Shown: positions 1 to 64,000 of the stretch, in pieces | How positions within the stretch are numbered: position 1 is the stretch's first letter | Layout: every line of letters begins with the position of its first letter | Made by a program: the position numbers and the translations under genes | Notes under the pieces: model-generated | The model's input: the letters and a program-made list of their open reading frames with translations, nothing else | Told to the model about the DNA's origin: nothing | Databases searched by the model: none | Assembly (NCBI RefSeq): GCF_000243115.2 | Contig: NZ_CP007035.1 | Span: 3,658,001-3,722,000, forward strand | DNA length: 64,000 nucleotides | Reading direction: 5' to 3' | Origin: Niabella soli DSM 19437 | GTDB lineage: Bacteria; Bacteroidota; Bacteroidia; Chitinophagales; Chitinophagaceae

Positions 1-1532
1 CCAACCTGTTGCAGGTAAACTGGCCGCAGCTTTATGAAGTGAATCGCGGGAACACGGCAACGGTGCTTAATGTAAATGGCGTAACCGGGAATGATGTTAC
101 CGGCGCACGTTCTTTATATATCTTATCGAACCGCGTAAATGAGCTGCACCGGATCATGATTAACAGTGTTTACAATACCAAACTGAATAAGCGGATCGCC
201 TTTACCGCAGGGGCGGATTACCAGCACCAAAGCAACCATTATTACCAGGAGGTAAAAGATCTGTTGGGTGGGGCCTTCTGGGTAAACGTTAATCAATTTG
301 CAGAGCGGGATTTCCCCAATGATCCCCGTGCGCAGCAATATGATGTGGATCGTCCGAACCAGTTGAAAAAAAAAGGGGATGCTTATGGGTACGATTATCA
401 AATGAAGGTGGACCGGCTGGGCGGCTGGGTGCAGACAATGCTACTGCTGGATCATTTTGATTTGTTTGTTTCGGGACGATTGTCCTTCACCAGGTTCTGG
501 AGAACAGGATTGAACCGGAATGGCCTGTTTCCTGATCATTCTTTCGGAGTGTCAAAAAAGGTCGCCTTTTTAAATCCGGAAGTAAAAGCGGGCATTGTTT
601 ATAAACTGAATGGGCGGAACTATTTTTTTGTTAACGGCGGTTATTTTAGTAAGGCCCCTTATTTTGACAATGTGTTTATTGCGCCCCGGACAAGAAACAC
701 TTTGCAAAGCGATACCATCAGGAGCGAAATCACCCAAACGATTGAGGGCGGCTACAGGTTAAACAGTCCGCGTGTTCAGTTGAGCATAAAGGGGTACTAC
801 ACTTCGGTTAAAAACACCTATGATGTGCTGACGTTTTACCATGACCAGTACCAGGATTTTGTGAACTATGCGCTCAGCGGAATGAATACATTGTATTTCG
901 GTGGAGAACTGGGGGCTACAATAAAGCTTACGCCCGGCCTTAGTTTTAACGGAGCGGCGGCGGTTGGCCGGTATTATTATAACAGCAGGCCCCATGCCGT
1001 GATTACCGTCGATAACAGCGCGGTTGCATTGGCCGCTCAAACGGTGTATCTGAAAAATTTCAGGGTGGCTTCAACACCTCAAACGGCCTACAGTGCGGGA
1101 TTATTTTATCGTTCGCCCCGGTATTGGTTTATAAGCATAACGGGTAATTATTTTGATCATTCATGGTTGTCGCTAAACCCTATACGCCGTACGGCGGCGG
1201 CAATAGGAACCGACAATCCCACATCTTTCGAAGAACAGGAGTCTATTTATAAGATGATCGCACAGGAAAAATTGCCTGCGCAGTTTACCCTTGACTTTTT
1301 TGGGGGCTGGTCGAAGCGGTTGTCCCGGAAACTGATGATACATCATAAACCCGTTTATCTTGTTTTTTATCTGAGCGTGAATAATCTATTAGATAATAAA
1401 AAAATGCGTTCCGGCGGATTTGAACAACTGCGGTTCGATATGGCCGACAAGGACATCAATAAGTTTCCGCCAAAATATTATTATGCCACCGGTCTCAATT
1501 ATACTGCAAGCCTTATGCTTCGATTTAATTAA
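1..1532 (+). CDS. TonB-dependent receptor, C-terminal part (partial)
   Basis: Only the 3' end is in the window; the frame is open from the left edge to a TAA at 1530-1532, giving about 507 residues. The visible protein is a run of amphipathic, aromatic-rich strands with short turns, the pattern of a 22-strand outer-membrane beta barrel. The stretch GGYFSKAPYFDNVF and a final strand ending LMLRFN are typical of Bacteroidota TonB-dependent receptors that carry an N-terminal carboxypeptidase-like domain. The N-terminal plug and signal peptide are outside the window. It would import a substrate across the outer membrane using TonB energy; the substrate cannot be read from this part. A DUF5689 lipoprotein follows 27 bp downstream on the same strand, so the two are probably co-transcribed and may act together at the cell surface. 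Confidence 0.85.
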   Translation, partial: NLLQVNWPQLYEVNRGNTATVLNVNGVTGNDVTGARSLYILSNRVNELHRIMINSVYNTKLNKRIAFTAGADYQHQSNHYYQEVKDLLGGAFWVNVNQFAERDFPNDPRAQQYDVDRPNQLKKKGDAYGYDYQMKVDRLGGWVQTMLLLDHFDLFVSGRLSFTRFWRTGLNRNGLFPDHSFGVSKKVAFLNPEVKAGIVYKLNGRNYFFVNGGYFSKAPYFDNVFIAPRTRNTLQSDTIRSEITQTIEGGYRLNSPRVQLSIKGYYTSVKNTYDVLTFYHDQYQDFVNYALSGMNTLYFGGELGATIKLTPGLSFNGAAAVGRYYYNSRPHAVITVDNSAVALAAQTVYLKNFRVASTPQTAYSAGLFYRSPRYWFISITGNYFDHSWLSLNPIRRTAAAIGTDNPTSFEEQESIYKMIAQEKLPAQFTLDFFGGWSKRLSRKLMIHHKPVYLVFYLSVNNLLDNKKMRSGGFEQLRFDMADKDINKFPPKYYYATGLNYTASLMLRFN

Positions 1533-1559
1533 TACTAACCAGTGAATAAAAACAATCAT

Positions 1560-2402
1560 ATGAAAAAGTCATTTATCCGGATTTGTAAATCAACCGTAAA
1601 ATTCTTATTGCCCGGGATACTACTCTTATTGGCCTGCAATAAGAAGTTTGATGAGCCGCCTATTAATGAAGACCCGGATATTGCAGTAACGATGACGATT
1701 GCCGAACTAAAAGCACGTTATCAGGGTGTGGGCTTTTTTCAGAATATAGAAGAGGATAAGACTATTACCGGAGTGATAACGGCGGACGACCGGTCCGGCA
1801 ACTTTTATAAACAGATCGTGATACAGGATGAAACAGGTGCGATCCCCATTTTGCTGGACGGGACCAATGTTTATACCTCCTACCCGGTGGGACGGCGCGT
1901 TTTTGTGAACCTGAAGGGATTGATGTTGGGAGATTATGGCGGCACGATCCAATTGGGTTTGGATTCCTCAAGATCGGGGGCGGGCTACCTGAATCTTGGC
2001 CGAATCCCTTCTGTCCAGTTTGATCTGTTTATCACAAAAGGCTCTTATGGAAACTCCGTTGCGCCTAAGGTGATTACGCCCGCAGACTTATCTGTGAATA
2101 TCCTCAACCCCCTGCAAAGCACGTTGGTGCAGTTGGACCATTTTCAGTTTGCAGACGGCGATACCGCTAAAACCTACGGCGATCCTTCCAAAAAAATAAG
2201 CGCCTTAAATTTCACGCTCTGGAACTGCGATAAAAAATCAATTGTTTTACGCAACAGCAGCTATGCCGTGTTTGCTGCGCTGAAAGTACCACAGGGTAAT
2301 GGAAGTATTGTTGGTATCAGCAATATGTTTAACGGTACCCAGCAAGTTTTAATCAGAGATACAACCGATGTAAGATTGAGTCAGCCCCGGTGCAGCCCCT
2401 GA
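1560..2402 (+). CDS. DUF5689-domain lipoprotein
   Basis: A 280-residue lipoprotein. The N terminus has a basic start, a hydrophobic stretch and the lipobox LLLLAC, with the lipidated Cys at residue 26. The rest matches the DUF5689 pattern: TIAELKA near the start, then I-x-G-V-I-x-x-D-x-x-G-N-F-Y-K, then IQDETGAIPI and a GLMLGDYGG stretch, which resembles an OB-fold-like nucleic-acid or sugar binding fold found in Bacteroidota surface proteins. I chose the ATG at 1560 (MKKSF) over a GTG 18 bp upstream because it gives a normal lipoprotein signal peptide. It follows a TonB receptor closely, as DUF5689 proteins often do, so a role as a surface partner of that receptor is likely. No enzymatic residues are recognised. 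Confidence 0.8.
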   Translation: MKKSFIRICKSTVKFLLPGILLLLACNKKFDEPPINEDPDIAVTMTIAELKARYQGVGFFQNIEEDKTITGVITADDRSGNFYKQIVIQDETGAIPILLDGTNVYTSYPVGRRVFVNLKGLMLGDYGGTIQLGLDSSRSGAGYLNLGRIPSVQFDLFITKGSYGNSVAPKVITPADLSVNILNPLQSTLVQLDHFQFADGDTAKTYGDPSKKISALNFTLWNCDKKSIVLRNSSYAVFAALKVPQGNGSIVGISNMFNGTQQVLIRDTTDVRLSQPRCSP

Positions 2403-2607
2403 TTGGTTCATCTCTTGCTATACTTAACAAGGGATAAAAAAGTGAATTAAAAACGTTCTTTAATAAATGTCCGGGGAAATGTACAGAAGAAACATCCAAT
2501 GAAAAATGCGGACGTAAATCTGGTTAAGGTTGACAAGTTGCCTCTCCTAAACAAATACTCCTTTTTCCTTTTGTATTCTTTATTGGATATTTTACATTTA
2601 TGCTGAA

Positions 2608-3192
2608 TCAGCTTCCCTGTTTCCGGAGATATTTAGTAAGAATTACAATGGTCTGACCTTCAATTTTACCTTCGATCTGTTCAATATTATCTTCAACCAA
2701 CCGGATGTTTTTTACTACCGTGCCCATTTTTGCGTTTAAGGTTGATCCTTTTACATCCAGGCTTTTGGTGAGTACTACAGTGTCCCCGGTTTTTAGGATG
2801 TTTCCGTTACTATCTTTATGTAAAGCTACGGAGCCGTCATTTTCATGATCGCCCGTTGCCTTTGCCCAGGCCAATGTGTCCTCATCCAGGTAAAGCATAT
2901 CCAGGTTGTCCACCGCCCAGCTTTCCGCTCTTAAACGGTTGAGCATGCGCCAGGCCACTATCTGCACTGCCGGAACCTCGCTCCACATCGTTTCTGTGAG
3001 GCATTGCCAATGCGCGCTATCCAGTTCTTCTTTTTTTTCAATCTGTGCTTCACATTTGCTGCAGATATAGATGGTATTATCCTTGCTGTTTTGTTCCTGT
3101 GGCGCTACTTCATATACTGCGAGTGAATCGGTGCTTTTGCAAAGTTCACAGGTATTGTTACTTCTTACTTTTAACATATCTGCCGTGCTCAT
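2608..3192 (-). CDS. yjdM: YjdM/PhnA-family zinc-ribbon protein
   Basis: A 194-residue protein of the family once named PhnA (alkylphosphonate uptake). It has an N-terminal zinc ribbon, C15-x2-C18 and C44-x2-C47, a central helical part with HWQCLTETMW and AWRMLNRL, and a C-terminal PhnA domain from about residue 125 with the diagnostic string DSNGNILKTGDTVVLTKSL followed by GTVVKNIRL. This length is longer than the roughly 110 residues of E. coli YjdM because of the central insert, which is normal in Bacteroidota. The family is cytoplasmic and its biochemical role is not settled; the phosphonate name is historical. The gene is divergent from the EamA transporter and has its own TACATTTG box at 3211-3218. 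Confidence 0.85.
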   Translation of the reverse strand: MSTADMLKVRSNNTCELCKSTDSLAVYEVAPQEQNSKDNTIYICSKCEAQIEKKEELDSAHWQCLTETMWSEVPAVQIVAWRMLNRLRAESWAVDNLDMLYLDEDTLAWAKATGDHENDGSVALHKDSNGNILKTGDTVVLTKSLDVKGSTLNAKMGTVVKNIRLVEDNIEQIEGKIEGQTIVILTKYLRKQGS

Positions 3193-3210
3193 CTGTATTT
3201 ATTTTGCCGG

Positions 3211-3218
3211 CAAATGTA
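3211..3218 (-). promoter_or_regulatory. -7 box of yjdM promoter
   Basis: On the minus strand this reads TACATTTG, a full match to the Bacteroidota -7 consensus TAnnTTTG, 18 nt before the yjdM ATG. I see no good TTTG -33 box at the usual spacing. It lies 45 bp from the divergent promoter of the EamA gene. Confidence 0.5.
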
Positions 3219-3239
3219 ATGGTTTATTTCTAAGCCTGT

Positions 3240-3270
3240 TTTGCCGCTAACCCGGCGACCGCTAATTTTG
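3240..3270 (+). promoter_or_regulatory. Bacteroidota promoter of the EamA transporter gene
   Basis: TTTG at 3240-3243, a 19-bp spacer, then TAATTTTG at 3263-3270. Both boxes and the spacing fit the -33/-7 consensus. The -7 box ends 6 nt before the ATG at 3277, so the transcript is probably leaderless or nearly so. Confidence 0.7.
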
Positions 3271-3276
3271 CGCTTC

Positions 3277-4170
3277 ATGTTTAGAAATAAGTACAAATGG
3301 ATCTTCTCCGGGCTGGTATTTGCCATTTTGTGGTCTTCGGCATCTACGGCTACCAAAGTCGCGCTTACGGTGGCCCAACCATTGGTAATAGCAGTAACAA
3401 GGTTTGGAGTGGCAGCATTGACCATGCTGGTAATTGCCCATGTACTGTTAAAAAAGCCCCTGCCCAAAGGAAAGGAATGGAAACAATTACTTATTTATGG
3501 GTTGCTTAATATTACCATATACCTGGGGCTTTATGTTTTTGCAATGCAACAGGTAACGGCAAGCATCGGCGCCTTAACGGTGGCAATAAGCCCGGTGTTT
3601 ATCAGCTTTATTTCAGTATTCTTTTTAAAAAAGCCCTTGTCTGCAAGGATCATTTTTGCAATAACGATTTGCCTGATCGGGATCATTGTCGTGGCATGGC
3701 CGTTACTGGGTGGTTCGTCCGTTACCGTTCCCGGTTTGGTATTGCTGATTGCCAGCATGCTTTCCTATTCCATCGGAACCATTTATTTCTCTTCTAAGAA
3801 CTGGGAAGGGATGCATTTATTTGTTATCAACGGATGGCAAACTTTTTTTGGAGGGTTACTGATGCTACCGGTTGCGTTGCTCACATACCATGCCTCAATG
3901 AATCAACTGACTTTTGCGTTTTGGGGAGGCACTATATGGCTGGCCTTGCCTGTTTCAATTGGCGCGGTAGCCTTATGGCTGGCGTTGGTAAAACAGGATG
4001 TTGTAAAGGCTGGAATGTGGTTGTTTATAAGCCCCATTTTTGGAATTATCATTGCCACAGTTTGGGTGCATGATACGGTGAGCATATACACCGTTGCGGG
4101 TCTTATCCTGGTGTTAACGGGGTTGGCGCTCAGTTATACCCGGTTAAATGTTCGCGCTCCGCTCAAATAA
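3277..4170 (+). CDS. EamA-family (DMT superfamily) transporter
   Basis: A 297-residue inner-membrane protein with about ten hydrophobic helices in two EamA repeats. The first repeat has LWSSASTATKVAL and ends near residue 135; the second has GLVLLIASMLSYSIGTIYF and a final VAGLILVLTGL helix. These features and the length are typical of drug/metabolite exporters for amino acids or small metabolites; the substrate cannot be assigned. I chose the ATG at 3277 rather than a TTG at 3241, because the -7 box TAATTTTG lies at 3263-3270 and an earlier start would sit upstream of the promoter. It is a single-gene unit: the next gene starts 180 bp later. Confidence 0.85.
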   Translation: MFRNKYKWIFSGLVFAILWSSASTATKVALTVAQPLVIAVTRFGVAALTMLVIAHVLLKKPLPKGKEWKQLLIYGLLNITIYLGLYVFAMQQVTASIGALTVAISPVFISFISVFFLKKPLSARIIFAITICLIGIIVVAWPLLGGSSVTVPGLVLLIASMLSYSIGTIYFSSKNWEGMHLFVINGWQTFFGGLLMLPVALLTYHASMNQLTFAFWGGTIWLALPVSIGAVALWLALVKQDVVKAGMWLFISPIFGIIIATVWVHDTVSIYTVAGLILVLTGLALSYTRLNVRAPLK

Positions 4171-4352
4171 AAAAATAAACACCTCATGCTTTATCGGGTT
4201 ACCGTTTATCAAAAAACAAAACGACAGCGCCCATCAAATACGAAACGTTTCATACATTAGCGGAGCGGTTGCCTCAAACGATGCGCTCCGTACTCTGATA
4301 GCCTTTACCTCAACTATTGTGTAATTAAAACCTTTTTAATTAATTATAGTGT

Positions 4353-5210
4353 ATGTCAGTTTCCAAACGATGCAGGGTGGTTCAATCCCTTTGCCGGGTT
4401 GCCGGTAGTTTTCTTTTTATGCTGTTTTTTTCCTTTTGTGCCTCAGCACAGAAGCCATTATTATCCAAATCGCCGGGGAGTAGTTTTACGGCACGGCTAA
4501 TGAGCATTGAAGCCGCCGTAAATGAAACCTTCCGGTACAATGCTGCATTGCATAACGGCACTGCGCAGGCCCATATTTATGAGTTCGTGCCGGTACTGCC
4601 TATAGGGTGGAGCATCGCCTTTAAAATTGAAGGCAACGAAGTAGCCTCGTTTACGCTGGACTCTGGTAAAACCGAGGACGTATCTATTGAAGTCGCCCCC
4701 GTATTTAATGCAAAGCCTGGCAAATATAGTATTCCGGTAACGGCCATTTCAGGTAACGATAGTCTTAAGCTGAACCTGGAAGCAGTAGTGAAGGGGGCCT
4801 ATGCTGCCGAACTGACTACGCCAACGGGCCGGCTAAGCGACGAAGTAACCGAAGGCAGCACAAAGGAGATCCACCTGGTGGTAAAAAATAAGGGGACTAT
4901 TCCCCTCGAAAAACTGGAACTGTCTGCACAAACACCGTCGCAATGGGACGCTACTTTTCAACCTTCAAAGATTGAAAGGTTAGAACCGGGGGCAACCCAG
5001 GATGTTACGGTATCCCTTAAGGTTCCGGATAAAACCATCGCCGGCGATTACGTAACAACATTTAACTTAAAGAATACCAATACGAAGGCGGCGGCCACAT
5101 TCCGTATGACGGTGACCACTTCGCTTTTGTCTGGCTGGATCGGACTGCTGGTCATACTGGCGGCCCTGGGAATGATTTATTACCTGGTTCGAAAATACGG
5201 AAGAAGGTGA
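4353..5210 (+). CDS. NEW3-domain membrane-anchored protein of an ABC system
   Basis: A 285-residue exported protein. There is a hydrophobic signal segment at about residues 14-33 (FLFMLFFSFCASAQ), two beta-rich NEW3-like repeats (COG1470 type) with typical phrases such as VKNKGTIPLEKLELSAQTPSQWD and LEPGATQDVTVSLKVP, and a single C-terminal membrane helix (LLVILAALGMIYYLV) followed by a short basic tail. The topology puts the NEW3 repeats in the periplasm. The stop codon overlaps the GTG of the next gene (GTGA), so it is translated together with an ABC ATPase and permease. It is probably an accessory or substrate-facing subunit of that transporter; the substrate is unknown. Confidence 0.75.
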   Translation: MSVSKRCRVVQSLCRVAGSFLFMLFFSFCASAQKPLLSKSPGSSFTARLMSIEAAVNETFRYNAALHNGTAQAHIYEFVPVLPIGWSIAFKIEGNEVASFTLDSGKTEDVSIEVAPVFNAKPGKYSIPVTAISGNDSLKLNLEAVVKGAYAAELTTPTGRLSDEVTEGSTKEIHLVVKNKGTIPLEKLELSAQTPSQWDATFQPSKIERLEPGATQDVTVSLKVPDKTIAGDYVTTFNLKNTNTKAAATFRMTVTTSLLSGWIGLLVILAALGMIYYLVRKYGRR

Positions 5211-6235
5211 GCGATATGAAAGATCCGGTTATTGAGTTGCATAACCTTACCAAATGCTATGGTAAGCTTAAAGCGGTAGATGAATTATCGCTTCAGATCC
5301 CAAAAGGAGAAGTATTTGGGTTGCTGGGCCCTAATGGCGCCGGCAAATCGACCACTATTCTTATGATGCTGGGCCTTACCGAACCTACATCGGGGTCGGC
5401 TACGGTATTGGGGTTCAATGCCACTAAAAACCCGATTGATGTGAAGCGCAAAGTAGGATATATGCCGGACAGCGTCGGCTTTTATAACCAGCTTACTGCG
5501 TTGGAAAATCTGGTATATACCGGGCGGCTGAATGGTATTGCGGCAGGCGAGCTGCGGAGGCGTGCAATGGAAACCTTATCGCAGGTGGGACTGGAAGCCG
5601 TGATCCATAAAAAAGCCGGCGTTTTTTCCCGCGGGATGAAACAACGGCTGGGACTGGCACAAGTGTTAATTAAACAACCGGAGATCATCATCCTGGATGA
5701 GCCAACGCTGGGCATCGATCCCAGCGGGGTAAAAGAGTTCCTGCTGTTGATACGGCAACAAAGCCGCCAGCAGGGTCTTACAGTATTGCTGTCTTCTCAT
5801 CACCTGCACCAGGTGCAGCAGGTTTGCGACCGGGTAGGAATTTTTGTAGGGGGAAAATTATTGGCAGAAGGAAGTATTGATACGCTAAGTCATAACCTTT
5901 TTGCGAGCGATCCCTTCCTGGTGGAAGTGGAATTGGAGGATACCATTGCAGATGCCAAAGCGGTGGCGCCGGTTTTAAAAGAAATTCAATTTGTAAAAAA
6001 AATACAGGCAACGGGTAAACAGTTGACCCTATCCTGTGAGCAGGATGTAACGGCCGATATAGTGCGGCAACTGGTCGTAAACAATTATGCAATAACGGGT
6101 GTGCATAGAAAGCGGTACGACCTGGATGAAATTTATCAACGTTATTTTGAAGACAATTTAAAGGAACAATTCTCTAATGAAAAGTCCAGCGGTTTTTTTC
6201 ACCGATCTTTTTTCAGGAAGCGCAGCAGGCAATAA
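5207..6235 (+). CDS. ABC transporter ATP-binding protein
   Basis: A 342-residue ABC ATPase of the ABC-2/NosF type. Walker A is GPNGAGKST, the Q-loop region is YMPDSVGFY, the signature is FSRGMKQRLGLAQ (an SRGMKQR variant usual in this branch), Walker B is IIILDEPTLGIDP and the H-loop is LLSSHHLHQ. The C-terminal part (about 225-310) is the small domain common in exporters of this type. Start is either the GTG at 5207, overlapping the upstream stop by 4 bp, or the ATG at 5216; I keep the former but the latter is equally possible. The last 19 codons overlap the next gene in another frame. It would power the permease encoded immediately downstream. Confidence 0.9.
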   Translation: MSDMKDPVIELHNLTKCYGKLKAVDELSLQIPKGEVFGLLGPNGAGKSTTILMMLGLTEPTSGSATVLGFNATKNPIDVKRKVGYMPDSVGFYNQLTALENLVYTGRLNGIAAGELRRRAMETLSQVGLEAVIHKKAGVFSRGMKQRLGLAQVLIKQPEIIILDEPTLGIDPSGVKEFLLLIRQQSRQQGLTVLLSSHHLHQVQQVCDRVGIFVGGKLLAEGSIDTLSHNLFASDPFLVEVELEDTIADAKAVAPVLKEIQFVKKIQATGKQLTLSCEQDVTADIVRQLVVNNYAITGVHRKRYDLDEIYQRYFEDNLKEQFSNEKSSGFFHRSFFRKRSRQ

Positions 6236-7193
6236 GGGGTTTGCCCCGGCGCCCTTTTGGGTGATGGTGCGTAAGGAAGTAGCCGATCATATCCGCAGTT
6301 GGCGGTTTATAATCCTGTTGCTGCTGATCGTGCTCACTTTTTTTGCTTCAATGTATGTGTCCCTCGGCAATATCAGATCGGCCGTTACAAATTTTGATGA
6401 TCCCGATCGTTTGTTTCTGTACCTGAAATTACTGACCATTACCGATGGCACATTGCCGCCCTTTCATGTTTTTGCCGGCTTCCTGGGGCCGTTGCTGGGT
6501 ATCGGATTAGGGTTTGATGCCATTAATGCAGAGCAGCATAACGGCACTTTAGCCACACTAATGGCACAACCGGTATACCGGGACAATATATTGCTTTCGA
6601 AATTCACCGGTGCGCTTATATTGATCAGTACGTTGTTCCTGTCGTTGGCGCTCCTGATGGTTGGCAGCGGGTTAATTATGACAGGTGTGCATATGGAAGC
6701 GCAGGAATGTTTCCGGATCTTACTTTTCATCCTGCTCACGATTATTTATGTTGGATTCTGGCTGGGTTTGTCTATAATGTTATCAGTATTGTTCCGGCAG
6801 GCTGCAACATCGGCGCTTACCGCTATTGGTATCTGGCTGTTTTTTACGGTTTTTTACCAGATCATACTAAATATTATTTTGAAGGCTGTCCTGCCCGACC
6901 CTGCGCTGATGGACCCCGAGCAAATCACCCGCTATAATGGCATTATAGCAAACCTGGAACGCCTGGCGCCCAGCAGGCTGTTCTCTGATGCCACTACCAC
7001 GCTGCTGATGCCGTCTGTACGGAGCCTGGGACCGTTAAGTATGGAACAGATGGCGGGAGCGATCCCTGCGCCGCTATCACCAACCATGAGCCTAATGATT
7101 GTTGCGCCGCAGGTTTGCGGATTGCTGGCTGCAACACTTATTTGCTTCGCTATCACCTATTACCTGTTCATGCGCCGGGAAATCCGGTCCTGA
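6177..7193 (+). CDS. ABC-2 type permease (NosY-like)
   Basis: A 338-residue membrane protein with about six hydrophobic helices: one near residues 42-60, a cluster between about 95 and 240, and one at the end (VCGLLAATLICFAITYYLFM). MVRKEVADHIRSWRF at residue 30 is the amphipathic lead-in found at the start of such permeases. The ATG at 6177 makes a 59-bp overlap with the ATPase gene; a second in-frame ATG at 6264 (residue 30) starts 29 bp after the ATPase stop and would remove the overlap. I cannot decide between them from the sequence alone. With the NEW3 protein and the ATPase it forms a three-gene transporter operon of unknown substrate. Confidence 0.85.
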   Translation: MKSPAVFFTDLFSGSAAGNKGFAPAPFWVMVRKEVADHIRSWRFIILLLLIVLTFFASMYVSLGNIRSAVTNFDDPDRLFLYLKLLTITDGTLPPFHVFAGFLGPLLGIGLGFDAINAEQHNGTLATLMAQPVYRDNILLSKFTGALILISTLFLSLALLMVGSGLIMTGVHMEAQECFRILLFILLTIIYVGFWLGLSIMLSVLFRQAATSALTAIGIWLFFTVFYQIILNIILKAVLPDPALMDPEQITRYNGIIANLERLAPSRLFSDATTTLLMPSVRSLGPLSMEQMAGAIPAPLSPTMSLMIVAPQVCGLLAATLICFAITYYLFMRREIRS

Positions 7194-7266
7194 AAATAGC
7201 ACGCCGTAGGCAAAAATAGGCGCGGTTGCTCTTATACTGATTTTTAAATGTTTGTAATGTTATTGT

Positions 7267-7289
7267 CGAATGCCACTAATTCACGAATG
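7267..7289 (-). repeat. Dispersed ATTCGTG...AGTGGC intergenic repeat, copy 1
   Basis: On the minus strand it reads CATTCGTGAATTAGTGGC and then ATTCG. The same word, with one or two changes, is at 20881-20899 and is the site into which the mobile element at 49359 has inserted. Confidence 0.55.
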
Positions 7290-7352
7290 TGCGCCAAAGG
7301 TGCATGATATCCGTGTTTATTTCATTTGTCCCTAATTGACTATTCATTCGTG

Positions 7353-7373
7353 TCCCGATAGGAGCTATCGGGA
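7353..7373. repeat. Perfect hairpin with CCCGATAG/CTATCGGG arms
   Basis: TCCCGATAG, loop GAG, CTATCGGGA: a 9-bp perfect stem with a 3-nt loop. It has no T-run after it and is far from the preceding stop, so I regard it as an intergenic repeat and not a terminator. Confidence 0.5.
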
Positions 7374-7585
7374 TAGCAGTCTTTGGATTCATAGGCCCAC
7401 TCTGCCGAAAATACTATCAGCATAGTTATTGCTGTTTAAGTCAATTATCTTTGGACAGCTTTTGCAACCGGCAGATCAGTTCCTGCAGCATTGTTTTATT
7501 ATTTATTTAAAGTAAAACAGGAACATATTCGTCTTGACTGAATAGCGGTAGCGGATAATTTTAGTAGCGCGTATATAAATTTATT

Positions 7586-9328
7586 ATGGCAAAAACAACG
7601 GCGAAGCCTGAAAAGCCTTCTATTTTTCTTATGTTGAAGCCCTACCGGGGGCTGATACTTTGTCTCTTATTATTAGCATTGGCCAGCAACGGGCTTAGCC
7701 TGGTTATTCCAAAGATCTTTCAATCGGCGATCGATGATTTTTCCAAAGGCCGGTTCCAGGTACGGCAGGTAATGCTGTATTTTTTGGGAGCGGCTGTCCT
7801 GATTTTGATCTTCACCTATCTCCAAAGCCTCATCCAGACCTATACTTCAGAACGGGTGGCGCGGGATCTGCGGGAGCAACTGGCCTACAAAATATCCCGG
7901 CAAACCAATGCCTTTATCGAGGACACCAGCCCGCATAAATTATTAACAAATATTACTTCAGATGTGAATGCGGTCAAAACCTTTGTTTCGCAGGCAATTG
8001 TTAATATCATTTCCTCTGTTATTTTAATTGTGGGTACGGCAATCCTTCTTTTAAATATCAACTGGAGGTTGGGGTTGCTGGTTTTGTGCGTAATACCGGT
8101 TATAGCTATTACGTTTATGTTGATTTTTAAAAAGGTCAAAACCTTATTCCGGCGCTCGCAGGAAGTAATAGACCGGCTGAATAAAATAATCAATGAATCA
8201 ATCCTGGGTGCGGCGTTGATCCGGGTGCTGAACGCCCAATCTCAGGAATACGATAAATTTATGGAAGCCAGCGGTGAAGCAAAGAACCTGGGGCTTTCGA
8301 TCCTGAAATTATTTGCCACGCTGATCCCGATCATCGTATTTACGGCCAACCTGGCCCGGCTGGCCGTTGTGGCTGTTGGTGGGCGTTATGCCATTATGGG
8401 TTCTATGACCATGGGTGAATTTGCCGCCTTCAATAGTTATATTGCCATTCTGATCTTTCCTATTATTCTGATCGGATTTATGAGCAATCTTATAGCCCGT
8501 GCTGCTGCCTCCTATACCCGGATCCACCAGGTACTGATTGCAGCCGATACCGTGGAAGGAGGAAGCTTTAAAAAAGAGCTGGAAGGGGCTGTTGAAGTGC
8601 AGGACCTGACTGTTGTTTTTGGAGAAAAGAAAGCGCTGAATGGTGTGTCATTCAAAGTGGCCCCCGGTTCACGCACGGCAATTATCGGACCTACGGCTGC
8701 TGGTAAAACCCAATTGTTTTATGCGTTGACGACCTTGATCAAACCACAACAGGGGACTATTTGCTACGATGCCGTTCCGATTGAAACCTATGACCAGCAG
8801 GTGTTGCTGCGGCAAACAGGCCTGGTATTCCAGGATGCTATCATTTTTAATATGAGCCTGCGCGAGAATATTGCATTTAATGCCGAAGTAACGGAAGCGG
8901 ATATGCAAAAGGCCATCCGTACGGCGGAGTTGTCTGAATTTGTTAGTTCCCTTTCCCAGGGACTTGATACGATCGTTTCGGAAAGGGGAGCCAGTCTTTC
9001 TGGCGGACAAAAACAACGGGTGATGCTGGCGCGGGCACTTGCAGGGAATCCTAAGATCTTGTTGCTGGATGAGTTTACGGCCCGGGTCGATCGGAATACA
9101 GAACAGCGCATCTGGAAAAACGTATCGGAAAATTATCCGGGAATAACGATCATTTCTATTACACAGAACCTGGCACCGGTAAAGGACTACGAACAGATTA
9201 TTTTGCTGATGGAGGGGGAACTGATCGCTAAAGGAACCCATTCGGAATTACTAAAGTCGAGCCCCGAGTATAACCAGATCTTCCAAAGCCAGCAAAGCCT
9301 CAATAATTATCAAACAACTGAAGCATAA
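7586..9328 (+). CDS. ABC exporter half-transporter, subunit A
   Basis: A 580-residue ABC exporter with six N-terminal membrane helices (to about residue 320) and a C-terminal nucleotide-binding domain. Walker A is GPTAAGKT (about 368-375), the signature is canonical LSGGQKQR (about 471), and Walker B is ILLLDEFTARVD with the catalytic Glu present. The H-loop, which normally reads IAHRL, here reads ITQNL, so the switch His is replaced by Gln. The next gene starts 3 bp after the stop and encodes a similar protein with a normal H-loop but an altered signature. Together these changes fall in the same composite ATP site, as expected for a heterodimeric exporter with one degenerate site. Substrate is likely a lipid, peptide or drug; it cannot be told from sequence. 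Confidence 0.9.
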   Translation: MAKTTAKPEKPSIFLMLKPYRGLILCLLLLALASNGLSLVIPKIFQSAIDDFSKGRFQVRQVMLYFLGAAVLILIFTYLQSLIQTYTSERVARDLREQLAYKISRQTNAFIEDTSPHKLLTNITSDVNAVKTFVSQAIVNIISSVILIVGTAILLLNINWRLGLLVLCVIPVIAITFMLIFKKVKTLFRRSQEVIDRLNKIINESILGAALIRVLNAQSQEYDKFMEASGEAKNLGLSILKLFATLIPIIVFTANLARLAVVAVGGRYAIMGSMTMGEFAAFNSYIAILIFPIILIGFMSNLIARAAASYTRIHQVLIAADTVEGGSFKKELEGAVEVQDLTVVFGEKKALNGVSFKVAPGSRTAIIGPTAAGKTQLFYALTTLIKPQQGTICYDAVPIETYDQQVLLRQTGLVFQDAIIFNMSLRENIAFNAEVTEADMQKAIRTAELSEFVSSLSQGLDTIVSERGASLSGGQKQRVMLARALAGNPKILLLDEFTARVDRNTEQRIWKNVSENYPGITIISITQNLAPVKDYEQIILLMEGELIAKGTHSELLKSSPEYNQIFQSQQSLNNYQTTEA

Positions 9329-9331
9329 CCC

Positions 9332-11104
9332 ATGGAGGAGCAAGACAGCAATATGAGTTACAGCCTGAATAAAGAGGTGAAAAGCACTGCCGGAGCTGCG
9401 TTACGGAAACTATTCCGGTTTATGAAAGAGGAGCGACGCAGCCTGTTTATCGCCTTTTTTGTTATGCTGGTGAATGCCGGTATTACGATGTTGACGCCCT
9501 GGTTCATCGGATATATTATTGATCATTTTATTATGCAAAAGCAGTACGGCCCCTTGTTGCAATACACCGGTATGTTGCTGGGGTTGTATGTGGTGTGGGC
9601 GGGAACAGAATATTTGCAGGCCAAACTAATGGGCGGCGTTGGACAGCGGATGCTGTACGCGTTGCGTAACGAGGTCTTTAATAAACTACAGCAATTGCCG
9701 GTTGCTTTCTTTAACCAGAACCGTTCAGGAGATCTGATCTCCCGGATCAATAATGATACCGATACCGTCAACCAGTTTTTCTCCCAGTCGCTGATGCGGT
9801 TTATGGACAATATTTTTTCAATGGTGGGTGTTGCTGTTTTTGTTTTGTCTATCAACTGGAAGCTGGGCGCCGCATCATTAGTGCCGGCGGTTTTTATTTT
9901 ATTGTTTGTTTTAGTGATAGGGCCCTGGGTGAAAAAGAAAAACGCCATAAGCCTGAAAGCCAATGGCAACCTGAGTGCTGATATACAGGAGGGATTGCAC
10001 AATTTTAAAACGATCATTGCCTTTAACCGGAGAGATTATTTCAGGAAAAAGTTTGCAACCGCCAATGAAGAAAATTATAAGACGGCTATTACTGCCGGTA
10101 TCGCCAATAATTTATTTACTCCCGTTTTTGGTTTCTTTTCGAACATTGCCCAGTTGATCGTTTTAACGTTGGGGATCTATTTTATTTTGGAGGGCTCGTT
10201 TACTTTGGGGCTGCTTATCAGTTTTATAAGTTATGTGCAGCTTTTTTATCAGCCGTTACGGGAGCTGGCAGCGTTGTGGGCCAGTTTCCAGACGGCTATG
10301 GCAGCATGGGATCGTATCGCCGTGATCCTTTCGCTGCAATCCAATCTGCCTGTAGTCGGGCATACCGCTTCATCGCCTGTTAACAAAAATATCGTAATGG
10401 CATTTAAAGAGGTCGCTTTTCAATATCCTGATGGTAAGGAAGTGCTGCACCCAATTAATTTTGAAATGGAACGGGGTAAAACCTATGCTTTAGTAGGACC
10501 AACAGGCGGCGGAAAAAGTACCACGGCGGCGTTGATAGCGCGTTTGTATGATCCCACAGAAGGAAAAGTGCTGTTGAACGGGCGCGATATCCGTTCCTAT
10601 ACAACAGAAGAGCGCACAAATGAGATCGGCTTTATTTTACAGGAACCGTTTTTATTTACCGGAACATTAAAAGATAATATAGTATATGGTAATCCAGAAT
10701 TGTACGGCCTTACAGATGAGCAATTGTTGAAAGCCATAACAGAAGCGGGTTTGGGCGATTTGTTGCAGCGCTTTGATGCCGGCTTGCATACGCCCCTCGG
10801 AGCGGGTGGCGCGGTAAGTCTCGGGCAAAAGCAATTGATCGCCTTTATCCGTGCCGTATTACGGGCACCCAAAATAATGATCCTGGATGAAGCAACAGCT
10901 AATATTGATACGATTACTGAAAAACTTTTAGATGGGATTCTTAAAAAACTTCCGGCAGCTACCACCCTGATCGTTATTGCGCACCGGCTGAATACGATAG
11001 AAAATGCAGACGAGATCTTCTTTGTAAACGACGGGGCAATAGTACCCGCCGGTACGCTGGAACATGCCATGGATCTACTGTTGAACCAGAAACTGGCGAG
11101 CTAG
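9332..11104 (+). CDS. ABC exporter half-transporter, subunit B
   Basis: A 590-residue ABC exporter with six membrane helices and a C-terminal ATPase domain. Walker A is GPTGGGKST (about 389), Walker B is IMILDEATANID and the H-loop is IAHRL, all canonical. The signature is VSLGQKQL instead of LSGGQ, one Gly being replaced by Leu. The Q-loop is GFILQEP. It starts 3 bp after subunit A and is surely co-transcribed and probably co-translated. In a dimer, its intact Walker motifs pair with the intact signature of subunit A, giving one working site, and its altered signature pairs with the altered H-loop of subunit A. SxGQ signatures can also be active, so the degenerate call rests mostly on the Gln in subunit A. 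Confidence 0.9.
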   Translation: MEEQDSNMSYSLNKEVKSTAGAALRKLFRFMKEERRSLFIAFFVMLVNAGITMLTPWFIGYIIDHFIMQKQYGPLLQYTGMLLGLYVVWAGTEYLQAKLMGGVGQRMLYALRNEVFNKLQQLPVAFFNQNRSGDLISRINNDTDTVNQFFSQSLMRFMDNIFSMVGVAVFVLSINWKLGAASLVPAVFILLFVLVIGPWVKKKNAISLKANGNLSADIQEGLHNFKTIIAFNRRDYFRKKFATANEENYKTAITAGIANNLFTPVFGFFSNIAQLIVLTLGIYFILEGSFTLGLLISFISYVQLFYQPLRELAALWASFQTAMAAWDRIAVILSLQSNLPVVGHTASSPVNKNIVMAFKEVAFQYPDGKEVLHPINFEMERGKTYALVGPTGGGKSTTAALIARLYDPTEGKVLLNGRDIRSYTTEERTNEIGFILQEPFLFTGTLKDNIVYGNPELYGLTDEQLLKAITEAGLGDLLQRFDAGLHTPLGAGGAVSLGQKQLIAFIRAVLRAPKIMILDEATANIDTITEKLLDGILKKLPAATTLIVIAHRLNTIENADEIFFVNDGAIVPAGTLEHAMDLLLNQKLAS

Positions 11105-11266
11105 ACACCAAACGCTCGCTTCCATTTGCGCTACCGACTATCAGGCCCGATGGGTCTTTAGCTTAACAACATTGCCCCAACGGGCTATTGGTAAATCGAT
11201 AATAGATCAGGAGCGGAATTGCCGGCTGTCAGGGCCGCCTGGTAATGACAATTTTGGTAATCAGCA

Positions 11267-11602
11267 TTATTTCTTCTTCTTTGCTGGCTTTTTTTCCAAC
11301 AATGCTGCCGTAGCTGCCGATTGTTTTGCAAACGCCATCCATTTATTTTTATGGGCGAAGGGAACCTGTACCCAGCCGTTCATTGGCCGGCCTTCCATAG
11401 GTTCAAATATCCGGGCGCCGCTCAGCGCCAGCGCCATTTCCATTTCCTTACCCTGCAGCCGCACCACCAGATGGTCTTTCCAAAACATGGCCCCGGATTT
11501 CCCGTTCGGCATTTTCATGCAAAGAGCGCCAAACATCTTTCCGGGTTGGGCATCCGGAATCAGTTCAATGAGGGTGGTAAAATATAATTCGGCTGGTGTC
11601 AT
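11267..11602 (-). CDS. TfoX/Sxy N-terminal domain protein
   Basis: A 111-residue protein made only of a TfoX N-terminal domain. It has the family features MFGALCMKMPNGKSGAMFW, a central ALALSGARIFEPM and GRPMNGWVQVP, and ends with a lysine-rich tail. In gamma-proteobacteria TfoX/Sxy activates competence genes together with CRP, but stand-alone N-terminal domains like this occur widely and their role is not established, so I do not infer competence. Its ATG overlaps the stop of the upstream membrane-protein gene by 4 bp (ATGA), so the two are translated together. Confidence 0.8.
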   Translation of the reverse strand: MTPAELYFTTLIELIPDAQPGKMFGALCMKMPNGKSGAMFWKDHLVVRLQGKEMEMALALSGARIFEPMEGRPMNGWVQVPFAHKNKWMAFAKQSAATAALLEKKPAKKKK

Positions 11603-12000
11603 GCCGCAGGTTTTTTTATAATTTTTGAAGCAGCAAATGCAAATAGTCCCAACACAATACCTGAGGCAATCCCTATAACCGCACCGGTCATCAGCATCAT
11701 CAGTTTTGGTTGGTCGGGCATAGGCATTTTTGTCATCAATGCCGCTTCACTGGGATGATGGGCGATGTATGTATCGAACAATAAAATATGCGCCGCCGTG
11801 ATCCACACACAATTGAAAATGCTTACCATAAAACCATGCAAAAAATAAGCTTTGGAACAGTTCTTAGCGATAAAATAAGCACAGATAATAAAAATAATCA
11901 ACCAGCAAAAAGGCTCTATAGCAGAAGGTATAAAATAAACAGTGCCCAACGCCATCGCCAGGCCAAAAAAGGAGAGCTTAAAAATTAAATTCCAGTTCAT
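11599..12000 (-). CDS. Small membrane protein of unknown function
   Basis: A 133-residue protein with four hydrophobic segments: about residues 7-25, 31-46, 54-75 and 102-125. There is a short polar loop with HHPSEAALMTKMPMPDQP between helices three and four. I do not recognise the family with certainty; small four-helix proteins of this form are common in Chitinophagaceae. It is the middle gene of a tight minus-strand cluster: its stop overlaps the start of the TfoX-like gene by 4 bp and the lipoprotein gene ends 12 bp upstream. Confidence 0.65.
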   Translation of the reverse strand: MNWNLIFKLSFFGLAMALGTVYFIPSAIEPFCWLIIFIICAYFIAKNCSKAYFLHGFMVSIFNCVWITAAHILLFDTYIAHHPSEAALMTKMPMPDQPKLMMLMTGAVIGIASGIVLGLFAFAASKIIKKPAA

Positions 12001-12012
12001 ATGTTTTGATAT

Positions 12013-12522
12013 TTATTCAACGTCGATCCATTTTTTTTCAAAATAGACCGGTGTCCGGTTATTAGAAGAATCGATGGCCATAGCTTTTATAAAGCTGTCC
12101 TCCGTTCCCAGGTATTTTAGGTGAAAGCCCTTTAACTCACTGGTTTCATAATACGATCCCAGCCGGCATTTAAACGGATTTCCCTGCACATCATTTGTAA
12201 AAACAGAGAACAATAACAGTCGCTCCGCATTGGTATCGGGCCGGGCATAGCCAAAGATCCGGTGGTCCTGCCGGATATTGGAATGAAGGGTTATCGTGCT
12301 GTCTCCGTTTTTCAGGGAAACAAACGCCTTGTTAAGTCCCCCGGTTCCGGTTACCCGGTTCACCGCATCCAGGCTATCCTGTAATTTTTTTACCGCCGGC
12401 CGGGCGGGCAGGGAATCAGTGGGGGGCAACGGTTGAGCAAGGGTGTCGGCGCTTTTTTTTGTAGATCCGGTTTGGTTACAGCCCATTACCAGGAGCGACA
12501 ATACAAGTAGTGTTCCCTTCAT
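12013..12522 (-). CDS. Putative lipoprotein of unknown function
   Basis: A 169-residue protein with a short signal peptide and lipobox (LLVMGC, Cys at residue 15), then a Pro/Ser/Thr-rich low-complexity linker to about residue 50 and a mixed alpha/beta domain with GNPFKCRLGSYYETSELKG and a C-terminal TPVYFEKKWIDVE. I do not recognise a named family. It would be anchored to a membrane facing the periplasm. It lies between the DinB/SCP2 gene and the small membrane protein on the same strand, with gaps of 44 and 12 bp. Confidence 0.65.
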   Translation of the reverse strand: MKGTLLVLSLLVMGCNQTGSTKKSADTLAQPLPPTDSLPARPAVKKLQDSLDAVNRVTGTGGLNKAFVSLKNGDSTITLHSNIRQDHRIFGYARPDTNAERLLLFSVFTNDVQGNPFKCRLGSYYETSELKGFHLKYLGTEDSFIKAMAIDSSNNRTPVYFEKKWIDVE

Positions 12523-12566
12523 TTTTTTTATTTAAGGTAGCGCTTTTTATTGCCCCGGAGAAATGA

Positions 12567-13553
12567 TTATCCTTTATTGTATTGGGATCTTAAAATATTT
12601 TCCTGGGTTTGTTCGGTTCGCTGCCAAAAATGCCAGAACCATTTCAGCGTTACTTTATTGGCCTTCTTTTTGTCTCCGGTAATTTTTATTTTCCCGCCCA
12701 GCAGGGCTGTAATACTGGCCACAATGCCGGTAATCTTAGCCGTAAAATCTTCTTTCTTTTCCTTTTTAACCAGGAAATGCAATGCCCTCGCCAGTTTCCC
12801 TATAAATGGCGCAGAGCGGGCCAGTGATGTGGAAATGAGGTGCTCTACGGAAACCCTAACGGTGGCGTCAGCATTGCTGGTGATGCCGGGAGAAACCGTG
12901 CCGGTATAATCTTTTATTGTCAGCACCCAATCGCCGCCCCCGGTTCCGGTAATATGATATTGAATAGTAGCGGCCTCGCCGCCATTTTTTTCAGGCCGGA
13001 AGGAGGCCGGGTGGAAAACCCGCATAAACCAGTCAAGGAGCGGCTCTACAAACCGGGTATCAAATCCCTGCCAGCGCTTATTGGCCATCAGCAGATCACG
13101 TTCATGCACCAGGTTATCGGCAAACTGCACCAGGAAAAGCATCCGTATATCAATGTCTCCAATAAAAAAGAACGCCGGCAGCAGCCATTGTTCTTCGCTT
13201 AATGCTTCCAGTTGCTCAAGGATCTGGTTGGTTTCCTTTTTAAATTCTTCAAGCGTTTCGGGAATCGTTTTATTTTTTCGCCGCGCTACTTCATTGGCAT
13301 TGCGTAAAAATAAATTAAACCCGAGGGGCGGAACAGGGTCTCCATCCAATGCCATTTGGATCAGTGTTTTAAAATTGACGGTAACAGCACTGGTCATATG
13401 GTTCACCAGGTCTTTACAATTCCAGCCCAGATAGCGGGTTTCTGAATGCCAATCCGCCTCGTTAAAACCCGCTATTTCTGCAAATAAATGCGCATAGAAT
13501 GTGCGCGCCAGGGAAAGCCAGTCCGATTTAGATATTTGGGTATAATCCGTCAT
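12567..13553 (-). CDS. DinB/maleylpyruvate isomerase-like protein with C-terminal SCP2 domain
   Basis: A 328-residue cytoplasmic protein of two parts. Residues 1 to about 190 look like the maleylpyruvate isomerase N-terminal domain of the DinB superfamily, with GWNCKDLVNHM early, QFADNLVHERDLLMA in the third helix and a final LLDWFMRVF. His in NHM and in LVHERD are at the places of the usual metal triad. Residues from about 205 look like an SCP2 sterol-carrier fold, with GGGDWVLTIKDYTG and GGKIKITGDKKKANKV at the end; a Lys/Glu-rich insert separates two halves of it. The usual relatives use mycothiol, which Bacteroidota do not make, so the cofactor here is unclear. First gene of a minus-strand cluster. 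Confidence 0.75.
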   Translation of the reverse strand: MTDYTQISKSDWLSLARTFYAHLFAEIAGFNEADWHSETRYLGWNCKDLVNHMTSAVTVNFKTLIQMALDGDPVPPLGFNLFLRNANEVARRKNKTIPETLEEFKKETNQILEQLEALSEEQWLLPAFFFIGDIDIRMLFLVQFADNLVHERDLLMANKRWQGFDTRFVEPLLDWFMRVFHPASFRPEKNGGEAATIQYHITGTGGGDWVLTIKDYTGTVSPGITSNADATVRVSVEHLISTSLARSAPFIGKLARALHFLVKKEKKEDFTAKITGIVASITALLGGKIKITGDKKKANKVTLKWFWHFWQRTEQTQENILRSQYNKG

Positions 13554-13652
13554 ATTGCAGCGTTATGCCATTTAGAAGAAGCAACCTTAACCGGGAACCA
13601 ACATTAAATGTAATCCGGTTTTAGATGCCTGGCAATCGCTGAAATGAGGGAT

Positions 13653-15065
13653 TTAGCCTTTTGTTGACGGACAAACAAAATCCGTTATCGTAAATTTCCC
13701 GGATTCTTTAATCGCTTTAAAGCCACCTTTTACATTGATAAGATTGTCAAAGCCGCGGGATTTTAAAATAGAAGCAAAGATCATAGACCGGTAGCCGCCG
13801 GCGCAATGAACATAAGCAGGCGCCAGCTTATCAATTTCCGCAAAATGACTATTAATATGATCCAGGGGTTTATTAACAGCCCCTTCAATATGTTCGGCGG
13901 CAAATTCGCTTTCCTTCCGCACATCCAGTATCAGCGGTGTTTTGACAGCGGCAAATTCATCCGCCGTAATACTTTCAATATGGTCAGTTTCTTTCCCGGC
14001 ATGGATCCAGGCGTTGATACCACCGGCCAGGTAGCCAATAGCATAATCATAGCCCACCCGTGCCAGACGGGTAACCACTTCTTCCTCGCGTCCCTGGTCG
14101 GCGATGATTAAAAGCTCCTGTTTCAGGTCGGGGATGAGGCTTCCCACCCAAACAGCAAAACTGCCGTCAATACCAATATTTATTGAATTGGGAATAAAGG
14201 CTTTTGCAAAGTCTTCGGGGGCCCGGGTGTCCAATAATACTGCTCCGGTATGATTGGCGGCTTCTTCAAAAGCATCGGGCGCCAGGGCATGATTGCCGCG
14301 CTCCAGCACTTCATTGATGCTTTCATACCCTTCAATATTCATTTGTACGTTCTTGGGAAAATATTGCGGGGGCTCTGTTAGCCCGTCGGTTACGGCGCTT
14401 ATGAACTGCTCTCTGGTTAAATCAGGATTCAATGCATAGTTGACCTTTTTCTGGTGGCCCAGTGTGTCGGTCGTTTCCCGGCTCATGTTTTTGCCACAGG
14501 CGCTACCGGCGCCATGTGCGGGGTAAACGATCAGGTCATCTGGTAAAGGCATGATCTTATTCCGGAGTGAATCAAACAGGAACCCCGCCAACTTTTCTTT
14601 TGTTAGCTCCTTAGCTGTTTTTTGTGCCAGGTCTGGCCGGCCTACGTCCCCGATAAATAAAGTATCTCCGGTAAAAATGGCTTTGGGCGTTCCCTTTTCA
14701 TCCGATAATAAATAAACGGCGCTTTCCAGCGTATGCCCCGGAGTGTGGAGCACTTCGATGGTAGCCGCACCAATTTTAAAAGTTTCCCTGTCCCGGGCAA
14801 TATGCGCTTCGTAGCCCAGGTGCGCTTCCGTTGGGCCCAGTATGATCTGCGCACCCGTTTTTGCCGCCAGGTCAATATGCCCGCTTACAAAATCTGCATG
14901 AAAATGCGTTTCAAAAATATACTTGATGGTAACGCCGTCTTTTTCTGCCCGGTCGATATAAGGCTGTACCTCGCGCAGCGGATCAATAATTGCCGCTTCT
15001 CCTTCTGAAGAAATATAATAAGCCCCCTGGGCCAGGCATCCCGTATATATCTGTTCAACTTTCAT
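13653..15065 (-). CDS. CstB-like persulfide dioxygenase with two rhodanese domains
   Basis: A 470-residue protein. Residues 1 to about 240 form a metallo-beta-lactamase fold of the ETHE1/persulfide dioxygenase type, with the metal motif HFHADFVSGH at 54-63, HTPGHT, FTGDTLF and YPAHGAGS. Two rhodanese domains follow. The first (about 265-360) has IADQGREE where the active Cys loop should be and is probably inactive; the second has the loop HCAGGYRS with Cys 421. This order, dioxygenase, inactive rhodanese, active rhodanese, is that of staphylococcal CstB, which oxidises persulfides and yields thiosulfate. The expected role is sulfide detoxification in the cytoplasm. I chose the ATG at 15065; a TTG 6 bp upstream adds two residues. 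A GACCTTTG near-match to the -7 box lies at 15084-15091. Confidence 0.88.
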   Translation of the reverse strand: MKVEQIYTGCLAQGAYYISSEGEAAIIDPLREVQPYIDRAEKDGVTIKYIFETHFHADFVSGHIDLAAKTGAQIILGPTEAHLGYEAHIARDRETFKIGAATIEVLHTPGHTLESAVYLLSDEKGTPKAIFTGDTLFIGDVGRPDLAQKTAKELTKEKLAGFLFDSLRNKIMPLPDDLIVYPAHGAGSACGKNMSRETTDTLGHQKKVNYALNPDLTREQFISAVTDGLTEPPQYFPKNVQMNIEGYESINEVLERGNHALAPDAFEEAANHTGAVLLDTRAPEDFAKAFIPNSINIGIDGSFAVWVGSLIPDLKQELLIIADQGREEEVVTRLARVGYDYAIGYLAGGINAWIHAGKETDHIESITADEFAAVKTPLILDVRKESEFAAEHIEGAVNKPLDHINSHFAEIDKLAPAYVHCAGGYRSMIFASILKSRGFDNLINVKGGFKAIKESGKFTITDFVCPSTKG

Positions 15066-15152
15066 ACTCAACTGCTTATTTTACAAAGGTCGTGTTTACT
15101 ATTATATAAAAACAGTAGAGTGGGGTTTTGGTTGCGGGAGGCCAGCCATTGG

Positions 15153-15184
15153 ATGCTGGTTACTCGATATCCAGTATCGAGCAT
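15153..15184. repeat. Small intergenic inverted repeat
   Basis: CTCGATA at 15163-15169 and TATCGAG at 15175-15181 form a 7-bp stem with a 5-nt loop, flanked by GATGC on the left and GCATC on the right. It sits in what would be an N-terminal extension of holB, which supports the downstream start at 15228. Confidence 0.5.
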
Positions 15185-15213
15185 CAAGGATCGGGAGAGT
15201 ATCCGAAAAGAGC

Positions 15214-15221
15214 TACATTTG
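15214..15221 (+). promoter_or_regulatory. -7 box of holB promoter
   Basis: TACATTTG, a full match to TAnnTTTG, ends 6 nt before the ATG at 15228. No clear -33 TTTG is seen. It favours the short form of holB and a leaderless message. Confidence 0.55.
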
Positions 15222-15227
15222 TTTTCT

Positions 15228-16436
15228 ATGCAGTTTACTGATGTTATTGGCCAGGAAATATTGAAACGCGAGCTACCGGAATTGATGCAGGAAAATCGCC
15301 TGGCTCATGCTATTTTGTTTTTAGGCAAGGAGGGAAGCGGTGCATTGCCGTTGGCACTTTCTTTTGCGCAATATATAGTATGTGAAAAAGTGAATGGGCA
15401 AAAGTCAATGGTGAATGCTGGGCCATCCTTGTTTGGAGACGAGCCTGCTCCTGCTGGGCAAACGACGCTAACCGATTCCTGCGGAACCTGCCCGGCCTGC
15501 TTAAAAGCCGCTGCCTTTGCCCATCCGGATATCCATTTCAGCTACCCGGTAGTGACCAAAAAATCGGGTACACCGCCTATCAGCACTGATTATATTGCAG
15601 AGTGGCGGGAGTTTTTAAAGGGCTATCCTTATGGAAATGCCTACGACTGGCTGCAATTTATCGGGGCGGAAAACAAACAGGGGAATATCACCGCCCAGGA
15701 GTGTAATGATATTATCAAAAAATTAAATCTGAAAAGCTTTGAAAGCGAATATAAAATATTGATATTATGGCTTCCCGAATACTTGGGTAATGAGGGAAAT
15801 AAGCTATTGAAGCTGATTGAAGAACCCCCGCCGAATACCGTTTTTTTGTTTGTTGCAGAGAACGAAAGCCAGATCTTAGGCACCATCCTCAGCCGGGTAC
15901 AATTAATAAAAGTGCCGCTTTTAGAGGATAAGGATATGGAAACGGCGCTTATTGAAAGAAATAAAACCAGCCCGGAAACGGCGGCCCGTATTGCCGCGGT
16001 GAGCCAGGGCAATTATCATACGGCCCTGCAAATGGCCCAGCATGCGGATGAGGATTGGCAGGAGTTATTGCGGGACTGGCTGAATGCGATCATGAAAACC
16101 GGCCCGGTGGCGCAGACCCGATGGGTTGACGAGAGCAGCAAGCTGGGGCGGGAGAAACAAAAACAGTTTTTGCTGTATTTCAATCATTTATTGCAGCTTG
16201 CAATTAAAATACAGGTTTTTAACAAAGCAGAAGCCGGTTATCCCGAAAAAGATGTGGATTTTGCCGTTCGTCTAAACAGGATCAGTTCGCTTGAGCAGCA
16301 GCAGGCCATTATTGAAGAGCTGGACAATGCTGCTTATTATATAGAGCGTAACGCCAACAGCAAGATGCTGTTTATGGCATTAACCATTAAAATTTATCAT
16401 GTCATTAGGGACAAAATCGTATTTTTGAATGAATGA
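15228..16436 (+). CDS. holB: DNA polymerase III delta' subunit
   Basis: A 402-residue clamp-loader subunit. It starts MQFTDVIGQEILKREL, the usual N terminus of Bacteroidota delta', followed by a P-loop-like GKEGSGALPLA that lacks the usual GKT and so does not bind ATP normally, as is typical of this subunit. The zinc module is C in YIVC, then CGTCPAC and AAAFAHPDIH. Later AAA+ features include LLKLIEEPPPNTVFLF and ILSRVQ. It would work in the DnaX complex that loads the beta clamp. I chose the ATG at 15228; 36 further in-frame codons upstream cover an intergenic repeat and do not look like protein. The gene is followed by ricT, the same order as holB-yaaT in Bacillus. Confidence 0.92.
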   Translation: MQFTDVIGQEILKRELPELMQENRLAHAILFLGKEGSGALPLALSFAQYIVCEKVNGQKSMVNAGPSLFGDEPAPAGQTTLTDSCGTCPACLKAAAFAHPDIHFSYPVVTKKSGTPPISTDYIAEWREFLKGYPYGNAYDWLQFIGAENKQGNITAQECNDIIKKLNLKSFESEYKILILWLPEYLGNEGNKLLKLIEEPPPNTVFLFVAENESQILGTILSRVQLIKVPLLEDKDMETALIERNKTSPETAARIAAVSQGNYHTALQMAQHADEDWQELLRDWLNAIMKTGPVAQTRWVDESSKLGREKQKQFLLYFNHLLQLAIKIQVFNKAEAGYPEKDVDFAVRLNRISSLEQQQAIIEELDNAAYYIERNANSKMLFMALTIKIYHVIRDKIVFLNE

Positions 16437-16658
16437 GGTGTTTGGTAGGAGGAGGAAATGATTTTTTAATACAGGCAGGGTGTTGATATCGTGCGCCTGG
16501 GCAGCATGTTTTTTATCGTTTATTAGCCAGATATACAGTAACCGGTCTATATTACCGGCTATGCTTTTTTTAAGACCAATCTTTTTGTTTGGCCTGGTAT
16601 GATATTCACTAAAACAAGTCTGCCATCCGCGCAGCACCTTCCATATAATTTATTTATA

Positions 16659-18008
16659 ATGGGTTGTTCAGGTTGTGGTACAGCCACCGGCGGAAAGCCA
16701 AAGGGTTGTAAAAGCAATGGGGGTTGTAGTACGGGCGGTTGTAACCGGATGAATGCATATGATTGGTTGCGCAATTTGCCGGTAGCCAATACAGATGATT
16801 GCTGTAATGTAGTTGAGGTAAGTTTCAGCAAGGGCACAAGGAAAGATTTTTTCCGCAATACCACATTACAATTATTTGAAAAGGGAGACCTTATAACCGT
16901 TGAGGGAGTGAGCGGATTTGACGTGGGAGAAATTTCCTTAACAGGCGAAATCGTGCGTCTCCAGATGAAAAAATACGGGGTTAAGGAAGAGAATCCTGAC
17001 ATGAAAAAAGTATTGCGCCTGGCTACAGACAGGGATCTGGACCAGCGCAGGATCAATAAAGAGCGGGAGCCGGAAGCGGTGATCCGCAGCCGGGCTATTG
17101 CCAAGCAGTTGAATCTGAACATGAAGATCAGCCAGGTAGAAATGCAGGCAGACGGCAGAAAAGCCACCTTTTTTTATATTGCTGACGGACGTGTTGATTT
17201 CAGGGAACTGATCAAGGTATATGCACAGGAATTTAAAGTAAAGGTGGAGATGCGCCAGATCGGTGCCCGTCAGGAAGCCGGAAAAGTGGGCGGCATCGGA
17301 AGCTGCGGAAGAGAACTATGCTGTTCTACCTGGCTGACCGATTTTAAATCGGTTAATACCACCGTTGCACGGTATCAGAATCTGTCCATTAATCAAACCA
17401 AATTAAGCGGGCAATGCGGCCGTTTGAAATGCTGTCTGAATTATGAGCTGGATACTTATCTGGATGCCCTGCAGGGATTCCCCAATGACTGCGATCAAAT
17501 AAAGGTTGCAAAAGGTACAGCGTACCTCATCAAGAAAGATATTTTTAAAAACCTGATGTGGTATACGCTACCAGACAGTAATAAGCAATACCCGCTTACA
17601 ATTGAACGGGTGCGTAAAATAAAAACACTGAACCGTCAGAATATTATCCCGGAAGAACTGGAGCCCGTGGAAGTGTTGAGCAATAAGCCCGTAGAAGCGG
17701 AACCCGAATTTGTTGATGTGGTGGGCCAGATAAGCCTGCGCAGCCTGGAGCGTGCCGATAAAAAGAAACGCCAGAAACAAAGACAACAACAGCAGGGGCA
17801 GAAACCGCAGGCCGGGCAACGCCCACAGCAGGGCCAGCGTCCGCAGCAACCTCAACAGAAACAAGGGCAGCAGGGGCAACGACCCGACAACCGGCAGGGC
17901 CGTCCGGATCAGCAGAAAAAAGTAGAAGGGAATCGTCCGCAACAGCATAAGCATAAACCCAACCCCAACCGTAACCGGCAGGAAGCGGGAAAGCCAAAGG
18001 AACAATAG
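16659..18008 (+). CDS. ricT: PSP1-domain protein RicT/YaaT
   Basis: A 449-residue PSP1 protein. The core (about residues 50-340) has FSKGTRKDFF, the PSP1 part with QVEMQADGRKATFFYIADGR, and the two cysteine motifs CGRELCCSTWL and CGRLKCCLNYE that bind Fe-S in the Bacillus homologue. The N terminus is a Cys/Gly-rich leader (Cys 3, 6, 17, 23, 28) and the last 90 residues are a Gln/Arg/Pro-rich low-complexity tail, probably disordered. In Bacillus RicT joins RicA and RicF in RNA maturation with RNase Y; whether this holds in Bacteroidota is not known. I chose the ATG at 16659 because the upstream frame (from 16599) has no family similarity. It follows holB, a gene order shared with Firmicutes. 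Confidence 0.9.
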   Translation: MGCSGCGTATGGKPKGCKSNGGCSTGGCNRMNAYDWLRNLPVANTDDCCNVVEVSFSKGTRKDFFRNTTLQLFEKGDLITVEGVSGFDVGEISLTGEIVRLQMKKYGVKEENPDMKKVLRLATDRDLDQRRINKEREPEAVIRSRAIAKQLNLNMKISQVEMQADGRKATFFYIADGRVDFRELIKVYAQEFKVKVEMRQIGARQEAGKVGGIGSCGRELCCSTWLTDFKSVNTTVARYQNLSINQTKLSGQCGRLKCCLNYELDTYLDALQGFPNDCDQIKVAKGTAYLIKKDIFKNLMWYTLPDSNKQYPLTIERVRKIKTLNRQNIIPEELEPVEVLSNKPVEAEPEFVDVVGQISLRSLERADKKKRQKQRQQQQGQKPQAGQRPQQGQRPQQPQQKQGQQGQRPDNRQGRPDQQKKVEGNRPQQHKHKPNPNRNRQEAGKPKEQ

Positions 18009-18017
18009 TTCCGGCAG

Positions 18018-18025
18018 TATATTTG
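18018..18025 (+). promoter_or_regulatory. -7 box before the M16 gene
   Basis: TATATTTG, a full match to the consensus, 23 nt before the ATG at 18049. No clear -33 box. It would allow the peptidase-like gene to be transcribed apart from ricT. Confidence 0.5.
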
Positions 18026-18048
18026 GGCCCAAATTTTAATTTTCCAGT

Positions 18049-19323
18049 ATGTTAGACAGAACCGTTCCGCCGCCGATTGTGGATGCCGTTAATTTCCGGT
18101 TGCAATTACAACCCTACCAGAAGTACCTTCTTAGGAACGGCGTGGAAGTATATGCGGTAAATGCAGGTACAGAAGAAGTGCTGCAGATTGAATGGGTATT
18201 TGATGCCGGCAACTGGCAGGAGCAGAAAAACCTGCAGGCAGCGGTTACTAATAACTTGTTGAAAAACGGCACTGAAACAAAAACGGCTTTTGAGATCAAT
18301 GAATTTTTTGATTATTACGGCGCTTATTTAAACCGCAACTGTTACACGGAAACAGCAGTGCTTTCCCTGCATTGCTTAACCAAACACATTAATGAATTAT
18401 TGCCGGCGGTAAAGGAATTGATCGCCCAAAGTGTATTTCCGCAAAAGGAAATGGACATCGCCATACAAAACATGAAACAAAAGCTTGAGGTGAACCTTAA
18501 AAAAAGCAGCTTTGTTGCCGGGCGATTGATCGATGTATATTTATTTGGTGAAACACATCCCTACGGGCGCTTCAGCCGGCAGGAGGATTTTGATCAATTG
18601 ACCCGGGAAGACCTGGTTGCTTTTTATGAAAGGCAATATAAAAATGGCGGTTTCAAAATATTTATTGCCGGGAAACTTCCTGAAAATATTGACCGGTTGC
18701 TGGATACCTGGTTTGGGGACCTGCTTAACGGGAAATCTGTTGACCAGCCCTTTGCCATCCATCCTGCAGAGCAGAAAAAATACCAGGTCATCAATGATGA
18801 AAAAAATAACCAGGGCTCCTTACGCATTGCCCGTCCCTTTGTGAACCGGCATCACCCCGATTTTTTAAAATGCCAGGTGCTGAACGTGGTGTTCGGGGGA
18901 TATTTCGGCAGCCGGTTGATGGCGAATATCCGCGAGGAGAAAGGCTACACTTATGGTATTCATAGCTACCTGCTGAACAACCGGTACGATAATGGCTGGA
19001 TGATCGCGTCAGAAGTAGGGCGCGATGTGAGCGAAGCAGCAATAACCGAGGTTTACAGGGAAATGGAGCTCCTCAGGAAAGAGCCAATAGATGCTGAAGA
19101 ATTGTTACTGGTAAAGAATTTTATGATGGGCTCTATTTTGGGCGACCTCGACGGTCCTTTCCATATCATTGCCCGTTGGAAGAATATTATTTTAAACGGA
19201 CTCGAAGACAACTTCTTTGATCATTCCATCCGGAATATAAAAACCATTACTGCGGAAACACTCCTGGAAATGGCCGACAAATACCTACGGCCCGAAGCAT
19301 TTTATGAGCTAACCGTGATCTAG
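18049..19323 (+). CDS. M16-family peptidase, non-catalytic (R/Y) subunit
   Basis: A 424-residue protein with the two-domain M16B fold. The zinc motif HxxEH is absent: the aligned place reads AAVTNN (about 65-69) inside NLQAAVTNNLLKNGT. The C-terminal half keeps SRLMANIREEKGYTYGIHSY, in which Arg 295 and Tyr 302 are the R/Y pair that binds substrate in active M16 enzymes. This is the pattern of the non-catalytic partner of heterodimeric M16B peptidases. The matching catalytic subunit, with HLFEH but without the R/Y pair, is at 57759-58997. There is no signal peptide, so it is probably cytoplasmic. It lies 40 bp after ricT with its own -7 box. Confidence 0.85.
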   Translation: MLDRTVPPPIVDAVNFRLQLQPYQKYLLRNGVEVYAVNAGTEEVLQIEWVFDAGNWQEQKNLQAAVTNNLLKNGTETKTAFEINEFFDYYGAYLNRNCYTETAVLSLHCLTKHINELLPAVKELIAQSVFPQKEMDIAIQNMKQKLEVNLKKSSFVAGRLIDVYLFGETHPYGRFSRQEDFDQLTREDLVAFYERQYKNGGFKIFIAGKLPENIDRLLDTWFGDLLNGKSVDQPFAIHPAEQKKYQVINDEKNNQGSLRIARPFVNRHHPDFLKCQVLNVVFGGYFGSRLMANIREEKGYTYGIHSYLLNNRYDNGWMIASEVGRDVSEAAITEVYREMELLRKEPIDAEELLLVKNFMMGSILGDLDGPFHIIARWKNIILNGLEDNFFDHSIRNIKTITAETLLEMADKYLRPEAFYELTVI

Positions 19324-19406
19324 GTTTCACGCCCGGCGTTTAATAATTGAGCTGTTATTTTTGGATTCAAAGAGGTCTCGCACACTTTTACGGAAAATAC
19401 GTCGTA

Positions 19407-20633
19407 TCAGGCCTTAGCCTTTTTCTTCTTCAGATGCAGTACATAGTAGGCAACGCCTGCGCTGGTCAGCATCATTAAGGTTCCTGCAATAAAGGGCGCT
19501 CCCGGAAAGTAAACAGGCGCTTTATCATGACTGAAATAATAAAAAAGCTGCGTCATCAGTAGCGGGCCGAAGATGGAGGTAAGGCTCATAACACTGTTCA
19601 GGCCCCCTTGCAGTGCGCCCTGTTCGTTGGGCGGAACCTGCGCAGATATGATTGCCTGTAATGCTGGCCCCGCGATACCTCCCAGGCAATACGGAAAAAG
19701 GAAGGCATACATCATCCACCCCTGGGATGCAAAAGCGAATAAGGCCATGCCCAGGGCGTAAAGTAACAAACCGATATATACACTTTTTTCATTGCCCAGC
19801 CGGGGATTGGTATAGCGGATCAGTCCGCCCTGTACGCCACCCACAAGGGCGCCTACAATTGCCAGCGAAATGCCTACCTGCTTTTCGGTCCATTTGAACT
19901 GGTCCATGGTGAAAAAGCTCCAGTTGCTTTGAACTGCATGTCCGCCCAGGAAAACAAAAAAGAAACACAGCACCAGGTCCATAATGGCCGGGTATTTCAT
20001 AAATAATTGCAAAGACCCCACTGGGTTGGCTTTGGCCCAGTTAAAGGGCCGCCGGTTCTCCGGTTTCAATGATTCGGGCAATACGAAATAACCATAAAGA
20101 AAATTAAGAAAGCACAGTGCTGCAGCGGCAAAGAACGGCGCCCGGATGCCCCAAACAGCAAGTAACCCGCCCAGGGCGGGCCCAATGATAAAACCCAGGC
20201 CAAAAGCTGCGCCGATCAGTCCAAAATTTTTCGCACGGGTTTCATTGGTGCTTACATCAGCAATATAGGCTGTTGCCGCGGTAAAGCTGGCCCCCGTTAT
20301 ACCCGATAATACCCTGCCCACAAACAGCAAGGCGTAGTTATGGGCAAAAGCCAGTATCAGGTAATCCACACAAAAACCGAGCAAGGAGACCAGTATCACG
20401 GGTCTGCGCCCAAAGCGGTCGCTGAGGTTTCCCAGCAGGGGAGAAAATATAAACTGCATCAACGCATAGGTGGTGATCAGGTAGCCGCCCCATTTACTTG
20501 CCTCGCCTATTGACACATGTTTCAATGACGCGATCAGTTTGGGCATAACAGGAATGATCAACCCAAACCCGATGACATCGATGGTCATCGTTATAAAAAT
20601 AAAACCAATAGCTGCGCTGCGCGATCGTTTCAT
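19407..20633 (-). CDS. MFS transporter, TCR/Tet family
   Basis: A 408-residue major facilitator protein with 12 predicted helices. Helix 1 has IDVIGFGLIIPVMP, motif A between helices 2 and 3 is GNLSDRFGRRPV, and motif C in helix 5 is GAAFGLGFIIGPALGG, the antiporter signature. The length and LPESLKPENRRPFN loop match the TetA-like TCR/Tet group of drug:H+ antiporters. Tetracycline efflux itself is not implied; most chromosomal members in Bacteroidota have unknown substrates. It is convergent with the M16 gene and divergent from the ROK gene. A CATCTTTG near-match to the -7 box is at 20658-20665. Confidence 0.88.
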   Translation of the reverse strand: MKRSRSAAIGFIFITMTIDVIGFGLIIPVMPKLIASLKHVSIGEASKWGGYLITTYALMQFIFSPLLGNLSDRFGRRPVILVSLLGFCVDYLILAFAHNYALLFVGRVLSGITGASFTAATAYIADVSTNETRAKNFGLIGAAFGLGFIIGPALGGLLAVWGIRAPFFAAAALCFLNFLYGYFVLPESLKPENRRPFNWAKANPVGSLQLFMKYPAIMDLVLCFFFVFLGGHAVQSNWSFFTMDQFKWTEKQVGISLAIVGALVGGVQGGLIRYTNPRLGNEKSVYIGLLLYALGMALFAFASQGWMMYAFLFPYCLGGIAGPALQAIISAQVPPNEQGALQGGLNSVMSLTSIFGPLLMTQLFYYFSHDKAPVYFPGAPFIAGTLMMLTSAGVAYYVLHLKKKKAKA

Positions 20634-20880
20634 CTGTTAAGTTTTAAAAAAGGGCAGCAAAGATGCGCATTTTTTACCGATTTTACGCTTGTTCTCCGGG
20701 TATTGACTCGCAAACATTCTAGATTCTGAAACAAGTTCAGAACGACAACGTGTTCTCAACGGGCTTTTTGGTCAGCCCTCACCCACAAATAAAACAGCTA
20801 TTTTATTGATATGTGTTTGAACACTAATGCGCCGCCGGCAATTCGGGTTTATTCCATTTAAGACACCTACGATGGCCAAT

Positions 20881-20899
20881 TCATTCGTGCATTAGTGGC
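20881..20899 (+). repeat. Dispersed ATTCGTG...AGTGGC intergenic repeat, copy 2
   Basis: TCATTCGTGCATTAGTGGC. It matches both flanks of the mobile element at 49359-49603 once the element and one target copy are removed, so it models the empty site. Confidence 0.6.
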
Positions 20900-20947
20900 T
20901 TTTGCAATTGCGTTAAAAACGCTGCCATTGAACCCTCTAAAAAATAT

Positions 20948-20986
20948 TTTAATAAACTTTTTAATTTTTTTAAAAAGTTTATTAAA
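20948..20986. promoter_or_regulatory. Perfect 17-bp-arm palindrome, probable ROK operator
   Basis: Left arm TTTAATAAACTTTTTAA (20948-20964), spacer of five T, right arm TTAAAAAGTTTATTAAA (20970-20986). The arms are fully complementary. The right arm overlaps the -7 box TAAATTTG (20983-20990) of the ROK gene, the best position for a repressor that controls its own operon. ROK repressors are known to bind AT-rich palindromes with TTTATTAAA-like halves; binding here is inference. No second copy is seen before susC. Confidence 0.65.
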
Positions 20987-20990
20987 TTTG
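20983..20990 (+). promoter_or_regulatory. -7 box of the ROK/PUL promoter
   Basis: TAAATTTG, a full match to TAnnTTTG, 16 nt before the ATG at 21007 and overlapping the end of the palindrome. There is no clear -33 TTTG; the region 19 bp upstream is inside the palindrome. Confidence 0.55.
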
Positions 20991-21006
20991 TGTTAACAAA
21001 AGTGTA

Positions 21007-22233
21007 ATGCAGAAACGATTGATATATAAACGATTGGTTTTAAAAGAGTTTTACTATGCTGGTGCGCTTTCCTGTGCGGAATTGAGTGTCCGTATTGGTA
21101 AGAGCATCCCCTTTACTACTCAACTGTTGAATGATCTGGTGGCTGAGGATCTGGTTACGGAAGAGGGGCTGGCGCCTTCCAATGGCGGACGCCGGCCGGC
21201 GCTGTATTCCGTAAAGCCGGATGCGATGTATATCGTGGCGGTGGCCATGGACCAGATGGTTACCCGGGTGGCTATAATGGATATTAATAATAAGCCGGTT
21301 GCAGCGCCCTACCAGTATGAGCTGCAACTGGACCATAATACCGACGCGCTGTATCATTTAAAAGAAGCAATAGAAGAAAGCATAAAAAAGACCCGGATCC
21401 CCCGGAAAAAGATATTGGGCGTAGGTATCGGTATGCCGGGCTTTATTGATTCCCAGAGAGGTATTAACTATTCTTTTATTTCTGTGGAAGACAACAGTAT
21501 TTCCGCCTATTTAAAAGCGCAGTTGGGTGTTCCGGTTTATATTGACAATGATTCCAGCATTATTGCACTGGCAGAGCAGCATTTTGGCGCTGCCATGGGC
21601 TGCCGGAATGCGCTGGTGATCAATATTGGCTGGGGGATTGGCCTGGGAATGATCCTGGATAACCAGTTGTACCGCGGAAGCAATGGTTTCGCCGGTGAGT
21701 TCAGCCATATACCCTTTTTTAATAACAACAAAATTTGCTCCTGCGGTAAAAGAGGTTGTTTGGAAACCGAAACGGCTTTACAGGTTATTGTTGAAAAAGC
21801 TGCAGAGGGACTTAAACAGCATGCGACGGCTACCTTCCTGAAGAAGGATTTCCGGACGGGTTCTATAGAAAAAGACTGGCAGGCGCTTGCGGAAGCGGCG
21901 CAAATGGGTGATGAGTATGTGATCCGGCTGATCTCCACTGCGGGTTATGATATTGGCAGAGGCGTTGCAGTGCTCATTCATTTATTTAATCCTGAATTAA
22001 TTGTATTGAGCGGGCGTGGCGCCCAGGCCGGCCGGATGTGGCAGGCCCCGGTATTACAGGCGGTGAACGATAACTGCATTCCCCGCCTGGTGGGCAATAC
22101 GCTGGTGAAAATGTCGACCCTCGGACACAGAGCCGAGCTGGTGGGCGCGGCGGCGCTGGTGCTCGAAAACCTGACCAAACCGGGTACTAAATCAAAAAAA
22201 ACAACGGAAACGATTGTGATAAACAAACCATGA
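21007..22233 (+). CDS. ROK-family transcriptional regulator (NagC/Mlc-like)
   Basis: A 408-residue repressor-type ROK protein. Residues 1 to about 75 form a winged helix-turn-helix, with LSVRIGKSIPFTTQLLNDLV as the DNA-reading part and NGGRRPALYS as the wing. The rest is a ROK sugar-kinase fold: GVGIGMPGFID, DNDSSIIALAE, GWGIGLGMIL and GEFSHIPF (His 234), then the zinc motif C244-x-C246-G-x3-C251-LE. These elements say it binds a sugar or sugar phosphate and releases DNA. It is the first gene of the locus, 37 bp before susC, and is probably co-transcribed with it. It likely senses a breakdown product of the polysaccharide. Some ROK regulators keep kinase activity; I cannot exclude it. Confidence 0.9.
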   Translation: MQKRLIYKRLVLKEFYYAGALSCAELSVRIGKSIPFTTQLLNDLVAEDLVTEEGLAPSNGGRRPALYSVKPDAMYIVAVAMDQMVTRVAIMDINNKPVAAPYQYELQLDHNTDALYHLKEAIEESIKKTRIPRKKILGVGIGMPGFIDSQRGINYSFISVEDNSISAYLKAQLGVPVYIDNDSSIIALAEQHFGAAMGCRNALVINIGWGIGLGMILDNQLYRGSNGFAGEFSHIPFFNNNKICSCGKRGCLETETALQVIVEKAAEGLKQHATATFLKKDFRTGSIEKDWQALAEAAQMGDEYVIRLISTAGYDIGRGVAVLIHLFNPELIVLSGRGAQAGRMWQAPVLQAVNDNCIPRLVGNTLVKMSTLGHRAELVGAAALVLENLTKPGTKSKKTTETIVINKP

Positions 22234-22270
22234 AGTAAGCCAAACATTTTTAATTTTTAAATGAGAAGAA

Positions 22271-25200
22271 ATGAATCAGAAAAAAGCATTATTTGTAATG
22301 TTTGCTTTGCTTTTTGGCCTCAGCAGTCTAATGGCCCAGGTAAAGCGGACGATTACCGGTACCATTACCGATGCGGATGGCAAACCGGTTCCCGGGGCTA
22401 CGATTGCCGTTAAGGGAACGGCAACGGCCGTTATGGCTAATGACAAGGGAGAATATTCTGTTACAGTAGAGGGTAACCCCCAGTTAGAATTCAGCTCGGT
22501 TGGGTTTAAGAGTCAAACTGTTAAAGTGGGCAATTCCACAAATATCCCCGTGACATTGTCTTCAGGCGCCGGCGACCTGGAAGGTGTTGTGGTAACAGCG
22601 CTGGGTGTAAAACGCCAGGGAAGATCGCTTGGTTATGCAACTTCAACGGTTCCTGCCGGTGAATTAGTAAAAACGGCCCCAACGAATTTTGCAACCGCCT
22701 TATATGGTAAAGTACCAGGTTTGCAGGTATCAGCCGCTCCCGGAGGTTCAACGGCCGGTGTGGTAATGCAATTAAGAGGGGTGAACTCCATTAGCTTTAG
22801 TTCCACTCCATTAATCGTTTTAGATGGGGTACCTATCAGAGATGGAGGATTTAATAATGGCAATTACTGGGGCGACCAGCGGGTAAGAGGAAACGGCTTG
22901 ATCGACCTGAACCCAGAAGATATGGAAAGTGTAACCGTCCTGAAAGGTGCTGCTGCTGCTGCCTTGTACGGTTCCGAAGGTAAAAACGGGGTTTTGGTAA
23001 TTACTACAAAAAAAGCAAAAGGAAAAGGTTTTTCCGTGGATGTCAATGCTACTTATTTCCAGGACCAGGTAGCGTATCTGCCGCGGTTTCAGAATGTAAG
23101 GGGGGCCGGATTCCCTGTTCCTTATAGCGATTATTATGGTCTTTATAAAACTGATGCAAATGGTTTTGCCAGCTATACGCAGAATGGCACAACGTATCGC
23201 ACGTTGCCTCAGGCAGGCTTAAACTTTGGACCTTTATTTGATGGGAAGCCTATTTTAGCCTGGGATGGACAGGTGCGGCCCTATTCTGCACAGCCGGACC
23301 GGTACGCAAACCTGTTTCAGAAAGGACAAAACACTACTCAAAACGTAGCAGTTAGCAGCGGTACGGATAAAGCAGATATCCGTCTTTCATTGACCCATCA
23401 GAATTTTGAGGGAGTGAGCATCAATTCCAAAGATGAGAAAGTGAATGCGAATTTTACCAGCACTGTGCGGTTTAGTAAAAATTATTCATTGGATTTGATG
23501 ATCAACTATATCAACCAACATGTGCATAACCGTCCTTACATGGTCGATCGCATGATCAATAATTTTACGGGTATGATGCCTTCATTTGATAATGGATCAT
23601 GGTATTTAAATAAATACAGAACGAGCCTGGGGTATAAATATGTTACAGGCTCTGACCCTAGTCTGACCCCGGATGAAAATCTCAGAATACCTAATATCCG
23701 TACTGATATCCTGGATTATGTATGGAATATGATGTCAAACAATGTCGATGAACAAAATAACCGTTTAATATCAAGTATTACCAATAACCTTACACTTACG
23801 AAAGGGTTAACACTGCGTGGCAGGATTGCTACTGATGCAACGTTTGATCGAACATTCAACAAGACCCTGTCTTCCCGACCCATTGCTTATGGCCCTTCAG
23901 GAGATTATGCGCAGAGCACTTTTAATTATAATATTCTGTACGGGGACGCGTTACTTACTTATGAAAATAAACTTACAGAAGACTTGGATATGACCGCTAT
24001 GGCAGGGTATAGTGGACGCAGGGAAAAAGGGATGCGTACGAGCGTAGGCGTTAACGGAGGCTTGGGAGTTGAAAATAAATTCGATTTAACAGCATCTTAT
24101 AATACTCCCTATAACAGCAGCGGTGAGCAAACGTATCTTACAACGGATGCCTTTATTGGTACATTAAATTTCAACTATAAAAATTATGCTTTTATTGAAG
24201 GTACGATCAGAAGGGACAGAACCTCTACGATGAACCCAAGCAATAATTCATTTATTTATCCATCGGTAAATGGTAGCTTGGTGTTGTCGGACCTTTTGAA
24301 GCTCCCTAAGGTAATCAATTATGCCAAATTGCGGGCTTCCTGGGGTATAGTGGGCAGCTACCCCCCTGCGTATGCTGCTAACGTAGCCTATAACACAGGT
24401 AACCTGGGCGTACAGGTTGACAAGGGCACTCCGGTGCTTACTACTTCTACCATTACCAGCCCTTATGGTAATGATCTTATAAGACCTGAAAAAAAGAAAA
24501 CGTTGGAATTCGGTCTTGCTGTGGAAACGTTTAATCGGAGGTTGAATTTTGATCTGACTTATTATCACGACAATGTATCAGACCTGCTCATCAACCTTCA
24601 GCTTCCTCAAAGTATGGGCGCTCCAAGCATACTGTCCAATGTGGCCCAACTGTCAAATAACGGGTATGAAGCAAGTGTCAATGCCGTTCCTGTAAGGACC
24701 AGAGATTTTAGCTGGAACCTGACCCTAAACTATTTCACTAATACGAATAAAATTGTAAAACTGGCCAATGGCTCTAATGAAATCATCCATTCGGATAATG
24801 ATGGCAATGCTTACCAGATCAAATCGGTTGTTGGGCATCCTATAGGAGACATTTATGTGCACCCGCTATTGGTAAATGATAAAGGGCAAGCCATAATAAC
24901 GAATGATGGTTTGTACCAGGCAGATCCCAATAAAATGATATCTTTTGGTAATGGCCAGGTTAAGGGCGCTGGTGGTATTCTAAATGCATTTCAATACAAA
25001 AATTTTGCATTAAACTTTAACATCGACCTTAAATACGGGGGATCCGTTATTCCGACAGGTTTGTTTTGGATGAATAGCAGGGGCATAACCCAGGAGAGCC
25101 TTAGTTATATGGATGCTGCGCATGGAGGGCTGAGTTATTATTTGGATGCAAACGGAAAAGGAGTGCCGACATCAGCTGCTGCAGGACCTAAGGGAGAAAC

Positions 25201-25603
25201 CGTGCTGCATGATGGAATGCTGTTGAAAGGAGTTACCAGTGATGGTAAAGACAATACAAATATTATTTCCCAGGCCTATTATTACTGGAATATTTACCAG
25301 TGGGGAGGACCTCAATATACACCCACTGCGTTGTATTACCTGGCGGTACAAAAAAACAATTACATTAAAATGAGGGAAATATCGCTTGCCTATACACTGC
25401 CGGGAAAAATTGCCAGTAAAGTATGGGCAAAACGCTTAACTGTTTCTGTATTTGCAAGAAACCCCTTCTATCTCTACAGAACTATAAAAGATATGGATGC
25501 AGAGCAATTAACAGCAGGGAATGTGTGGTATAATAACCTTAACAATGCAGGCAGCCAGCCTTCTACCAGAACTTATGGCGCGATGATAAGAGCAACCTTC
25601 TAA
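22271..25603 (+). CDS. SusC/RagA-family TonB-linked outer-membrane protein
   Basis: A 1110-residue SusC-like transporter of normal length. It has a signal peptide (ALLFGLSSLMAQ), a carboxypeptidase-regulatory-like domain at about 25-100 (ITGTITDADGKPVPGATI), the TonB-box/linker region with GVVVTALGVKRQGRSLGYAT, a plug with LYGKVPGLQVS, TPLIVLDGVPIRDGG and GSEGKNGVLVITTKK, and a long C-terminal barrel. It would import oligosaccharides through the outer membrane with its SusD lid, encoded 20 bp downstream. It lies 37 bp after the ROK gene and is the import part of the locus that also encodes GH3 and GH16 enzymes. Confidence 0.95.
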   Translation: MNQKKALFVMFALLFGLSSLMAQVKRTITGTITDADGKPVPGATIAVKGTATAVMANDKGEYSVTVEGNPQLEFSSVGFKSQTVKVGNSTNIPVTLSSGAGDLEGVVVTALGVKRQGRSLGYATSTVPAGELVKTAPTNFATALYGKVPGLQVSAAPGGSTAGVVMQLRGVNSISFSSTPLIVLDGVPIRDGGFNNGNYWGDQRVRGNGLIDLNPEDMESVTVLKGAAAAALYGSEGKNGVLVITTKKAKGKGFSVDVNATYFQDQVAYLPRFQNVRGAGFPVPYSDYYGLYKTDANGFASYTQNGTTYRTLPQAGLNFGPLFDGKPILAWDGQVRPYSAQPDRYANLFQKGQNTTQNVAVSSGTDKADIRLSLTHQNFEGVSINSKDEKVNANFTSTVRFSKNYSLDLMINYINQHVHNRPYMVDRMINNFTGMMPSFDNGSWYLNKYRTSLGYKYVTGSDPSLTPDENLRIPNIRTDILDYVWNMMSNNVDEQNNRLISSITNNLTLTKGLTLRGRIATDATFDRTFNKTLSSRPIAYGPSGDYAQSTFNYNILYGDALLTYENKLTEDLDMTAMAGYSGRREKGMRTSVGVNGGLGVENKFDLTASYNTPYNSSGEQTYLTTDAFIGTLNFNYKNYAFIEGTIRRDRTSTMNPSNNSFIYPSVNGSLVLSDLLKLPKVINYAKLRASWGIVGSYPPAYAANVAYNTGNLGVQVDKGTPVLTTSTITSPYGNDLIRPEKKKTLEFGLAVETFNRRLNFDLTYYHDNVSDLLINLQLPQSMGAPSILSNVAQLSNNGYEASVNAVPVRTRDFSWNLTLNYFTNTNKIVKLANGSNEIIHSDNDGNAYQIKSVVGHPIGDIYVHPLLVNDKGQAIITNDGLYQADPNKMISFGNGQVKGAGGILNAFQYKNFALNFNIDLKYGGSVIPTGLFWMNSRGITQESLSYMDAAHGGLSYYLDANGKGVPTSAAAGPKGETVLHDGMLLKGVTSDGKDNTNIISQAYYYWNIYQWGGPQYTPTALYYLAVQKNNYIKMREISLAYTLPGKIASKVWAKRLTVSVFARNPFYLYRTIKDMDAEQLTAGNVWYNNLNNAGSQPSTRTYGAMIRATF

Positions 25604-25622
25604 TAATAAAAAAGATATTAAT

Positions 25623-27191
25623 ATGAAAAAAATAATATTGTCTGCACTCGTTGTTGTTACAGGGTTTATTTCCTGTACTAAACAACAATTTGCTGATGAC
25701 TATGTAAATCCGAAAACGGTAGCCACAACCACCGTTGAAAAGCAGTTTTCCGGATTCCTGGCAGCAGACCTGGATTATGTAATGTATAAATACTGGAATT
25801 ATTTCGTTGTCTTGCAAAATACCGCATTGCCCTGGTCGCAGGCGGTAGGGGTATTAAATACGCCTGGAAGGTATGTACCGGGTGCCGCTGCAGTTTCGGC
25901 GCGCTGGGGTAATTTTTATAACTTCCTGGCACAATATAAAGAGTTGTTAAATGTGTATAATAAATCTACGGATGCAGAGAAAGCAGAAAAAAAGATCTAT
26001 ATCACACTGGCTACAATACATTTCTATGACCAGACTCAAAAAGTAGTGGATCTGCATGGCGATATTCCCTGGTCAGAAGCTGGTTTATTAAGCACGAATA
26101 GTGGCGACGTTCAGGCTTCTTATGCAAAATTTGATGATGCGGCAGGTATTTATACTAAAATGCTGGATGATCTGAAAGGATTTGCAGATGAGTTAAATAC
26201 TGTTTCATTATCAGCGTCTGTTGCTACTACTTTAAAATCACAGGATTTTATTAACAATGGCAATATTACCTTGTGGAAGAAATATTGCAATTCCTTAAGG
26301 ATAAAATTGCTGATGAGAGTTTCAGGCGTGGCGGCTTTTCAATCACGAGTTAATTCAGAGATAACCGCCATTTTGGGAAATGCAGCAAGCTATCCCTATG
26401 TAGCGTCAAATGAGGATAAAATTGCCATTGACGTGTACAGTTCAACCTCCGGGATTAATAATGGAACCAATACCGGCATGAACGCTGATTTTTATACAGG
26501 TTTGATCGGTTGGGGCGGTGGAGATGTACCCTCCAAACAAATGATCGACTTTATGAACGCTAGTGTCGATCCCAGGCTATCAATAATGTTTCAGCCTGGC
26601 GCTAATGCCGCAGGCACTTATGCCGGTCTGGATCCTACATTGGTATCAAATGCACAGTCTGATTTAGTCAATAGCGGCAAGCTCTCCCGGTATAATTTCA
26701 AAAATATCTCGCAGAATATTATGCTATCCGGTATGCTGATCGATGCTGCCGAAACCTATTTTTATTTATCAGAGTATTATTTAAATAATAATAATGACGC
26801 TGCAGCAAAAACTGCATACGAAAATGGTGTTAAGGCCTCAATAGATTATTACGCATCTTTAGCGGGCACTGCTGTCAGTGATCTTGCCAAAACCACGTAC
26901 CTGGCAACTCCCGGTGTTATATGGGCCGGTGCTGCAGCAGCTAAACTAAATTTAATAGCTACTCAAAAATGGATCAATTACAGTGTATTGCAGCCATTGG
27001 AAAACTGGGCAGAGGTCAGAAGGTTAAAATTACCTGCTTTAAGTTTTTTACCGGATAATGCCAATGCACAGAAAATGCCACCAACACGTTGGTTGTATCC
27101 GACAGATGAACCAACTTATAATGCTACGAATTATGCAACCGTAAAAGCGAAAGATAATCTGTCTACAAAAATTTTCTGGGACGTAAAATAA
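25623..27191 (+). CDS. SusD/RagB-family nutrient-binding lipoprotein
   Basis: A 522-residue lipoprotein with lipobox GFISC (Cys at residue 18). The body matches the SusD-like branch annotated as nutrient-binding outer-membrane lipoprotein (PF12771 type): YKYWNYFVVLQNTALPWSQ, LHGDIPWSEAG, and a C-terminal EVRRLKLPAL followed by PPTRWLYPTDEPTYN. It would sit on the cell surface as the lid of the SusC channel and bind the oligosaccharide. It is 20 bp after susC; a strong hairpin and T-run follow the stop, so much of the transcript may end here. Confidence 0.93.
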   Translation: MKKIILSALVVVTGFISCTKQQFADDYVNPKTVATTTVEKQFSGFLAADLDYVMYKYWNYFVVLQNTALPWSQAVGVLNTPGRYVPGAAAVSARWGNFYNFLAQYKELLNVYNKSTDAEKAEKKIYITLATIHFYDQTQKVVDLHGDIPWSEAGLLSTNSGDVQASYAKFDDAAGIYTKMLDDLKGFADELNTVSLSASVATTLKSQDFINNGNITLWKKYCNSLRIKLLMRVSGVAAFQSRVNSEITAILGNAASYPYVASNEDKIAIDVYSSTSGINNGTNTGMNADFYTGLIGWGGGDVPSKQMIDFMNASVDPRLSIMFQPGANAAGTYAGLDPTLVSNAQSDLVNSGKLSRYNFKNISQNIMLSGMLIDAAETYFYLSEYYLNNNNDAAAKTAYENGVKASIDYYASLAGTAVSDLAKTTYLATPGVIWAGAAAAKLNLIATQKWINYSVLQPLENWAEVRRLKLPALSFLPDNANAQKMPPTRWLYPTDEPTYNATNYATVKAKDNLSTKIFWDVK

Positions 27192-27215
27192 GATCCTGAA
27201 ATATCATGTACTTTT

Positions 27216-27257
27216 AAAGTTACTTCAGCTCAGGTTGGAGTAACTTTTTTCTTTTTT
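27216..27257 (+). terminator. Intrinsic terminator or attenuator after susD
   Basis: Left arm AAAGTTACTTC (27216-27226), 10-nt loop, right arm GGAGTAACTTT (27237-27247), then TTTCTTTTTT. The stem has nine perfect pairs at its base. It lies between susD and the GH3 gene, so it may lower enzyme expression relative to SusCD. Confidence 0.7.
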
Positions 27258-27272
27258 ATAATCTTTCTGATC

Positions 27273-29942
27273 ATGTATCAACGGGTGCGAATATTCTTTT
27301 TGATTTGTTTTTTAGCTTCTTTTTTAATAGGGCCTGCACAGCGGATGCTGCCGTATAAAAATCCGCAGCTACCCATTGATGCCCGGGTAAACGACCTACT
27401 GGGGAGAATGACCCCCCAGGAAAAATCCTGGCAGTTGTTTATGATCCCGGGCGACCTGGATAAAGCAACACCCAATCAGTATAAGAACGGACTCTTCGGG
27501 TTCCAGGTAAGTGCCGGGGGCGCCGGTGCGGGAGACGCTGCGCAGCAGATGCTCCGTTATAACCAGGGCCAACAAAACGCTGTGGACTTCGTAAAGAAGC
27601 TCAATAGCATTCAATACTATTTTGTTGAAAAAACGCGGCTGGGCATTCCGTTGATTTTTTTTGATGAAGCCTTGCACGGGCTGGTGCGTAGTGATGCAAC
27701 TTCCTTTCCCCAGTCCATAGGGCTTGCTGCAACCTTTGATACGGCAATGATGCGCCGGGTGTCCAACGCAATTGCTGATGATGCCCGTCTCCGCGGTATC
27801 CGCCAGATCCTGACCCCTGTGGTAAACCTGGCCACAGACGTACGCTGGGGAAGAACGGAAGAAACCTACGGAGAAGATCCGTTCCTGTCTTCTGAAATGG
27901 GCGTTGTTTTTGTAAGCTCTTTTGAGAAAAAAAATATCATCACCACACCCAAACATTTTGTGGCAAATGTGGGCGCCGGCGGGCGCGACAGTTACCCGAT
28001 ACACGCTGATGAACGCTACCTTGAAGAGACTTTTCTCCGGCCCTTTAAAGCCTGCTTTACCAGGGGCGGAAGCCGGTCGGTGATGACGGCATATAATGCA
28101 TTGAACGGCGAGGCCTGTACAGCAAACGGCTGGCTGCTGACAGACAAATTAAAAAAGCAATGGGGCTTTAAAGGCTTTGTGATTTCAGATGCGGGAGCTA
28201 CGGGGGGCACTTATGTGTTGCACCATACGGCTAAAGACTATCCCGAATCCGGTGCGCAGGCTATTAGCAGCGGGCTGGATGTGATTTTTCAGACGGACTA
28301 CAACCATTACAAGTTATTTGCACCACCTTTTTATGACGGGCGCATTCAGCAGAAACGTATTGATGACGCTGTGGCGCGGGTACTGCGCGCTAAGTTTGAA
28401 CTGGGATTATTTGAGCACCCGTATGCAGACGACCAGAGAGCTGCAAAAGCAGCAAGCCATAAGGCTGTTGCAAAACAAGCGGCACTGGAGTCTTTTGTGC
28501 TGCTGAAAAATGAAAAAAATATATTGCCGTTATCAAAAAATATCAAAAGCATAGCAGTGATAGGTGAAGATGCAGTGGAAGCACGCCTGGGCGGATATAG
28601 CGGACCGGGGATAGGTAAGGTTTCCCTATTACAGGGGCTAAAAGAAAAACTGGGCGCCACCACTGTAATTGATTATGCTCCCGGCCCGGGAAGAAGGGAC
28701 CAGGCCTGGGATATTGCGGCTCCGGATATTTTATGGCATCGGGAAGGCGCTGTTTTGAAGCCGGGACTTTTATTTAAAGTGTTTAATAATATTAAGCTGG
28801 AAGGCACGCCGGTGGAAACTGGGATAGATGGATCTGTGAATAAGTTATGGACCCTTTCGCGCCCCACGGCCCGGTTGCAGCAGGATTTTTATTCCGTTCA
28901 ATGGGAGGGAATAATAAAGCCCGACAGCTCCGGCACCTATAAGATCGGATTAAGCGGAAATGATGGATTCCGGCTATACATAAATGATCAGTTAGTGATC
29001 GACAACTGGAAAAAAGAATCCTACCGAACACTATTAGCTCCGTATGCTTTTGAAAAAGACAAGGTATATAAATTAAAGATTGAATATTATGAACCGGTCG
29101 GCAATGGTAAGATTCAACTGGTTCTGGAAAAAGGCGATGACCGGGATAACAAAATTAAAGAGGCGGTAGCCTGCGCAGAAAAAACAGACGTGGTAGTAAT
29201 TGCTGCGGGTATTGAAGAGGGAGAGTTTCGCGACCGCGCGATGCTATCTTTGCCGGGCCAGCAGGAGCAGCTCATCAAAGCTATTGCAAAAACCGGCAAA
29301 CCCGTAATTGTAGTGCTTATTGGCGGCAGCGCGATTACTATGAATAATTGGATGGATGATGCGGGCGGTATCCTCATGGCCTGGTATCCGGGGGAGGAAG
29401 GCGGGCATGCGCTGGCTGCAGCGTTAACCGGTGATTATAATCCCGCCGGGCGACTACCCATTACTTTCCCCCTGCACGAAGCACAATTGCCATTGGTGTA
29501 CAATCATGAGCCAACCGGTCGTGGCGATGATTATGTGAATTTATCCGGGCGGCCACTGTTTCCCTTTGGGTTTGGACTAAGTTATACGACCTTCGAATAT
29601 TCAAATCTGAAAATTGATAAAAACACTATTCGCCACAACGGTTCGGCGCTGGTTCGTTTTACCATAAAAAATACAGGGACGAAAGATGGGGATGAGGTCC
29701 CTCAATTATACATACGGCAAAATTATTCCTCTGTGACGCAACCTGTATTATCCTTAAAAGGATTTCAAAGACTCCGCATTGCAGCAGGAGCATCAAAAGA
29801 AGTTGTTTTTAAAATAACCCCTGAGTTACTTCAAATACTTAATAAACAGATGAAATGGGTAGTTGAATCCGGAGATTTTAGCGTCATGATCGGTGCCTCC
29901 GCCGCAGATATCAGGTTGAGAACTACGCTAACCGTACAATAA
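27273..29942 (+). CDS. GH3 beta-glucosidase with PA14 domain
   Basis: An 889-residue secreted glycoside hydrolase. There is a signal peptide (LICFLASFLIGPAQ), the GH3 N-terminal barrel from DARVNDLLGRMTPQEKSWQL, with the nucleophile Asp 306 in FVISDAG, a PA14 domain inserted at about 520-630 (WEGIIKPDSSGTYKIGLSG, NDGFRLYINDQLVID) within the second GH3 domain, the C-terminal alpha/beta part with GILMAWYPGEEGG and FPFGFGLSYTTF, and a final fibronectin-III-like domain. This is the BglB/KfBgl-like domain order used on beta-glucosides; the PA14 part often shapes specificity. It would cleave oligosaccharides in the periplasm. It follows susD, separated by a terminator-like hairpin. Confidence 0.92.
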   Translation: MYQRVRIFFLICFLASFLIGPAQRMLPYKNPQLPIDARVNDLLGRMTPQEKSWQLFMIPGDLDKATPNQYKNGLFGFQVSAGGAGAGDAAQQMLRYNQGQQNAVDFVKKLNSIQYYFVEKTRLGIPLIFFDEALHGLVRSDATSFPQSIGLAATFDTAMMRRVSNAIADDARLRGIRQILTPVVNLATDVRWGRTEETYGEDPFLSSEMGVVFVSSFEKKNIITTPKHFVANVGAGGRDSYPIHADERYLEETFLRPFKACFTRGGSRSVMTAYNALNGEACTANGWLLTDKLKKQWGFKGFVISDAGATGGTYVLHHTAKDYPESGAQAISSGLDVIFQTDYNHYKLFAPPFYDGRIQQKRIDDAVARVLRAKFELGLFEHPYADDQRAAKAASHKAVAKQAALESFVLLKNEKNILPLSKNIKSIAVIGEDAVEARLGGYSGPGIGKVSLLQGLKEKLGATTVIDYAPGPGRRDQAWDIAAPDILWHREGAVLKPGLLFKVFNNIKLEGTPVETGIDGSVNKLWTLSRPTARLQQDFYSVQWEGIIKPDSSGTYKIGLSGNDGFRLYINDQLVIDNWKKESYRTLLAPYAFEKDKVYKLKIEYYEPVGNGKIQLVLEKGDDRDNKIKEAVACAEKTDVVVIAAGIEEGEFRDRAMLSLPGQQEQLIKAIAKTGKPVIVVLIGGSAITMNNWMDDAGGILMAWYPGEEGGHALAAALTGDYNPAGRLPITFPLHEAQLPLVYNHEPTGRGDDYVNLSGRPLFPFGFGLSYTTFEYSNLKIDKNTIRHNGSALVRFTIKNTGTKDGDEVPQLYIRQNYSSVTQPVLSLKGFQRLRIAAGASKEVVFKITPELLQILNKQMKWVVESGDFSVMIGASAADIRLRTTLTVQ

Positions 29943-29974
29943 ATTAATAGCGCAAAATATAAATCAAAACAACA

Positions 29975-31564
29975 ATGCCCCGTATTTTTCTCGGTATAAT
30001 AATTTTTCTGATAGGAAGCCCTGCAATTATACAAGCGCAGCAAAAAAAAGGGCTGCAGTTGCTGGGCACCCGTAGTTGGATACGCGTAAGCTGGGATCCT
30101 GTTGCGGGCGCAGACCTCTATCGTATTTACTGGGCAGCCGGCGGGAGCAAAACAACGGCTGGAAATGCTATTGCGAAAGCAGGAACAAGCAGGTTTTATA
30201 TACAAAATGTTCAACCCGGAGCCATCTGGACCATATTGCTGGAGCCTGTTGTAGCAGGCAAAGCCAAAGGGCTTTTGACCGGTACAACCCGTACGCAGAA
30301 AAATTGGGTAACTGACAAATCTGAATTAAAAGAACTGCAAAGCAATCCCAGCTCCGGTGCGGTGCCTAGAGGCATGCAACTGGTTTGGCAGGATGAGTTT
30401 AATGATTCACTTTTAAATAGAAATAAATGGACGGCCAATTATTTTTCAACGTTCAATTATATGGATACGGTTTCCAGGAAGGAGATGCTTGAAAATAAAT
30501 TACCGCAGCCGGCCTATACATTGAACGGAAAAACGATCAACCTTTTTGTGAATGATTCTTTGCCGGTGCGGTTATACACGCCAAAGGGAAATCAAAAAAT
30601 ATCTTCCATTCAAACCTACGACTGGCGTACCAATGAAAACCTGCTTGACAACAGCCGCGGCGGCTATTTTGAGGTAAAAGTAAGAAGAAGTAAAACGGGG
30701 AATCCCAAGGGCGTGAATACAGCTTTTTGGTTTGATTCTCCCGGACCTGATCTGAAATATTACTTGGAGCAGGGTTCGGAAGTGAACGGGGTGAAAGGGA
30801 TACGACCGCCCGGGCAGGTTTTTGAAATTGATGTGTTTGAATTGCTGAACGCCCAGTTTGTTTTACACGGCCAGGTGGATAAGAACGGGAAATTTATACA
30901 TAACCTTGCCACTCATATCACAAAAGGGGTGGAGCATGAAAATAATTGGGTAACGCATGGTATGTTGTGGACGCCTACGGGAATCAGGCATTATATCAAC
31001 GGTAAATTAATGGGGGAGTATACAGACAAGCATAAAATTTATGCGCCCGATCATTTTATGAACGTATTCCTGGGAACCTACGGATCTGGCGGCGGCGTGA
31101 ATATGGAAGTAGATTATATCCGCTATTACAACTGGCCCTTAAAAAACGGAAATGAATTACCCAACCCCGGTTTTGAAGATAGCGGCAGCCTGTCGCCCTG
31201 GGAAGGCACAGGAACGATAACGGCTGATGCAAAAAGAACGGGCCGCTATGGCGTTTTGTTAAAGCCGGGGCAGCTAATTGAGCAGCACGTTTATCTTAAT
31301 AACAACAGGGCATACCAATTGGCTTACCAGTCAAAAGGAAAAGGCGAATTGCAAATTGCGATCGATAATGTAACTCCCGTAAACGGGAAATTGAATACTA
31401 TAATAACAAAGAAAGAAAACGGGCAAGCCGGTTTTTCAGAAAAAATAATTCATTTTAAAACCGGACCGGCATATGGCAACAATATGAAAACGGTTCACCT
31501 GGGCTTTATGAATACGGGGGCTACGCCCATAATGTTGGATGATATTACGATAAAAAAGCAGTAA
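29975..31564 (+). CDS. GH16 glycoside hydrolase with N-terminal Fn3-like and C-terminal CBM-like domains
   Basis: A 529-residue secreted enzyme. There is a signal peptide (LGIIIFLIGSPAIIQA), an Fn3-like domain at about 24-110 (IRVSWDPVAGADLYRIYW), a GH16 jelly roll from LVWQDEFNDSLLNRNKWTAN to VDYIRYYNW, and a C-terminal domain with NPGFEDSGSLSPWEG, the lead-in of many carbohydrate-binding modules. The catalytic site is FEIDVFE: Glu 284 nucleophile, Asp 286 and Glu 289 acid/base, the ExDxxE form of laminarinases and agarases and not of lichenases. No sulfatase is nearby, so beta-1,3-glucan is more likely than a sulfated galactan, but this is inference. It lies 32 bp after the GH3 gene. Confidence 0.88.
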   Translation: MPRIFLGIIIFLIGSPAIIQAQQKKGLQLLGTRSWIRVSWDPVAGADLYRIYWAAGGSKTTAGNAIAKAGTSRFYIQNVQPGAIWTILLEPVVAGKAKGLLTGTTRTQKNWVTDKSELKELQSNPSSGAVPRGMQLVWQDEFNDSLLNRNKWTANYFSTFNYMDTVSRKEMLENKLPQPAYTLNGKTINLFVNDSLPVRLYTPKGNQKISSIQTYDWRTNENLLDNSRGGYFEVKVRRSKTGNPKGVNTAFWFDSPGPDLKYYLEQGSEVNGVKGIRPPGQVFEIDVFELLNAQFVLHGQVDKNGKFIHNLATHITKGVEHENNWVTHGMLWTPTGIRHYINGKLMGEYTDKHKIYAPDHFMNVFLGTYGSGGGVNMEVDYIRYYNWPLKNGNELPNPGFEDSGSLSPWEGTGTITADAKRTGRYGVLLKPGQLIEQHVYLNNNRAYQLAYQSKGKGELQIAIDNVTPVNGKLNTIITKKENGQAGFSEKIIHFKTGPAYGNNMKTVHLGFMNTGATPIMLDDITIKKQ

Positions 31565-31650
31565 CGATTTTTTATTGGCCACAACAGCACCGAATACACA
31601 GCGTTTTCAGCGCTGCTGTGTTTCAGTGGTATTTTTTACATTTCTTGCAA

Positions 31651-31687
31651 ACGTCATCCCGACGTCTGCGAAGCTGAGGAGGGATCC
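31651..31687 (+). repeat. Dispersed CGTCATCCCGA intergenic repeat
   Basis: ACGTCATCCCGACG, followed by GAAGCTGAGGAGGGATCC. It shares its layout (CGTCAT, short spacer, GAGG, GGGA) with the element at 43234-43314. It lies downstream of the GH16 gene with no coding potential. Confidence 0.45.
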
Positions 31688-31740
31688 AGTGCTTATAGAA
31701 ATAAAAAATAATCAATAAGGAATGAGAAAGGACATTGCGT

Positions 31741-31799
31741 TAGATTAGCGATTTTCGTTGCTGAAACCCAATCTGCTTTTACATTCTACATTTAATATT
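31741..31799. repeat. Left arm of a long imperfect inverted repeat
   Basis: Its reverse complement matches 33256-33314 at about 50 of 59 positions; the inner 24 bp (31776-31799) are identical. The arms flank exactly the two-gene unit 31809-33195. Confidence 0.7.
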
Positions 31800-31808
31800 T
31801 TACATTTC

Positions 31809-32699
31809 TTATTTCCCCATAGCCTCCGCAACCGGCTGTCCCCGCCAGCTTTGGGGCATTTTTAGTTTCAGAAGCCATGCAATAGTTGCAGCAGTATCGT
31901 AAGTAATAATGGTATTATGTAACTGGTGCCCTTTTTTTACTCCGGGTCCATACATGACCCAGGGGATCTGCACCTCGTCCAGCGATTTACCGCCATGGCC
32001 TTTTCCCTTGCCGCCATGATCGGCGGTAACCAGGATGATGGTTTGGTCTGCAATTCCGGCATCCTTTACGGCGGCTACGATTTTACCGATCCGGGCATCT
32101 ACATTTTTTAATTCTTTATAATATTCAGGAGTACGATGCCCGATAGTATGTCCCACACCATCCGGCTGATCCAGATGGACAAAAGTCAGTACCGGTTTCT
32201 TTGATCTTATGATAGCCGCTGCAGTATCAGTGCAAAAATTGTCGTTGTCCTTTCCGGCAACGCGTATCGTAGTAGCTGCTTTTGCAATCAGGGGATCAAT
32301 ACCCTGCCAGCTATAAATGAGGGCGGAAACAGCGGTTGGGCGCTGTTCTTTTAAAATGCTGAAAATGGAAGGAAATAACCCGTACCGGCTGCTGTCGGCA
32401 GAAGGTATTTCCGGAACAGCGCTGTTCCATTCTGTATATCCATGAACGGTTGGTCCGGCGCCCATGAGCATAGAGGCCCAGTTTACCGCGCTGGAGGAAG
32501 GCAACACCGAGCGGGCGCTTAACGACGAGGAACCTTCCCGCATCAGTTTTTTTAAATTTGGCATGTCAGCGTCCGGAACTGCGTAAGCGCCAAATCCATC
32601 ACAACCGATCAATACCACATGTTTAATAACTGGCGGTTGGGCATGTAAAAAAGTAAGGGATAATATCCCCATTATTAACAAAGAAATTTTCTGGATCAT
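31809..32699 (-). CDS. Alkaline phosphatase superfamily protein (type I phosphodiesterase-like)
   Basis: A 296-residue exported protein with a signal peptide (LLIMGILSLTFLHAQ). It has the metal-site features of nucleotide pyrophosphatase/phosphodiesterases: VVLIGCDGFG, MPNLKKLMREG, SSSAVNWASMLMGAGP where the nucleophile Ser/Thr is expected, HLDQPDGVGHTIGH and ILVTADHGG. The enzyme would cut phosphodiester or phosphate bonds in the periplasm; the substrate is not clear. I chose the ATG at 32699, which gives a proper signal peptide; an upstream in-frame ATG at 32753 would lie within the asparaginase-like gene. The start is 2 bp from the stop of that gene, so the two form an operon. Confidence 0.85.
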   Translation of the reverse strand: MIQKISLLIMGILSLTFLHAQPPVIKHVVLIGCDGFGAYAVPDADMPNLKKLMREGSSSLSARSVLPSSSAVNWASMLMGAGPTVHGYTEWNSAVPEIPSADSSRYGLFPSIFSILKEQRPTAVSALIYSWQGIDPLIAKAATTIRVAGKDNDNFCTDTAAAIIRSKKPVLTFVHLDQPDGVGHTIGHRTPEYYKELKNVDARIGKIVAAVKDAGIADQTIILVTADHGGKGKGHGGKSLDEVQIPWVMYGPGVKKGHQLHNTIITYDTAATIAWLLKLKMPQSWRGQPVAEAMGK

Positions 32700-32700
32700 A

Positions 32701-33195
32701 TCAGATTTTTTGGAGCGCTTCAAATACGCCGGTTTGCCGGTTCTTCCGCACATTGCTGGCTTTAAAATATTGCCCGTTCATGGCTACATATACGCCATGG
32801 GGCAGGGATTGGGCAAAGGCAATGGCGCTGCCCAGGTTAAAGAACCCGTCGGAACTACCAAATTTTATAGGGATCATAGCGCCGGTAAGCACGATGGTTT
32901 TATTTTTTATTCGTTCGGAAAGCAGTTGCGCGGTAACAGACATGGTATCTGTGCCGTGGGTGATCACGATCTGGTCTTCTTCGCTTTGCTCGCATTGATA
33001 GGCGATGAGCTCGCGATCTTCATCGGTCATCTCCAGGCTATCCACCATCATCAATGTTCTGATTTCCACCGGAACCGTATTGCGGCCTTTTTCAAGCAGT
33101 TCCTGCAGGTGGGTGTCTTTAAAATACAATTCGCCATTCAGCATATTGTATTCCTTATCAAAAGTACCACCGGTTATAAAAATACGTATTGCCAT
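32701..33195 (-). CDS. Asparaginase-like protein, N-terminal domain only
   Basis: A 164-residue protein that matches only the N-terminal domain of type I/II asparaginases. It keeps FITGGTFDKEYN (first catalytic Thr), ITHGTDTM (second catalytic Thr and Asp) and LTGAMIPIKFGSSDGFFNLGSAI. The C-terminal domain of about 150 residues is absent and the following DNA is another gene, so it is not a frameshift. Single-domain proteins of this kind recur in Bacteroidota and are annotated as asparaginase-domain proteins; activity is uncertain because substrate binding usually needs the other domain of a neighbour subunit. There is no signal peptide. A TACTTTTG promoter box lies 5 nt upstream of the ATG. 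Confidence 0.85.
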   Translation of the reverse strand: MAIRIFITGGTFDKEYNMLNGELYFKDTHLQELLEKGRNTVPVEIRTLMMVDSLEMTDEDRELIAYQCEQSEEDQIVITHGTDTMSVTAQLLSERIKNKTIVLTGAMIPIKFGSSDGFFNLGSAIAFAQSLPHGVYVAMNGQYFKASNVRKNRQTGVFEALQKI

Positions 33196-33200
33196 GCCTG

Positions 33201-33208
33201 CAAAAGTA
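33201..33208 (-). promoter_or_regulatory. -7 box of the asparaginase-like/phosphodiesterase operon
   Basis: Minus-strand TACTTTTG, a full match to TAnnTTTG, only 5 nt before the ATG at 33195, which predicts a leaderless mRNA. No -33 TTTG at the right spacing. Confidence 0.55.
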
Positions 33209-33255
33209 TTATTTATATAGCAAAGGCAGGGAGTAATTGTGAATGTTAAATAAGG

Positions 33256-33314
33256 AATATTAAATGTAGAATGTAAAAGTAGACTGGTTTTCAGAAATGA
33301 AGGTCTCTAAACTA
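33256..33314. repeat. Right arm of a long imperfect inverted repeat
   Basis: Inverted partner of 31741-31799, about 85% identical, with its first 24 bp identical. I see no target duplication outside the two arms. Confidence 0.7.
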
Positions 33315-33471
33315 TAGCGAAATCCTTCCTTGTTTTACATTCTCCCTACGGGAACATTGAATCGGGAGAGGTCAAATGATAGACGTAGGCCCCTCCCGTT
33401 TATCGTCTCACTTCTCTCGACAGCACCCTTGAAATTTGCACCATATGAATAGCCTGCCCGTTGCATATTGT

Positions 33472-35079
33472 TTAAGCTGTCGTGCTTCTCAGCCGCGCTT
33501 CCTCCAGGTCCAGTTCATATTCTTTTTCCTTGATGAGCTCTTCATCGAAATCGGCATTGATCCGGTAAGATACTAATTCAGCCCGGCGTACGTCCACCAG
33601 TTCCAGCAGCAGGGTTTTAAACCGGCGCATGCTATCTTCTTCCCTGACGGGCGGACCGCCGTTGTCTGATAATTTTTTTTGCTTCACTTCGATCATATGC
33701 GCGTAGCGGTTGCGTAGCGCTTTGAAAGGTTCCTGCTCCCGTAATTGCCGGCTGTAATGCGTGTCGATAAATTCTAAACAGGCCTGCGCCAGTTGCACTT
33801 TTAACAGGTTGTCCTCCGCTTTTCTTTTTTGAAACCGGGTGTCGTCTTCTATCTTCAGTAAACGGATAATGGGCGTAATGGTGAGGCCCTGGACCACCAG
33901 CGTAATAAGGATCACCACAAATGTTATGAACAGGATGAGGTTCCGGTAGGGGAATTCTGTTGTTCCTTTTAAGTAAAAGGGGATTGACAACGCCGCAGCC
34001 AGCGAAACCACGCCCCTCATGCCACACCAGGCAATTAAAAATACTTCTTTATTGCCTGGTAAATAGGAAGAGGTTCTTTTAGGGAGCGCCCGTCTCAAAA
34101 AAATAAAAGCATATACCCACACGATCCGTATAACAATAACCGCAAAGCTGATGATAAGACCGTAGTACAGCGCCTCTTTTACAGTATTGCTCGTAAAATT
34201 ATTTACGATGTAAGGCATTTGTAACCCTATCAGAACAAAAATAAAACCGTTCAATAAAAAGCCGATCGTATCCCAGATGCCTGCAAGATTTAATCTGGAC
34301 TCATAGGTGAGCGTATCATGCGCATGATAGCTTAGGAATAGCCCGCCGGTAACAACGGCGAGCACGCCGGAAAAATGCACACTTTCTGCTACCAGGTACA
34401 TTACATAGGGAGCCAGCAGGGTAAGCGCAGCGTCAATAACGGGGGTGGTGGGAAAATGTTTGTGGATCAGCGAAACGATATAGGCAATGGCCAGCCCTAT
34501 TAAAATGCCCATGCCCGCTACCAGGAAAAAAGACCGGGTGGCCTCCCAGAGGCTGAACGTGCTGGTTAGTACCGCCATCAGCGCAAAGCGAAACACGATA
34601 AGGCTCGAGGCATCGTTCACCAGGCTTTCACCCTCCAGCAGGTTGGCGATGGTGCGGGGTACTTTTAATTTGTCAAGCACCGCACTGGCTGCCACCGCAT
34701 CCGGCGGAGAAATAATGCCTCCTAGTACAAAGCCCAGGGCAAGATCAAACCCCGGTATCAGTGCATGTGATAAATAGGCGATGATCACGGAGGTGAAGAA
34801 TACCAAACCGAACCCGAGCGCACTTATGGAACGCCGCATTTTCCAAAAATCAGCCCAGGGCATTTGCCAGGCGGCAGAAAAAAGAATGGGCGGCAAAAAG
34901 ATAAGAAACACCAGGTCCGGATTAATGCGCGTTTTGGGTATCCCCGGCAAAATACTGATGGCAATGCCGGCTATGACCAAAAATATAGGGTAGGGGATCC
35001 GTAATTTCCCGCTCAGCATCGTAAGCAGGGTAATTACAAAAAGCATGGAAAGAATCAATAAAAGACTGCTTTCAATCAT
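33472..35079 (-). CDS. Na+/H+ antiporter, CPA1 family
   Basis: A 535-residue inner-membrane protein with 12 or so helices to about residue 415 and a cytoplasmic helical tail. The CPA1 features are FLIFLPPILFSAAWQMPW, GGIISPPDAVAASAVLDKL, LLEGESLVNDASSLIVFR (the ND pair of the ion site) and AWCGMRGVVSLAAALSIP. The charged C-terminal tail (about 420-535) may regulate pH response. It would expel Na+ in exchange for H+. It stands alone on the minus strand, with about 275 bp of repeat-rich DNA downstream and 328 bp upstream. Confidence 0.9.
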   Translation of the reverse strand: MIESSLLLILSMLFVITLLTMLSGKLRIPYPIFLVIAGIAISILPGIPKTRINPDLVFLIFLPPILFSAAWQMPWADFWKMRRSISALGFGLVFFTSVIIAYLSHALIPGFDLALGFVLGGIISPPDAVAASAVLDKLKVPRTIANLLEGESLVNDASSLIVFRFALMAVLTSTFSLWEATRSFFLVAGMGILIGLAIAYIVSLIHKHFPTTPVIDAALTLLAPYVMYLVAESVHFSGVLAVVTGGLFLSYHAHDTLTYESRLNLAGIWDTIGFLLNGFIFVLIGLQMPYIVNNFTSNTVKEALYYGLIISFAVIVIRIVWVYAFIFLRRALPKRTSSYLPGNKEVFLIAWCGMRGVVSLAAALSIPFYLKGTTEFPYRNLILFITFVVILITLVVQGLTITPIIRLLKIEDDTRFQKRKAEDNLLKVQLAQACLEFIDTHYSRQLREQEPFKALRNRYAHMIEVKQKKLSDNGGPPVREEDSMRRFKTLLLELVDVRRAELVSYRINADFDEELIKEKEYELDLEEARLRSTTA

Positions 35080-35407
35080 ACCTTAAAATTCGGAATTATA
35101 AAGGAATAATCCATTAGTAGCGCTACTGTATTTCTGCACCCCCGGATTGATTCTTTACAGAAGAACAGGATCTGGGGAATGTAGAATAAGAAATGCAGAA
35201 GGGCATTATTTCAATACAATTCAATGCTTGTTCTTTTTGATTCGGATAAAAAGCAATTCATTCTATCTCAATGTACAGATCTCGAATATTTTTCGTTGGT
35301 AATGCTGTATTCAAAATTTCATTGACAGATTGCTTTCTGCGAATCGTCTTAATTGTTACCCTGTTACCGGGAGGAGCGAATTTGCCGGTTCAACGTTATA
35401 TCGTAGT
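35080..35407. other. Intergenic region with no recognised feature
   Basis: 328 AT-rich bp between the antiporter gene and the DUF5995 gene. I find no open frame with family similarity, no strong hairpin and no full -7 match facing the antiporter. Confidence 0.5.
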
Positions 35408-36160
35408 CTAATCCTGACTAAGAAAAGTAATGTTTTGGGCAATATCTTTTTGCTCGCACGCTTTAACCCCCTTCAGCAATAAGGTGGTCCACCCGCCGGG
35501 TTGAACGATTCGCTGCGCTACCGTTGTTACCACGTTGTCGTAAGTATTGATGATGGGCGCTTCCTGCTGATTGCCTGCTGCACAAAGCAGCAGGGCATTG
35601 TTCCAGGCGGCATCGCGGGCTTTCGAAATACTGAAATTTAAAACGGCGTTGGTTGTGGAGGGGTCCACCAATGCAATAAAACGCATGGGAAATGCGATTT
35701 TGGTAAGATCGGCCTGAACAGATTGAAAGAAACCGGCAATGATACTGTTTATTTTCAGATAATCGCTATGCAGCGAATCAATAGTTTGCGGAGTGCTGAC
35801 CTGTGCTGCGGCAATAGCCAGGTCAAGATTGATGTGGGCGTTCATCCCCAGCAAGAGGTGTTGTAAAACAATGAGGCCGTCGGATGTGGCAGCTTTGAAT
35901 GCCGTGTTCCAGCAATCAGCAGGAGTGGCGCCGTTCGCAAACTGGGTGTAGGCTGCAAAATAACGATTGGCAAAAACAACATCCAGTTGTTCCATACGGG
36001 CCGGGTTCTCAAACGATCCGTTTTGAATGCCCTGCCACACGCCCCGCGTCATTTTGCGGTACAGGGCCGCGAAATATCCAAACCGCGATGCTTTTATAGT
36101 GCAGTCGCTAATAATTTGATCCAATATCGAAATAACTTCCGGAACAGACGCAGCCAGCAT
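35408..36160 (-). CDS. DUF5995 family protein
   Basis: A 250-residue, mainly helical protein. It shows the DUF5995 pattern: FGYFAALYRKMTRGVWQGI near residue 35, an NGSFENPARMEQLDVVFANRY stretch, and LIVLQHLLLGMNAHINLDLAIAA in the middle, with His residues at conserved places that could bind metal. There is no signal peptide or membrane helix. The function of the family is unknown. It is a lone minus-strand gene; upstream lies a hairpin-dense intergenic block. Confidence 0.75.
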   Translation of the reverse strand: MLAASVPEVISILDQIISDCTIKASRFGYFAALYRKMTRGVWQGIQNGSFENPARMEQLDVVFANRYFAAYTQFANGATPADCWNTAFKAATSDGLIVLQHLLLGMNAHINLDLAIAAAQVSTPQTIDSLHSDYLKINSIIAGFFQSVQADLTKIAFPMRFIALVDPSTTNAVLNFSISKARDAAWNNALLLCAAGNQQEAPIINTYDNVVTTVAQRIVQPGGWTTLLLKGVKACEQKDIAQNITFLSQD

Positions 36161-36246
36161 GTAAGTATATTTTCTTAAAGATACACCTGATGCGCCAACA
36201 AGGGAACGTATGACAAATTTATCTTTTAAGCTCTGGCAGGAGCGGC

Positions 36247-36377
36247 GTGTTTATAGAAAATGTATAATGAAGGGATTGGGCTTCATAGAAGCCCCGTGTT
36301 TACGCGGTCCCGCTGAGGCGGGAGAGCCGATGCGCATCACTACGAGGATACTATAAACACAAGGCTCCGGAGGAGCC
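36247..36377. repeat. Hairpin-dense intergenic element with short terminal inverted repeats
   Basis: GTGTTTATAG at 36247-36256 and CTATAAACAC at 36351-36360 are exact inverted copies. Between them are GGGCTTC-ATA-GAAGCCC (36278-36294) and CCCGC-TGAG-GCGGG (36309-36322); just outside is GGCTCC-GGA-GGAGCC (36363-36377). The style, several short stems with 3-4 nt loops, is like the mobile element at 49359. I see no target duplication. Confidence 0.6.
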
Positions 36378-36505
36378 ATAATAATTCTGTCCGCATTCAA
36401 CGTTTTTTATCAAAAGTGAATTTGTTATATCAGCCAATTATTTCGATATGCACGAGCCGTTCACGTTTATCGTCTGACGTTTCACGACTAACCGATAATG
36501 GTATT

Positions 36506-37801
36506 TTAACCGGCGTCATTCTGTTTTCCCGGCTGCTGATCGCCCGCCCTGATGATCATACGGAAATACTGGTCCATTGTAAAATAAGCACCTACCCAGT
36601 TGTACAGCGTTCTCAGCCGGTTGCGGAAATTTAACAGGGACATCACGTGTATAAACAACCAGATCAGCCAGGCGATAAACCCATTGAAATGTAATTTTGG
36701 TTTTTCAAGATCGGCCACGGCTTTATTCCGGCCAATGATCGCCATGCTTCCTTTGTCGTTATAGATAAAGGGCTTCCGGGATCCTTCCGGAAGTAGCAGG
36801 TTCTTACCAAGGTTCTTTGCCTGTTGAATAGCTACTTGCGCCAATTGCGGGTGCCCGTTGGGAAAAGCCGGGTCGGTGGTCTGGATACAGGTATCGCCGA
36901 GGGCATAGATATTGCTAAAGCCGTTTATTTTATTAAAAGCATCCACCAGCATTCTTCGCGCGCGTCCGTAAGCTTCTGTTGGAATGCCTTCAAATGTCTG
37001 GGCGGTTACCCCTGCAGCCCATATAAGGGTGGTGGTGGCAATGGTGGTGCCATCAGAAAGAAAAACGGTGTCGTCTTTAAAATCCTTTACGGTGGTGCCT
37101 AATTTTATAATAACGCCCAGTTTTTCTAAAGATTCCTTTGAATAATGCTGCGATTGTTCGGACATAGGCCCCAGCACGGCTTTACCGCCGTCTACCAGGT
37201 AAATTTTACCTACCTGTCTTCCGGCCAGTTCGGGATAGTCCTTCTGCACAATCTTGATACGCATTTCGGCAAACATTCCGGATAGTTCCACACCCGTAGG
37301 TCCGGCCCCCGCAACAACAATGGTCGCCAGTTTTTTGATGCGGTCAAGATCCTGGATACGGGTGGCCTCTTCCAAACGGTCCAGCAGCGTATTGCGCATA
37401 TAAAGTGCATCGCTCAGGGTTTTCATGGGTATGGCATGCTGCTCTACGTTTTCCAGTCCAAAGAAATTACTTGCCGCCCCGGTAGCCAGCACCAGGTAAT
37501 CGTAAGCGAGCTCGCCGTTGGAAAGGATTACTTTATTTTCATCAGGAAGAATTTTCAACAGATCTGCCATCCGGAAATGCACGTTGTGCTTGCCTCTTAA
37601 AAAACGGCGAAAAGGGTAGCTGATGCTGGAGGGTTCCAGGAAACCTGTTGCCACCTGGTATAACAAGGGAGGAAAGAAATTATAATTGTTTTTGTCGACC
37701 AGGGTTACATCAAACCCCGGCTTGTTTTTCAACTGCATTACCAGGTTCAGACCAGCGAAACCACCGCCGATGACAATTACCTTTTTTGAACTTTGATCCA
37801 T
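36506..37801 (-). CDS. ndh: Type II NADH:quinone oxidoreductase (NDH-2)
   Basis: A 431-residue flavoprotein. The FAD-binding start is VIVIGGGFAGLNLVMQL, followed by the NDH-2 string FPPLLYQVATGFLEPSSISYPFR. The NADH-binding Rossmann motif is VVAGAGPTGVELSG, and YALGDTCIQ with HPQLAQVAIQQAKNLG is the second FAD/quinone part. The C-terminal 60 residues (FIAWLIWLFIHVMSLL, then basic and aromatic residues) form the membrane anchor. It feeds electrons from NADH to menaquinone without pumping protons. It lies 84 bp downstream of mqnC, a menaquinone synthesis gene, on the same strand, a sensible pairing. Confidence 0.9.
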   Translation of the reverse strand: MDQSSKKVIVIGGGFAGLNLVMQLKNKPGFDVTLVDKNNYNFFPPLLYQVATGFLEPSSISYPFRRFLRGKHNVHFRMADLLKILPDENKVILSNGELAYDYLVLATGAASNFFGLENVEQHAIPMKTLSDALYMRNTLLDRLEEATRIQDLDRIKKLATIVVAGAGPTGVELSGMFAEMRIKIVQKDYPELAGRQVGKIYLVDGGKAVLGPMSEQSQHYSKESLEKLGVIIKLGTTVKDFKDDTVFLSDGTTIATTTLIWAAGVTAQTFEGIPTEAYGRARRMLVDAFNKINGFSNIYALGDTCIQTTDPAFPNGHPQLAQVAIQQAKNLGKNLLLPEGSRKPFIYNDKGSMAIIGRNKAVADLEKPKLHFNGFIAWLIWLFIHVMSLLNFRNRLRTLYNWVGAYFTMDQYFRMIIRAGDQQPGKQNDAG

Positions 37802-37885
37802 ATTGTTTCGTTTGAGGTCTGATGTTTGACGTTTGAGGTTGGATGCAGAAAGAACATCAAACCATAAACAAAAAACATCAAACGA

Positions 37886-39010
37886 TTAATAGTTGACCAC
37901 CTGTTCCTCAATGGTTTCCGGTATGGGCCGCCATTCATATTGCTGCGTGCGCAATTGGGGCTCAAAACCCGCTTCACGTATGGCTTCCTGGATGGATTTA
38001 TACGTGAACCGGTGGGGGGCGCCCGCAGCACTCACCACGTTTTCCTCGATCATGATGCTTCCAAAATCATTGGCTCCCGCGTGCAGGCACAATTGGGCAG
38101 TAGGTTTCCCTACCGTGAGCCAGGAGGCCTGGATGTTTTTAATATTGGGCAGCATAATGCGGCTCAGGGCCACCATCTTAATATATTCTTCAGTAGTGGT
38201 CAGGTTGTGTACGCCGCGGATCTTTGTCAGCAGGGTATCCACGTCCTGGAAAGTCCATGCAATAAAGGCGAGGAAACCATTCGCCCTCTCAGGTTTGCGG
38301 TGCTGGACTTCGCGTATTTTTACCAGGTGCTCAAAACGCTCTTCAATCGTTTCCACATGCCCGAACATCATGGTAGCGGAAGTCGTAATATCGAGCTTAT
38401 GCGCTTCGTGCATAATATCCAGCCATTCCTGTGCGCCACATTTACCCTTGCTGATGAGGCGGCGCACCCGGTCTACCAATATCTCCGCGCCAGCGCCTGG
38501 TAAGGAATCCAGCCCGGCAGCTTTTAATGCCTGCAGCACCTCCTTGTGATTGCTTTTCTCCAGCTTGGTAATATGCGCTACTTCAGGAGGGCCTAAAGCA
38601 TGCAAGCGTATATCGGGGAACTCCGCTTTTATTTGCCGGAAGGTATCTACATAAAACTGAAGCCCTAATTCGGGATGGTGGCCGCCCTGCAATAATAACT
38701 GATCGCCGCCATAACGAATGGTTTCTTCGATCTTTTTACGATAAGTGGGCATATCCGTTATATAGGCCTCGGGGTGGCCCGGGATGCGGAAAAAATTACA
38801 GAATTTGCAATTGGCAATACACACATTGGTGGTATTTACATTGCGGTCAATCTGCCAGGTCACTTTTCCATGTGGTACCTGTTGTTTGCGCAGTTCGTCT
38901 GCAATAAACATTAAATCTGCCAGCGGGGCGTTATGGTACAAAAAAACACCTTCTTCCACACTTAAAAACTCAAATGCCGCTGCTTTTTTATAAAGATCTT
39001 CTAGAATCAT
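37886..39010 (-). CDS. mqnC: Cyclic dehypoxanthinyl futalosine synthase
   Basis: A 374-residue radical-SAM enzyme. The cluster motif is C64-x3-C68-x2-C71 in NVCIANCKFC. Other family features are RNVNTTN before it, LLQGGHHPELGLQFYVD, LPGAGAEILVDRVR and TSATMMFGHVET. It cyclises dehypoxanthine futalosine in the futalosine route to menaquinone, the main respiratory quinone of this phylum. The radical-SAM core is complete and the length is normal. The gene has a TACTTTTG -7 box 16 nt upstream. The NDH-2 gene follows and may be co-transcribed. Confidence 0.93.
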   Translation of the reverse strand: MILEDLYKKAAAFEFLSVEEGVFLYHNAPLADLMFIADELRKQQVPHGKVTWQIDRNVNTTNVCIANCKFCNFFRIPGHPEAYITDMPTYRKKIEETIRYGGDQLLLQGGHHPELGLQFYVDTFRQIKAEFPDIRLHALGPPEVAHITKLEKSNHKEVLQALKAAGLDSLPGAGAEILVDRVRRLISKGKCGAQEWLDIMHEAHKLDITTSATMMFGHVETIEERFEHLVKIREVQHRKPERANGFLAFIAWTFQDVDTLLTKIRGVHNLTTTEEYIKMVALSRIMLPNIKNIQASWLTVGKPTAQLCLHAGANDFGSIMIEENVVSAAGAPHRFTYKSIQEAIREAGFEPQLRTQQYEWRPIPETIEEQVVNY

Positions 39011-39026
39011 GATTTTAAATTACATG

Positions 39027-39034
39027 CAAAAGTA
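39027..39034 (-). promoter_or_regulatory. -7 box of mqnC promoter
   Basis: Minus-strand TACTTTTG, a full match to the consensus, 16 nt before the mqnC ATG at 39010. Confidence 0.5.
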
Positions 39035-39075
39035 CGACAGATTCCTTTAATGCGGAAGCTCCAAAAGATCCCGAA

Positions 39076-39095
39076 CAGGGCAAACGCATCTAAAT
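39076..39095. repeat. Solo end of the 49359-type mobile element
   Basis: CAGGGCAAACGCATCTAAAT is identical to the first 20 bp of the element at 49359-49603. No matching opposite end is found within several hundred bp, so this is a remnant or a decayed copy. It lies in the 327-bp mqnC-IscA intergenic space, which also holds CACTGAAACACTG-type simple repeats at about 39164-39190 and a -7 box. Confidence 0.7.
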
Positions 39096-39259
39096 GTTGT
39101 CAGGGAGCGTTTTTGTCGGGCTAACGAATAGCTTTCTGTGTTTCTGAGCTTCTGTGGCTAATTTTGGCCACTGAAACACTGAAAAACACTGAGAAAACGG
39201 AACAATATTCTACACATTCCGCGATTTCTGCGGGAAGCGCTAAAAGCGTATTTAAATGC

Positions 39260-39267
39260 TACCTTTG
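39260..39267 (+). promoter_or_regulatory. -7 box upstream of the IscA-like gene
   Basis: TACCTTTG, a full match, 70 nt before the ATG at 39338. No -33 TTTG at the expected place. Confidence 0.45.
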
Positions 39268-39337
39268 CACTACTAAATGACCCCGGTTCAAACAATTTTG
39301 CCACCAGGTTGTTTTAGTTACTCAATTAAAGTTCAAA

Positions 39338-39703
39338 ATGACGGAAACAGCAAAAAATACCTTCCCCGGTAATATTTACGTAAGTGAAAGTGCCAAAAAA
39401 CGCATCCGGGAGATCCTGGCTGAAAAAGAGGCGAAAGATGAAGCGGGTTACTTTTTGCGGGTAAGCGTAGTAAGCGGCGGCTGTTCCGGGCTGAGTTATA
39501 GACTCGACTTTGATAAAGTGCAAAAGCCTATGGACCAGGTATTTGAAGATAATGAAGTTAAGGTGGTTACCGATATGAAAAGTCTTTTATACCTCCTGGA
39601 TACCACTCTTGAGTTTTCTGAAGGGTTAAATGGGAAGGGATTTTATTTCAATAATCCTAATGCTTCCCGTACCTGTGCCTGCGGCGAAAGTTTCGCTGTT
39701 TAA
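39338..39703 (+). CDS. HesB/IscA-type iron-sulfur carrier
   Basis: A 121-residue A-type carrier. It has SAKKRIREILAEKEAKDEAGYFLRV, then VSGGCSGLSYRLDF (first Cys) and the C-terminal pair in SRTCACGESF, the three cysteines that hold the cluster. FNNPNA before the last motif is typical. It would pass Fe-S clusters to target enzymes in the cytoplasm. The sequence does not tell ErpA, SufA and IscA apart, and no suf genes are near. The TerC gene starts 33 bp downstream on the same strand. Confidence 0.9.
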   Translation: MTETAKNTFPGNIYVSESAKKRIREILAEKEAKDEAGYFLRVSVVSGGCSGLSYRLDFDKVQKPMDQVFEDNEVKVVTDMKSLLYLLDTTLEFSEGLNGKGFYFNNPNASRTCACGESFAV

Positions 39704-39736
39704 ATAAACCATTCTTACTAATAACACGCTATACTA

Positions 39737-40711
39737 ATGACAAATGAACAAATCACTTATCTCGTTTTTGGGATAGTGATGATCTTTGCCCTCGTTTTTG
39801 ATTTAGGCCTGCTGAGCAAGAAAGGCAAGGTGGTTACCATCAAACAAGCCTTGTTGCAAACCCTTTTCTGGGTGGCTTTATCGCTCTGCTTTTTCGTATT
39901 TGTGTGGGTGGAGGATGGCAAAACATTCGCACTGGAATACATCAGCGCCTATCTGATGGAGTGGAGCCTGAGCATTGACAATATATTTGTATTTATTCTT
40001 ATCTTTTCCGCATTTAATGTTAAGGAGAAGTATTATGGCCGTGTACTGCTTATCGGTATTTTAATGGCCATCGTATTCCGTGTTATATTTATTACGGCCG
40101 GTGTGGCGCTGGTGCACCGGTTCGAATGGATATTGTATATTTTTGGGGCCTTCCTGCTTTATACAGGAATTAAAATGTTTGCCTCCGGCGATGACGAGCA
40201 GGAAAAAGACCCGCATGATTACCCCATCTATAAATGGATCAAAAAGCTGATCCCCCTGGTGCCACATGACGGGGAGGGAAAATTTGCCGTAAGAGAGAAT
40301 GGGAAAAAGCGTTATACCATCTTATTCGTGGTGGTATTGATGCTGGCCGGTATCGATCTGGTTTTTGCGCTGGATTCGATCCCCGCAGTGATGGGCATTT
40401 CCAAACACCCCATGGTCATCTATACCTCAAATATTTTTGCTGTTTTAGGCCTGCGCTCCCTGTTTTTCTTACTGAGAGGCGCGGTAAACAAATTCGATTA
40501 TCTGCAACAGGGCATTGCCATAGTACTGATATTTATTGGCGCCAAAATGCTTGGAGAGCATTGGATCAACCAATGGTTGAGCAAAGAACTGCAGGTTGTG
40601 TTGTCTCTTGGGGTGATCGTACTTTGCATCACCGGAAGCATTATTTTTTCGATTTACAAGAAAAAGAAAGGTGTTCCGGAGGAAGTTGAGGACGGCAGCA
40701 TAAATTTGTAA
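39737..40711 (+). CDS. TerC-family membrane protein
   Basis: A 324-residue inner-membrane protein with eight or nine helices. It carries the TerC family signatures EWSLSIDNIFVFILIFS near residue 75 and IDLVFALDSIPAVMGIS near 205, both with the conserved acidic residues in membrane helices. A charged loop (EQEKDPHDYPIYKW) separates the halves. Alx/TerC/MeeF proteins are linked to manganese export and metal loading of secreted enzymes; that role here is inference. The stop is 1 bp before the GTG of murF-alr. Confidence 0.88.
   Translation: MTNEQITYLVFGIVMIFALVFDLGLLSKKGKVVTIKQALLQTLFWVALSLCFFVFVWVEDGKTFALEYISAYLMEWSLSIDNIFVFILIFSAFNVKEKYYGRVLLIGILMAIVFRVIFITAGVALVHRFEWILYIFGAFLLYTGIKMFASGDDEQEKDPHDYPIYKWIKKLIPLVPHDGEGKFAVRENGKKRYTILFVVVLMLAGIDLVFALDSIPAVMGISKHPMVIYTSNIFAVLGLRSLFFLLRGAVNKFDYLQQGIAIVLIFIGAKMLGEHWINQWLSKELQVVLSLGVIVLCITGSIIFSIYKKKKGVPEEVEDGSINL
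40701..40708 (+). promoter_or_regulatory. Possible -7 box of murF-alr inside the end of the TerC gene
   Basis: TAAATTTG, a full match, within the last codons of the TerC gene and 4 nt before the GTG at 40713. It may be chance, as the codons are needed by TerC, but the spacing matches that of other leaderless starts here. Confidence 0.35.
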
Positions 40712-40712
40712 G

Positions 40713-43190
40713 GTGGCTGGTCAAAAATATTCCATAGCACAATTGGCCGTAGTATTAAGGCTCCCGGCAATAACAGCGGATGGAAACGTAGATACCTTGC
40801 TGACCGATAGTCGCAAACTAAATAACCCCGCTGCTTCTTTATTCTTTGCCTTACCGGGACCCCAGCGCGACGGGCAGGCGTTTATACCAGAATTATATAA
40901 AAAAGACGTCCGGTATTTTGTAGTACCTGAAGATATGGACACATCAGGGTACCCTGATGCTGTTTTTTTGAAAGTGCCGGAGCCCCTGCACGCCCTGCAA
41001 ACCATCGCCGCTTTTCACCGGCATCAATTTTCCATTGATACGATCGGTATTACCGGCAGTAACGGGAAAACGGTTGTAAAAGAATGGCTGTACCAGTTGC
41101 TGCAATCCTACAGAAATATTGTCCGCAGTCCGAAAAGCTATAACTCGCAACTGGGCGTTCCGTTAAGCATTTGGCAAATAGCGGCTGAAAATGATCTGGC
41201 AATTTTTGAAGCTGGCATCAGCAAGCCGGGGGAAATGGTTCGCCTGCAACGGCTTATTGATCCCACTATCGGAGTGTTAACTAATATCGGATCGGCGCAC
41301 AGCGAAGGGTTTGTAAGTGATGAGGAGAAGCTATCAGAAAAACTGGACCTCTTCAGCCATGCAAAAGTTATTATTGCTAACCGGGATAATAAATTGATTG
41401 CATCGGGTATTAAAAAAACCGGCGTACCTTTTTTTTCCTGGGGTACGGATGAAAGCGCCTCCGTTCAGGTTGTTGAGATAAACACCGGAAACGACGCTAC
41501 TATTATCAGCTTAAAAGAAAAAGAAGGCGCCCCTTTTGAAATAACGATACCGTTTACAGACAATGCGTCTGTTGAAAATGCCATTACCTGCGCCACGGTG
41601 TTATTGTACATGAAATTTGACAGGGAGATGATTGTCCGTGGAATGAAAGCGCTGCAGCCGGTAAACATGCGGATGGAGTTTAAGCAGGGGATCAATAACT
41701 GCACCATCATCAACGATAGTTATAGTGCAGATCTTACTTCGCTGGACATTGCGCTGCAATTTTTGGGGCAGCAGGCAAAAGGCAGGAAACAAACAGTGAT
41801 CCTCTCTGATTTTTTTGAGAATGGCATCAACGATCAGCAGTTATATCCCGCTATTTACGCGCTTTTAAAGCGGTATGGTGTACAGCGGTTGATCGGTATC
41901 GGGGAAAAAATGCAAACGGTGCTGGCGGTGTTGATACGGCAAACAGACGCTATTGACGCCACTTTTTATTTAACAACGAAAGAGTTCCTGCAGCACTACC
42001 ACAGTACACAATACCGCGATGAATACATCCTGGTGAAAGGCGCCCGGCGATTTGGTTTTGAGCGGATCGTAACCTTGCTGGAACAAAAAGTTCATGAAAC
42101 CGTGCTGGAGATCAACCTGGATGCGGTGGCGCATAACCTGAAAGCCTTTCAGCAACAGCTTCGCCCCGGAGTAAAACTGATGGCAATGGTAAAAGCCTTT
42201 GCCTATGGCAGCGGGGCCGCTGAAATAGCAAGCGTGGTACAATTTCATAAAGCCGATTATTTAGGTGTGGCTTACGCCGATGAAGGCGTAGAACTGCGGA
42301 AAGCGGGCATTACCATCCCGATTATGGTTTTAAATGTGGAAGCCTCTGCGTTTGATGCCATAACGGATTATAATCTGGAGCCGGATATTTTCAGTTTTGA
42401 ACTGCTCAATTCTTTTGAACAGCACATAAAAAATGCAGGGTTAAAAAATTACCCGGTTCATATTGAAGTGGAAACAGGAATGAACCGTTCGGGTTTTGCA
42501 ATGGAGGCGATAGTTGTATTGGCTGACCGCCTGGCGCGCAATGAATTTATAAGAGTGCAATCCTGTTTTTCTCACCTGGCGGCCAGCGAAGACCGGGTGG
42601 AAGACACTTTTACCCTGCACCAGTTTACCCTGTTAAAAAAAGCCGCTGCTACCCTTGAACAAATAATCGGGTATTCATTTATAAAACATATTGCCAACAC
42701 ATCGGCCATCCTTCGTTTCCCTGAACTGCAGTTGGATATGGTGCGGCTGGGGATCGGCTTGTATGGAATCGGAAGCACTCCGGCTGTTTCGTTACAAACA
42801 GTAGCTACGCTAAAGACAACGATCTCACAAATTAAAAGGATACAAAAAGGCGAAACAGTAAGCTATAACCGCCGGGGGATTGCAAAAGAAGATTCTGTTA
42901 TCGCCACCATCCGGATCGGCTATGCCGATGGATATAACCGAAGACTGGGAAACGGAACGGGAAAAGTTTTTGTCAACGGGCAACTGGCACCGGTAATGGG
43001 CACCGTTTGTATGGACATGACCATGATCGACATTACGCATATCCCTGAGGTGAGGGAAGGCGATGATGCAATTGTATTTGGCGCTGCCGTTACGGTGCAG
43101 CAACTGGCGGAATGGGTTGGCACCATTCCTTATGAGATCATGACGGGCATCTCGCAACGCGTAAAACGGGTGTATTACGGGGAAGGATGA
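40713..43190 (+). CDS. murF-alr: Bifunctional MurF ligase / alanine racemase
   Basis: An 825-residue fusion known from Bacteroidota. Residues 1 to about 455 are MurF: TDSRKLNNP, the ATP loop TGSNGKT (about 113-119), SPKSYNSQLGVPLS, EAGISKPGEM and INDSYSADLTSLDIAL. From about 460 (VLEINLDAVAHNL) it is alanine racemase: MVKAFAYGSG with the PLP lysine at about 494, HIEVETGMNRSGF, SYNRRG with the catalytic Tyr, and GTVCMDMTMIDIT. The N half joins D-Ala-D-Ala to UDP-MurNAc-tripeptide and the C half makes D-alanine. The fusion couples supply and use in peptidoglycan synthesis. The start is a GTG, 1 bp after the TerC stop; no better ATG is near. Confidence 0.95.
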   Translation: MAGQKYSIAQLAVVLRLPAITADGNVDTLLTDSRKLNNPAASLFFALPGPQRDGQAFIPELYKKDVRYFVVPEDMDTSGYPDAVFLKVPEPLHALQTIAAFHRHQFSIDTIGITGSNGKTVVKEWLYQLLQSYRNIVRSPKSYNSQLGVPLSIWQIAAENDLAIFEAGISKPGEMVRLQRLIDPTIGVLTNIGSAHSEGFVSDEEKLSEKLDLFSHAKVIIANRDNKLIASGIKKTGVPFFSWGTDESASVQVVEINTGNDATIISLKEKEGAPFEITIPFTDNASVENAITCATVLLYMKFDREMIVRGMKALQPVNMRMEFKQGINNCTIINDSYSADLTSLDIALQFLGQQAKGRKQTVILSDFFENGINDQQLYPAIYALLKRYGVQRLIGIGEKMQTVLAVLIRQTDAIDATFYLTTKEFLQHYHSTQYRDEYILVKGARRFGFERIVTLLEQKVHETVLEINLDAVAHNLKAFQQQLRPGVKLMAMVKAFAYGSGAAEIASVVQFHKADYLGVAYADEGVELRKAGITIPIMVLNVEASAFDAITDYNLEPDIFSFELLNSFEQHIKNAGLKNYPVHIEVETGMNRSGFAMEAIVVLADRLARNEFIRVQSCFSHLAASEDRVEDTFTLHQFTLLKKAAATLEQIIGYSFIKHIANTSAILRFPELQLDMVRLGIGLYGIGSTPAVSLQTVATLKTTISQIKRIQKGETVSYNRRGIAKEDSVIATIRIGYADGYNRRLGNGTGKVFVNGQLAPVMGTVCMDMTMIDITHIPEVREGDDAIVFGAAVTVQQLAEWVGTIPYEIMTGISQRVKRVYYGEG

Positions 43191-43233
43191 TTATAGTATA
43201 ATGTCATCGTCGCCTCCGTGGCTGCTGTCGTCA

Positions 43234-43314
43234 TCGTCATTTCGAACCCGACCTCAGGAGGGGAGAAATCCCGTTGTTTGAGAACGGAATCCCTCACTCT
43301 GTTCGGGATGACGA
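43234..43314. repeat. Intergenic element with imperfect inverted ends
   Basis: TCGTCATTTCGAA (43234-43246) and TTCGGGATGACGA (43302-43314) are inverted copies at 11 of 13 positions. The interior has GAGGGGAGAAATCCCG. A related sequence is at 31651-31687. It lies between murF-alr and the GNAT gene. Confidence 0.55.
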
Positions 43315-43344
43315 TCAAACGGTAATTGTTGTAATAGTATCACA

Positions 43345-43821
43345 ATGGATCTACAATTTCTCACAGCAACATCGGAATCCGATTTTAATGCGGGCCGGCA
43401 ATTGTTCAGGGCTTATGCTGCTTCGCTGCCGTTTGACCTGTCGTTCCAGGGTTTTGAAGAAGAGCTGGCATCTATTGAAGTGCAATATGGAGCGCCGGAA
43501 GGGGCGCTGGTATTGGGTTTCGATAGGTTAGTACCTGTTGCCTGCGCCGGCATCCGCAGGTGGAATGAAACAACAGCCGAACTAAAACGGATGTATATTG
43601 ATCCTGCATGCCGTGGACAGAAACTGAGTGTCAGGCTTATGGCAATTGCCCTGGAAAAGGCGTTGCAACTGGGCTATGAAAAGATGGTGCTGGATTCTGT
43701 GGGCTCCATGAAAGCGGCGATCCATTTATACGAATCCTTTGGGTTTGAAAAAATTGCCCCCTATAGATTTAATCCTTTTGAGGATGCGGTTTATATGGAA
43801 AAGCGGCTGAAAGAAGAGTAG
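43345..43821 (+). CDS. GNAT-family N-acetyltransferase
   Basis: A 158-residue acetyltransferase. The acetyl-CoA site is RMYIDPACRGQKLSVRLM, the R/Q-x-x-G-x-G/A motif variant, preceded by a strand with GIRRWNETTAELKR and followed by KMVLDSVGSMKAAIHLYESFGFEKI, all usual in GNAT motif A and B. The substrate is not known. There is a 154-bp gap with a repeat after murF-alr, so it is probably its own unit. The DOPA-dioxygenase gene is 85 bp downstream. Confidence 0.85.
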   Translation: MDLQFLTATSESDFNAGRQLFRAYAASLPFDLSFQGFEEELASIEVQYGAPEGALVLGFDRLVPVACAGIRRWNETTAELKRMYIDPACRGQKLSVRLMAIALEKALQLGYEKMVLDSVGSMKAAIHLYESFGFEKIAPYRFNPFEDAVYMEKRLKEE

Positions 43822-43906
43822 GGTTAAATATAAAATGGTGCAGGGTATCGGGAAAGGTGAAATGAGAGGCCTGAGCAGTTCCCGTTTCACGACTAATCAA
43901 TAATAG

Positions 43907-44740
43907 ATGCAAATAAAAGAATTAAATAAAATAACGACTTTCCTGGATAATACGGAAAAAATGCCGGTATTGTTTTTAGGACATGGAAGTCCGATGAATG
44001 CGATTGAAGAAAATGAGTTTGTGCAGGGCTTTCGCGATATAAAAAAAGAAATTCCGCAGCCGAATGCTATTCTTTGCATCAGTGCGCATTGGGAAACCCG
44101 CGGTACCTTTTTAACGGCGATGGAAAACCCGCCAACCATTCATGATTTTGGAGGGTTCCCAAAAGAATTGTTTGCTGTACAATACCCGGCCCCCGGTAGC
44201 CCAGAGCTGGCAGCCGCAACAAAAGCGCTCATCAAAGGAACGGAAGCGGGGCTAACTGATCAATGGGGGCTGGATCATGGCGCCTGGAGCGTAATCAAAC
44301 ATTTATACCCCGAGGCAGACGTACCGGTAATAGAAATGAGCCTGGATCATTATAAAACACCCCAGTGGCATTATGATCTGGCGGGGGAATTGAAACAGTT
44401 GCGGGAGAAAGGGGTGCTTATTATAGGCAGCGGCAATATGGTGCATAACCTGGGCCGTGTGGCCTGGGGGCACTTTAACACGGATAACTATGCTTATGAT
44501 TGGGCGCTGGAAGCAAAAGAAAAAATGAAGGACTTTATTCTTGACGACGATCATCAATCGCTGGTTAATTACGATAAACAGGGCCCCGCTTTTCAACTGG
44601 CTATTCCTTCACCGGAGCATTATATGCCGTTGTTGTATGCACTGGCATTAAAAGATGACAGGGATAACATAAAACTTTTTAACGACAAGGCCGTAGCCGG
44701 ATCGTTGACGATGACCTCGCTGAAAATCGGAACCGTCTGA
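43907..44740 (+). CDS. ygiD: 4,5-DOPA extradiol dioxygenase family protein
   Basis: A 277-residue LigB-superfamily protein. PVLFLGHGSPMNAI has the first metal His, CISAHWETRG the second, HDFGGFPKELF follows, and DHGAWSVIKHLYP has the His needed for catalysis. GSGNMVHNLG near residue 180 is also family-specific. The E. coli YgiD opens the ring of DOPA; the natural substrate in this organism is unknown. It is cytoplasmic, of normal length, and convergent with the coiled-coil protein gene 22 bp downstream. Confidence 0.9.
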   Translation: MQIKELNKITTFLDNTEKMPVLFLGHGSPMNAIEENEFVQGFRDIKKEIPQPNAILCISAHWETRGTFLTAMENPPTIHDFGGFPKELFAVQYPAPGSPELAAATKALIKGTEAGLTDQWGLDHGAWSVIKHLYPEADVPVIEMSLDHYKTPQWHYDLAGELKQLREKGVLIIGSGNMVHNLGRVAWGHFNTDNYAYDWALEAKEKMKDFILDDDHQSLVNYDKQGPAFQLAIPSPEHYMPLLYALALKDDRDNIKLFNDKAVAGSLTMTSLKIGTV

Positions 44741-44762
44741 AGTTGTTGTTGCATCGTCGTTG

Positions 44763-45272
44763 CTACCGCTGCTCTTTTAAGGCCTCAATTTCCTGCTGTA
44801 ATTGTTGCAGCAGTTGTTGGATATGCAGGAGTTTCTGATCAGGCGTGGGTGTAGTTGAACCTTTATGCGGTTCATGAACAATGGCGGGCGTATCTTCTTC
44901 TGCATTTTCCTGCAGTTCTTCCATGTCTTCCTGGATCTCCTCTACATCCTCCTGTATCTCTTCCACATCCTCCTGCATTTCCTCTACATCTTCCTGTATT
45001 TCTTCGATGTCCTCCTGGATATTTTCAATATCGAGACTGTTTTTATTAACCGTCATCTGTATAAAAATAGCCAGGTAAATAGCTTCCAGCGAAACCAGGG
45101 TGGTCAACACCAGCAACATCTTATCAAATGTGGTAACGTGTAAGGCAGGTAATAAAAAAGACACAATAAATAACAGCGTATGTACCAGTAAAGAAGAGGT
45201 GGAACCAATCCACCTTGTGGCGATATCTGCTATATGTTCCAGTCTTGCTGCATTACGTATTTTTGATGCCAT
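44763..45272 (-). CDS. Two-helix membrane protein with heptad-repeat coiled coil
   Basis: A 169-residue protein. Residues 25-45 and 50-72 are membrane helices (LLVHTLLFIVSFLLPAL and LVLTTLVSLEAIYLAIFIQM), similar to DUF1003 or low-affinity iron permease proteins, though the match is loose. From residue 80 to 121 there are six near-perfect heptads of the form ED(I/V/M)EE(I/M/L)Q, encoded by 21-bp tandem DNA repeats. A second coiled coil, LLHIQQLLQQLQQEIEALKE, ends the protein. The acidic coil would face the cytoplasm and is likely to drive oligomerisation. Function unknown. Convergent with the dioxygenase gene. Confidence 0.75.
   Translation of the reverse strand: MASKIRNAARLEHIADIATRWIGSTSSLLVHTLLFIVSFLLPALHVTTFDKMLLVLTTLVSLEAIYLAIFIQMTVNKNSLDIENIQEDIEEIQEDVEEMQEDVEEIQEDVEEIQEDMEELQENAEEDTPAIVHEPHKGSTTPTPDQKLLHIQQLLQQLQQEIEALKEQR
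44910..45035. repeat. In-frame 21-bp tandem repeat (six copies)
   Basis: Six units of 21 bp in the minus-strand gene, each coding one heptad. Copies differ mostly at third codon positions or at Ile/Val/Met/Leu core sites, so the protein pattern is better kept than the DNA. Confidence 0.85.
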
Positions 45273-45716
45273 TTGGAATAATTTTTTTTGGTAAGCGGCG
45301 GTAAGTTAAGGCGAATAGTTGAAACAGCATCAGTTGTGATAGGAAGGAGGCTCACAGATTGCACGAATTCTCACAGAAAAGATCAGTGGTTAACGCGGAT
45401 TCGATAGACGAATAATATTTAAGAATAGATCCCTTCTATTTGGTCCACAAAATAGGTATCAGCATGGCATGGCTATGGGGACCGATGGCTGGGCATACAT
45501 AACACTTTATTCTTCTGCGAAAATCTGCGCTGATCAAGGAAACAGATCCGCAAAAATTTGCGGGAAACCTATTGCTAACGATCTTTTTTTTGTTTCACTT
45601 AAATATTTTTGAAGATAATGCCTCCAATTTTGTGGTTTTATTTGCTGCTCGTATCAAACTATCAATAGTTGGAAAGGAAAAAATCTGTGAAAATCCACGG
45701 AATCTGTGAACAATAA
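45273..45716. other. Intergenic region with three ATCTGTG/ATCTGCG repeats
   Basis: 444 bp with no supported gene. Copies of the ACAGATT/ATCTGCG word family lie at about 45351-45402, 45512-45568 and 45681-45711. A T-rich stretch is at 45581-45602. No strong terminator after GH130 is visible on the minus strand. Confidence 0.6.
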
Positions 45717-46832
45717 TCACTTTCCTTTTGTATCAAATATTGCCACCCCCACTCTGGAATCAGCGCAACCATAGTATAAAAACCATTTGCCCTTATAGTA
45801 AACCAGTCCTTCAGTAAAAACAGTGCCCGCAGCATATTGTCCCGATCGCTCAAAGGACTCCGTCGGGTACAAAAAGGGCTTATCCAAACGCCCAAGCACT
45901 TTAGCCGGATCTTTTTTATCAAACAATACCTGCCCGGCGCAATAACTATGTGCAGCATACTTAGTGTCTCCCTTGTTGCCGGTGCTGTTTTTGCCGTTGT
46001 AGACCAGTAAAATCCCTTTGTCGGTAAGCAATGCCGGAGGGCCGCATTCTGTAAGGTCGCTGTCGAAGTAACCGTTCCGGGGGGCAATGACCCGGAGCAA
46101 TTCTTTTTTTTCATCCAATAGCGGCGTCCAGTTAATAAGATCATCGGAAACCGCCGGGTTTACAAAATACTCGCCCCAGTACATCAGGTATTTGCCATTT
46201 ATTTTTGCGATGACCTGTTTATCGTTTACCAGTTTTGTTACAATGGAGGCCGATTTGCTGGGGCGGTTCGCAAAACGACCTTCCCATGCGGTCTTAAACG
46301 CGGGGCCATGTTTGGTCCAATGTATCAGATCCCTGGAGGTAGCCACCGAAAGCCGCGGCGTTTTTAAATTCCAGGAAGTGTATAAAAGCACATACGTGCC
46401 GTTCTCCGTTTGGGCAACCCTCGGGTCCTCCGATCCTCCCGGCCAGTCAATAGCCTGCTGCCCGTCATGATCCGGATACAACACCGGCACCGGATGTATT
46501 TTCATAGCGATACCATTGGTGCTTTCCGCCACTCCGATCCGCGAGGTATGGCCGCCGATCTTATTTTCCCCGCTAACATCCTCAGCTCTAAAAAGCACAA
46601 CGATTTTATTATCCTTCACAATGGCGGCAGGGTTAAAAGCAGCATTAGACATCCAGGCCACTTTTTTCCCCGACATAGGATCCAAAAAACTATGCTGATT
46701 GTCCGGAATAATCACCGGCTTTGCAGGCCTGGGGCGCACAAAAGGTCCTAAAGCCCAGGAGGGCAGTGGCGCTTGTGCAATACCGGAAATGCCAAAAAGG
46801 ATTAATACTAAAGTCAGGAGATTTTGTTTCAT
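45717..46832 (-). CDS. GH130-family glycoside phosphorylase/hydrolase
   Basis: A 371-residue exported protein with a signal peptide (LLTLVLILFGISGIAQA). The five-bladed propeller features of GH130 are seen: FNPAAIVKDNKIVVLFRAED, SRIGVAESTNG, GGSEDPRVAQTENGTYVL with the catalytic Asp, ECGPPALLTDKGILLVYNG and FLYYGCADSRVGVA near the C terminus. GH130 enzymes act on beta-mannosides, as phosphorylases or, when exported, often as hydrolases. The signal peptide favours a periplasmic hydrolase. It begins 2 bp after the stop of a LytTR response regulator whose kinase precedes it, so all three are one operon. Confidence 0.85.
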   Translation of the reverse strand: MKQNLLTLVLILFGISGIAQAPLPSWALGPFVRPRPAKPVIIPDNQHSFLDPMSGKKVAWMSNAAFNPAAIVKDNKIVVLFRAEDVSGENKIGGHTSRIGVAESTNGIAMKIHPVPVLYPDHDGQQAIDWPGGSEDPRVAQTENGTYVLLYTSWNLKTPRLSVATSRDLIHWTKHGPAFKTAWEGRFANRPSKSASIVTKLVNDKQVIAKINGKYLMYWGEYFVNPAVSDDLINWTPLLDEKKELLRVIAPRNGYFDSDLTECGPPALLTDKGILLVYNGKNSTGNKGDTKYAAHSYCAGQVLFDKKDPAKVLGRLDKPFLYPTESFERSGQYAAGTVFTEGLVYYKGKWFLYYGCADSRVGVAIFDTKGK

Positions 46833-46834
46833 AG

Positions 46835-47578
46835 TTATTTAAAGGCAATTGCTTTTTTTATAGTTTCTTTTTTGTTTCTGGATACCGGAATAGCCGCGCC
46901 GCCTGTTAGCAACAAACGGTCGCCTCCTTCCCGGATCCAGCTTTGAATATAAGCCCGGTTCACAATATAGGATTGATGACTGCGGAGAAAGCCGTGGTAT
47001 TGCAACAGCTCTTCATACTCAAAAATGGGTTTGGAAGACAAATGCTTTTGCCCGTTTGTAAGATGTATAAACGTGTAGTTATTGCTGGCTTCACAAAATA
47101 AAATGGCGGCCACATCTATAAACAATGTTTCTTTTTTTGAAGGCACTGCAATTTTAGGCAGGCTTTTGTTTTCCAGCAATTGCAAAAGATTCTCTAACCG
47201 TTCGTTTTGTTTTTTTGTTTCAATATGTGCCAGGGCTTTATCAACGGCTTGTATTAATTCATCTATATGAACCGGTTTTAACAAATAATCAATAGCTGAA
47301 AACCGGATCGCCTGTATCGCATATTGATCAAAGGCCGTTACAAAGATCACTTCAAAGGAGGGGCGGGTAAAGGTTTTTAAAAGATCAAGCCCCGTTTTAC
47401 CCGGCATTTGTATGTCGAGGAAAACAAGATCAGGATGGCTGTTCTTTATCAGGCGCACGCCCTCATCGGCATTGCCGGCGTGCCCAATAATGCTGATCTG
47501 TGGGCAGTAATTGGCAAGTAATAAAGAGAGATTCTCAATATTATTGGGTTCATCGTCTATGATAACAGCGGCCGGCAT
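46835..47578 (-). CDS. LytTR-family response regulator
   Basis: A 247-residue regulator. The receiver (1-120) has IDDEPNN, phospho-Asp in LVFLDIQMPGKTG, the Thr in VIFVTAF and the Lys in SAIDYLLKPVH. The C-terminal LytTR domain (from about 148) has TLFIDVAAILFCEASNNYTFIHL and FLRSHQSYIVNRAYIQ. It would bind direct repeats in target promoters. Its ATG overlaps the stop of the kinase gene by one base (TAATG), and GH130 starts 2 bp after its end. Confidence 0.92.
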   Translation of the reverse strand: MPAAVIIDDEPNNIENLSLLLANYCPQISIIGHAGNADEGVRLIKNSHPDLVFLDIQMPGKTGLDLLKTFTRPSFEVIFVTAFDQYAIQAIRFSAIDYLLKPVHIDELIQAVDKALAHIETKKQNERLENLLQLLENKSLPKIAVPSKKETLFIDVAAILFCEASNNYTFIHLTNGQKHLSSKPIFEYEELLQYHGFLRSHQSYIVNRAYIQSWIREGGDRLLLTGGAAIPVSRNKKETIKKAIAFK

Positions 47579-49194
47579 TATAACCAGTTTAAAAATAATA
47601 AAGAAAGGGTTGTACCTGTTGCATCGCTTTTGATCGATAGTTGAATAAGCGGATTGCCATAGCCTTTATTTAAAATAGCAATCCTTTCTTTCGACAGCCC
47701 CAGGCCATAACCTTCCCGGTATGAAGATACGTTAAAACCCGTGCCGTTATCTTGTATTCGGATCTGCATGTTTTCTTTTTCGCGAAGCACGCTGATCGTT
47801 AAAATTCCGTTGCTGCCGGATTTTGAAAAGACATGATGGATCGCGTTTTCTACAAAGGGCTGCAGCAGGAAGGGAGGGATTTGGGCGATAGAAGGCTGGA
47901 GGAGTGGGTCGATGGTCAAGTTATAAACAAATGCACAACGCAGTTGTTCCAGCTCTATATAGCCCTGCAGGTTTTTTAATTCTTTGTCCAGGGGAATCAG
48001 GTCCAGTTTGCTTTCCTGTAAGGTTTCCCTCAATAATGTACTAAAAGAAGACAGGTATTTGTTTGCATTTGGGATATCATTTTTATTAACAAGCCCTTGT
48101 ATGGAACTGAGGGCGTTAAATGTAAAATGCGGATTGAGCCGGGCATAAATCTGTTGCAGCCTTTCCTGTGTTTTCTCAAATTCCTCTTTTACTTTTTTGA
48201 TCCGCTGTTGTTGTTTGCGGTAGCGAAATATAAATAATAAAAGTGCAAACAGGAATATAATAAACGCAAAACAGGCAATCTTAAAGATTGCCGTTTGGTA
48301 CCATGCCGGGGTTATTGAAAAATGGAATTCCTTGATGCTTTGGGGTTGTCGCTTAAACCGGATGCGGATAAGATAGTCGCCAGGATCAAGATTTTTCAGC
48401 AGGATATGATTGTTATCATATTCATTCGGTCCCCAGTCCCGTATTATTTTTCCATTCGATTCCAGGCGGTATTCCAGGGCCTCTTTTTTATAAATTGACG
48501 CATCAATTTTTAGTAAAATGGAATTTTCGTTATAGGGTAATTTTAAAACCTTTTTTTGCCCATCGGGTATATTCGCATATTGACGATGCCAGCCGATCTC
48601 GCGGGGGCCATTCGCGAAAAGGTCTTTATTGTTTACAATTTTTGAAAACTCAAGCGGATTATTGGAGGTGTACAAAAGGCTGATTTCGGGCGTTTGCAAT
48701 TGCCAGTAAACTACCCAGGAGGAAATGATTTTTCCTTTATGGCTCCGGAGGTGCATAACAACGTAATTGCCCCAATTGGCGCTGTAACTGCCGGTAATTC
48801 CGCTACCCAACGGGATGCCTCCGATGGCTGTTTGTGTAAACTGATTGATGTGGGTCCACGGAGTGATGACGGTTTTATTATTCAGCAAAACGCTATATTC
48901 AAAATCATCAGTATTGTTTTTATTAACCTGCGGGATCAAAAAATAAATTCCTGCCGTGTCATAAACAAAACTTAAAGGCGTCAGATCGGTAAGGGAGCTA
49001 TCTATAGCAATTTTATATTGTGGGTTCCAATGGGCAATGCCGACAATCTTAGTTGTGCAATTGCTATAGGTTCCGTTGTAGGGAACGGCAACACCCAGTG
49101 TGGGATAGAACGATGTGGAATAATTTTTCCAGTCAATTTGTGAGTGGGCTTTGGTAACTGCCAGTAGCAAACAAAAAAGGATTAATTTTTTCAT
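47578..49194 (-). CDS. LytS-type sensor histidine kinase
   Basis: A 538-residue kinase. There is a signal peptide (LILFCLLLAVTKAHS), a periplasmic sensor region of about 285 residues whose last part (LLKNLDPGDYLIRIRFK) resembles the Y_Y_Y domain of hybrid sensors, one membrane helix (about 308-328, FKIACFAFIIFLFALLLFIF), a short coiled coil and a His kinase domain with the phospho-His in RLNPHFTFNALSSIQG and the N-box LLQPFVENAIHH, then GLGLSKERI. It would sense a periplasmic signal, possibly a glycan given the GH130 in the operon. It is the first gene of the operon. Confidence 0.9.
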   Translation of the reverse strand: MKKLILFCLLLAVTKAHSQIDWKNYSTSFYPTLGVAVPYNGTYSNCTTKIVGIAHWNPQYKIAIDSSLTDLTPLSFVYDTAGIYFLIPQVNKNNTDDFEYSVLLNNKTVITPWTHINQFTQTAIGGIPLGSGITGSYSANWGNYVVMHLRSHKGKIISSWVVYWQLQTPEISLLYTSNNPLEFSKIVNNKDLFANGPREIGWHRQYANIPDGQKKVLKLPYNENSILLKIDASIYKKEALEYRLESNGKIIRDWGPNEYDNNHILLKNLDPGDYLIRIRFKRQPQSIKEFHFSITPAWYQTAIFKIACFAFIIFLFALLLFIFRYRKQQQRIKKVKEEFEKTQERLQQIYARLNPHFTFNALSSIQGLVNKNDIPNANKYLSSFSTLLRETLQESKLDLIPLDKELKNLQGYIELEQLRCAFVYNLTIDPLLQPSIAQIPPFLLQPFVENAIHHVFSKSGSNGILTISVLREKENMQIRIQDNGTGFNVSSYREGYGLGLSKERIAILNKGYGNPLIQLSIKSDATGTTLSLLFLNWL

Positions 49195-49348
49195 GCAGTA
49201 AAACTAATACCGGTTCAGCGCCTTCAAAATACACATTTGGAATTGGGGTTGTTTTTTTGTGAATATAACCATTAAGGGAGGAATCGGGTAATTGCCCGAC
49301 GCATATAATTCGAGTTTATTTTCTTTGAAGGCAGCACAATAGATTATT

Positions 49349-49358
49349 CATTCGTGCA
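49349..49358. repeat. Left target site duplication of the MITE-like element
   Basis: CATTCGTGCA, directly abutting the left terminal repeat and identical to 49604-49613. Confidence 0.85.
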
Positions 49359-49603
49359 CAGGGCAAACGCATCTAAATTAAAAAAGAGAGAAACAGAGGC
49401 GTAGCCTCGAAAAATATTTCAAAAACGGGTTTCAACCCGTTTGAGGAGCAGACAAAATAGATGGAGAACCGTAGGTTCGGCCCATAATGTACCGTGCCGA
49501 TGGCACTCCACTCACTGCATCGCACATAAAGCCGCGCTAAAGCACGGCTTTATGTAACCCAAACGAGCCGAAGGCTCTAAAAAATTTAGATGCGTTTGCC
49601 CTG
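49359..49603. mobile_element. MITE-like element, 245 bp, 21-bp perfect TIRs
   Basis: The ends 49359-49379 and 49583-49603 are perfect 21-bp inverted repeats starting CAGGGCAAACGCATCTAAA. A 10-bp direct repeat, CATTCGTGCA, abuts both ends. Inside are six hairpins: GAGGC-GTA-GCCTC (49396-49408), AAACGGGTT-TC-AACCCGTTT (49423-49442), GAACC-GTA-GGTTC (49466-49478), TGCC-GAT-GGCA (49495-49505), an 11-bp stem with ACATAAAGCCG (49524-49555) and GAGCC-GAA-GGCTC (49565-49577). There is no open frame of note, so it needs a transposase supplied elsewhere. It lies between a kinase gene and lspA and a related empty target is at 20881-20899. The transposase family is unknown; a 10-bp duplication fits several IS groups. 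Confidence 0.85.
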
Positions 49604-49613
49604 CATTCGTGCA
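49604..49613. repeat. Right target site duplication of the MITE-like element
   Basis: CATTCGTGCA, directly after the right terminal repeat. The following TTGGTGGCC continues the target repeat seen at 20881-20899. Confidence 0.85.
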
Positions 49614-49644
49614 TTGGTGGCCGTTTTCCTTTTTCTTTTACCCG

Positions 49645-49652
49645 TATCTTTG
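49645..49652 (+). promoter_or_regulatory. -7 box of lspA promoter
   Basis: TATCTTTG, a full match, 21 nt before the ATG at 49674 and 31 bp after the mobile element and its target duplication, so the insertion stopped short of the promoter core. Confidence 0.55.
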
Positions 49653-49673
49653 CCCCCGCATAAAAAATAACGG

Positions 49674-50369
49674 ATGAAAGCTGGGAAATTAAGTACGTCG
49701 GTCATTGTAATCCTCCTCATTCTGGTGGTAGACCAGGTGGTGAAGATCTATATAAAAACACACTATCCGGTTGGAGAAGTAACCCGCCTGTTTGGCATGG
49801 ACTGGGCACGCATTCATTTTATTGAAAACTCAGGCATGGCCTGGGGGTGGAAATTTGGTAATGAAGCCGGCAAAGTGGCGCTGACGCTGTTTCGCCTGGC
49901 AGCGGTGATCTTTGGCTCCTTTTTGCTGGTAAAATTTGCAAAAGAAAAATACACCCGCGGCTTTATGATCTGCGTAGCGCTGATCTATGCCGGGGCCCTG
50001 GGAAACCTGATCGACAGTATGTTTTACGGGATGCTCTTCGACAAAGGACTGCATTTTGATCCGGCCTTCGGCGATTATATTGGTTATGAAGGTATTGCGA
50101 AGTTTGGCGGACATGGCTACGCTTCGTTTTTACACGGCAGCGTAGTGGACATGCTTTATTTTCCCATGGTTAAAACCCATTATCCCTCCTGGTTTCCGGG
50201 GGTGGGCGGCGAGCCGTTTGAATTTTTTGCCCCGATCTTTAATATAGCCGATGCCGCCATCTCCACCGGGGTGATCGCCCTGCTGGTATTTCAAAAGAGA
50301 TTTTATAAGAAAGTTGAGGAACCGGCTGCAATTACAAAAACCGAAATCAGGGAAGAACAGGTAAGCTAA
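49674..50369 (+). CDS. lspA: Lipoprotein signal peptidase II
   Basis: A 231-residue inner-membrane aspartyl protease. Helix 1 has VVDQVVKIYI, and the catalytic aspartates are in ALIYAGALGNLIDSM and FNIADAAISTGVIALLVF. IHFIENSGMAWGW is the conserved NxG region. Compared with about 165 residues in E. coli it has an insert of about 45 residues between the two Asp motifs (VKTHYPSWFPGVGGEPFEFF and the part before it), which is usual in Bacteroidota, and a polar tail of about 20 residues. It cleaves prolipoproteins, of which this window encodes several. The MITE-like element lies 70 bp upstream. Confidence 0.93.
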   Translation: MKAGKLSTSVIVILLILVVDQVVKIYIKTHYPVGEVTRLFGMDWARIHFIENSGMAWGWKFGNEAGKVALTLFRLAAVIFGSFLLVKFAKEKYTRGFMICVALIYAGALGNLIDSMFYGMLFDKGLHFDPAFGDYIGYEGIAKFGGHGYASFLHGSVVDMLYFPMVKTHYPSWFPGVGGEPFEFFAPIFNIADAAISTGVIALLVFQKRFYKKVEEPAAITKTEIREEQVS

Positions 50370-50458
50370 GTTTGGCGATAAAACCATTCGAATCTAAACC
50401 ACTAAGGAATTACGCTCATTAAGAAATCGCTTAATGAATCTCAACTGCTTAATGCCCA

Positions 50459-50510
50459 CCCCGCCAGAATGAATCCTTCGGGCTGGCATGCCGGTACGGA
50501 CGGGGTTTTT
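50459..50510. terminator. Possible terminator between convergent lspA and feoB
   Basis: CCCCG (50459-50463) and CGGGG (50501-50505) followed by TTTTT, with an inner CCAG/CTGG stem. The stem is imperfect, so this is a tentative call. It would serve lspA. Confidence 0.4.
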
Positions 50511-50560
50511 ACGTTTTCGGATCGCCCATGATTCAGGGCTTTTCTCAGGTCTCTTCCGTT

Positions 50561-52678
50561 TTATTTTAGTAACTGGTAAACCAAAAAGCTAAGCACATAG
50601 GCCAGGCCGGTCATATACGCAAGCTGTATAAGGGGCCATTTCCAGGAGCCCGTTTCGCGCTTTACAACAGCAAGGGTGCTCATACAGAGCATGGCAAAAA
50701 CATAAAAGATCAATAACGACACCCCGGTGGCCAGGGTAAATACTTTTGAGCCGTCGGCAAAAGTGGCCTGGTCCATTTTATCGCGCAGCGCCTTGTTCTC
50801 GCCTTTATCATCCTGAACGCTATATAAAGTGGCCATCGTTCCCACAAAAACCTCGCGGGCGGCAAAGGAAGTGAACAAGGCAATGCCTATTTTCCAGTCG
50901 TAACCCAGCGGGCGAATAGCGGGTTCAAGGGCTTTGCCCATGATGCCGGCATAGGAATTTTCCAGCTTTGCTGCCGAACGGGCTTCGGCTGCCGCTGTTG
51001 TATCAGCATTGGGTTGTACAAGGGCCGTTTTATATTGCTGCTCGATAGTATGCATGCGCTGACTGGGACCGAACGAACTTAAAAACCAAAGAATAACGCT
51101 GATGATCATAATGATCCTTCCCGCCTGCAACACAAAGATCTTTGCTTTTTCAATCATTGTTTCCAGTGCATTCCGCCACCTGGGTGAACGATAAGTGGGC
51201 AATTCCAGTATGAAATAGCTTTTTTCTTTACTCCTGATAAAGAATTTGGCAATATAGGCTACCAATAAGGCAAATACGACACCCAACAGGTACAACCCCA
51301 TCATCACCAGGCCCTGCAGACTGATAAATCCGAGCAGGTATTTTTGCGGAATGACCAACCCCACCAGGATTACATATACCGGCAGCCGGGCCGAGCAGCT
51401 CATGAGGGGCGTTATCAAAATAGTAAGGAGGCGTTCTTTGCGGTTTTCGATGCTGCGCGCACTCATAATGGCGGGAACCGCGCAGGCAAACCCGCTGATC
51501 ATCGGCATTACACTTTTGCCATTGAGCCCTACACTGCGCATCACCCGGTCGGTCAAAAAGCTGATCCGGGCCATATAACCCGTGTCTTCCAGCAAAGCGA
51601 TCAGTCCGAAAAGGATCATGATCTGGGGCACAAAAATGATGATGCCCCCCAGTCCGGCAATAATGCCATTGATCAAAAGGTCGGTAAGCTGACTTTCCGG
51701 CAATACCTGTCCCAGCCATCCGCTAAAGGCCGCGGTGCCTGAATCGATCCAATCCATTGGATAAGAGGCGATCAGGAATACGCACTGGAACATAAAAAAT
51801 AATACCCCCAGCAGAATAATGTATCCCCAGAACCGGTTCAGGAAAATATTATCCAGCCGCTCCGTAACAATATTTTTCCGGTTAGGATCCGGAACGGTTA
51901 CGGATAAGCTCATGATATTACCGATGCGCTGGTATCGTTGCAGGATCTCCTCCGCCTGGGTTTTAGTAGGGTTAAAAGCGTTTCGCCGTTCTGTTTCCTC
52001 GATCTGATCCTGTAATTCGTTTGGCAGGGCAAAGGTTTCGTGGTTGATCAGGTAATGCACCCCTTCATACGAGCTGATGCCGGGTACCAGGGTTTTTACC
52101 TGCTCTATGGCTTTAGGAGCCAATGATTCGATAGCTATAAAGTCATGAACCGGGGGGCGGTACAAATTGCCCGAAATCATTTCGATGGCCTTTTTAAGGT
52201 TGTCGATGCCTTTATTTTTACGGGGATTGACGGCAACGATCGGGATGCCCAGTTCCCGCTCCATCTCATTGATATTTATATGAATACCTTTTTTACGGGC
52301 CAGGTCCATCATGGTTAAGGCCATCACCACAGGGCGCTTCAGATCGATGATCTGACTGCAGAAAAGCAGGTTCCGTTTCAGGTTACTGGCATCGGCTACC
52401 ACCACAATGGCATCCGCTTTTACCGCTTTATCCTGGTTGAGAATAACTTTATAGGCCACCTCCTCATCCAGCCTGCGCGGGTATAAACTATAGGTTCCCG
52501 GAAGATCAATAATTTCTGCAGAAAATGGACCAATTTTTGTAAAGCCGGTCTTTTTATCAACAGTAACACCCGGGAAATTTCCTACTTTCTGATTGAGACC
52601 GGTAAGGGAATTGAACAACGAGCTCTTCCCGCTATTCGGGTTTCCTACCAATGCTATATGTAACGGCTTCTTTTCCAA
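50561..52678 (-). CDS. feoB: Ferrous iron transport protein B
   Basis: A 705-residue Fe2+ transporter. The N-terminal G domain has G1 GNPNSGKS (12-19), G2 VGNFPGVTVDKK, G3 DLPGTYSL and G4-like ALTMMD. Membrane gate repeats follow, with CAVPAIMSAR and SCSARLPVYVILVG, each with the conserved Cys, and a C-terminal SFAAREVFVGTMATLY. It imports Fe(II) through the inner membrane. No feoA is next to it. The start appears to be a TTG at 52678; there is no in-frame ATG before the G1 motif. A TAATTTTG box at 52692-52699 supports this start. Confidence 0.93.
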   Translation of the reverse strand: MEKKPLHIALVGNPNSGKSSLFNSLTGLNQKVGNFPGVTVDKKTGFTKIGPFSAEIIDLPGTYSLYPRRLDEEVAYKVILNQDKAVKADAIVVVADASNLKRNLLFCSQIIDLKRPVVMALTMMDLARKKGIHININEMERELGIPIVAVNPRKNKGIDNLKKAIEMISGNLYRPPVHDFIAIESLAPKAIEQVKTLVPGISSYEGVHYLINHETFALPNELQDQIEETERRNAFNPTKTQAEEILQRYQRIGNIMSLSVTVPDPNRKNIVTERLDNIFLNRFWGYIILLGVLFFMFQCVFLIASYPMDWIDSGTAAFSGWLGQVLPESQLTDLLINGIIAGLGGIIIFVPQIMILFGLIALLEDTGYMARISFLTDRVMRSVGLNGKSVMPMISGFACAVPAIMSARSIENRKERLLTILITPLMSCSARLPVYVILVGLVIPQKYLLGFISLQGLVMMGLYLLGVVFALLVAYIAKFFIRSKEKSYFILELPTYRSPRWRNALETMIEKAKIFVLQAGRIIMIISVILWFLSSFGPSQRMHTIEQQYKTALVQPNADTTAAAEARSAAKLENSYAGIMGKALEPAIRPLGYDWKIGIALFTSFAAREVFVGTMATLYSVQDDKGENKALRDKMDQATFADGSKVFTLATGVSLLIFYVFAMLCMSTLAVVKRETGSWKWPLIQLAYMTGLAYVLSFLVYQLLK

Positions 52679-52691
52679 AATCTGAGCGCGG

Positions 52692-52699
52692 CAAAATTA
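52692..52699 (-). promoter_or_regulatory. -7 box of feoB promoter
   Basis: Minus-strand TAATTTTG, a full match to TAnnTTTG, 13 nt before the TTG start. No Fur-like palindrome is evident. Confidence 0.5.
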
Positions 52700-52890
52700 C
52701 GACTCCTGGAGGTTGCGCACTTACGAATTTGGGAAAACTCGGATAAAGCTCCATCGGAACGCGCAGATTTCCGCGGAAGCGTATTTTTTTAGGCAGGGAA
52801 GGCGGTAAAACGGTAAGGCATAAGCTATTTAAAAGTAAAAAGATTCCCGCCTTTCCGTCTTCCCGGCTAATAATTAGGTTATTGTCAAAA

Positions 52891-55149
52891 TTATGACGCC
52901 ACCGAAAGCGGCAGTGGAGCGTTGTCTTCAGCCGCAGGCTTAAATTCCGTAATTTCAGCCGCAATTGTGTTCAGATCACCGGTAGCGCGACTGATCAACA
53001 AGAACTGATCAATAATGGGTTTTAATTCGGCAAGCTTGATGCGGGTTTCCGTGTTAAGTAGCCCCTGTTCCAGTTCCAGTTTGCGTCTTTCCAGTAATTG
53101 GTTCACCTCGGATTTGAGCTGTTTGGTATCATTGGCCCGGGGGTTGATGGAGGTAGCATCTTCTGAAAGGATAGCGACCGTATTTTCCAGCTCCTGCAAA
53201 ATATTGGCAATAACCGGCTCAAAATGCTGCGAGCGGTATTTGGGTGCCAGTTGTTTGGAATAGTGCGCTAACGTAGCAATATGGGAATTAATGGTAAAGA
53301 TCATCACCACAAATTTGTGCAGTTTCTTTATGTGCTGCCGCTTGCTTTTGGGCTCACTTAGCATGCGTTGAAAAGTTCCCGAAAGATTGGCCTGGGCAAC
53401 AAAGGCTTCTTTCCGGCTTAGCTTATGACTAACATCAGGGTCCCCGTTGGTATAGGCCCGGGAAACGGTTGCAAAATAGGCAGCCGTCTTTTGCAGGGCC
53501 GTGATCATATAGGTTTTTACCTGTTTCTTTTCCCAGGAAGGAATGAGGTAAGTGGTTAAAAATGCTATAACCGACCCGATGATCGTATCTAACACACGGT
53601 TTTCGATAACGATATGAAAGTTCTTGCTGTCGAGCAAAAAGAACAGGATCATTATATAAGCCGTCATAAAAGTAACGCTGATGAGGTAACGGGTGCGCAT
53701 GAAACTATAGGTGGCGATCATTAAAAGGATCATCACCACAAATCGCGCCGTAGGCGTATCAACCAAAAAAAGCAATCCAATGCCGCCCAATGCGCCGATA
53801 ACCGTGCCCATAACCCTCTGGTAATTGCGTTGTTTGGTAACACTGTAAGTAGGCTTAAGGATCACCATTGCAGTGAGCAGGATCCAATAGCTGTATTCCA
53901 GTTGCAGCAGCCTTGCCACAACAAACCCCGTAGTCATGGCGATGCTTAAACGCAACGCATGGCGAAAGGTATTAGATTGTAAAGAGAGGTTTTCCCTGAT
54001 CAGGTCGCGATCGAGATCGCTTTTCTCCAGAAACGAATTATAATTATCCGCCAGTTTTATATCCGGTTTTACGCGATCATAGCGGGTGTAATGATGCAGG
54101 GTGTACAGGCGCAGCGTCATATCTTCCAGCGACTGCAGGATCTTGCGCATATTGATCAATGCTTCCAGGTTGTCTGCATTGCGATGCCGGTTAACGAAGG
54201 TGTCAAAATGCGTTTTCAATCCGCGCATTTCTTCGTTCAGGTCCCTTGTCACCCGGGAGCGGCTCCCACCCTGGATAGACACGCCAATTTCATACAGTTC
54301 ATCCACCATGCTCAGGATCACTTTTTGAAAATGAGGCAGGATAGTGGTGCCGTCGAACCGTTTGTGCATCGATTCATAATTGTAAAAAGTGGCATTGGCT
54401 TTTTCAAAAAGATCAACTGATTCAATAAATAATACCAATAATCCTCTGCCGGTAGTGGTGACCGATTTTACAATGTTGCGGCTTTTGAACAGCATTTCCC
54501 GTACCAGGATCTGTTTGTCCTGTACTTTTTGTTGCTGCAGCATCAGGTTGCTGTAGGTCTTGTCATAATCTACGCCTTCGCTATAGAAATAAGACCGGGT
54601 CTTTAAATAATCGCCGATGGAAATGATACAGTCGCCCAATGCCTGCTGAATAACCCTGTAAGGGCGCGCGCCATTCAATAGTAAACTGAGCCCGATATAC
54701 CAAAGGCCGCCGAAAAGAAGATACAAGCCGTCTTCCACAACACCCCAACCCGTTGCCTTGTGATAAAGCGTAAGCACCATTACCAACAGGCCGGCAAAGC
54801 CAACGGCATTGGTACGTGCGTTATAGACACCCAGCATACCCAACGAAAAGCTCAGGGAGCAGATAACCACTCCCGTGATCCATTGATTCGTATGGGCGAA
54901 CCCCGTGATCAGGTCTACACAAAAAATAAGTGCCAGCGCTGCAAACATGCCGGACCGGCGCTCGCTTATGGGGCCGGGAATATCTGCCGCGCTAACGCAT
55001 AGCGCGCCCAGTGATACGATCAAACCCGTTTCCAGTTCGCCAAAATAGCTCAGGACAATGGATGGGAACGTAATACCCACAGTGATCCGTATTGCTTCAT
55101 TAAAGTAATAGCTGGTTACAAACTGCCGGTATTCTTTTATATAATCCAT
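52891..55149 (-). CDS. FUSC-family inner-membrane protein
   Basis: A 752-residue protein of the YccS/FUSC type, with two membrane blocks, about residues 15-165 and 395-515, each of several helices, and a soluble helical domain after each. The first block has ETGLIVSLGALCVSAADIPGP; the second has YSYWILLTAMVILKPTYSVTKQRNYQRVMGTVIGALGG, the FUSC motif. Relatives are linked to efflux of aromatic acids or other small molecules; no partner genes are adjacent. I chose the ATG at 55149 (MDYIKEYRQ), which has a TAAATTTG box 6 nt upstream, over an ATG at 55170 that would lie beyond that box. feoB is 212 bp downstream on the same strand. Confidence 0.85.
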   Translation of the reverse strand: MDYIKEYRQFVTSYYFNEAIRITVGITFPSIVLSYFGELETGLIVSLGALCVSAADIPGPISERRSGMFAALALIFCVDLITGFAHTNQWITGVVICSLSFSLGMLGVYNARTNAVGFAGLLVMVLTLYHKATGWGVVEDGLYLLFGGLWYIGLSLLLNGARPYRVIQQALGDCIISIGDYLKTRSYFYSEGVDYDKTYSNLMLQQQKVQDKQILVREMLFKSRNIVKSVTTTGRGLLVLFIESVDLFEKANATFYNYESMHKRFDGTTILPHFQKVILSMVDELYEIGVSIQGGSRSRVTRDLNEEMRGLKTHFDTFVNRHRNADNLEALINMRKILQSLEDMTLRLYTLHHYTRYDRVKPDIKLADNYNSFLEKSDLDRDLIRENLSLQSNTFRHALRLSIAMTTGFVVARLLQLEYSYWILLTAMVILKPTYSVTKQRNYQRVMGTVIGALGGIGLLFLVDTPTARFVVMILLMIATYSFMRTRYLISVTFMTAYIMILFFLLDSKNFHIVIENRVLDTIIGSVIAFLTTYLIPSWEKKQVKTYMITALQKTAAYFATVSRAYTNGDPDVSHKLSRKEAFVAQANLSGTFQRMLSEPKSKRQHIKKLHKFVVMIFTINSHIATLAHYSKQLAPKYRSQHFEPVIANILQELENTVAILSEDATSINPRANDTKQLKSEVNQLLERRKLELEQGLLNTETRIKLAELKPIIDQFLLISRATGDLNTIAAEITEFKPAAEDNAPLPLSVAS

Positions 55150-55155
55150 TGCATA

Positions 55156-55163
55156 CAAATTTA
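55156..55163 (-). promoter_or_regulatory. -7 box of the FUSC gene promoter
   Basis: Minus-strand TAAATTTG, a full match, 6 nt before the ATG at 55149. It decides the start and suggests a leaderless transcript. Confidence 0.55.
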
Positions 55164-55238
55164 CGAACAATGAAGGGTTTGGTAAACAGGGCAGTAGCCT
55201 GATCTATTGTAAATTCGCACTTAGTATTTTTATAAAGC

Positions 55239-55302
55239 TCACTGAGGAGATTTTACGGATTTTCACAGAAAAGATCTGTGTTAATCTGTGCTTTCTGTGA
55301 GA
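55239..55302. repeat. Dispersed ATCTGTG-type intergenic repeat
   Basis: Contains CACAGAAAAGATCTGTG, AATCTGTG and TTTCTGTGAG in tandem, the same word family as at 45351, 45512, 45681, 57669 and 62409. Confidence 0.5.
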
Positions 55303-55465
55303 AAATAAAAATATTAAGTCCCGAAAGGGACGCGTGCCTCGCTTCATATCTCACAAAACGTAAAGTAACCGCGGTTGAAATTGGTCACATTAAACTACTT
55401 GTTTGCCCCATTTTTAGTAGTTATATGAACCGGCTGTGCTAATCTTGCGGTATTAAAATAAAAAG

Positions 55466-56941
55466 ATGAAAGCCAGAAATATTTATAGGAAAATTGAGAT
55501 ACTCATCGCCACACTGCTGGCCGGTTTTTTTGTGTTTTTCATTTCAACGAATAATGACTACTCTTTCGAAAGGCACCAGTTTACAGACAACCATATCGCC
55601 TATAATTTTAACACCAACTACCTGCAGCCATGGATAGCGATTATTATTACGGCCTATCTGCTGGTTTTATTTCTTACCCAGTATGTGGAAATGAAGACCC
55701 GGGGCTTTTTTAAGATTACGCTATTTATATGCAGTTACCTGTTGTGGGCATTTGTGCTTTCCTTCTGTTTCAGCTATATTTTTGCCTGGCGGTATGGCGA
55801 TTCAGGCTATACGAATCAACGCGATGTGCTTTCCGGTTTTTTCGTGGAAGGCTTTGCCGTGGCGGCGCTGTCCTTCTTTTTTTACCTGATCTATTACGGG
55901 CTGAAAGAGTTGGTCTTTAATGCCGCTCTCTGGAAGAAAATAAAGGAAAACAGGGGCTCAAAAGTTGTTTACATAGCGCTTAGCGTGCTGGCCTGGCTGT
56001 TTATTTTGATCATGCTCGGGGCTAATAATGCAGCAGATTTTTTCATTATTGTCTGGGCCGTGGTATTGCCCTATGCCTTACTGATGGGCTATCTGAATGT
56101 AAAAGTGCTGATACCGGCATTGCCGGAGAAACGGCCCTTTTCAGGATATTATCTGTCCCGTATTATACCGGTAGCCCTGCTGATAAATTTTATTGCAACG
56201 GTATTTTGTATGACCACCGTTCATGGAAGCGGTGCATTTATTGGCGCTTACTTTTTATTGCTGGTATGGACGGGGTTGGTGGTGATCCCTGCCTCCTGGT
56301 GGTTTTACCGGAATCAAAAAGAAAAATCGGGATTAAAAACGGCGTTGGGCTCCTCGCAGGCCAACCTGGGTTTTCTGCGCTCGCAGATCAATCCGCATTT
56401 TTTGTTTAATGCACTGAATACCCTTTATGGCACGGCCTTACAGGAAAACGCCGAGCGAACCGGGGAGGGCATTCAAAAGCTGGGGGACATGATGCGCTTT
56501 ATGTTGCATGAAAATATGCAGGACAAAATTTTGCTGGTGCGTGAGGCCGACTACCTGCGTAATTATATCGACCTGCAAAAACTGCGCACGGCCACTTCAC
56601 CGGACATCAGCATCCAGGTAAAGATCGATGAGCCGGCCACCAGCCTGCAGATCGCGCCCATGCTGTTGATACCGTTTGTGGAGAACGCATTTAAACACGG
56701 CATCAGCCTGAAAGAGCCGTCGCACATAACTATTGCGCTGCATACACAGAACAACCTGTTGTATTTTGATGTGCAGAACAGCATTCATTTAAAACCCGAT
56801 GGAGACCCGGAAAGGTTTAAAAGTGGTATTGGGTTGCAGAATGTAAAAGAGCGGCTGCAACTGGAATACCCCGAGCGGCATGAGCTGCTGATCCGGCAAA
56901 CGGCAAAGGACTTTTTTGTGCATTTAACCATTAATTTATAA
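55466..56941 (+). CDS. LytS-type sensor histidine kinase, multi-helix
   Basis: A 491-residue kinase with about eight membrane helices in the first 290 residues and no large periplasmic domain. The kinase part has the phospho-His in SQINPHFLFNALNTLYG, a helical stretch ending DYLRNYIDLQKLR, and the N-box LIPFVENAFKHG, then GIGLQNVKERLQLEYP. It would sense a membrane-linked signal. A LytTR regulator gene starts with GTG 40 bp downstream on the same strand. TAATCTTG, a near-match to the -7 box, lies about 20 bp upstream. Confidence 0.9.
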   Translation: MKARNIYRKIEILIATLLAGFFVFFISTNNDYSFERHQFTDNHIAYNFNTNYLQPWIAIIITAYLLVLFLTQYVEMKTRGFFKITLFICSYLLWAFVLSFCFSYIFAWRYGDSGYTNQRDVLSGFFVEGFAVAALSFFFYLIYYGLKELVFNAALWKKIKENRGSKVVYIALSVLAWLFILIMLGANNAADFFIIVWAVVLPYALLMGYLNVKVLIPALPEKRPFSGYYLSRIIPVALLINFIATVFCMTTVHGSGAFIGAYFLLLVWTGLVVIPASWWFYRNQKEKSGLKTALGSSQANLGFLRSQINPHFLFNALNTLYGTALQENAERTGEGIQKLGDMMRFMLHENMQDKILLVREADYLRNYIDLQKLRTATSPDISIQVKIDEPATSLQIAPMLLIPFVENAFKHGISLKEPSHITIALHTQNNLLYFDVQNSIHLKPDGDPERFKSGIGLQNVKERLQLEYPERHELLIRQTAKDFFVHLTINL

Positions 56942-56980
56942 GTACCTTCAATCCTTAATAAAAATACCTCATATTTTTTC

Positions 56981-57646
56981 GTGAACGCAATAGCCATAGA
57001 CGACGAACCCCTTGCGCTGGAGGTGATAAAGAACCTTGCTTCAAAAGTATCGTTCATAAAACTGGAAGCGGTATTTACCAACGCTTTTGAGGCGATCGGT
57101 TTTTTACAGCAGCATAAAATTGACCTGATCTTTCTGGATATCAAAATGCCAGATATTACGGGCATTGAGCTTTCCAAAAGCCTGGCCAATCCACCCATGA
57201 TCATTTTTACAACAGCGTATACCGAACATGCGGTGGAAGGATTTGAAGTGAATGCGGTGGATTACCTGCTGAAACCCTTTTCCCTGGCGCGTTTTATAAA
57301 AGCCTGTACCCGGGCGCAGGAATTGTTTGCTTTGAAAAATAATAAACCCGGTGAAACAGATTCCCTTTTCCTTAAAGACGGGTACGAGCAGATACGGGTA
57401 TTGCTGGATGATATTTTATATATTGAAGCGGCAGGGAATTATCTGAATGTGGTGTTGAAGCATAAAAAGCTGATGACACGCATTACTATCAACGAAATGA
57501 CGAACCTGCTGCCGGCAGATCAGTTTGTCCGCATTCACCGCAGTTATATTGTTGCAAAAAATAAAGTGACCAAATTTAACCGGCAGGCGGTTTTTATTGA
57601 CCTGCTGGAATTCCCGATAGGGAATAACTATGAATTTGGAAGATAG
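56981..57646 (+). CDS. LytTR-family response regulator
   Basis: A 221-residue regulator. The receiver has IDDEPLALEVI, phospho-Asp in LIFLDIKMPDITG, the Thr in MIIFTTAY and the Lys in NAVDYLLKPFS. The LytTR domain (from about 125) has SLFLKDGYEQIRVLLDDILYIEAAGNY and FVRIHRSYIVAKNKV. The start is a GTG; the first codons NAIAIDDEP align with the usual start of the family. It pairs with the kinase just upstream. Its target genes are not evident here. Confidence 0.92.
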   Translation: MNAIAIDDEPLALEVIKNLASKVSFIKLEAVFTNAFEAIGFLQQHKIDLIFLDIKMPDITGIELSKSLANPPMIIFTTAYTEHAVEGFEVNAVDYLLKPFSLARFIKACTRAQELFALKNNKPGETDSLFLKDGYEQIRVLLDDILYIEAAGNYLNVVLKHKKLMTRITINEMTNLLPADQFVRIHRSYIVAKNKVTKFNRQAVFIDLLEFPIGNNYEFGR

Positions 57647-57758
57647 TCTGGCGGAGGGGTAAATAATGGCTCACAGATTCCGCAGACTTGCACAGATTTT
57701 TAAAACAATCCGCCGCGTCTCTGCTCTGCTGCATCGCCGCGTGAAATTTAACCGCGAA

Positions 57759-58997
57759 TTAATTCCTGGCATAATAATACAGCGTACTGCTGTTCTCCTC
57801 CCTGAAGATCCGTTGTGCCGCATCCCGGATATTTTCAGCGGTTACAGCACCATAACGTTGCAGCTCTGTGTTCATCATGCCCGCATCACCCAACAATTCA
57901 TAAAAAGCCAGGCTGTTCGCGCGGTTCAACAGGCTCATATCTTCAAAGGCCATCATGCTTTCGGTTTTATTCTTTACCTTATGCAGTTCTGTTTCGGAAA
58001 CAGGTACTTCTTTCAATGTTGCCAATAATTGTTCAATGGCCGCTTCCGCAAGCTTCATGTCGGTGCCCTTTGTCAGTTTACCTTCAATACAAATAATGCC
58101 CGGATCAATGCTGCCCATGTGGTAGCACTGGATGTTTACAAATAGTTGCAGTTCTTTTACCAGTTTTTCAAATAAGCGGGAAGATTCGCCTCCGCCCAGG
58201 ATATCAGTGATCAGGTCGGCTGCATAATAGTCATCGTTTAACCGGTCTGCAATATGCCAGCATTTATAAAAGGCGTCCAGGGGGACATTCGCGTGCACCT
58301 CCATTTTTCTCGGATCGGTTTGAGCCTCTTCCACCGGCAACTTACGATCCGGTATCGCCCCCGCAGGGATATTCCCAAACCATTTTTCCGCCAGTGCTTT
58401 CACTATCTCGGTTGTAACATTTCCTGCAACTACCATGATGGCGTTATCGGGGCGGTAATGTTTAAAAAAGAAATTTTTTACGTCGTCCAGTTGTGCGTTT
58501 TCGATATGCGACAGTTCCTTGCCGATGGTCATCCAGCGATAAGGATGTTTTTTGTATGCCAGTTCCCTTAGCTTAAACCATACATCCCCGTAGGGCTTTT
58601 CCAGGTAATGCTCTTTGAATTCTTCCACCACTACTTTACGCTGCACTTCCAGGCTTTTTTTATTGAAGGCGAGAGAAAGCATCCGGTCGCTTTCCAGCCA
58701 GAAGGCGGTTTCCAGGTTTTCGCGGGGTATCTGGATATAATAATTGGTAAGGTCGTTGGTGGTATAAGCATTGTTTTCGCCGCCCGCCAGTTGTAAGGGC
58801 TCGTCGTATTCCGGGATATTTACCGACCCGCCAAACATCAGGTGTTCAAATAAATGTGCAAAACCCGTTTGGTCCGGCTGTTCATCCCTGGCTCCCACAT
58901 CATATAAAATATTCATTACCACGGTTGGAGTGGAGGTATCGGGGTGAACGATCACCCGCAGCCCATTGTCTAAAACAAACTTATCAAAATGAATCAT
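57759..58997 (-). CDS. M16-family zinc peptidase, catalytic subunit
   Basis: A 412-residue M16B peptidase. The zinc motif is HLFEH at 48-52 in GFAHLFEHLMFGGS, with the downstream glutamate region ENLETAFWLESDRM and VVVEEFKEHYLEKP. The C-terminal half has SRLFEKLVKELQLFVNIQCY, in which the substrate-binding Arg and Tyr of the usual R-x6-Y pattern are both Val, so the R/Y pair is lost. This is the reverse of the protein at 18049-19323, which has R/Y but no HxxEH. The two are likely partners of one heterodimer. There is no signal peptide. It follows the DUF937-OmpA gene on the minus strand after a terminator. Confidence 0.9.
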   Translation of the reverse strand: MIHFDKFVLDNGLRVIVHPDTSTPTVVMNILYDVGARDEQPDQTGFAHLFEHLMFGGSVNIPEYDEPLQLAGGENNAYTTNDLTNYYIQIPRENLETAFWLESDRMLSLAFNKKSLEVQRKVVVEEFKEHYLEKPYGDVWFKLRELAYKKHPYRWMTIGKELSHIENAQLDDVKNFFFKHYRPDNAIMVVAGNVTTEIVKALAEKWFGNIPAGAIPDRKLPVEEAQTDPRKMEVHANVPLDAFYKCWHIADRLNDDYYAADLITDILGGGESSRLFEKLVKELQLFVNIQCYHMGSIDPGIICIEGKLTKGTDMKLAEAAIEQLLATLKEVPVSETELHKVKNKTESMMAFEDMSLLNRANSLAFYELLGDAGMMNTELQRYGAVTAENIRDAAQRIFREENSSTLYYYARN

Positions 58998-59081
58998 GGA
59001 GCGAAAGTAACGCGAATTTTAAATTTATCAGATTTCAAGGCAATAAATTTCGAATGCCATTGTATCATAAAGGCATAGAAC

Positions 59082-59112
59082 AAAAAAAGGCCGCCTCCGG
59101 GGAGACAGCCTT
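59082..59112 (-). terminator. Intrinsic terminator of the DUF937-OmpA gene
   Basis: On the minus strand AAGGCTGTCTCC pairs with GGAGGCGGCCTT (with two G-T wobbles) and is followed by a run of T. It starts 22 bp after the stop of the DUF937-OmpA gene. Confidence 0.75.
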
Positions 59113-59134
59113 GTATTTAGGGTTTCGATAACAC

Positions 59135-60454
59135 TTATTTTGCCGTTACCCGAAGATCCACTCTTCTGTTCTGCGCTTTACATTCAGGCGTGTCATTTGC
59201 GGCGCAAACAGGATGGTCCGGACCATACCCGTCTGAAGTTATATTGGCTGCAGCGGTCCCCAGTTTTACGATTTCGCTTGCGGCAACTTTTGCCCTCGCT
59301 GCGGATAATTTCTTATTAACATCTGCCGATCCGGTATTATCTGTATAGCCACCAAATTTTACATGGGCCTGCGGAAAATTTTTAAGAATGGCCGCGATGT
59401 TTTTCAACTGTTGCTGAGAAGCCGGCGTCAATACCGCTTTATTTGTTTCAAAGTAAACACGATCCAGGGTGATCCATCCCTTGGTTTTGTCAACCGTGTC
59501 CACTGTACCGTTAGTCAGGAAATCATATAATTTAGCCTCTGTACTATTGCCACCAACCTTTAAAACAGTGCCATCGGCCAGTTTAATTTCTTTTTCTGCG
59601 CCTACATCATAGATGTAATTGCCGCTGGCGGAATCATAGGTGCCGGTTGTTGGCGTAGCCGTAGCTACGGGAGGGGGAGGCGTGGCTGCAGAGTCAATCC
59701 TTGTTGTTGTAGTAGAATCTGACGCGATAGCGGAAGTGTTATTGCAGCCTTTGCCCAGGAAATACCATAACAGCAGTACTGCCGCTGCAATCAGCAATAA
59801 CGGAAGCAGCCATTTAGCGCCGCCACCGGCTTGTTGCGCCGCCTCGCCGGCGTAATTGTAAGTCGCCGTTGCCGTTTCCTCAACATTGGAAACGGTTTTG
59901 TGCAATCCTTCTGAAATAGAACCAAGTCCTAAAACACCCGCCAATGACCCAAGACCTGAGGGGAGTGCATTCAGAATATTGTTTTTCTGCTCGGCCAGAA
60001 AGCTTGAGATTCCTGAAACGCCCTCATTATGATCTGCAGCATGTTTGCCCAGCAAACCAAGGACCAGTGGGCTGATCATGCCGAGCAGGGTTCCGGAGGA
60101 AGACGATTTGATACCGGAAAAATTGGCTATTGTATTGGTAACAACATCGGTTTTGTCGCCAAGAATTCCTTTGAGAAAATCAGCTCCTTTTGCCAGGAGA
60201 TCGGCGTTACCCAAAAGCGAATCTGAATTATTTAATACGCCGCTGTTGTACATGCCTTTTGCGGCTTCAAATACATCTGTTGCGCCCTGCTCATTGCCGG
60301 TGGCTTTGGAGGCAACGGCGCCCAATACGGCAGGAATGATTCCCGATACGGCATTGGAAACATTTCCTTCACCTTCATTTAAAAAAGATCCGGCTTTCGC
60401 AATCAAATCTTGCGAAATATAGTTTTTTACAAGATCTACAATGTTGATTGACAT
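59135..60454 (-). CDS. DUF937-OmpA fusion protein
   Basis: A 439-residue protein. Residues 1 to about 165 are a DUF937 (YidB-like) region with NIVDLVKNYISQDLIAKAGSFL and GIIPAVLGAVASKATG. A single membrane helix at about 211-228 (WLLPLLLIAAAVLLLWYF) follows, then a Ser/Thr/Pro-rich linker, and an OmpA peptidoglycan-binding domain from about 330 with DRVYFETNKAVLTPASQQQL, FGGYTDNTGSADVNKKLSAA and a Cys pair near the end (HPVCAANDTPEC), closing with NRRVDLRV. The N part would be cytoplasmic and the OmpA part periplasmic, tying the inner membrane to the cell wall. The role of DUF937 is unknown. Confidence 0.88.
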   Translation of the reverse strand: MSINIVDLVKNYISQDLIAKAGSFLNEGEGNVSNAVSGIIPAVLGAVASKATGNEQGATDVFEAAKGMYNSGVLNNSDSLLGNADLLAKGADFLKGILGDKTDVVTNTIANFSGIKSSSSGTLLGMISPLVLGLLGKHAADHNEGVSGISSFLAEQKNNILNALPSGLGSLAGVLGLGSISEGLHKTVSNVEETATATYNYAGEAAQQAGGGAKWLLPLLLIAAAVLLLWYFLGKGCNNTSAIASDSTTTTRIDSAATPPPPVATATPTTGTYDSASGNYIYDVGAEKEIKLADGTVLKVGGNSTEAKLYDFLTNGTVDTVDKTKGWITLDRVYFETNKAVLTPASQQQLKNIAAILKNFPQAHVKFGGYTDNTGSADVNKKLSAARAKVAASEIVKLGTAAANITSDGYGPDHPVCAANDTPECKAQNRRVDLRVTAK

Positions 60455-60626
60455 GGTTGGAGTTTTTAGTTTTTTGTTTTAGGTAATTTGTTATAGTAGG
60501 AGTAGGATATACATAGTATGGCGGGTGTTGTATTTTTTCTCAATTGGTTATATCTAAAAATATGCCATTTTCCAAAGTTCTTTAAAACGGAGCTCCGGTT
60601 TCCCGTGAAAAGCAACACCTGTCTGC

Positions 60627-61385
60627 TTACCAGGGAGTCATAATTCCTGCCAGGCGGAAGCCCGTAATATACAGGAGCGATAACAGGCAATTCATAAGCG
60701 TTATGGTTATTACCAGCCGGAATAGGCTCCGGGGCTCTTTCATCAGGAAGCCAAAAGAAGCTCCATATAGGTACAGGAACCCGGTCATAAAAAAAGGCAC
60801 AAGAATAGTAAACCCGTTGACGGAGAACTGATGCTTTACCAACACCGTTATATAGGCAATTGTGTATATAAGAACCTGCATCACATTTAGTTGCGCAGCA
60901 ATATAGGTGTTGATGACCACGTGCTCCCAATAGTTATACCGGCGCCGGATAAAAAAAAGATAAGTGGTAAGACTGACCAGCGGGATCATTAAAAATATAA
61001 ACGCGCTGAAATAATGATTAAAAAATCCCTCCCGGAGCGGCATAGTCTGGCCGGGATTGTATTTTGCATAGGCCGCCGCCAACCCGGAGGTCAGCAGTTT
61101 TACCAGCAACGCACCTATTGTGGACATTAATATTACATAAGCAAAAGGCTTGAAATAATTAACACGCCTGCCGGTAAGATAGTTGTCAAGCATTTTTCCC
61201 GGTCGTGTAAAAAGCGCGATTGCCGTATAGAAAAATCCTCTGTCAATATGGAAAACAGAATGCGGAATATCGTGCAGGAGGTAGCGCAGATCGATGCGCC
61301 CTTCGTGGGAGGACTGCCCGCAGCGGGGACAATAATTACCCTCAAAAAGATGGTTGCAATTTTTACAGGTTAAGGTAGCACTCAT
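60627..61385 (-). CDS. DUF3667 membrane protein with zinc ribbon
   Basis: A 252-residue protein. The N terminus is a zinc ribbon, C7-x2-C10 and C19-x2-C22, followed by the DUF3667 signature HEGRIDLRYLLHDIPHSVFHIDRGF and TRPGKMLDNYLTGRRVNYFKPFAYVIL. Five or so membrane helices make up the rest. The family is common in Bacteroidota and of unknown function. I chose the ATG at 61385 (MSATLTCKNC); the in-frame start 69 bp upstream at 61454 lies beyond the promoter box TAACTTTG at 61392-61399. Confidence 0.85.
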   Translation of the reverse strand: MSATLTCKNCNHLFEGNYCPRCGQSSHEGRIDLRYLLHDIPHSVFHIDRGFFYTAIALFTRPGKMLDNYLTGRRVNYFKPFAYVILMSTIGALLVKLLTSGLAAAYAKYNPGQTMPLREGFFNHYFSAFIFLMIPLVSLTTYLFFIRRRYNYWEHVVINTYIAAQLNVMQVLIYTIAYITVLVKHQFSVNGFTILVPFFMTGFLYLYGASFGFLMKEPRSLFRLVITITLMNCLLSLLYITGFRLAGIMTPW

Positions 61386-61391
61386 AGTATC

Positions 61392-61399
61392 CAAAGTTA
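61392..61399 (-). promoter_or_regulatory. -7 box of the DUF3667 gene promoter
   Basis: Minus-strand TAACTTTG, a full match, 6 nt before the ATG at 61385. It decides the start and predicts a leaderless message. Confidence 0.55.
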
Positions 61400-61541
61400 A
61401 CAGAATTTGTTTCGAATAAACAGTGCGCTCTATGAAATAAAGATGAATGCACAAAAAGCCGTAATACCGGTTATATAAAAAATAAAATTGTTATTCAGCC
61501 ATTAACCGGAATGGTGTAACTTTCGATGTAAAATTTGTATA

Positions 61542-62315
61542 ATGAAAAAATTAGTTCTGCTTGCGATGGCATTTTTTATATGTCAACAGGGGTTCTCCCA
61601 GAAACCGGAGGACACAGAAGTGTATACACCCGTTCCTCCCAAAGTGACGCCCGGAAAGGATTGCGGCGCTGCGCCCTCTGATGCTATTGTTTTATTTGAT
61701 GGAAAAGATCTGAACCAATGGGTATTGAGCTCGGACACCACCAAAACGGCAGATTGGATCGTAAAAGATAATATCATTACCGTGAATAAAAAGTCGGGCA
61801 ATATTCAAACAAAGGAGCGGTTCAATAATTACCAGTTGCATATAGAGTGGCGGATACCCGCTGATATTGACGGAACGGGGCAGGGACGTGGCAACAGCGG
61901 GGTCTTTTTGGCCTCTATCGGTAAAGGCGATGCGGGATATGAATTACAGGTGCTGGATAATTACGAGAACAAGACCTATACCAACGGGCAGGCGGGCGCT
62001 ATCTACAAACAGGGCGTTCCGTTGGCAAATCCGTCGCGCAAAGCAGGTGAATGGCAATCCTACGATGTGATCTGGACAGCCCCGGTTTTTGATGCCTCGG
62101 GGAAACTGGTTACACCGGCCTACGCCACCGTTTTTTTCAATGGCGTTTTGGTCCAGGATCACTTTGAGCTGAAAGGACCTACCAAGTATATCGGGCAACC
62201 TTCTTATGAGTTCGCGCACGGGCCCTCACCCATCAAATTGCAGGCGCATGGCGATAAAAGCAAACCCATCAGCTACCGCAATATATGGATACGGCCGGTT
62301 GTGCAGCCGAAATAA
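61542..62315 (+). CDS. DUF1080 (3-keto-disaccharide hydrolase-like) secreted protein
   Basis: A 257-residue exported protein with a signal peptide (VLLAMAFFICQQGFSQ). The DUF1080 jelly roll begins AIVLFDGKDLNQWVL and includes DNIITVNKKSGNIQTKERFNNYQLHIEWRIP, then GNSGVFL, YELQVLDNYENKTYTNGQAGAIYKQ and a last strand with PISYRNIWIRP. Members are related to concanavalin-like glucanases and some act on 3-keto-glycosides. The substrate here is unknown. The gene is divergent from the DUF3667 gene and ends before a strong terminator. Confidence 0.88.
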   Translation: MKKLVLLAMAFFICQQGFSQKPEDTEVYTPVPPKVTPGKDCGAAPSDAIVLFDGKDLNQWVLSSDTTKTADWIVKDNIITVNKKSGNIQTKERFNNYQLHIEWRIPADIDGTGQGRGNSGVFLASIGKGDAGYELQVLDNYENKTYTNGQAGAIYKQGVPLANPSRKAGEWQSYDVIWTAPVFDASGKLVTPAYATVFFNGVLVQDHFELKGPTKYIGQPSYEFAHGPSPIKLQAHGDKSKPISYRNIWIRPVVQPK

Positions 62316-62333
62316 GGGTAAAATATACGAAGC

Positions 62334-62371
62334 AAAAAAGCAGCGTTTCTTTTAACAGACGCTGCTTTTTT
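62334..62371. terminator. Strong bidirectional terminator between DUF1080 gene and leuS
   Basis: AAAAAAGCAGCGT (62334-62346), 12-nt loop, ACGCTGCTTTTTT (62359-62371): 13 perfect pairs with an A-run on the left and a T-run on the right, so it can stop transcription from both convergent genes. Confidence 0.88.
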
Positions 62372-62408
62372 GTTATGAGTTTATCTGAATTAAACGGCGG
62401 TTAATTTT

Positions 62409-62503
62409 CCCGCTGATCTTCGCAGATTAAGATACAACGCTGATTTTTCAGATGGGCCTTCTCCCGGTTATCTGCGAAAAGATCAGCGCACATCTGCGGG
62501 AAT
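62409..62503. repeat. Dispersed ATCTGCG-type repeat pair in inverted order
   Basis: CGCTGATCTTCGCAGAT (62411-62427) and ATCTGCGAAAAGATCAGCG (62470-62488) are inverted copies with a 2-nt indel. It lies just after the leuS stop. Confidence 0.5.
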
Positions 62504-62505
62504 GA

Positions 62506-64000
62506 TCATACCACAATATTTACCATTTTGTTTTTAACATAAATGATCTTTTTGGGCGGTTTGCCATCCAGCCATTTTTGCACCACTTCGCTGGCCAGCA
62601 CCAATTGTTCCACCTCTGGCTGTGTAGCTTCCAGCGAAAGAGTCATCGTAGTACGCATTTTACCATTAACAGAAATAGGATATTCTTTCTCTGATTCCTT
62701 AATGTATGCTGCATTAAACACGGGAAACGGTTCGTCCAGGACACTGGTAGTATTCCCTAACGCATGCCATAATTCTTCTGCTATATGAGGGGCATAGGAA
62801 GAGATCATGATCAGCAGCGGTTCCAGCACCTTTTTCTTATGCGCTTTCAGATCGGTCAGTTCATTCACCAGGATCATAAAGGCGCTTACACCGGTATTAA
62901 AACTGAAGCGTTCGTTATCTTCTTCAATTTTTTTGATCGCTTTATGCAACACTTTTAATTCAGGCGGTGTTGGAGTGTCATTGGTCCAAAGGGCTTGCGC
63001 CTGCTGCGCTGTGCCCGGTACAGCATCCTTATAAAACAGGCGCCACAGCTTTTTCAAAAAGCGGTGCACGCCTTCAATGCCCTTGGTATCCCAGGGTTTG
63101 CTCATTTCTACGGGCCCCAGGAACATTTCGTACATACGAAAGGTATCGGCTCCGTATTTATTGACCAGGTCGTCAGGGTTTACCGTGTTGAATTTGGATT
63201 TGGACATTTTCTCTACCTCCGCACCGCAGGTATATTTTCCATCCTCCAGAATAAATTCAGCATTGGCAAACTCGCCATTACGCCACTGTTTGAATTTTTC
63301 AATATCCAATTCAAATCCGTCAACAATATTTACATCTACATGAATTTTATCAAGCAGTTTCCCTTCATAACTTTGTTCATTAGTAAGCAACCCATGCGAT
63401 ACAAAGGTGTTGGTGCCATTGATCCGGTACACAAAACGGCTGCTGCCCTGTATCATGCCCTGGTTTACCAATCTTTTAAAAGGCTCATCAAAGCTCAAAT
63501 ACCCCAGATCATACAACGCTTTTGTCCACATACGGCTGTAGAGTAAATGCCCCACCGCGTGTTCTGTTCCGCCGATATACAGGTCCACCTGGTTCCAGTA
63601 ATCCGTTGCCTGGCGGGAGGCAAACTCCGTGTCATTATGCGGATCCATATAGCGTAAAAAATACCAACTGGAGCCTGCATAGCCCGGCATGGTATTGGTT
63701 TCCAGTTCCTGTGCCACCCATTCGGGGATATTTGCCAAAGGGCCTTCGCCTTCAGGGCCCGGCTTGTAGCTGTCTACCGCCGGCAATTCGAGCGGCAGCG
63801 CAGCGGCGTCCAGTGCGTACGCGGTGCCGTTCTTCCATTGGATCGGGAAGGGCTCGCCCCAGTAACGCTGCCGGCTAAAGGCGGCGTCACGCATTTTATA
63901 ATTCACCTTGCGTTTGCCGATGCCTTTTTCTTCAATGGTTTGTATCACCAGTTCCATAGCTTCCCGCATGGGTATTCCATTTAGGAATCCGGAATTTTCC
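62506..64000 (-). CDS. leuS: Leucyl-tRNA synthetase, C-terminal part (partial)
   Basis: The frame is open from the right edge to a stop at 62506; about 498 residues of the C-terminal half are present. Features are QRYWGEPFPIQW, YAGSSWYFLRYMDPHN, LYIGGTEHAVGHLLYSRMWTK, the KMSKS loop as EKMSKSKFNTVNPDD, YGADTFRMYEMFLGPVE, the helical anticodon-binding domain, and a C-terminal tail with ISVNGKMRTTM and KKIIYVKNKMVNIVV. The first visible residues, ENSGFLNGIP, match the family upstream of an internal Met, so the gene continues past the window. It charges tRNA-Leu. The HIGH motif lies outside the window. Confidence 0.95.
   Translation of the reverse strand, partial: ENSGFLNGIPMREAMELVIQTIEEKGIGKRKVNYKMRDAAFSRQRYWGEPFPIQWKNGTAYALDAAALPLELPAVDSYKPGPEGEGPLANIPEWVAQELETNTMPGYAGSSWYFLRYMDPHNDTEFASRQATDYWNQVDLYIGGTEHAVGHLLYSRMWTKALYDLGYLSFDEPFKRLVNQGMIQGSSRFVYRINGTNTFVSHGLLTNEQSYEGKLLDKIHVDVNIVDGFELDIEKFKQWRNGEFANAEFILEDGKYTCGAEVEKMSKSKFNTVNPDDLVNKYGADTFRMYEMFLGPVEMSKPWDTKGIEGVHRFLKKLWRLFYKDAVPGTAQQAQALWTNDTPTPPELKVLHKAIKKIEEDNERFSFNTGVSAFMILVNELTDLKAHKKKVLEPLLIMISSYAPHIAEELWHALGNTTSVLDEPFPVFNAAYIKESEKEYPISVNGKMRTTMTLSLEATQPEVEQLVLASEVVQKWLDGKPPKKIIYVKNKMVNIVV

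Follow-up and report, generated by a model that had tools for sequence, protein, structure and literature searches.

Introduction

ISAs1 transposases are DDE enzymes that make double-strand cuts, and Y1 (IS200-like) transposases are single-strand HUH enzymes. Nezha and other cyanobacterial MITEs are short and non-autonomous, and MITE interiors are usually taken for remnants of a deleted transposase gene or for DNA of unknown origin. A MITE of Porphyromonas gingivalis, BrickBuilt, is described as having a minisatellite inside (PMC4596501; name from PMC10969869). Y1 elements use subterminal secondary structures, and the 2018 classification of TnpA-Y1 proteins gives Y---Q--HH as the signature of subclass 1.2, found mostly in Cyanobacteria and Bacteroidetes (PMC6006769). 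In the available portion of that classification, REPs are named for subclasses 2.2, 2.4, 2.5, 2.7 and 2.8 and atypical structures for subclass 2.6 and class 3; the same portion neither describes REPs for subclass 1.2 nor states that this subclass was searched.

Here we describe a 245-bp element upstream of lspA in Niabella soli DSM 19437, located in an analyzed stretch of 64,000 nucleotides (hereafter, the window). With ISAs1 insertion sequences and MITEs it shares the end CAGGGCAAACGCATC..., 10-bp duplications, and full-length elements with the same end that encode a DDE transposase of the NF033564 type; unlike the insertion sequences, it lacks a transposase gene and instead encloses a hairpin cassette resembling that of a different mobile system. 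REP/BIMEs and the REPtrons of TnpA-REP (RAYT) resemble it in their dispersed hairpin arrays and in the matching arrays that surround Y1 genes, but the units here have three hairpins, and most of the associated proteins have Y---Q--HH, the signature of subclass 1.2, with no REPs reported for that subclass in the available part of PMC6006769. Like Nezha and its cyanobacterial counterparts, the element is short and non-autonomous. Like BrickBuilt it is a Bacteroidota MITE enclosing another type of repeat, although the cargo of BrickBuilt is, in the part of PMC4596501 available, a minisatellite rather than a Y1-type hairpin array. A literature search covering titles and abstract openings, with most subscription journals outside its scope, returned no precedent for Y1-type REP cassettes inside ISAs1 MITEs. 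We consider it very probable that the element is a chimeric miniature transposon, in which ISAs1 ends enclose a Y1-type cassette of REP-like hairpins that was multiplied by ISAs1 transposition.

Results

The element spans window positions 49359-49603, within a 479-bp divergent intergenic region between a histidine kinase gene on its left (47578-49194, minus strand; open reading frame plus domain match) and lspA, encoding signal peptidase II (49674-50369, plus strand; Pfam PF01252), whose start codon lies 70 bp downstream of the element end. Its arms, the left terminal inverted repeat CAGGGCAAACGCATCTAAATT (49359-49379, plus strand) and the right one (49583-49603, minus strand), are 21 nt long and 100% complementary, and both are of the ISAs1 type, the left end being common to ISAs1 elements. 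Outside them lie two identical (10/10) copies of the direct repeat CATTCGTGCA, at 49349-49358 and 49604-49613, which have the length of target-site duplication that recurs in this family of ends. No open reading frame of at least 120 amino acids was present within the 245 bp. The perfect 21-bp inverted repeats, 10-bp duplication, six hairpins and lack of a gene reported in the initial annotation were all borne out on re-measurement.

When the flanks are joined with a single copy of the duplication, they read TTCATTCGTGCATTGGTGGCC, which differs from 20880-20899 by 1 mismatch in 20. The resemblance to 20880-20900 claimed in the initial annotation is thus literally correct, but the shared part is a short motif only, and 20880 is a second copy of that motif rather than an empty copy of the element's locus. 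This motif, TTCGTGNATTNGTGGC, recurs at window positions 20880-20899 and 49602-49621 and at L174:2961-2976, and served as the element's target.

Allowing up to 3 mismatches, the 21-mer end occurs at 10 places in the N. soli genome (4,697,343 bases, one contig), compared with none for the reversed control. Three of the ten (3167991, 3697076 and 901744) are solo ends, which we take as relics; the one at 3697076 corresponds to window positions 39076-39096, an unpaired ISAs1-type end that differs at 1 of its 21 positions. The exact 19-mer of the end was found in at least 118 stretches of public genomes, including those of Bacteroidota, cyanobacteria, Thiomicrospira and Chloroflexi, and among the matches listed 35 of these 118 contained pairs of ends less than 3 kb apart, with up to 4 mismatches allowed in the second end. 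Two of the pairs bound insertion sequences, of 1173 bp in L035 and 1189 bp in L047. Each has a perfect match to the 18-nt end at both of its termini and encodes an ISAs1 transposase; against the model for such transposases, NF033564 (cut-off 70), the proteins (375 and 378 amino acids) reach 391-393 bits, and they contain PF13808 and PF01609. A transposase gene bounded by the same ends, which the initial annotation had proposed to look for, was therefore found, and the family that it had left unnamed is ISAs1. The IS4 family, our first identification from the features of the end and duplication, was dropped since the full elements with the same ends carry ISAs1 transposases. In L030 and L031 we saw single ISAs1-like ends and no complete element within these stretches.

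Duplications of 10 bp are a recurring property of these ends. In 33 end pairs among the matches listed (no more than 1300 bp long, both flanks present), the flanking 10-mers were identical in 13 and had at most one mismatch in 17, compared with 0 of 6367 at that level when flanks of different elements were paired. At 9 bp, one exact duplication and two with one mismatch were seen among the 33 pairs, and at 7, 8, 11 or 12 bp there were none. Because the same ends bound ISAs1 insertion sequences and 10-bp duplications recur, we classify the element, on sequence grounds, as a putative non-autonomous ISAs1-family element (MITE), with ends and target duplication that correspond to those of ISAs1-family insertion sequences. 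Such ends and duplication make it most likely that the element was mobilized in trans by an ISAs1 (DDE) transposase.

The initial annotation had staked its reading on the existence of further copies, and the genome of N. soli was found to hold six copies of the element at 73-100% identity. Flanking duplications are recognizable in four of the six: the copy in the window (10/10), the copy at 1652832 (9/10), and those at 1138997 (9/10) and 1038436 (10/10), the duplication being displaced by 2 nt from the end in the last two. The copy at 511191 showed no flanking duplication on inspection, and the copy at 4087009 has lost its ends. The six copies, the presence of the same ends on full ISAs1 elements and the excess of 10-bp duplications (17/33 versus 0/6367) all support the earlier view that the MITE arose at this site by real transposition.

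Element DNA was matched in 7 of 294 family genomes. PF01609, PF13808 and NF033564 had no matches in the N. soli genome; NF033564 had matches in 7 of the 294 family genomes, exceeding its cut-off in four. One of the genomes, G189, belongs to the same genus and has six open ISAs1 genes with equal scores. Both ends were recognized around four of these (CAGGGCAGACGCATTAAAAA, 1235 bp), all with 10-bp duplications, and around the other two only a right end with three mismatches was recognized. Since no ISAs1 gene is detectable in N. soli and such genes occur in a genome of the same genus, the N. soli elements probably remain as stranded leftovers of earlier ISAs1 activity.

The 203-nt interior of the element contains six short-loop hairpins with perfect stems of at least 5 bp, compared with a mean of 0.36 and a maximum of 3 in 200 composition shuffles; this count takes the fifth hairpin as TAAAGCACGGCTTTA, in a register differing from that of the 32-nt hairpin 5 given below. 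The hairpins, all annotated on the plus strand, are laid out as two "small-large-small" triplets. In triplet 1, the small hairpins 1 (GAGGCGTAGCCTC, 49396-49408) and 3 (GAACCGTAGGTTC, 49466-49478) surround the large hairpin 2 (AAACGGGTTTCAACCCGTTT, 49423-49442), and in triplet 2 the small hairpins 4 (GTGCCGATGGCAC, 49494-49506) and 6 (GAGCCGAAGGCTC, 49565-49577) surround the large hairpin 5 (ACATAAAGCCGCGCTAAAGCACGGCTTTATGT, 49524-49555). Hairpins 1, 2 and 6 were supported by folding, alignment and hairpin count, and hairpin 5 by folding and alignment; hairpins 3 and 4 were supported by alignment and count and differ from the minimum-energy pairing. Relative to dinucleotide shuffles, the interior folds with z-scores of -6.17 as RNA and -5.70 as DNA (0/200 shuffles as good in each), and the z-scores of the six N. 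soli copies are uneven (-6.2, -4.0, -2.5, -2.5, -2.0 and -0.9). In an alignment of these six copies with two from the sister species G237, on which the six hairpins were imposed, 94.0% of the cells were paired (90.1% in shuffles, 0/500), covariation was 0.162 (0.099 in shuffles, 0/500), and 6 pairs were altered on both sides (3.5 in shuffles, 37/500), which is modest evidence that the hairpins are kept across copies. Rfam returned four sub-threshold matches to the element and none at the gathering score.

A covariance model of the interior (R1) produced 53 match rows in the N. soli genome at E-values up to 1. Six of these are the elements themselves (150-219 bits) and three are their reverse strands. 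The other 44 rows score 15.9-59.4 bits, some being two strands of one place; at no more than 59.4 bits versus 150-219, they are best read as relatives of the cassette rather than copies of it. These 44 rows represent dispersed palindrome arrays in many copies, as is characteristic of REP-type repeats. A six-hairpin cassette without transposon ends was not found in the N. soli genome, and only one of 22 other R1 places that we inspected lay within 600 bp of an ISAs1-like end, which had 4 mismatches. Many of the 22 are copies of one dispersed repeat, which has the same small-large-small triplets and the terminal sequence ...GATACCGGTTTATTAT. The stretches L171-L193 (e.g., G000:C1:3982838-3982996) show a dispersed hairpin-triplet family with near-identical copies ending in ...AATAAAATTGATACCGGTTTATTAT, which may be a separate Y1-type non-autonomous element. 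Under a stricter filter, R1 matched 17 of 294 family genomes.

Some of these arrays lie beside Y1 transposase genes. The N. soli genome has ten matches to Y1_Tnp, and five R1 rows fall within 1 kb of one of them, at 4492673; in the same R1 search, six other Y1 loci had nothing below E 0.7. At the N. soli Y1 locus L162, the same 13 nt as in hairpin 1 occur upstream of the Y1 gene, and 22-nt matches to hairpin 4 adjoin it. R1 was also searched in the genomes of 11 relatives, and Y1_Tnp in those 11 and N. soli. R1 rows lay no more than 1 kb from a Y1 match in G119 (2 of 2), G243 (5 of 5) and G279 (at least 2 of 19), and the nearest rows in G237 and G286, among the matches listed, were 1.7-1.8 kb from one. 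In six of the 11 (G269, G208, G149, G230, G178 and G277), the matches listed included no R1 match within 1 kb of a Y1 match, G178 having no Y1 match at all. In a direct R1 scan of 42 Y1 loci, L154, L281, L282, L288 and L302 matched within 1 kb, with best scores per locus of 44.6-65.2 bits; at these five of the 42, a Y1 gene is flanked by the same palindromes, the arrangement that defines REPtrons. Two further loci (L299 and L304) have R1 matches about 1.8 kb away.

The five flanked loci encode closely related enzymes. We built a tree from 34 proteins encoded at 33 of the 42 loci, excluding L160, L161, L275, L291, L296, L300, L301, L303 and L304 for being broken, short or divergent. In it, the five R1-flanked proteins, which come from three genera, form one clade with support of 100/99 (0/500 shuffles). 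One locus outside this clade, L276, has a weak R1 match beside its Y1 gene (18.3 bits, E 0.0016) and was not labelled as flanked; if it is counted, the flank label needs two changes on the tree. Repeats on both sides of Y1 genes extend beyond the clade: at least three 12-mers are shared between the two flanks at 16 of 29 Y1 loci, compared with 7 of 500 random window places. The flank-sharing loci are L152, L154 and L157 in N. soli and 13 among L276-L306 in relatives, most of them with Y---Q--HH; L302, from the flanked clade, has no 12-mers common to its two flanks. Overall, a looser pattern was detected in 36 Y1 proteins, of which 33 have Y---Q--HH; the protein of L154 has Y---Q--RH. Our assignment to subclass 1.2 is by the Y---Q--HH motif, which defines the subclass together with its C-terminal domain. 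Six N. soli Y1 proteins scored no more than 29.9 bits with the TnpA-REP model NF047646 (cut-off 80), while five of the six passed the IS200/IS605 model NF033573 (cut-off 55) and the sixth, encoded by a fragment of a disrupted gene, reached 54.8. By the NCBI models, the N. soli Y1 proteins would thus be IS200/IS605 transposases and not REP transposases.

By these matches, the interior is homologous to dispersed arrays, and such arrays are found close on either side of the Y1 (IS200-like) transposase genes of a single clade. It bears no evident resemblance to an ISAs1 gene with a deletion, and the initial annotation's suggestion that it may serve as RNA or as a protein binding site is better stated otherwise: it is most aptly described as a putative cassette of REP-like hairpins of the Y1-transposase type.

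The same cassette occurs between other ends within the genus. In the sister species G237, which has 103 R1 rows reaching up to 176 bits among the matches listed, 14 of 27 inspected loci had a pair of GAAGCTGTTTAAAAA-type ends (no more than 4 mismatches) spaced 281-352 bp apart, and none of the 27 had an ISAs1-type end at that level. The trinucleotide TNA is present on both sides in 11 of the 14, its middle base agreeing in six of these 11. In this species (L219-L224 and L308-L327), the cassette has multiplied within elements that measure about 350 bp and have GAAGCTGTTTAAAAA ends and mostly TNA flanks, features that would fit an IS5-like group with a 3-bp TNA target. One cassette thus appears between two kinds of ends within a single genus.

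Conversely, some other ISAs1-type ends enclose other hairpins of Y1 loci. We compared 31 interiors (the window's and those of 30 short end pairs) with the ten N. soli Y1 loci by BLAST; the 30 came from 40 end pairs, 10 being omitted from both folding and matching as long pairs or second pairings of one place. Four of the 31 real interiors matched, compared with one of 31 reversed controls (at a Y1 locus), and the four represent three cases, L104 and L108 being a pair of copies within a single species. That species is Niabella drilacis, whose ISAs1 MITE pair matches repeats in the N. soli Y1 loci L159, L158 and L157 (E down to 2e-9), with 33 nt at 91-94% for the L159 repeat and weaker matches for L157 and L158. 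A hairpin repeat of the type common to the N. drilacis MITE and L157/L158 is also present at window positions 36226-36259, away from Y1 genes. In Mucilaginibacter, the element L078:3175-3426 has ends with 4 mismatches each and a duplication of 8 of 10, and its interior has matches among the repeats that lie to either side of the L152 Y1 gene (E 3e-6; near-identities of 19-22 nt).

Alternatively, the element could be a plain ISAs1 MITE that was internally deleted and whose hairpins evolved in place, as a payload surviving transcription or aiding transposition, in which case the likeness to Y1 arrays would be convergence. Strong folding is indeed common among such elements: z-scores of -3 or below were found in 15 of the 30 other short end pairs, and folded elements from Thiomicrospira (L107) and Prevotellaceae (L055) had no match to the N. 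soli Y1 loci. Folding is not universal, however; cyanobacterial elements of 125-127 bp, which may correspond to Nezha, share the same 19-bp end and, among the matches listed, several have 10-bp duplications, but the interiors inspected fold little (z -2.4 to -0.2). Because hairpin counting misses some folded ISAs1 MITEs (the count is 0 in L038 and L055), we did not take folding alone as proof of Y1 origin. What convergence would leave unexplained is likeness in sequence beyond folding, namely the R1 scores of 44.6-65.2 bits close to one Y1 clade, the 33-nt match of the N. drilacis interior to the L159 repeat (91-94%, with weaker matches at L157 and L158), the 19-22-nt near-identities on both sides of the L152 Y1 gene in Mucilaginibacter, and the same cassette between unrelated ends in G237. 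An in-place origin of the hairpins is already weakened by these data, and we regard it as improbable.

The lspA site was compared across the genus, LspA being found in 16 of 17 genomes (N. soli included). In the nearest relative, G303 (LspA 92% identical), homology restarts exactly at the right end of the element (window 49583-49700, 93%), and the left flank aligns as well, over 68 bp (82%). The right end in G303 is degenerate, with 7 of 21 positions mismatched, and inside it is a weak reverse match to the left end of the window element (57 bp, 72%, E 0.009). This relative keeps a degenerate and apparently inverted trace of the element at that boundary before lspA, at approximately 1378-1430 of L240, which would reflect either inversion by recombination between the ends or two insertions into the same motif. 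In G277, the motif TATTCGTGCATTTGTGGC is uninterrupted 217 bp upstream of lspA, within intergenic DNA that aligns only in short pieces, and we interpret this site as the empty form. The contrast of occupied and empty sites before lspA envisaged in the initial annotation therefore holds for the uninterrupted motif in G277, but not for G303 with its remnant at the same boundary. The other 13 relatives have neither the motif nor the end pair in the 800 bp before lspA, and three of them have one end-like place each, mismatched at 6 or 7 of the 21 positions.

A functional RNA or regulatory leader of lspA, with the inverted repeats around it incidental, would be consistent with the strong fold of the cassette, its location 70 bp before lspA and the retention of paired columns (94.0 versus 90.1% in shuffles, 0/500). 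We nevertheless judge this very unlikely, as the six copies occupy different loci, no Rfam family was matched at the gathering score, and 13 of the 15 genus relatives lack the end pair and motif in the 800 bp before lspA. Even less credible is mobilization of the whole unit by a Y1 enzyme as an IS200/IS605-like, PATE-like element with secondary inverted ends and 10-bp repeats, because, despite hairpins resembling those beside a Y1 gene and the subterminal structures that Y1 elements use, IS200/IS605 elements have to our knowledge neither target duplications nor terminal inverted repeats, whereas the ends here are those of ISAs1 insertion sequences and the duplication is an exact 10 bp that recurs in the end family.

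Discussion

The reading that we prefer, a chimera of ISAs1 ends and a Y1-type hairpin cassette, makes this element an ordinary ISAs1 MITE in its movement and an unusual one in its cargo. An ancestral hairpin cassette would have ended up between two ISAs1 ends and would then have been multiplied by ISAs1 transposition. Capture could have run in either direction: REP arrays may have entered an internally deleted ISAs1, or ISAs1 ends may have closed around an array. Since the cassette lies between other ends in G237 and other hairpins lie in other ISAs1 MITEs, the pairing of a hairpin cassette with foreign transposon ends probably arose more than once. Hairpin repeats of a Y1 system thus seem to be carried repeatedly as the payload of transposons that use another chemistry. 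Such hairpins could be a tolerated or favored payload, being short, folding and possibly insulating against read-through; they may in some way help the element, and could conceivably affect lspA.

A broader hypothesis can be advanced tentatively, with more doubt than confidence: Bacteroidota TnpA-Y1 proteins of the little-studied subclass 1.2 may maintain their own dispersed multi-hairpin REP-type arrays, which insertion sequences that make double-strand cuts, ISAs1 and a TNA-target family, would have repeatedly adopted as their only payload. One repeat family would then owe its spread to two unrelated transposition chemistries, and its hairpins would be kept since they help movement or tolerance.

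For this MITE, the interior has an identifiable origin elsewhere, in a type of hairpin array with its own clade of single-strand transposases. The finding points to REP-type arrays for TnpA-Y1 subclass 1.2, with none described for it in the available part of PMC6006769. Furthermore, it suggests a specific mechanism that could carry REP-type repeats beyond the reach of their cognate enzyme.
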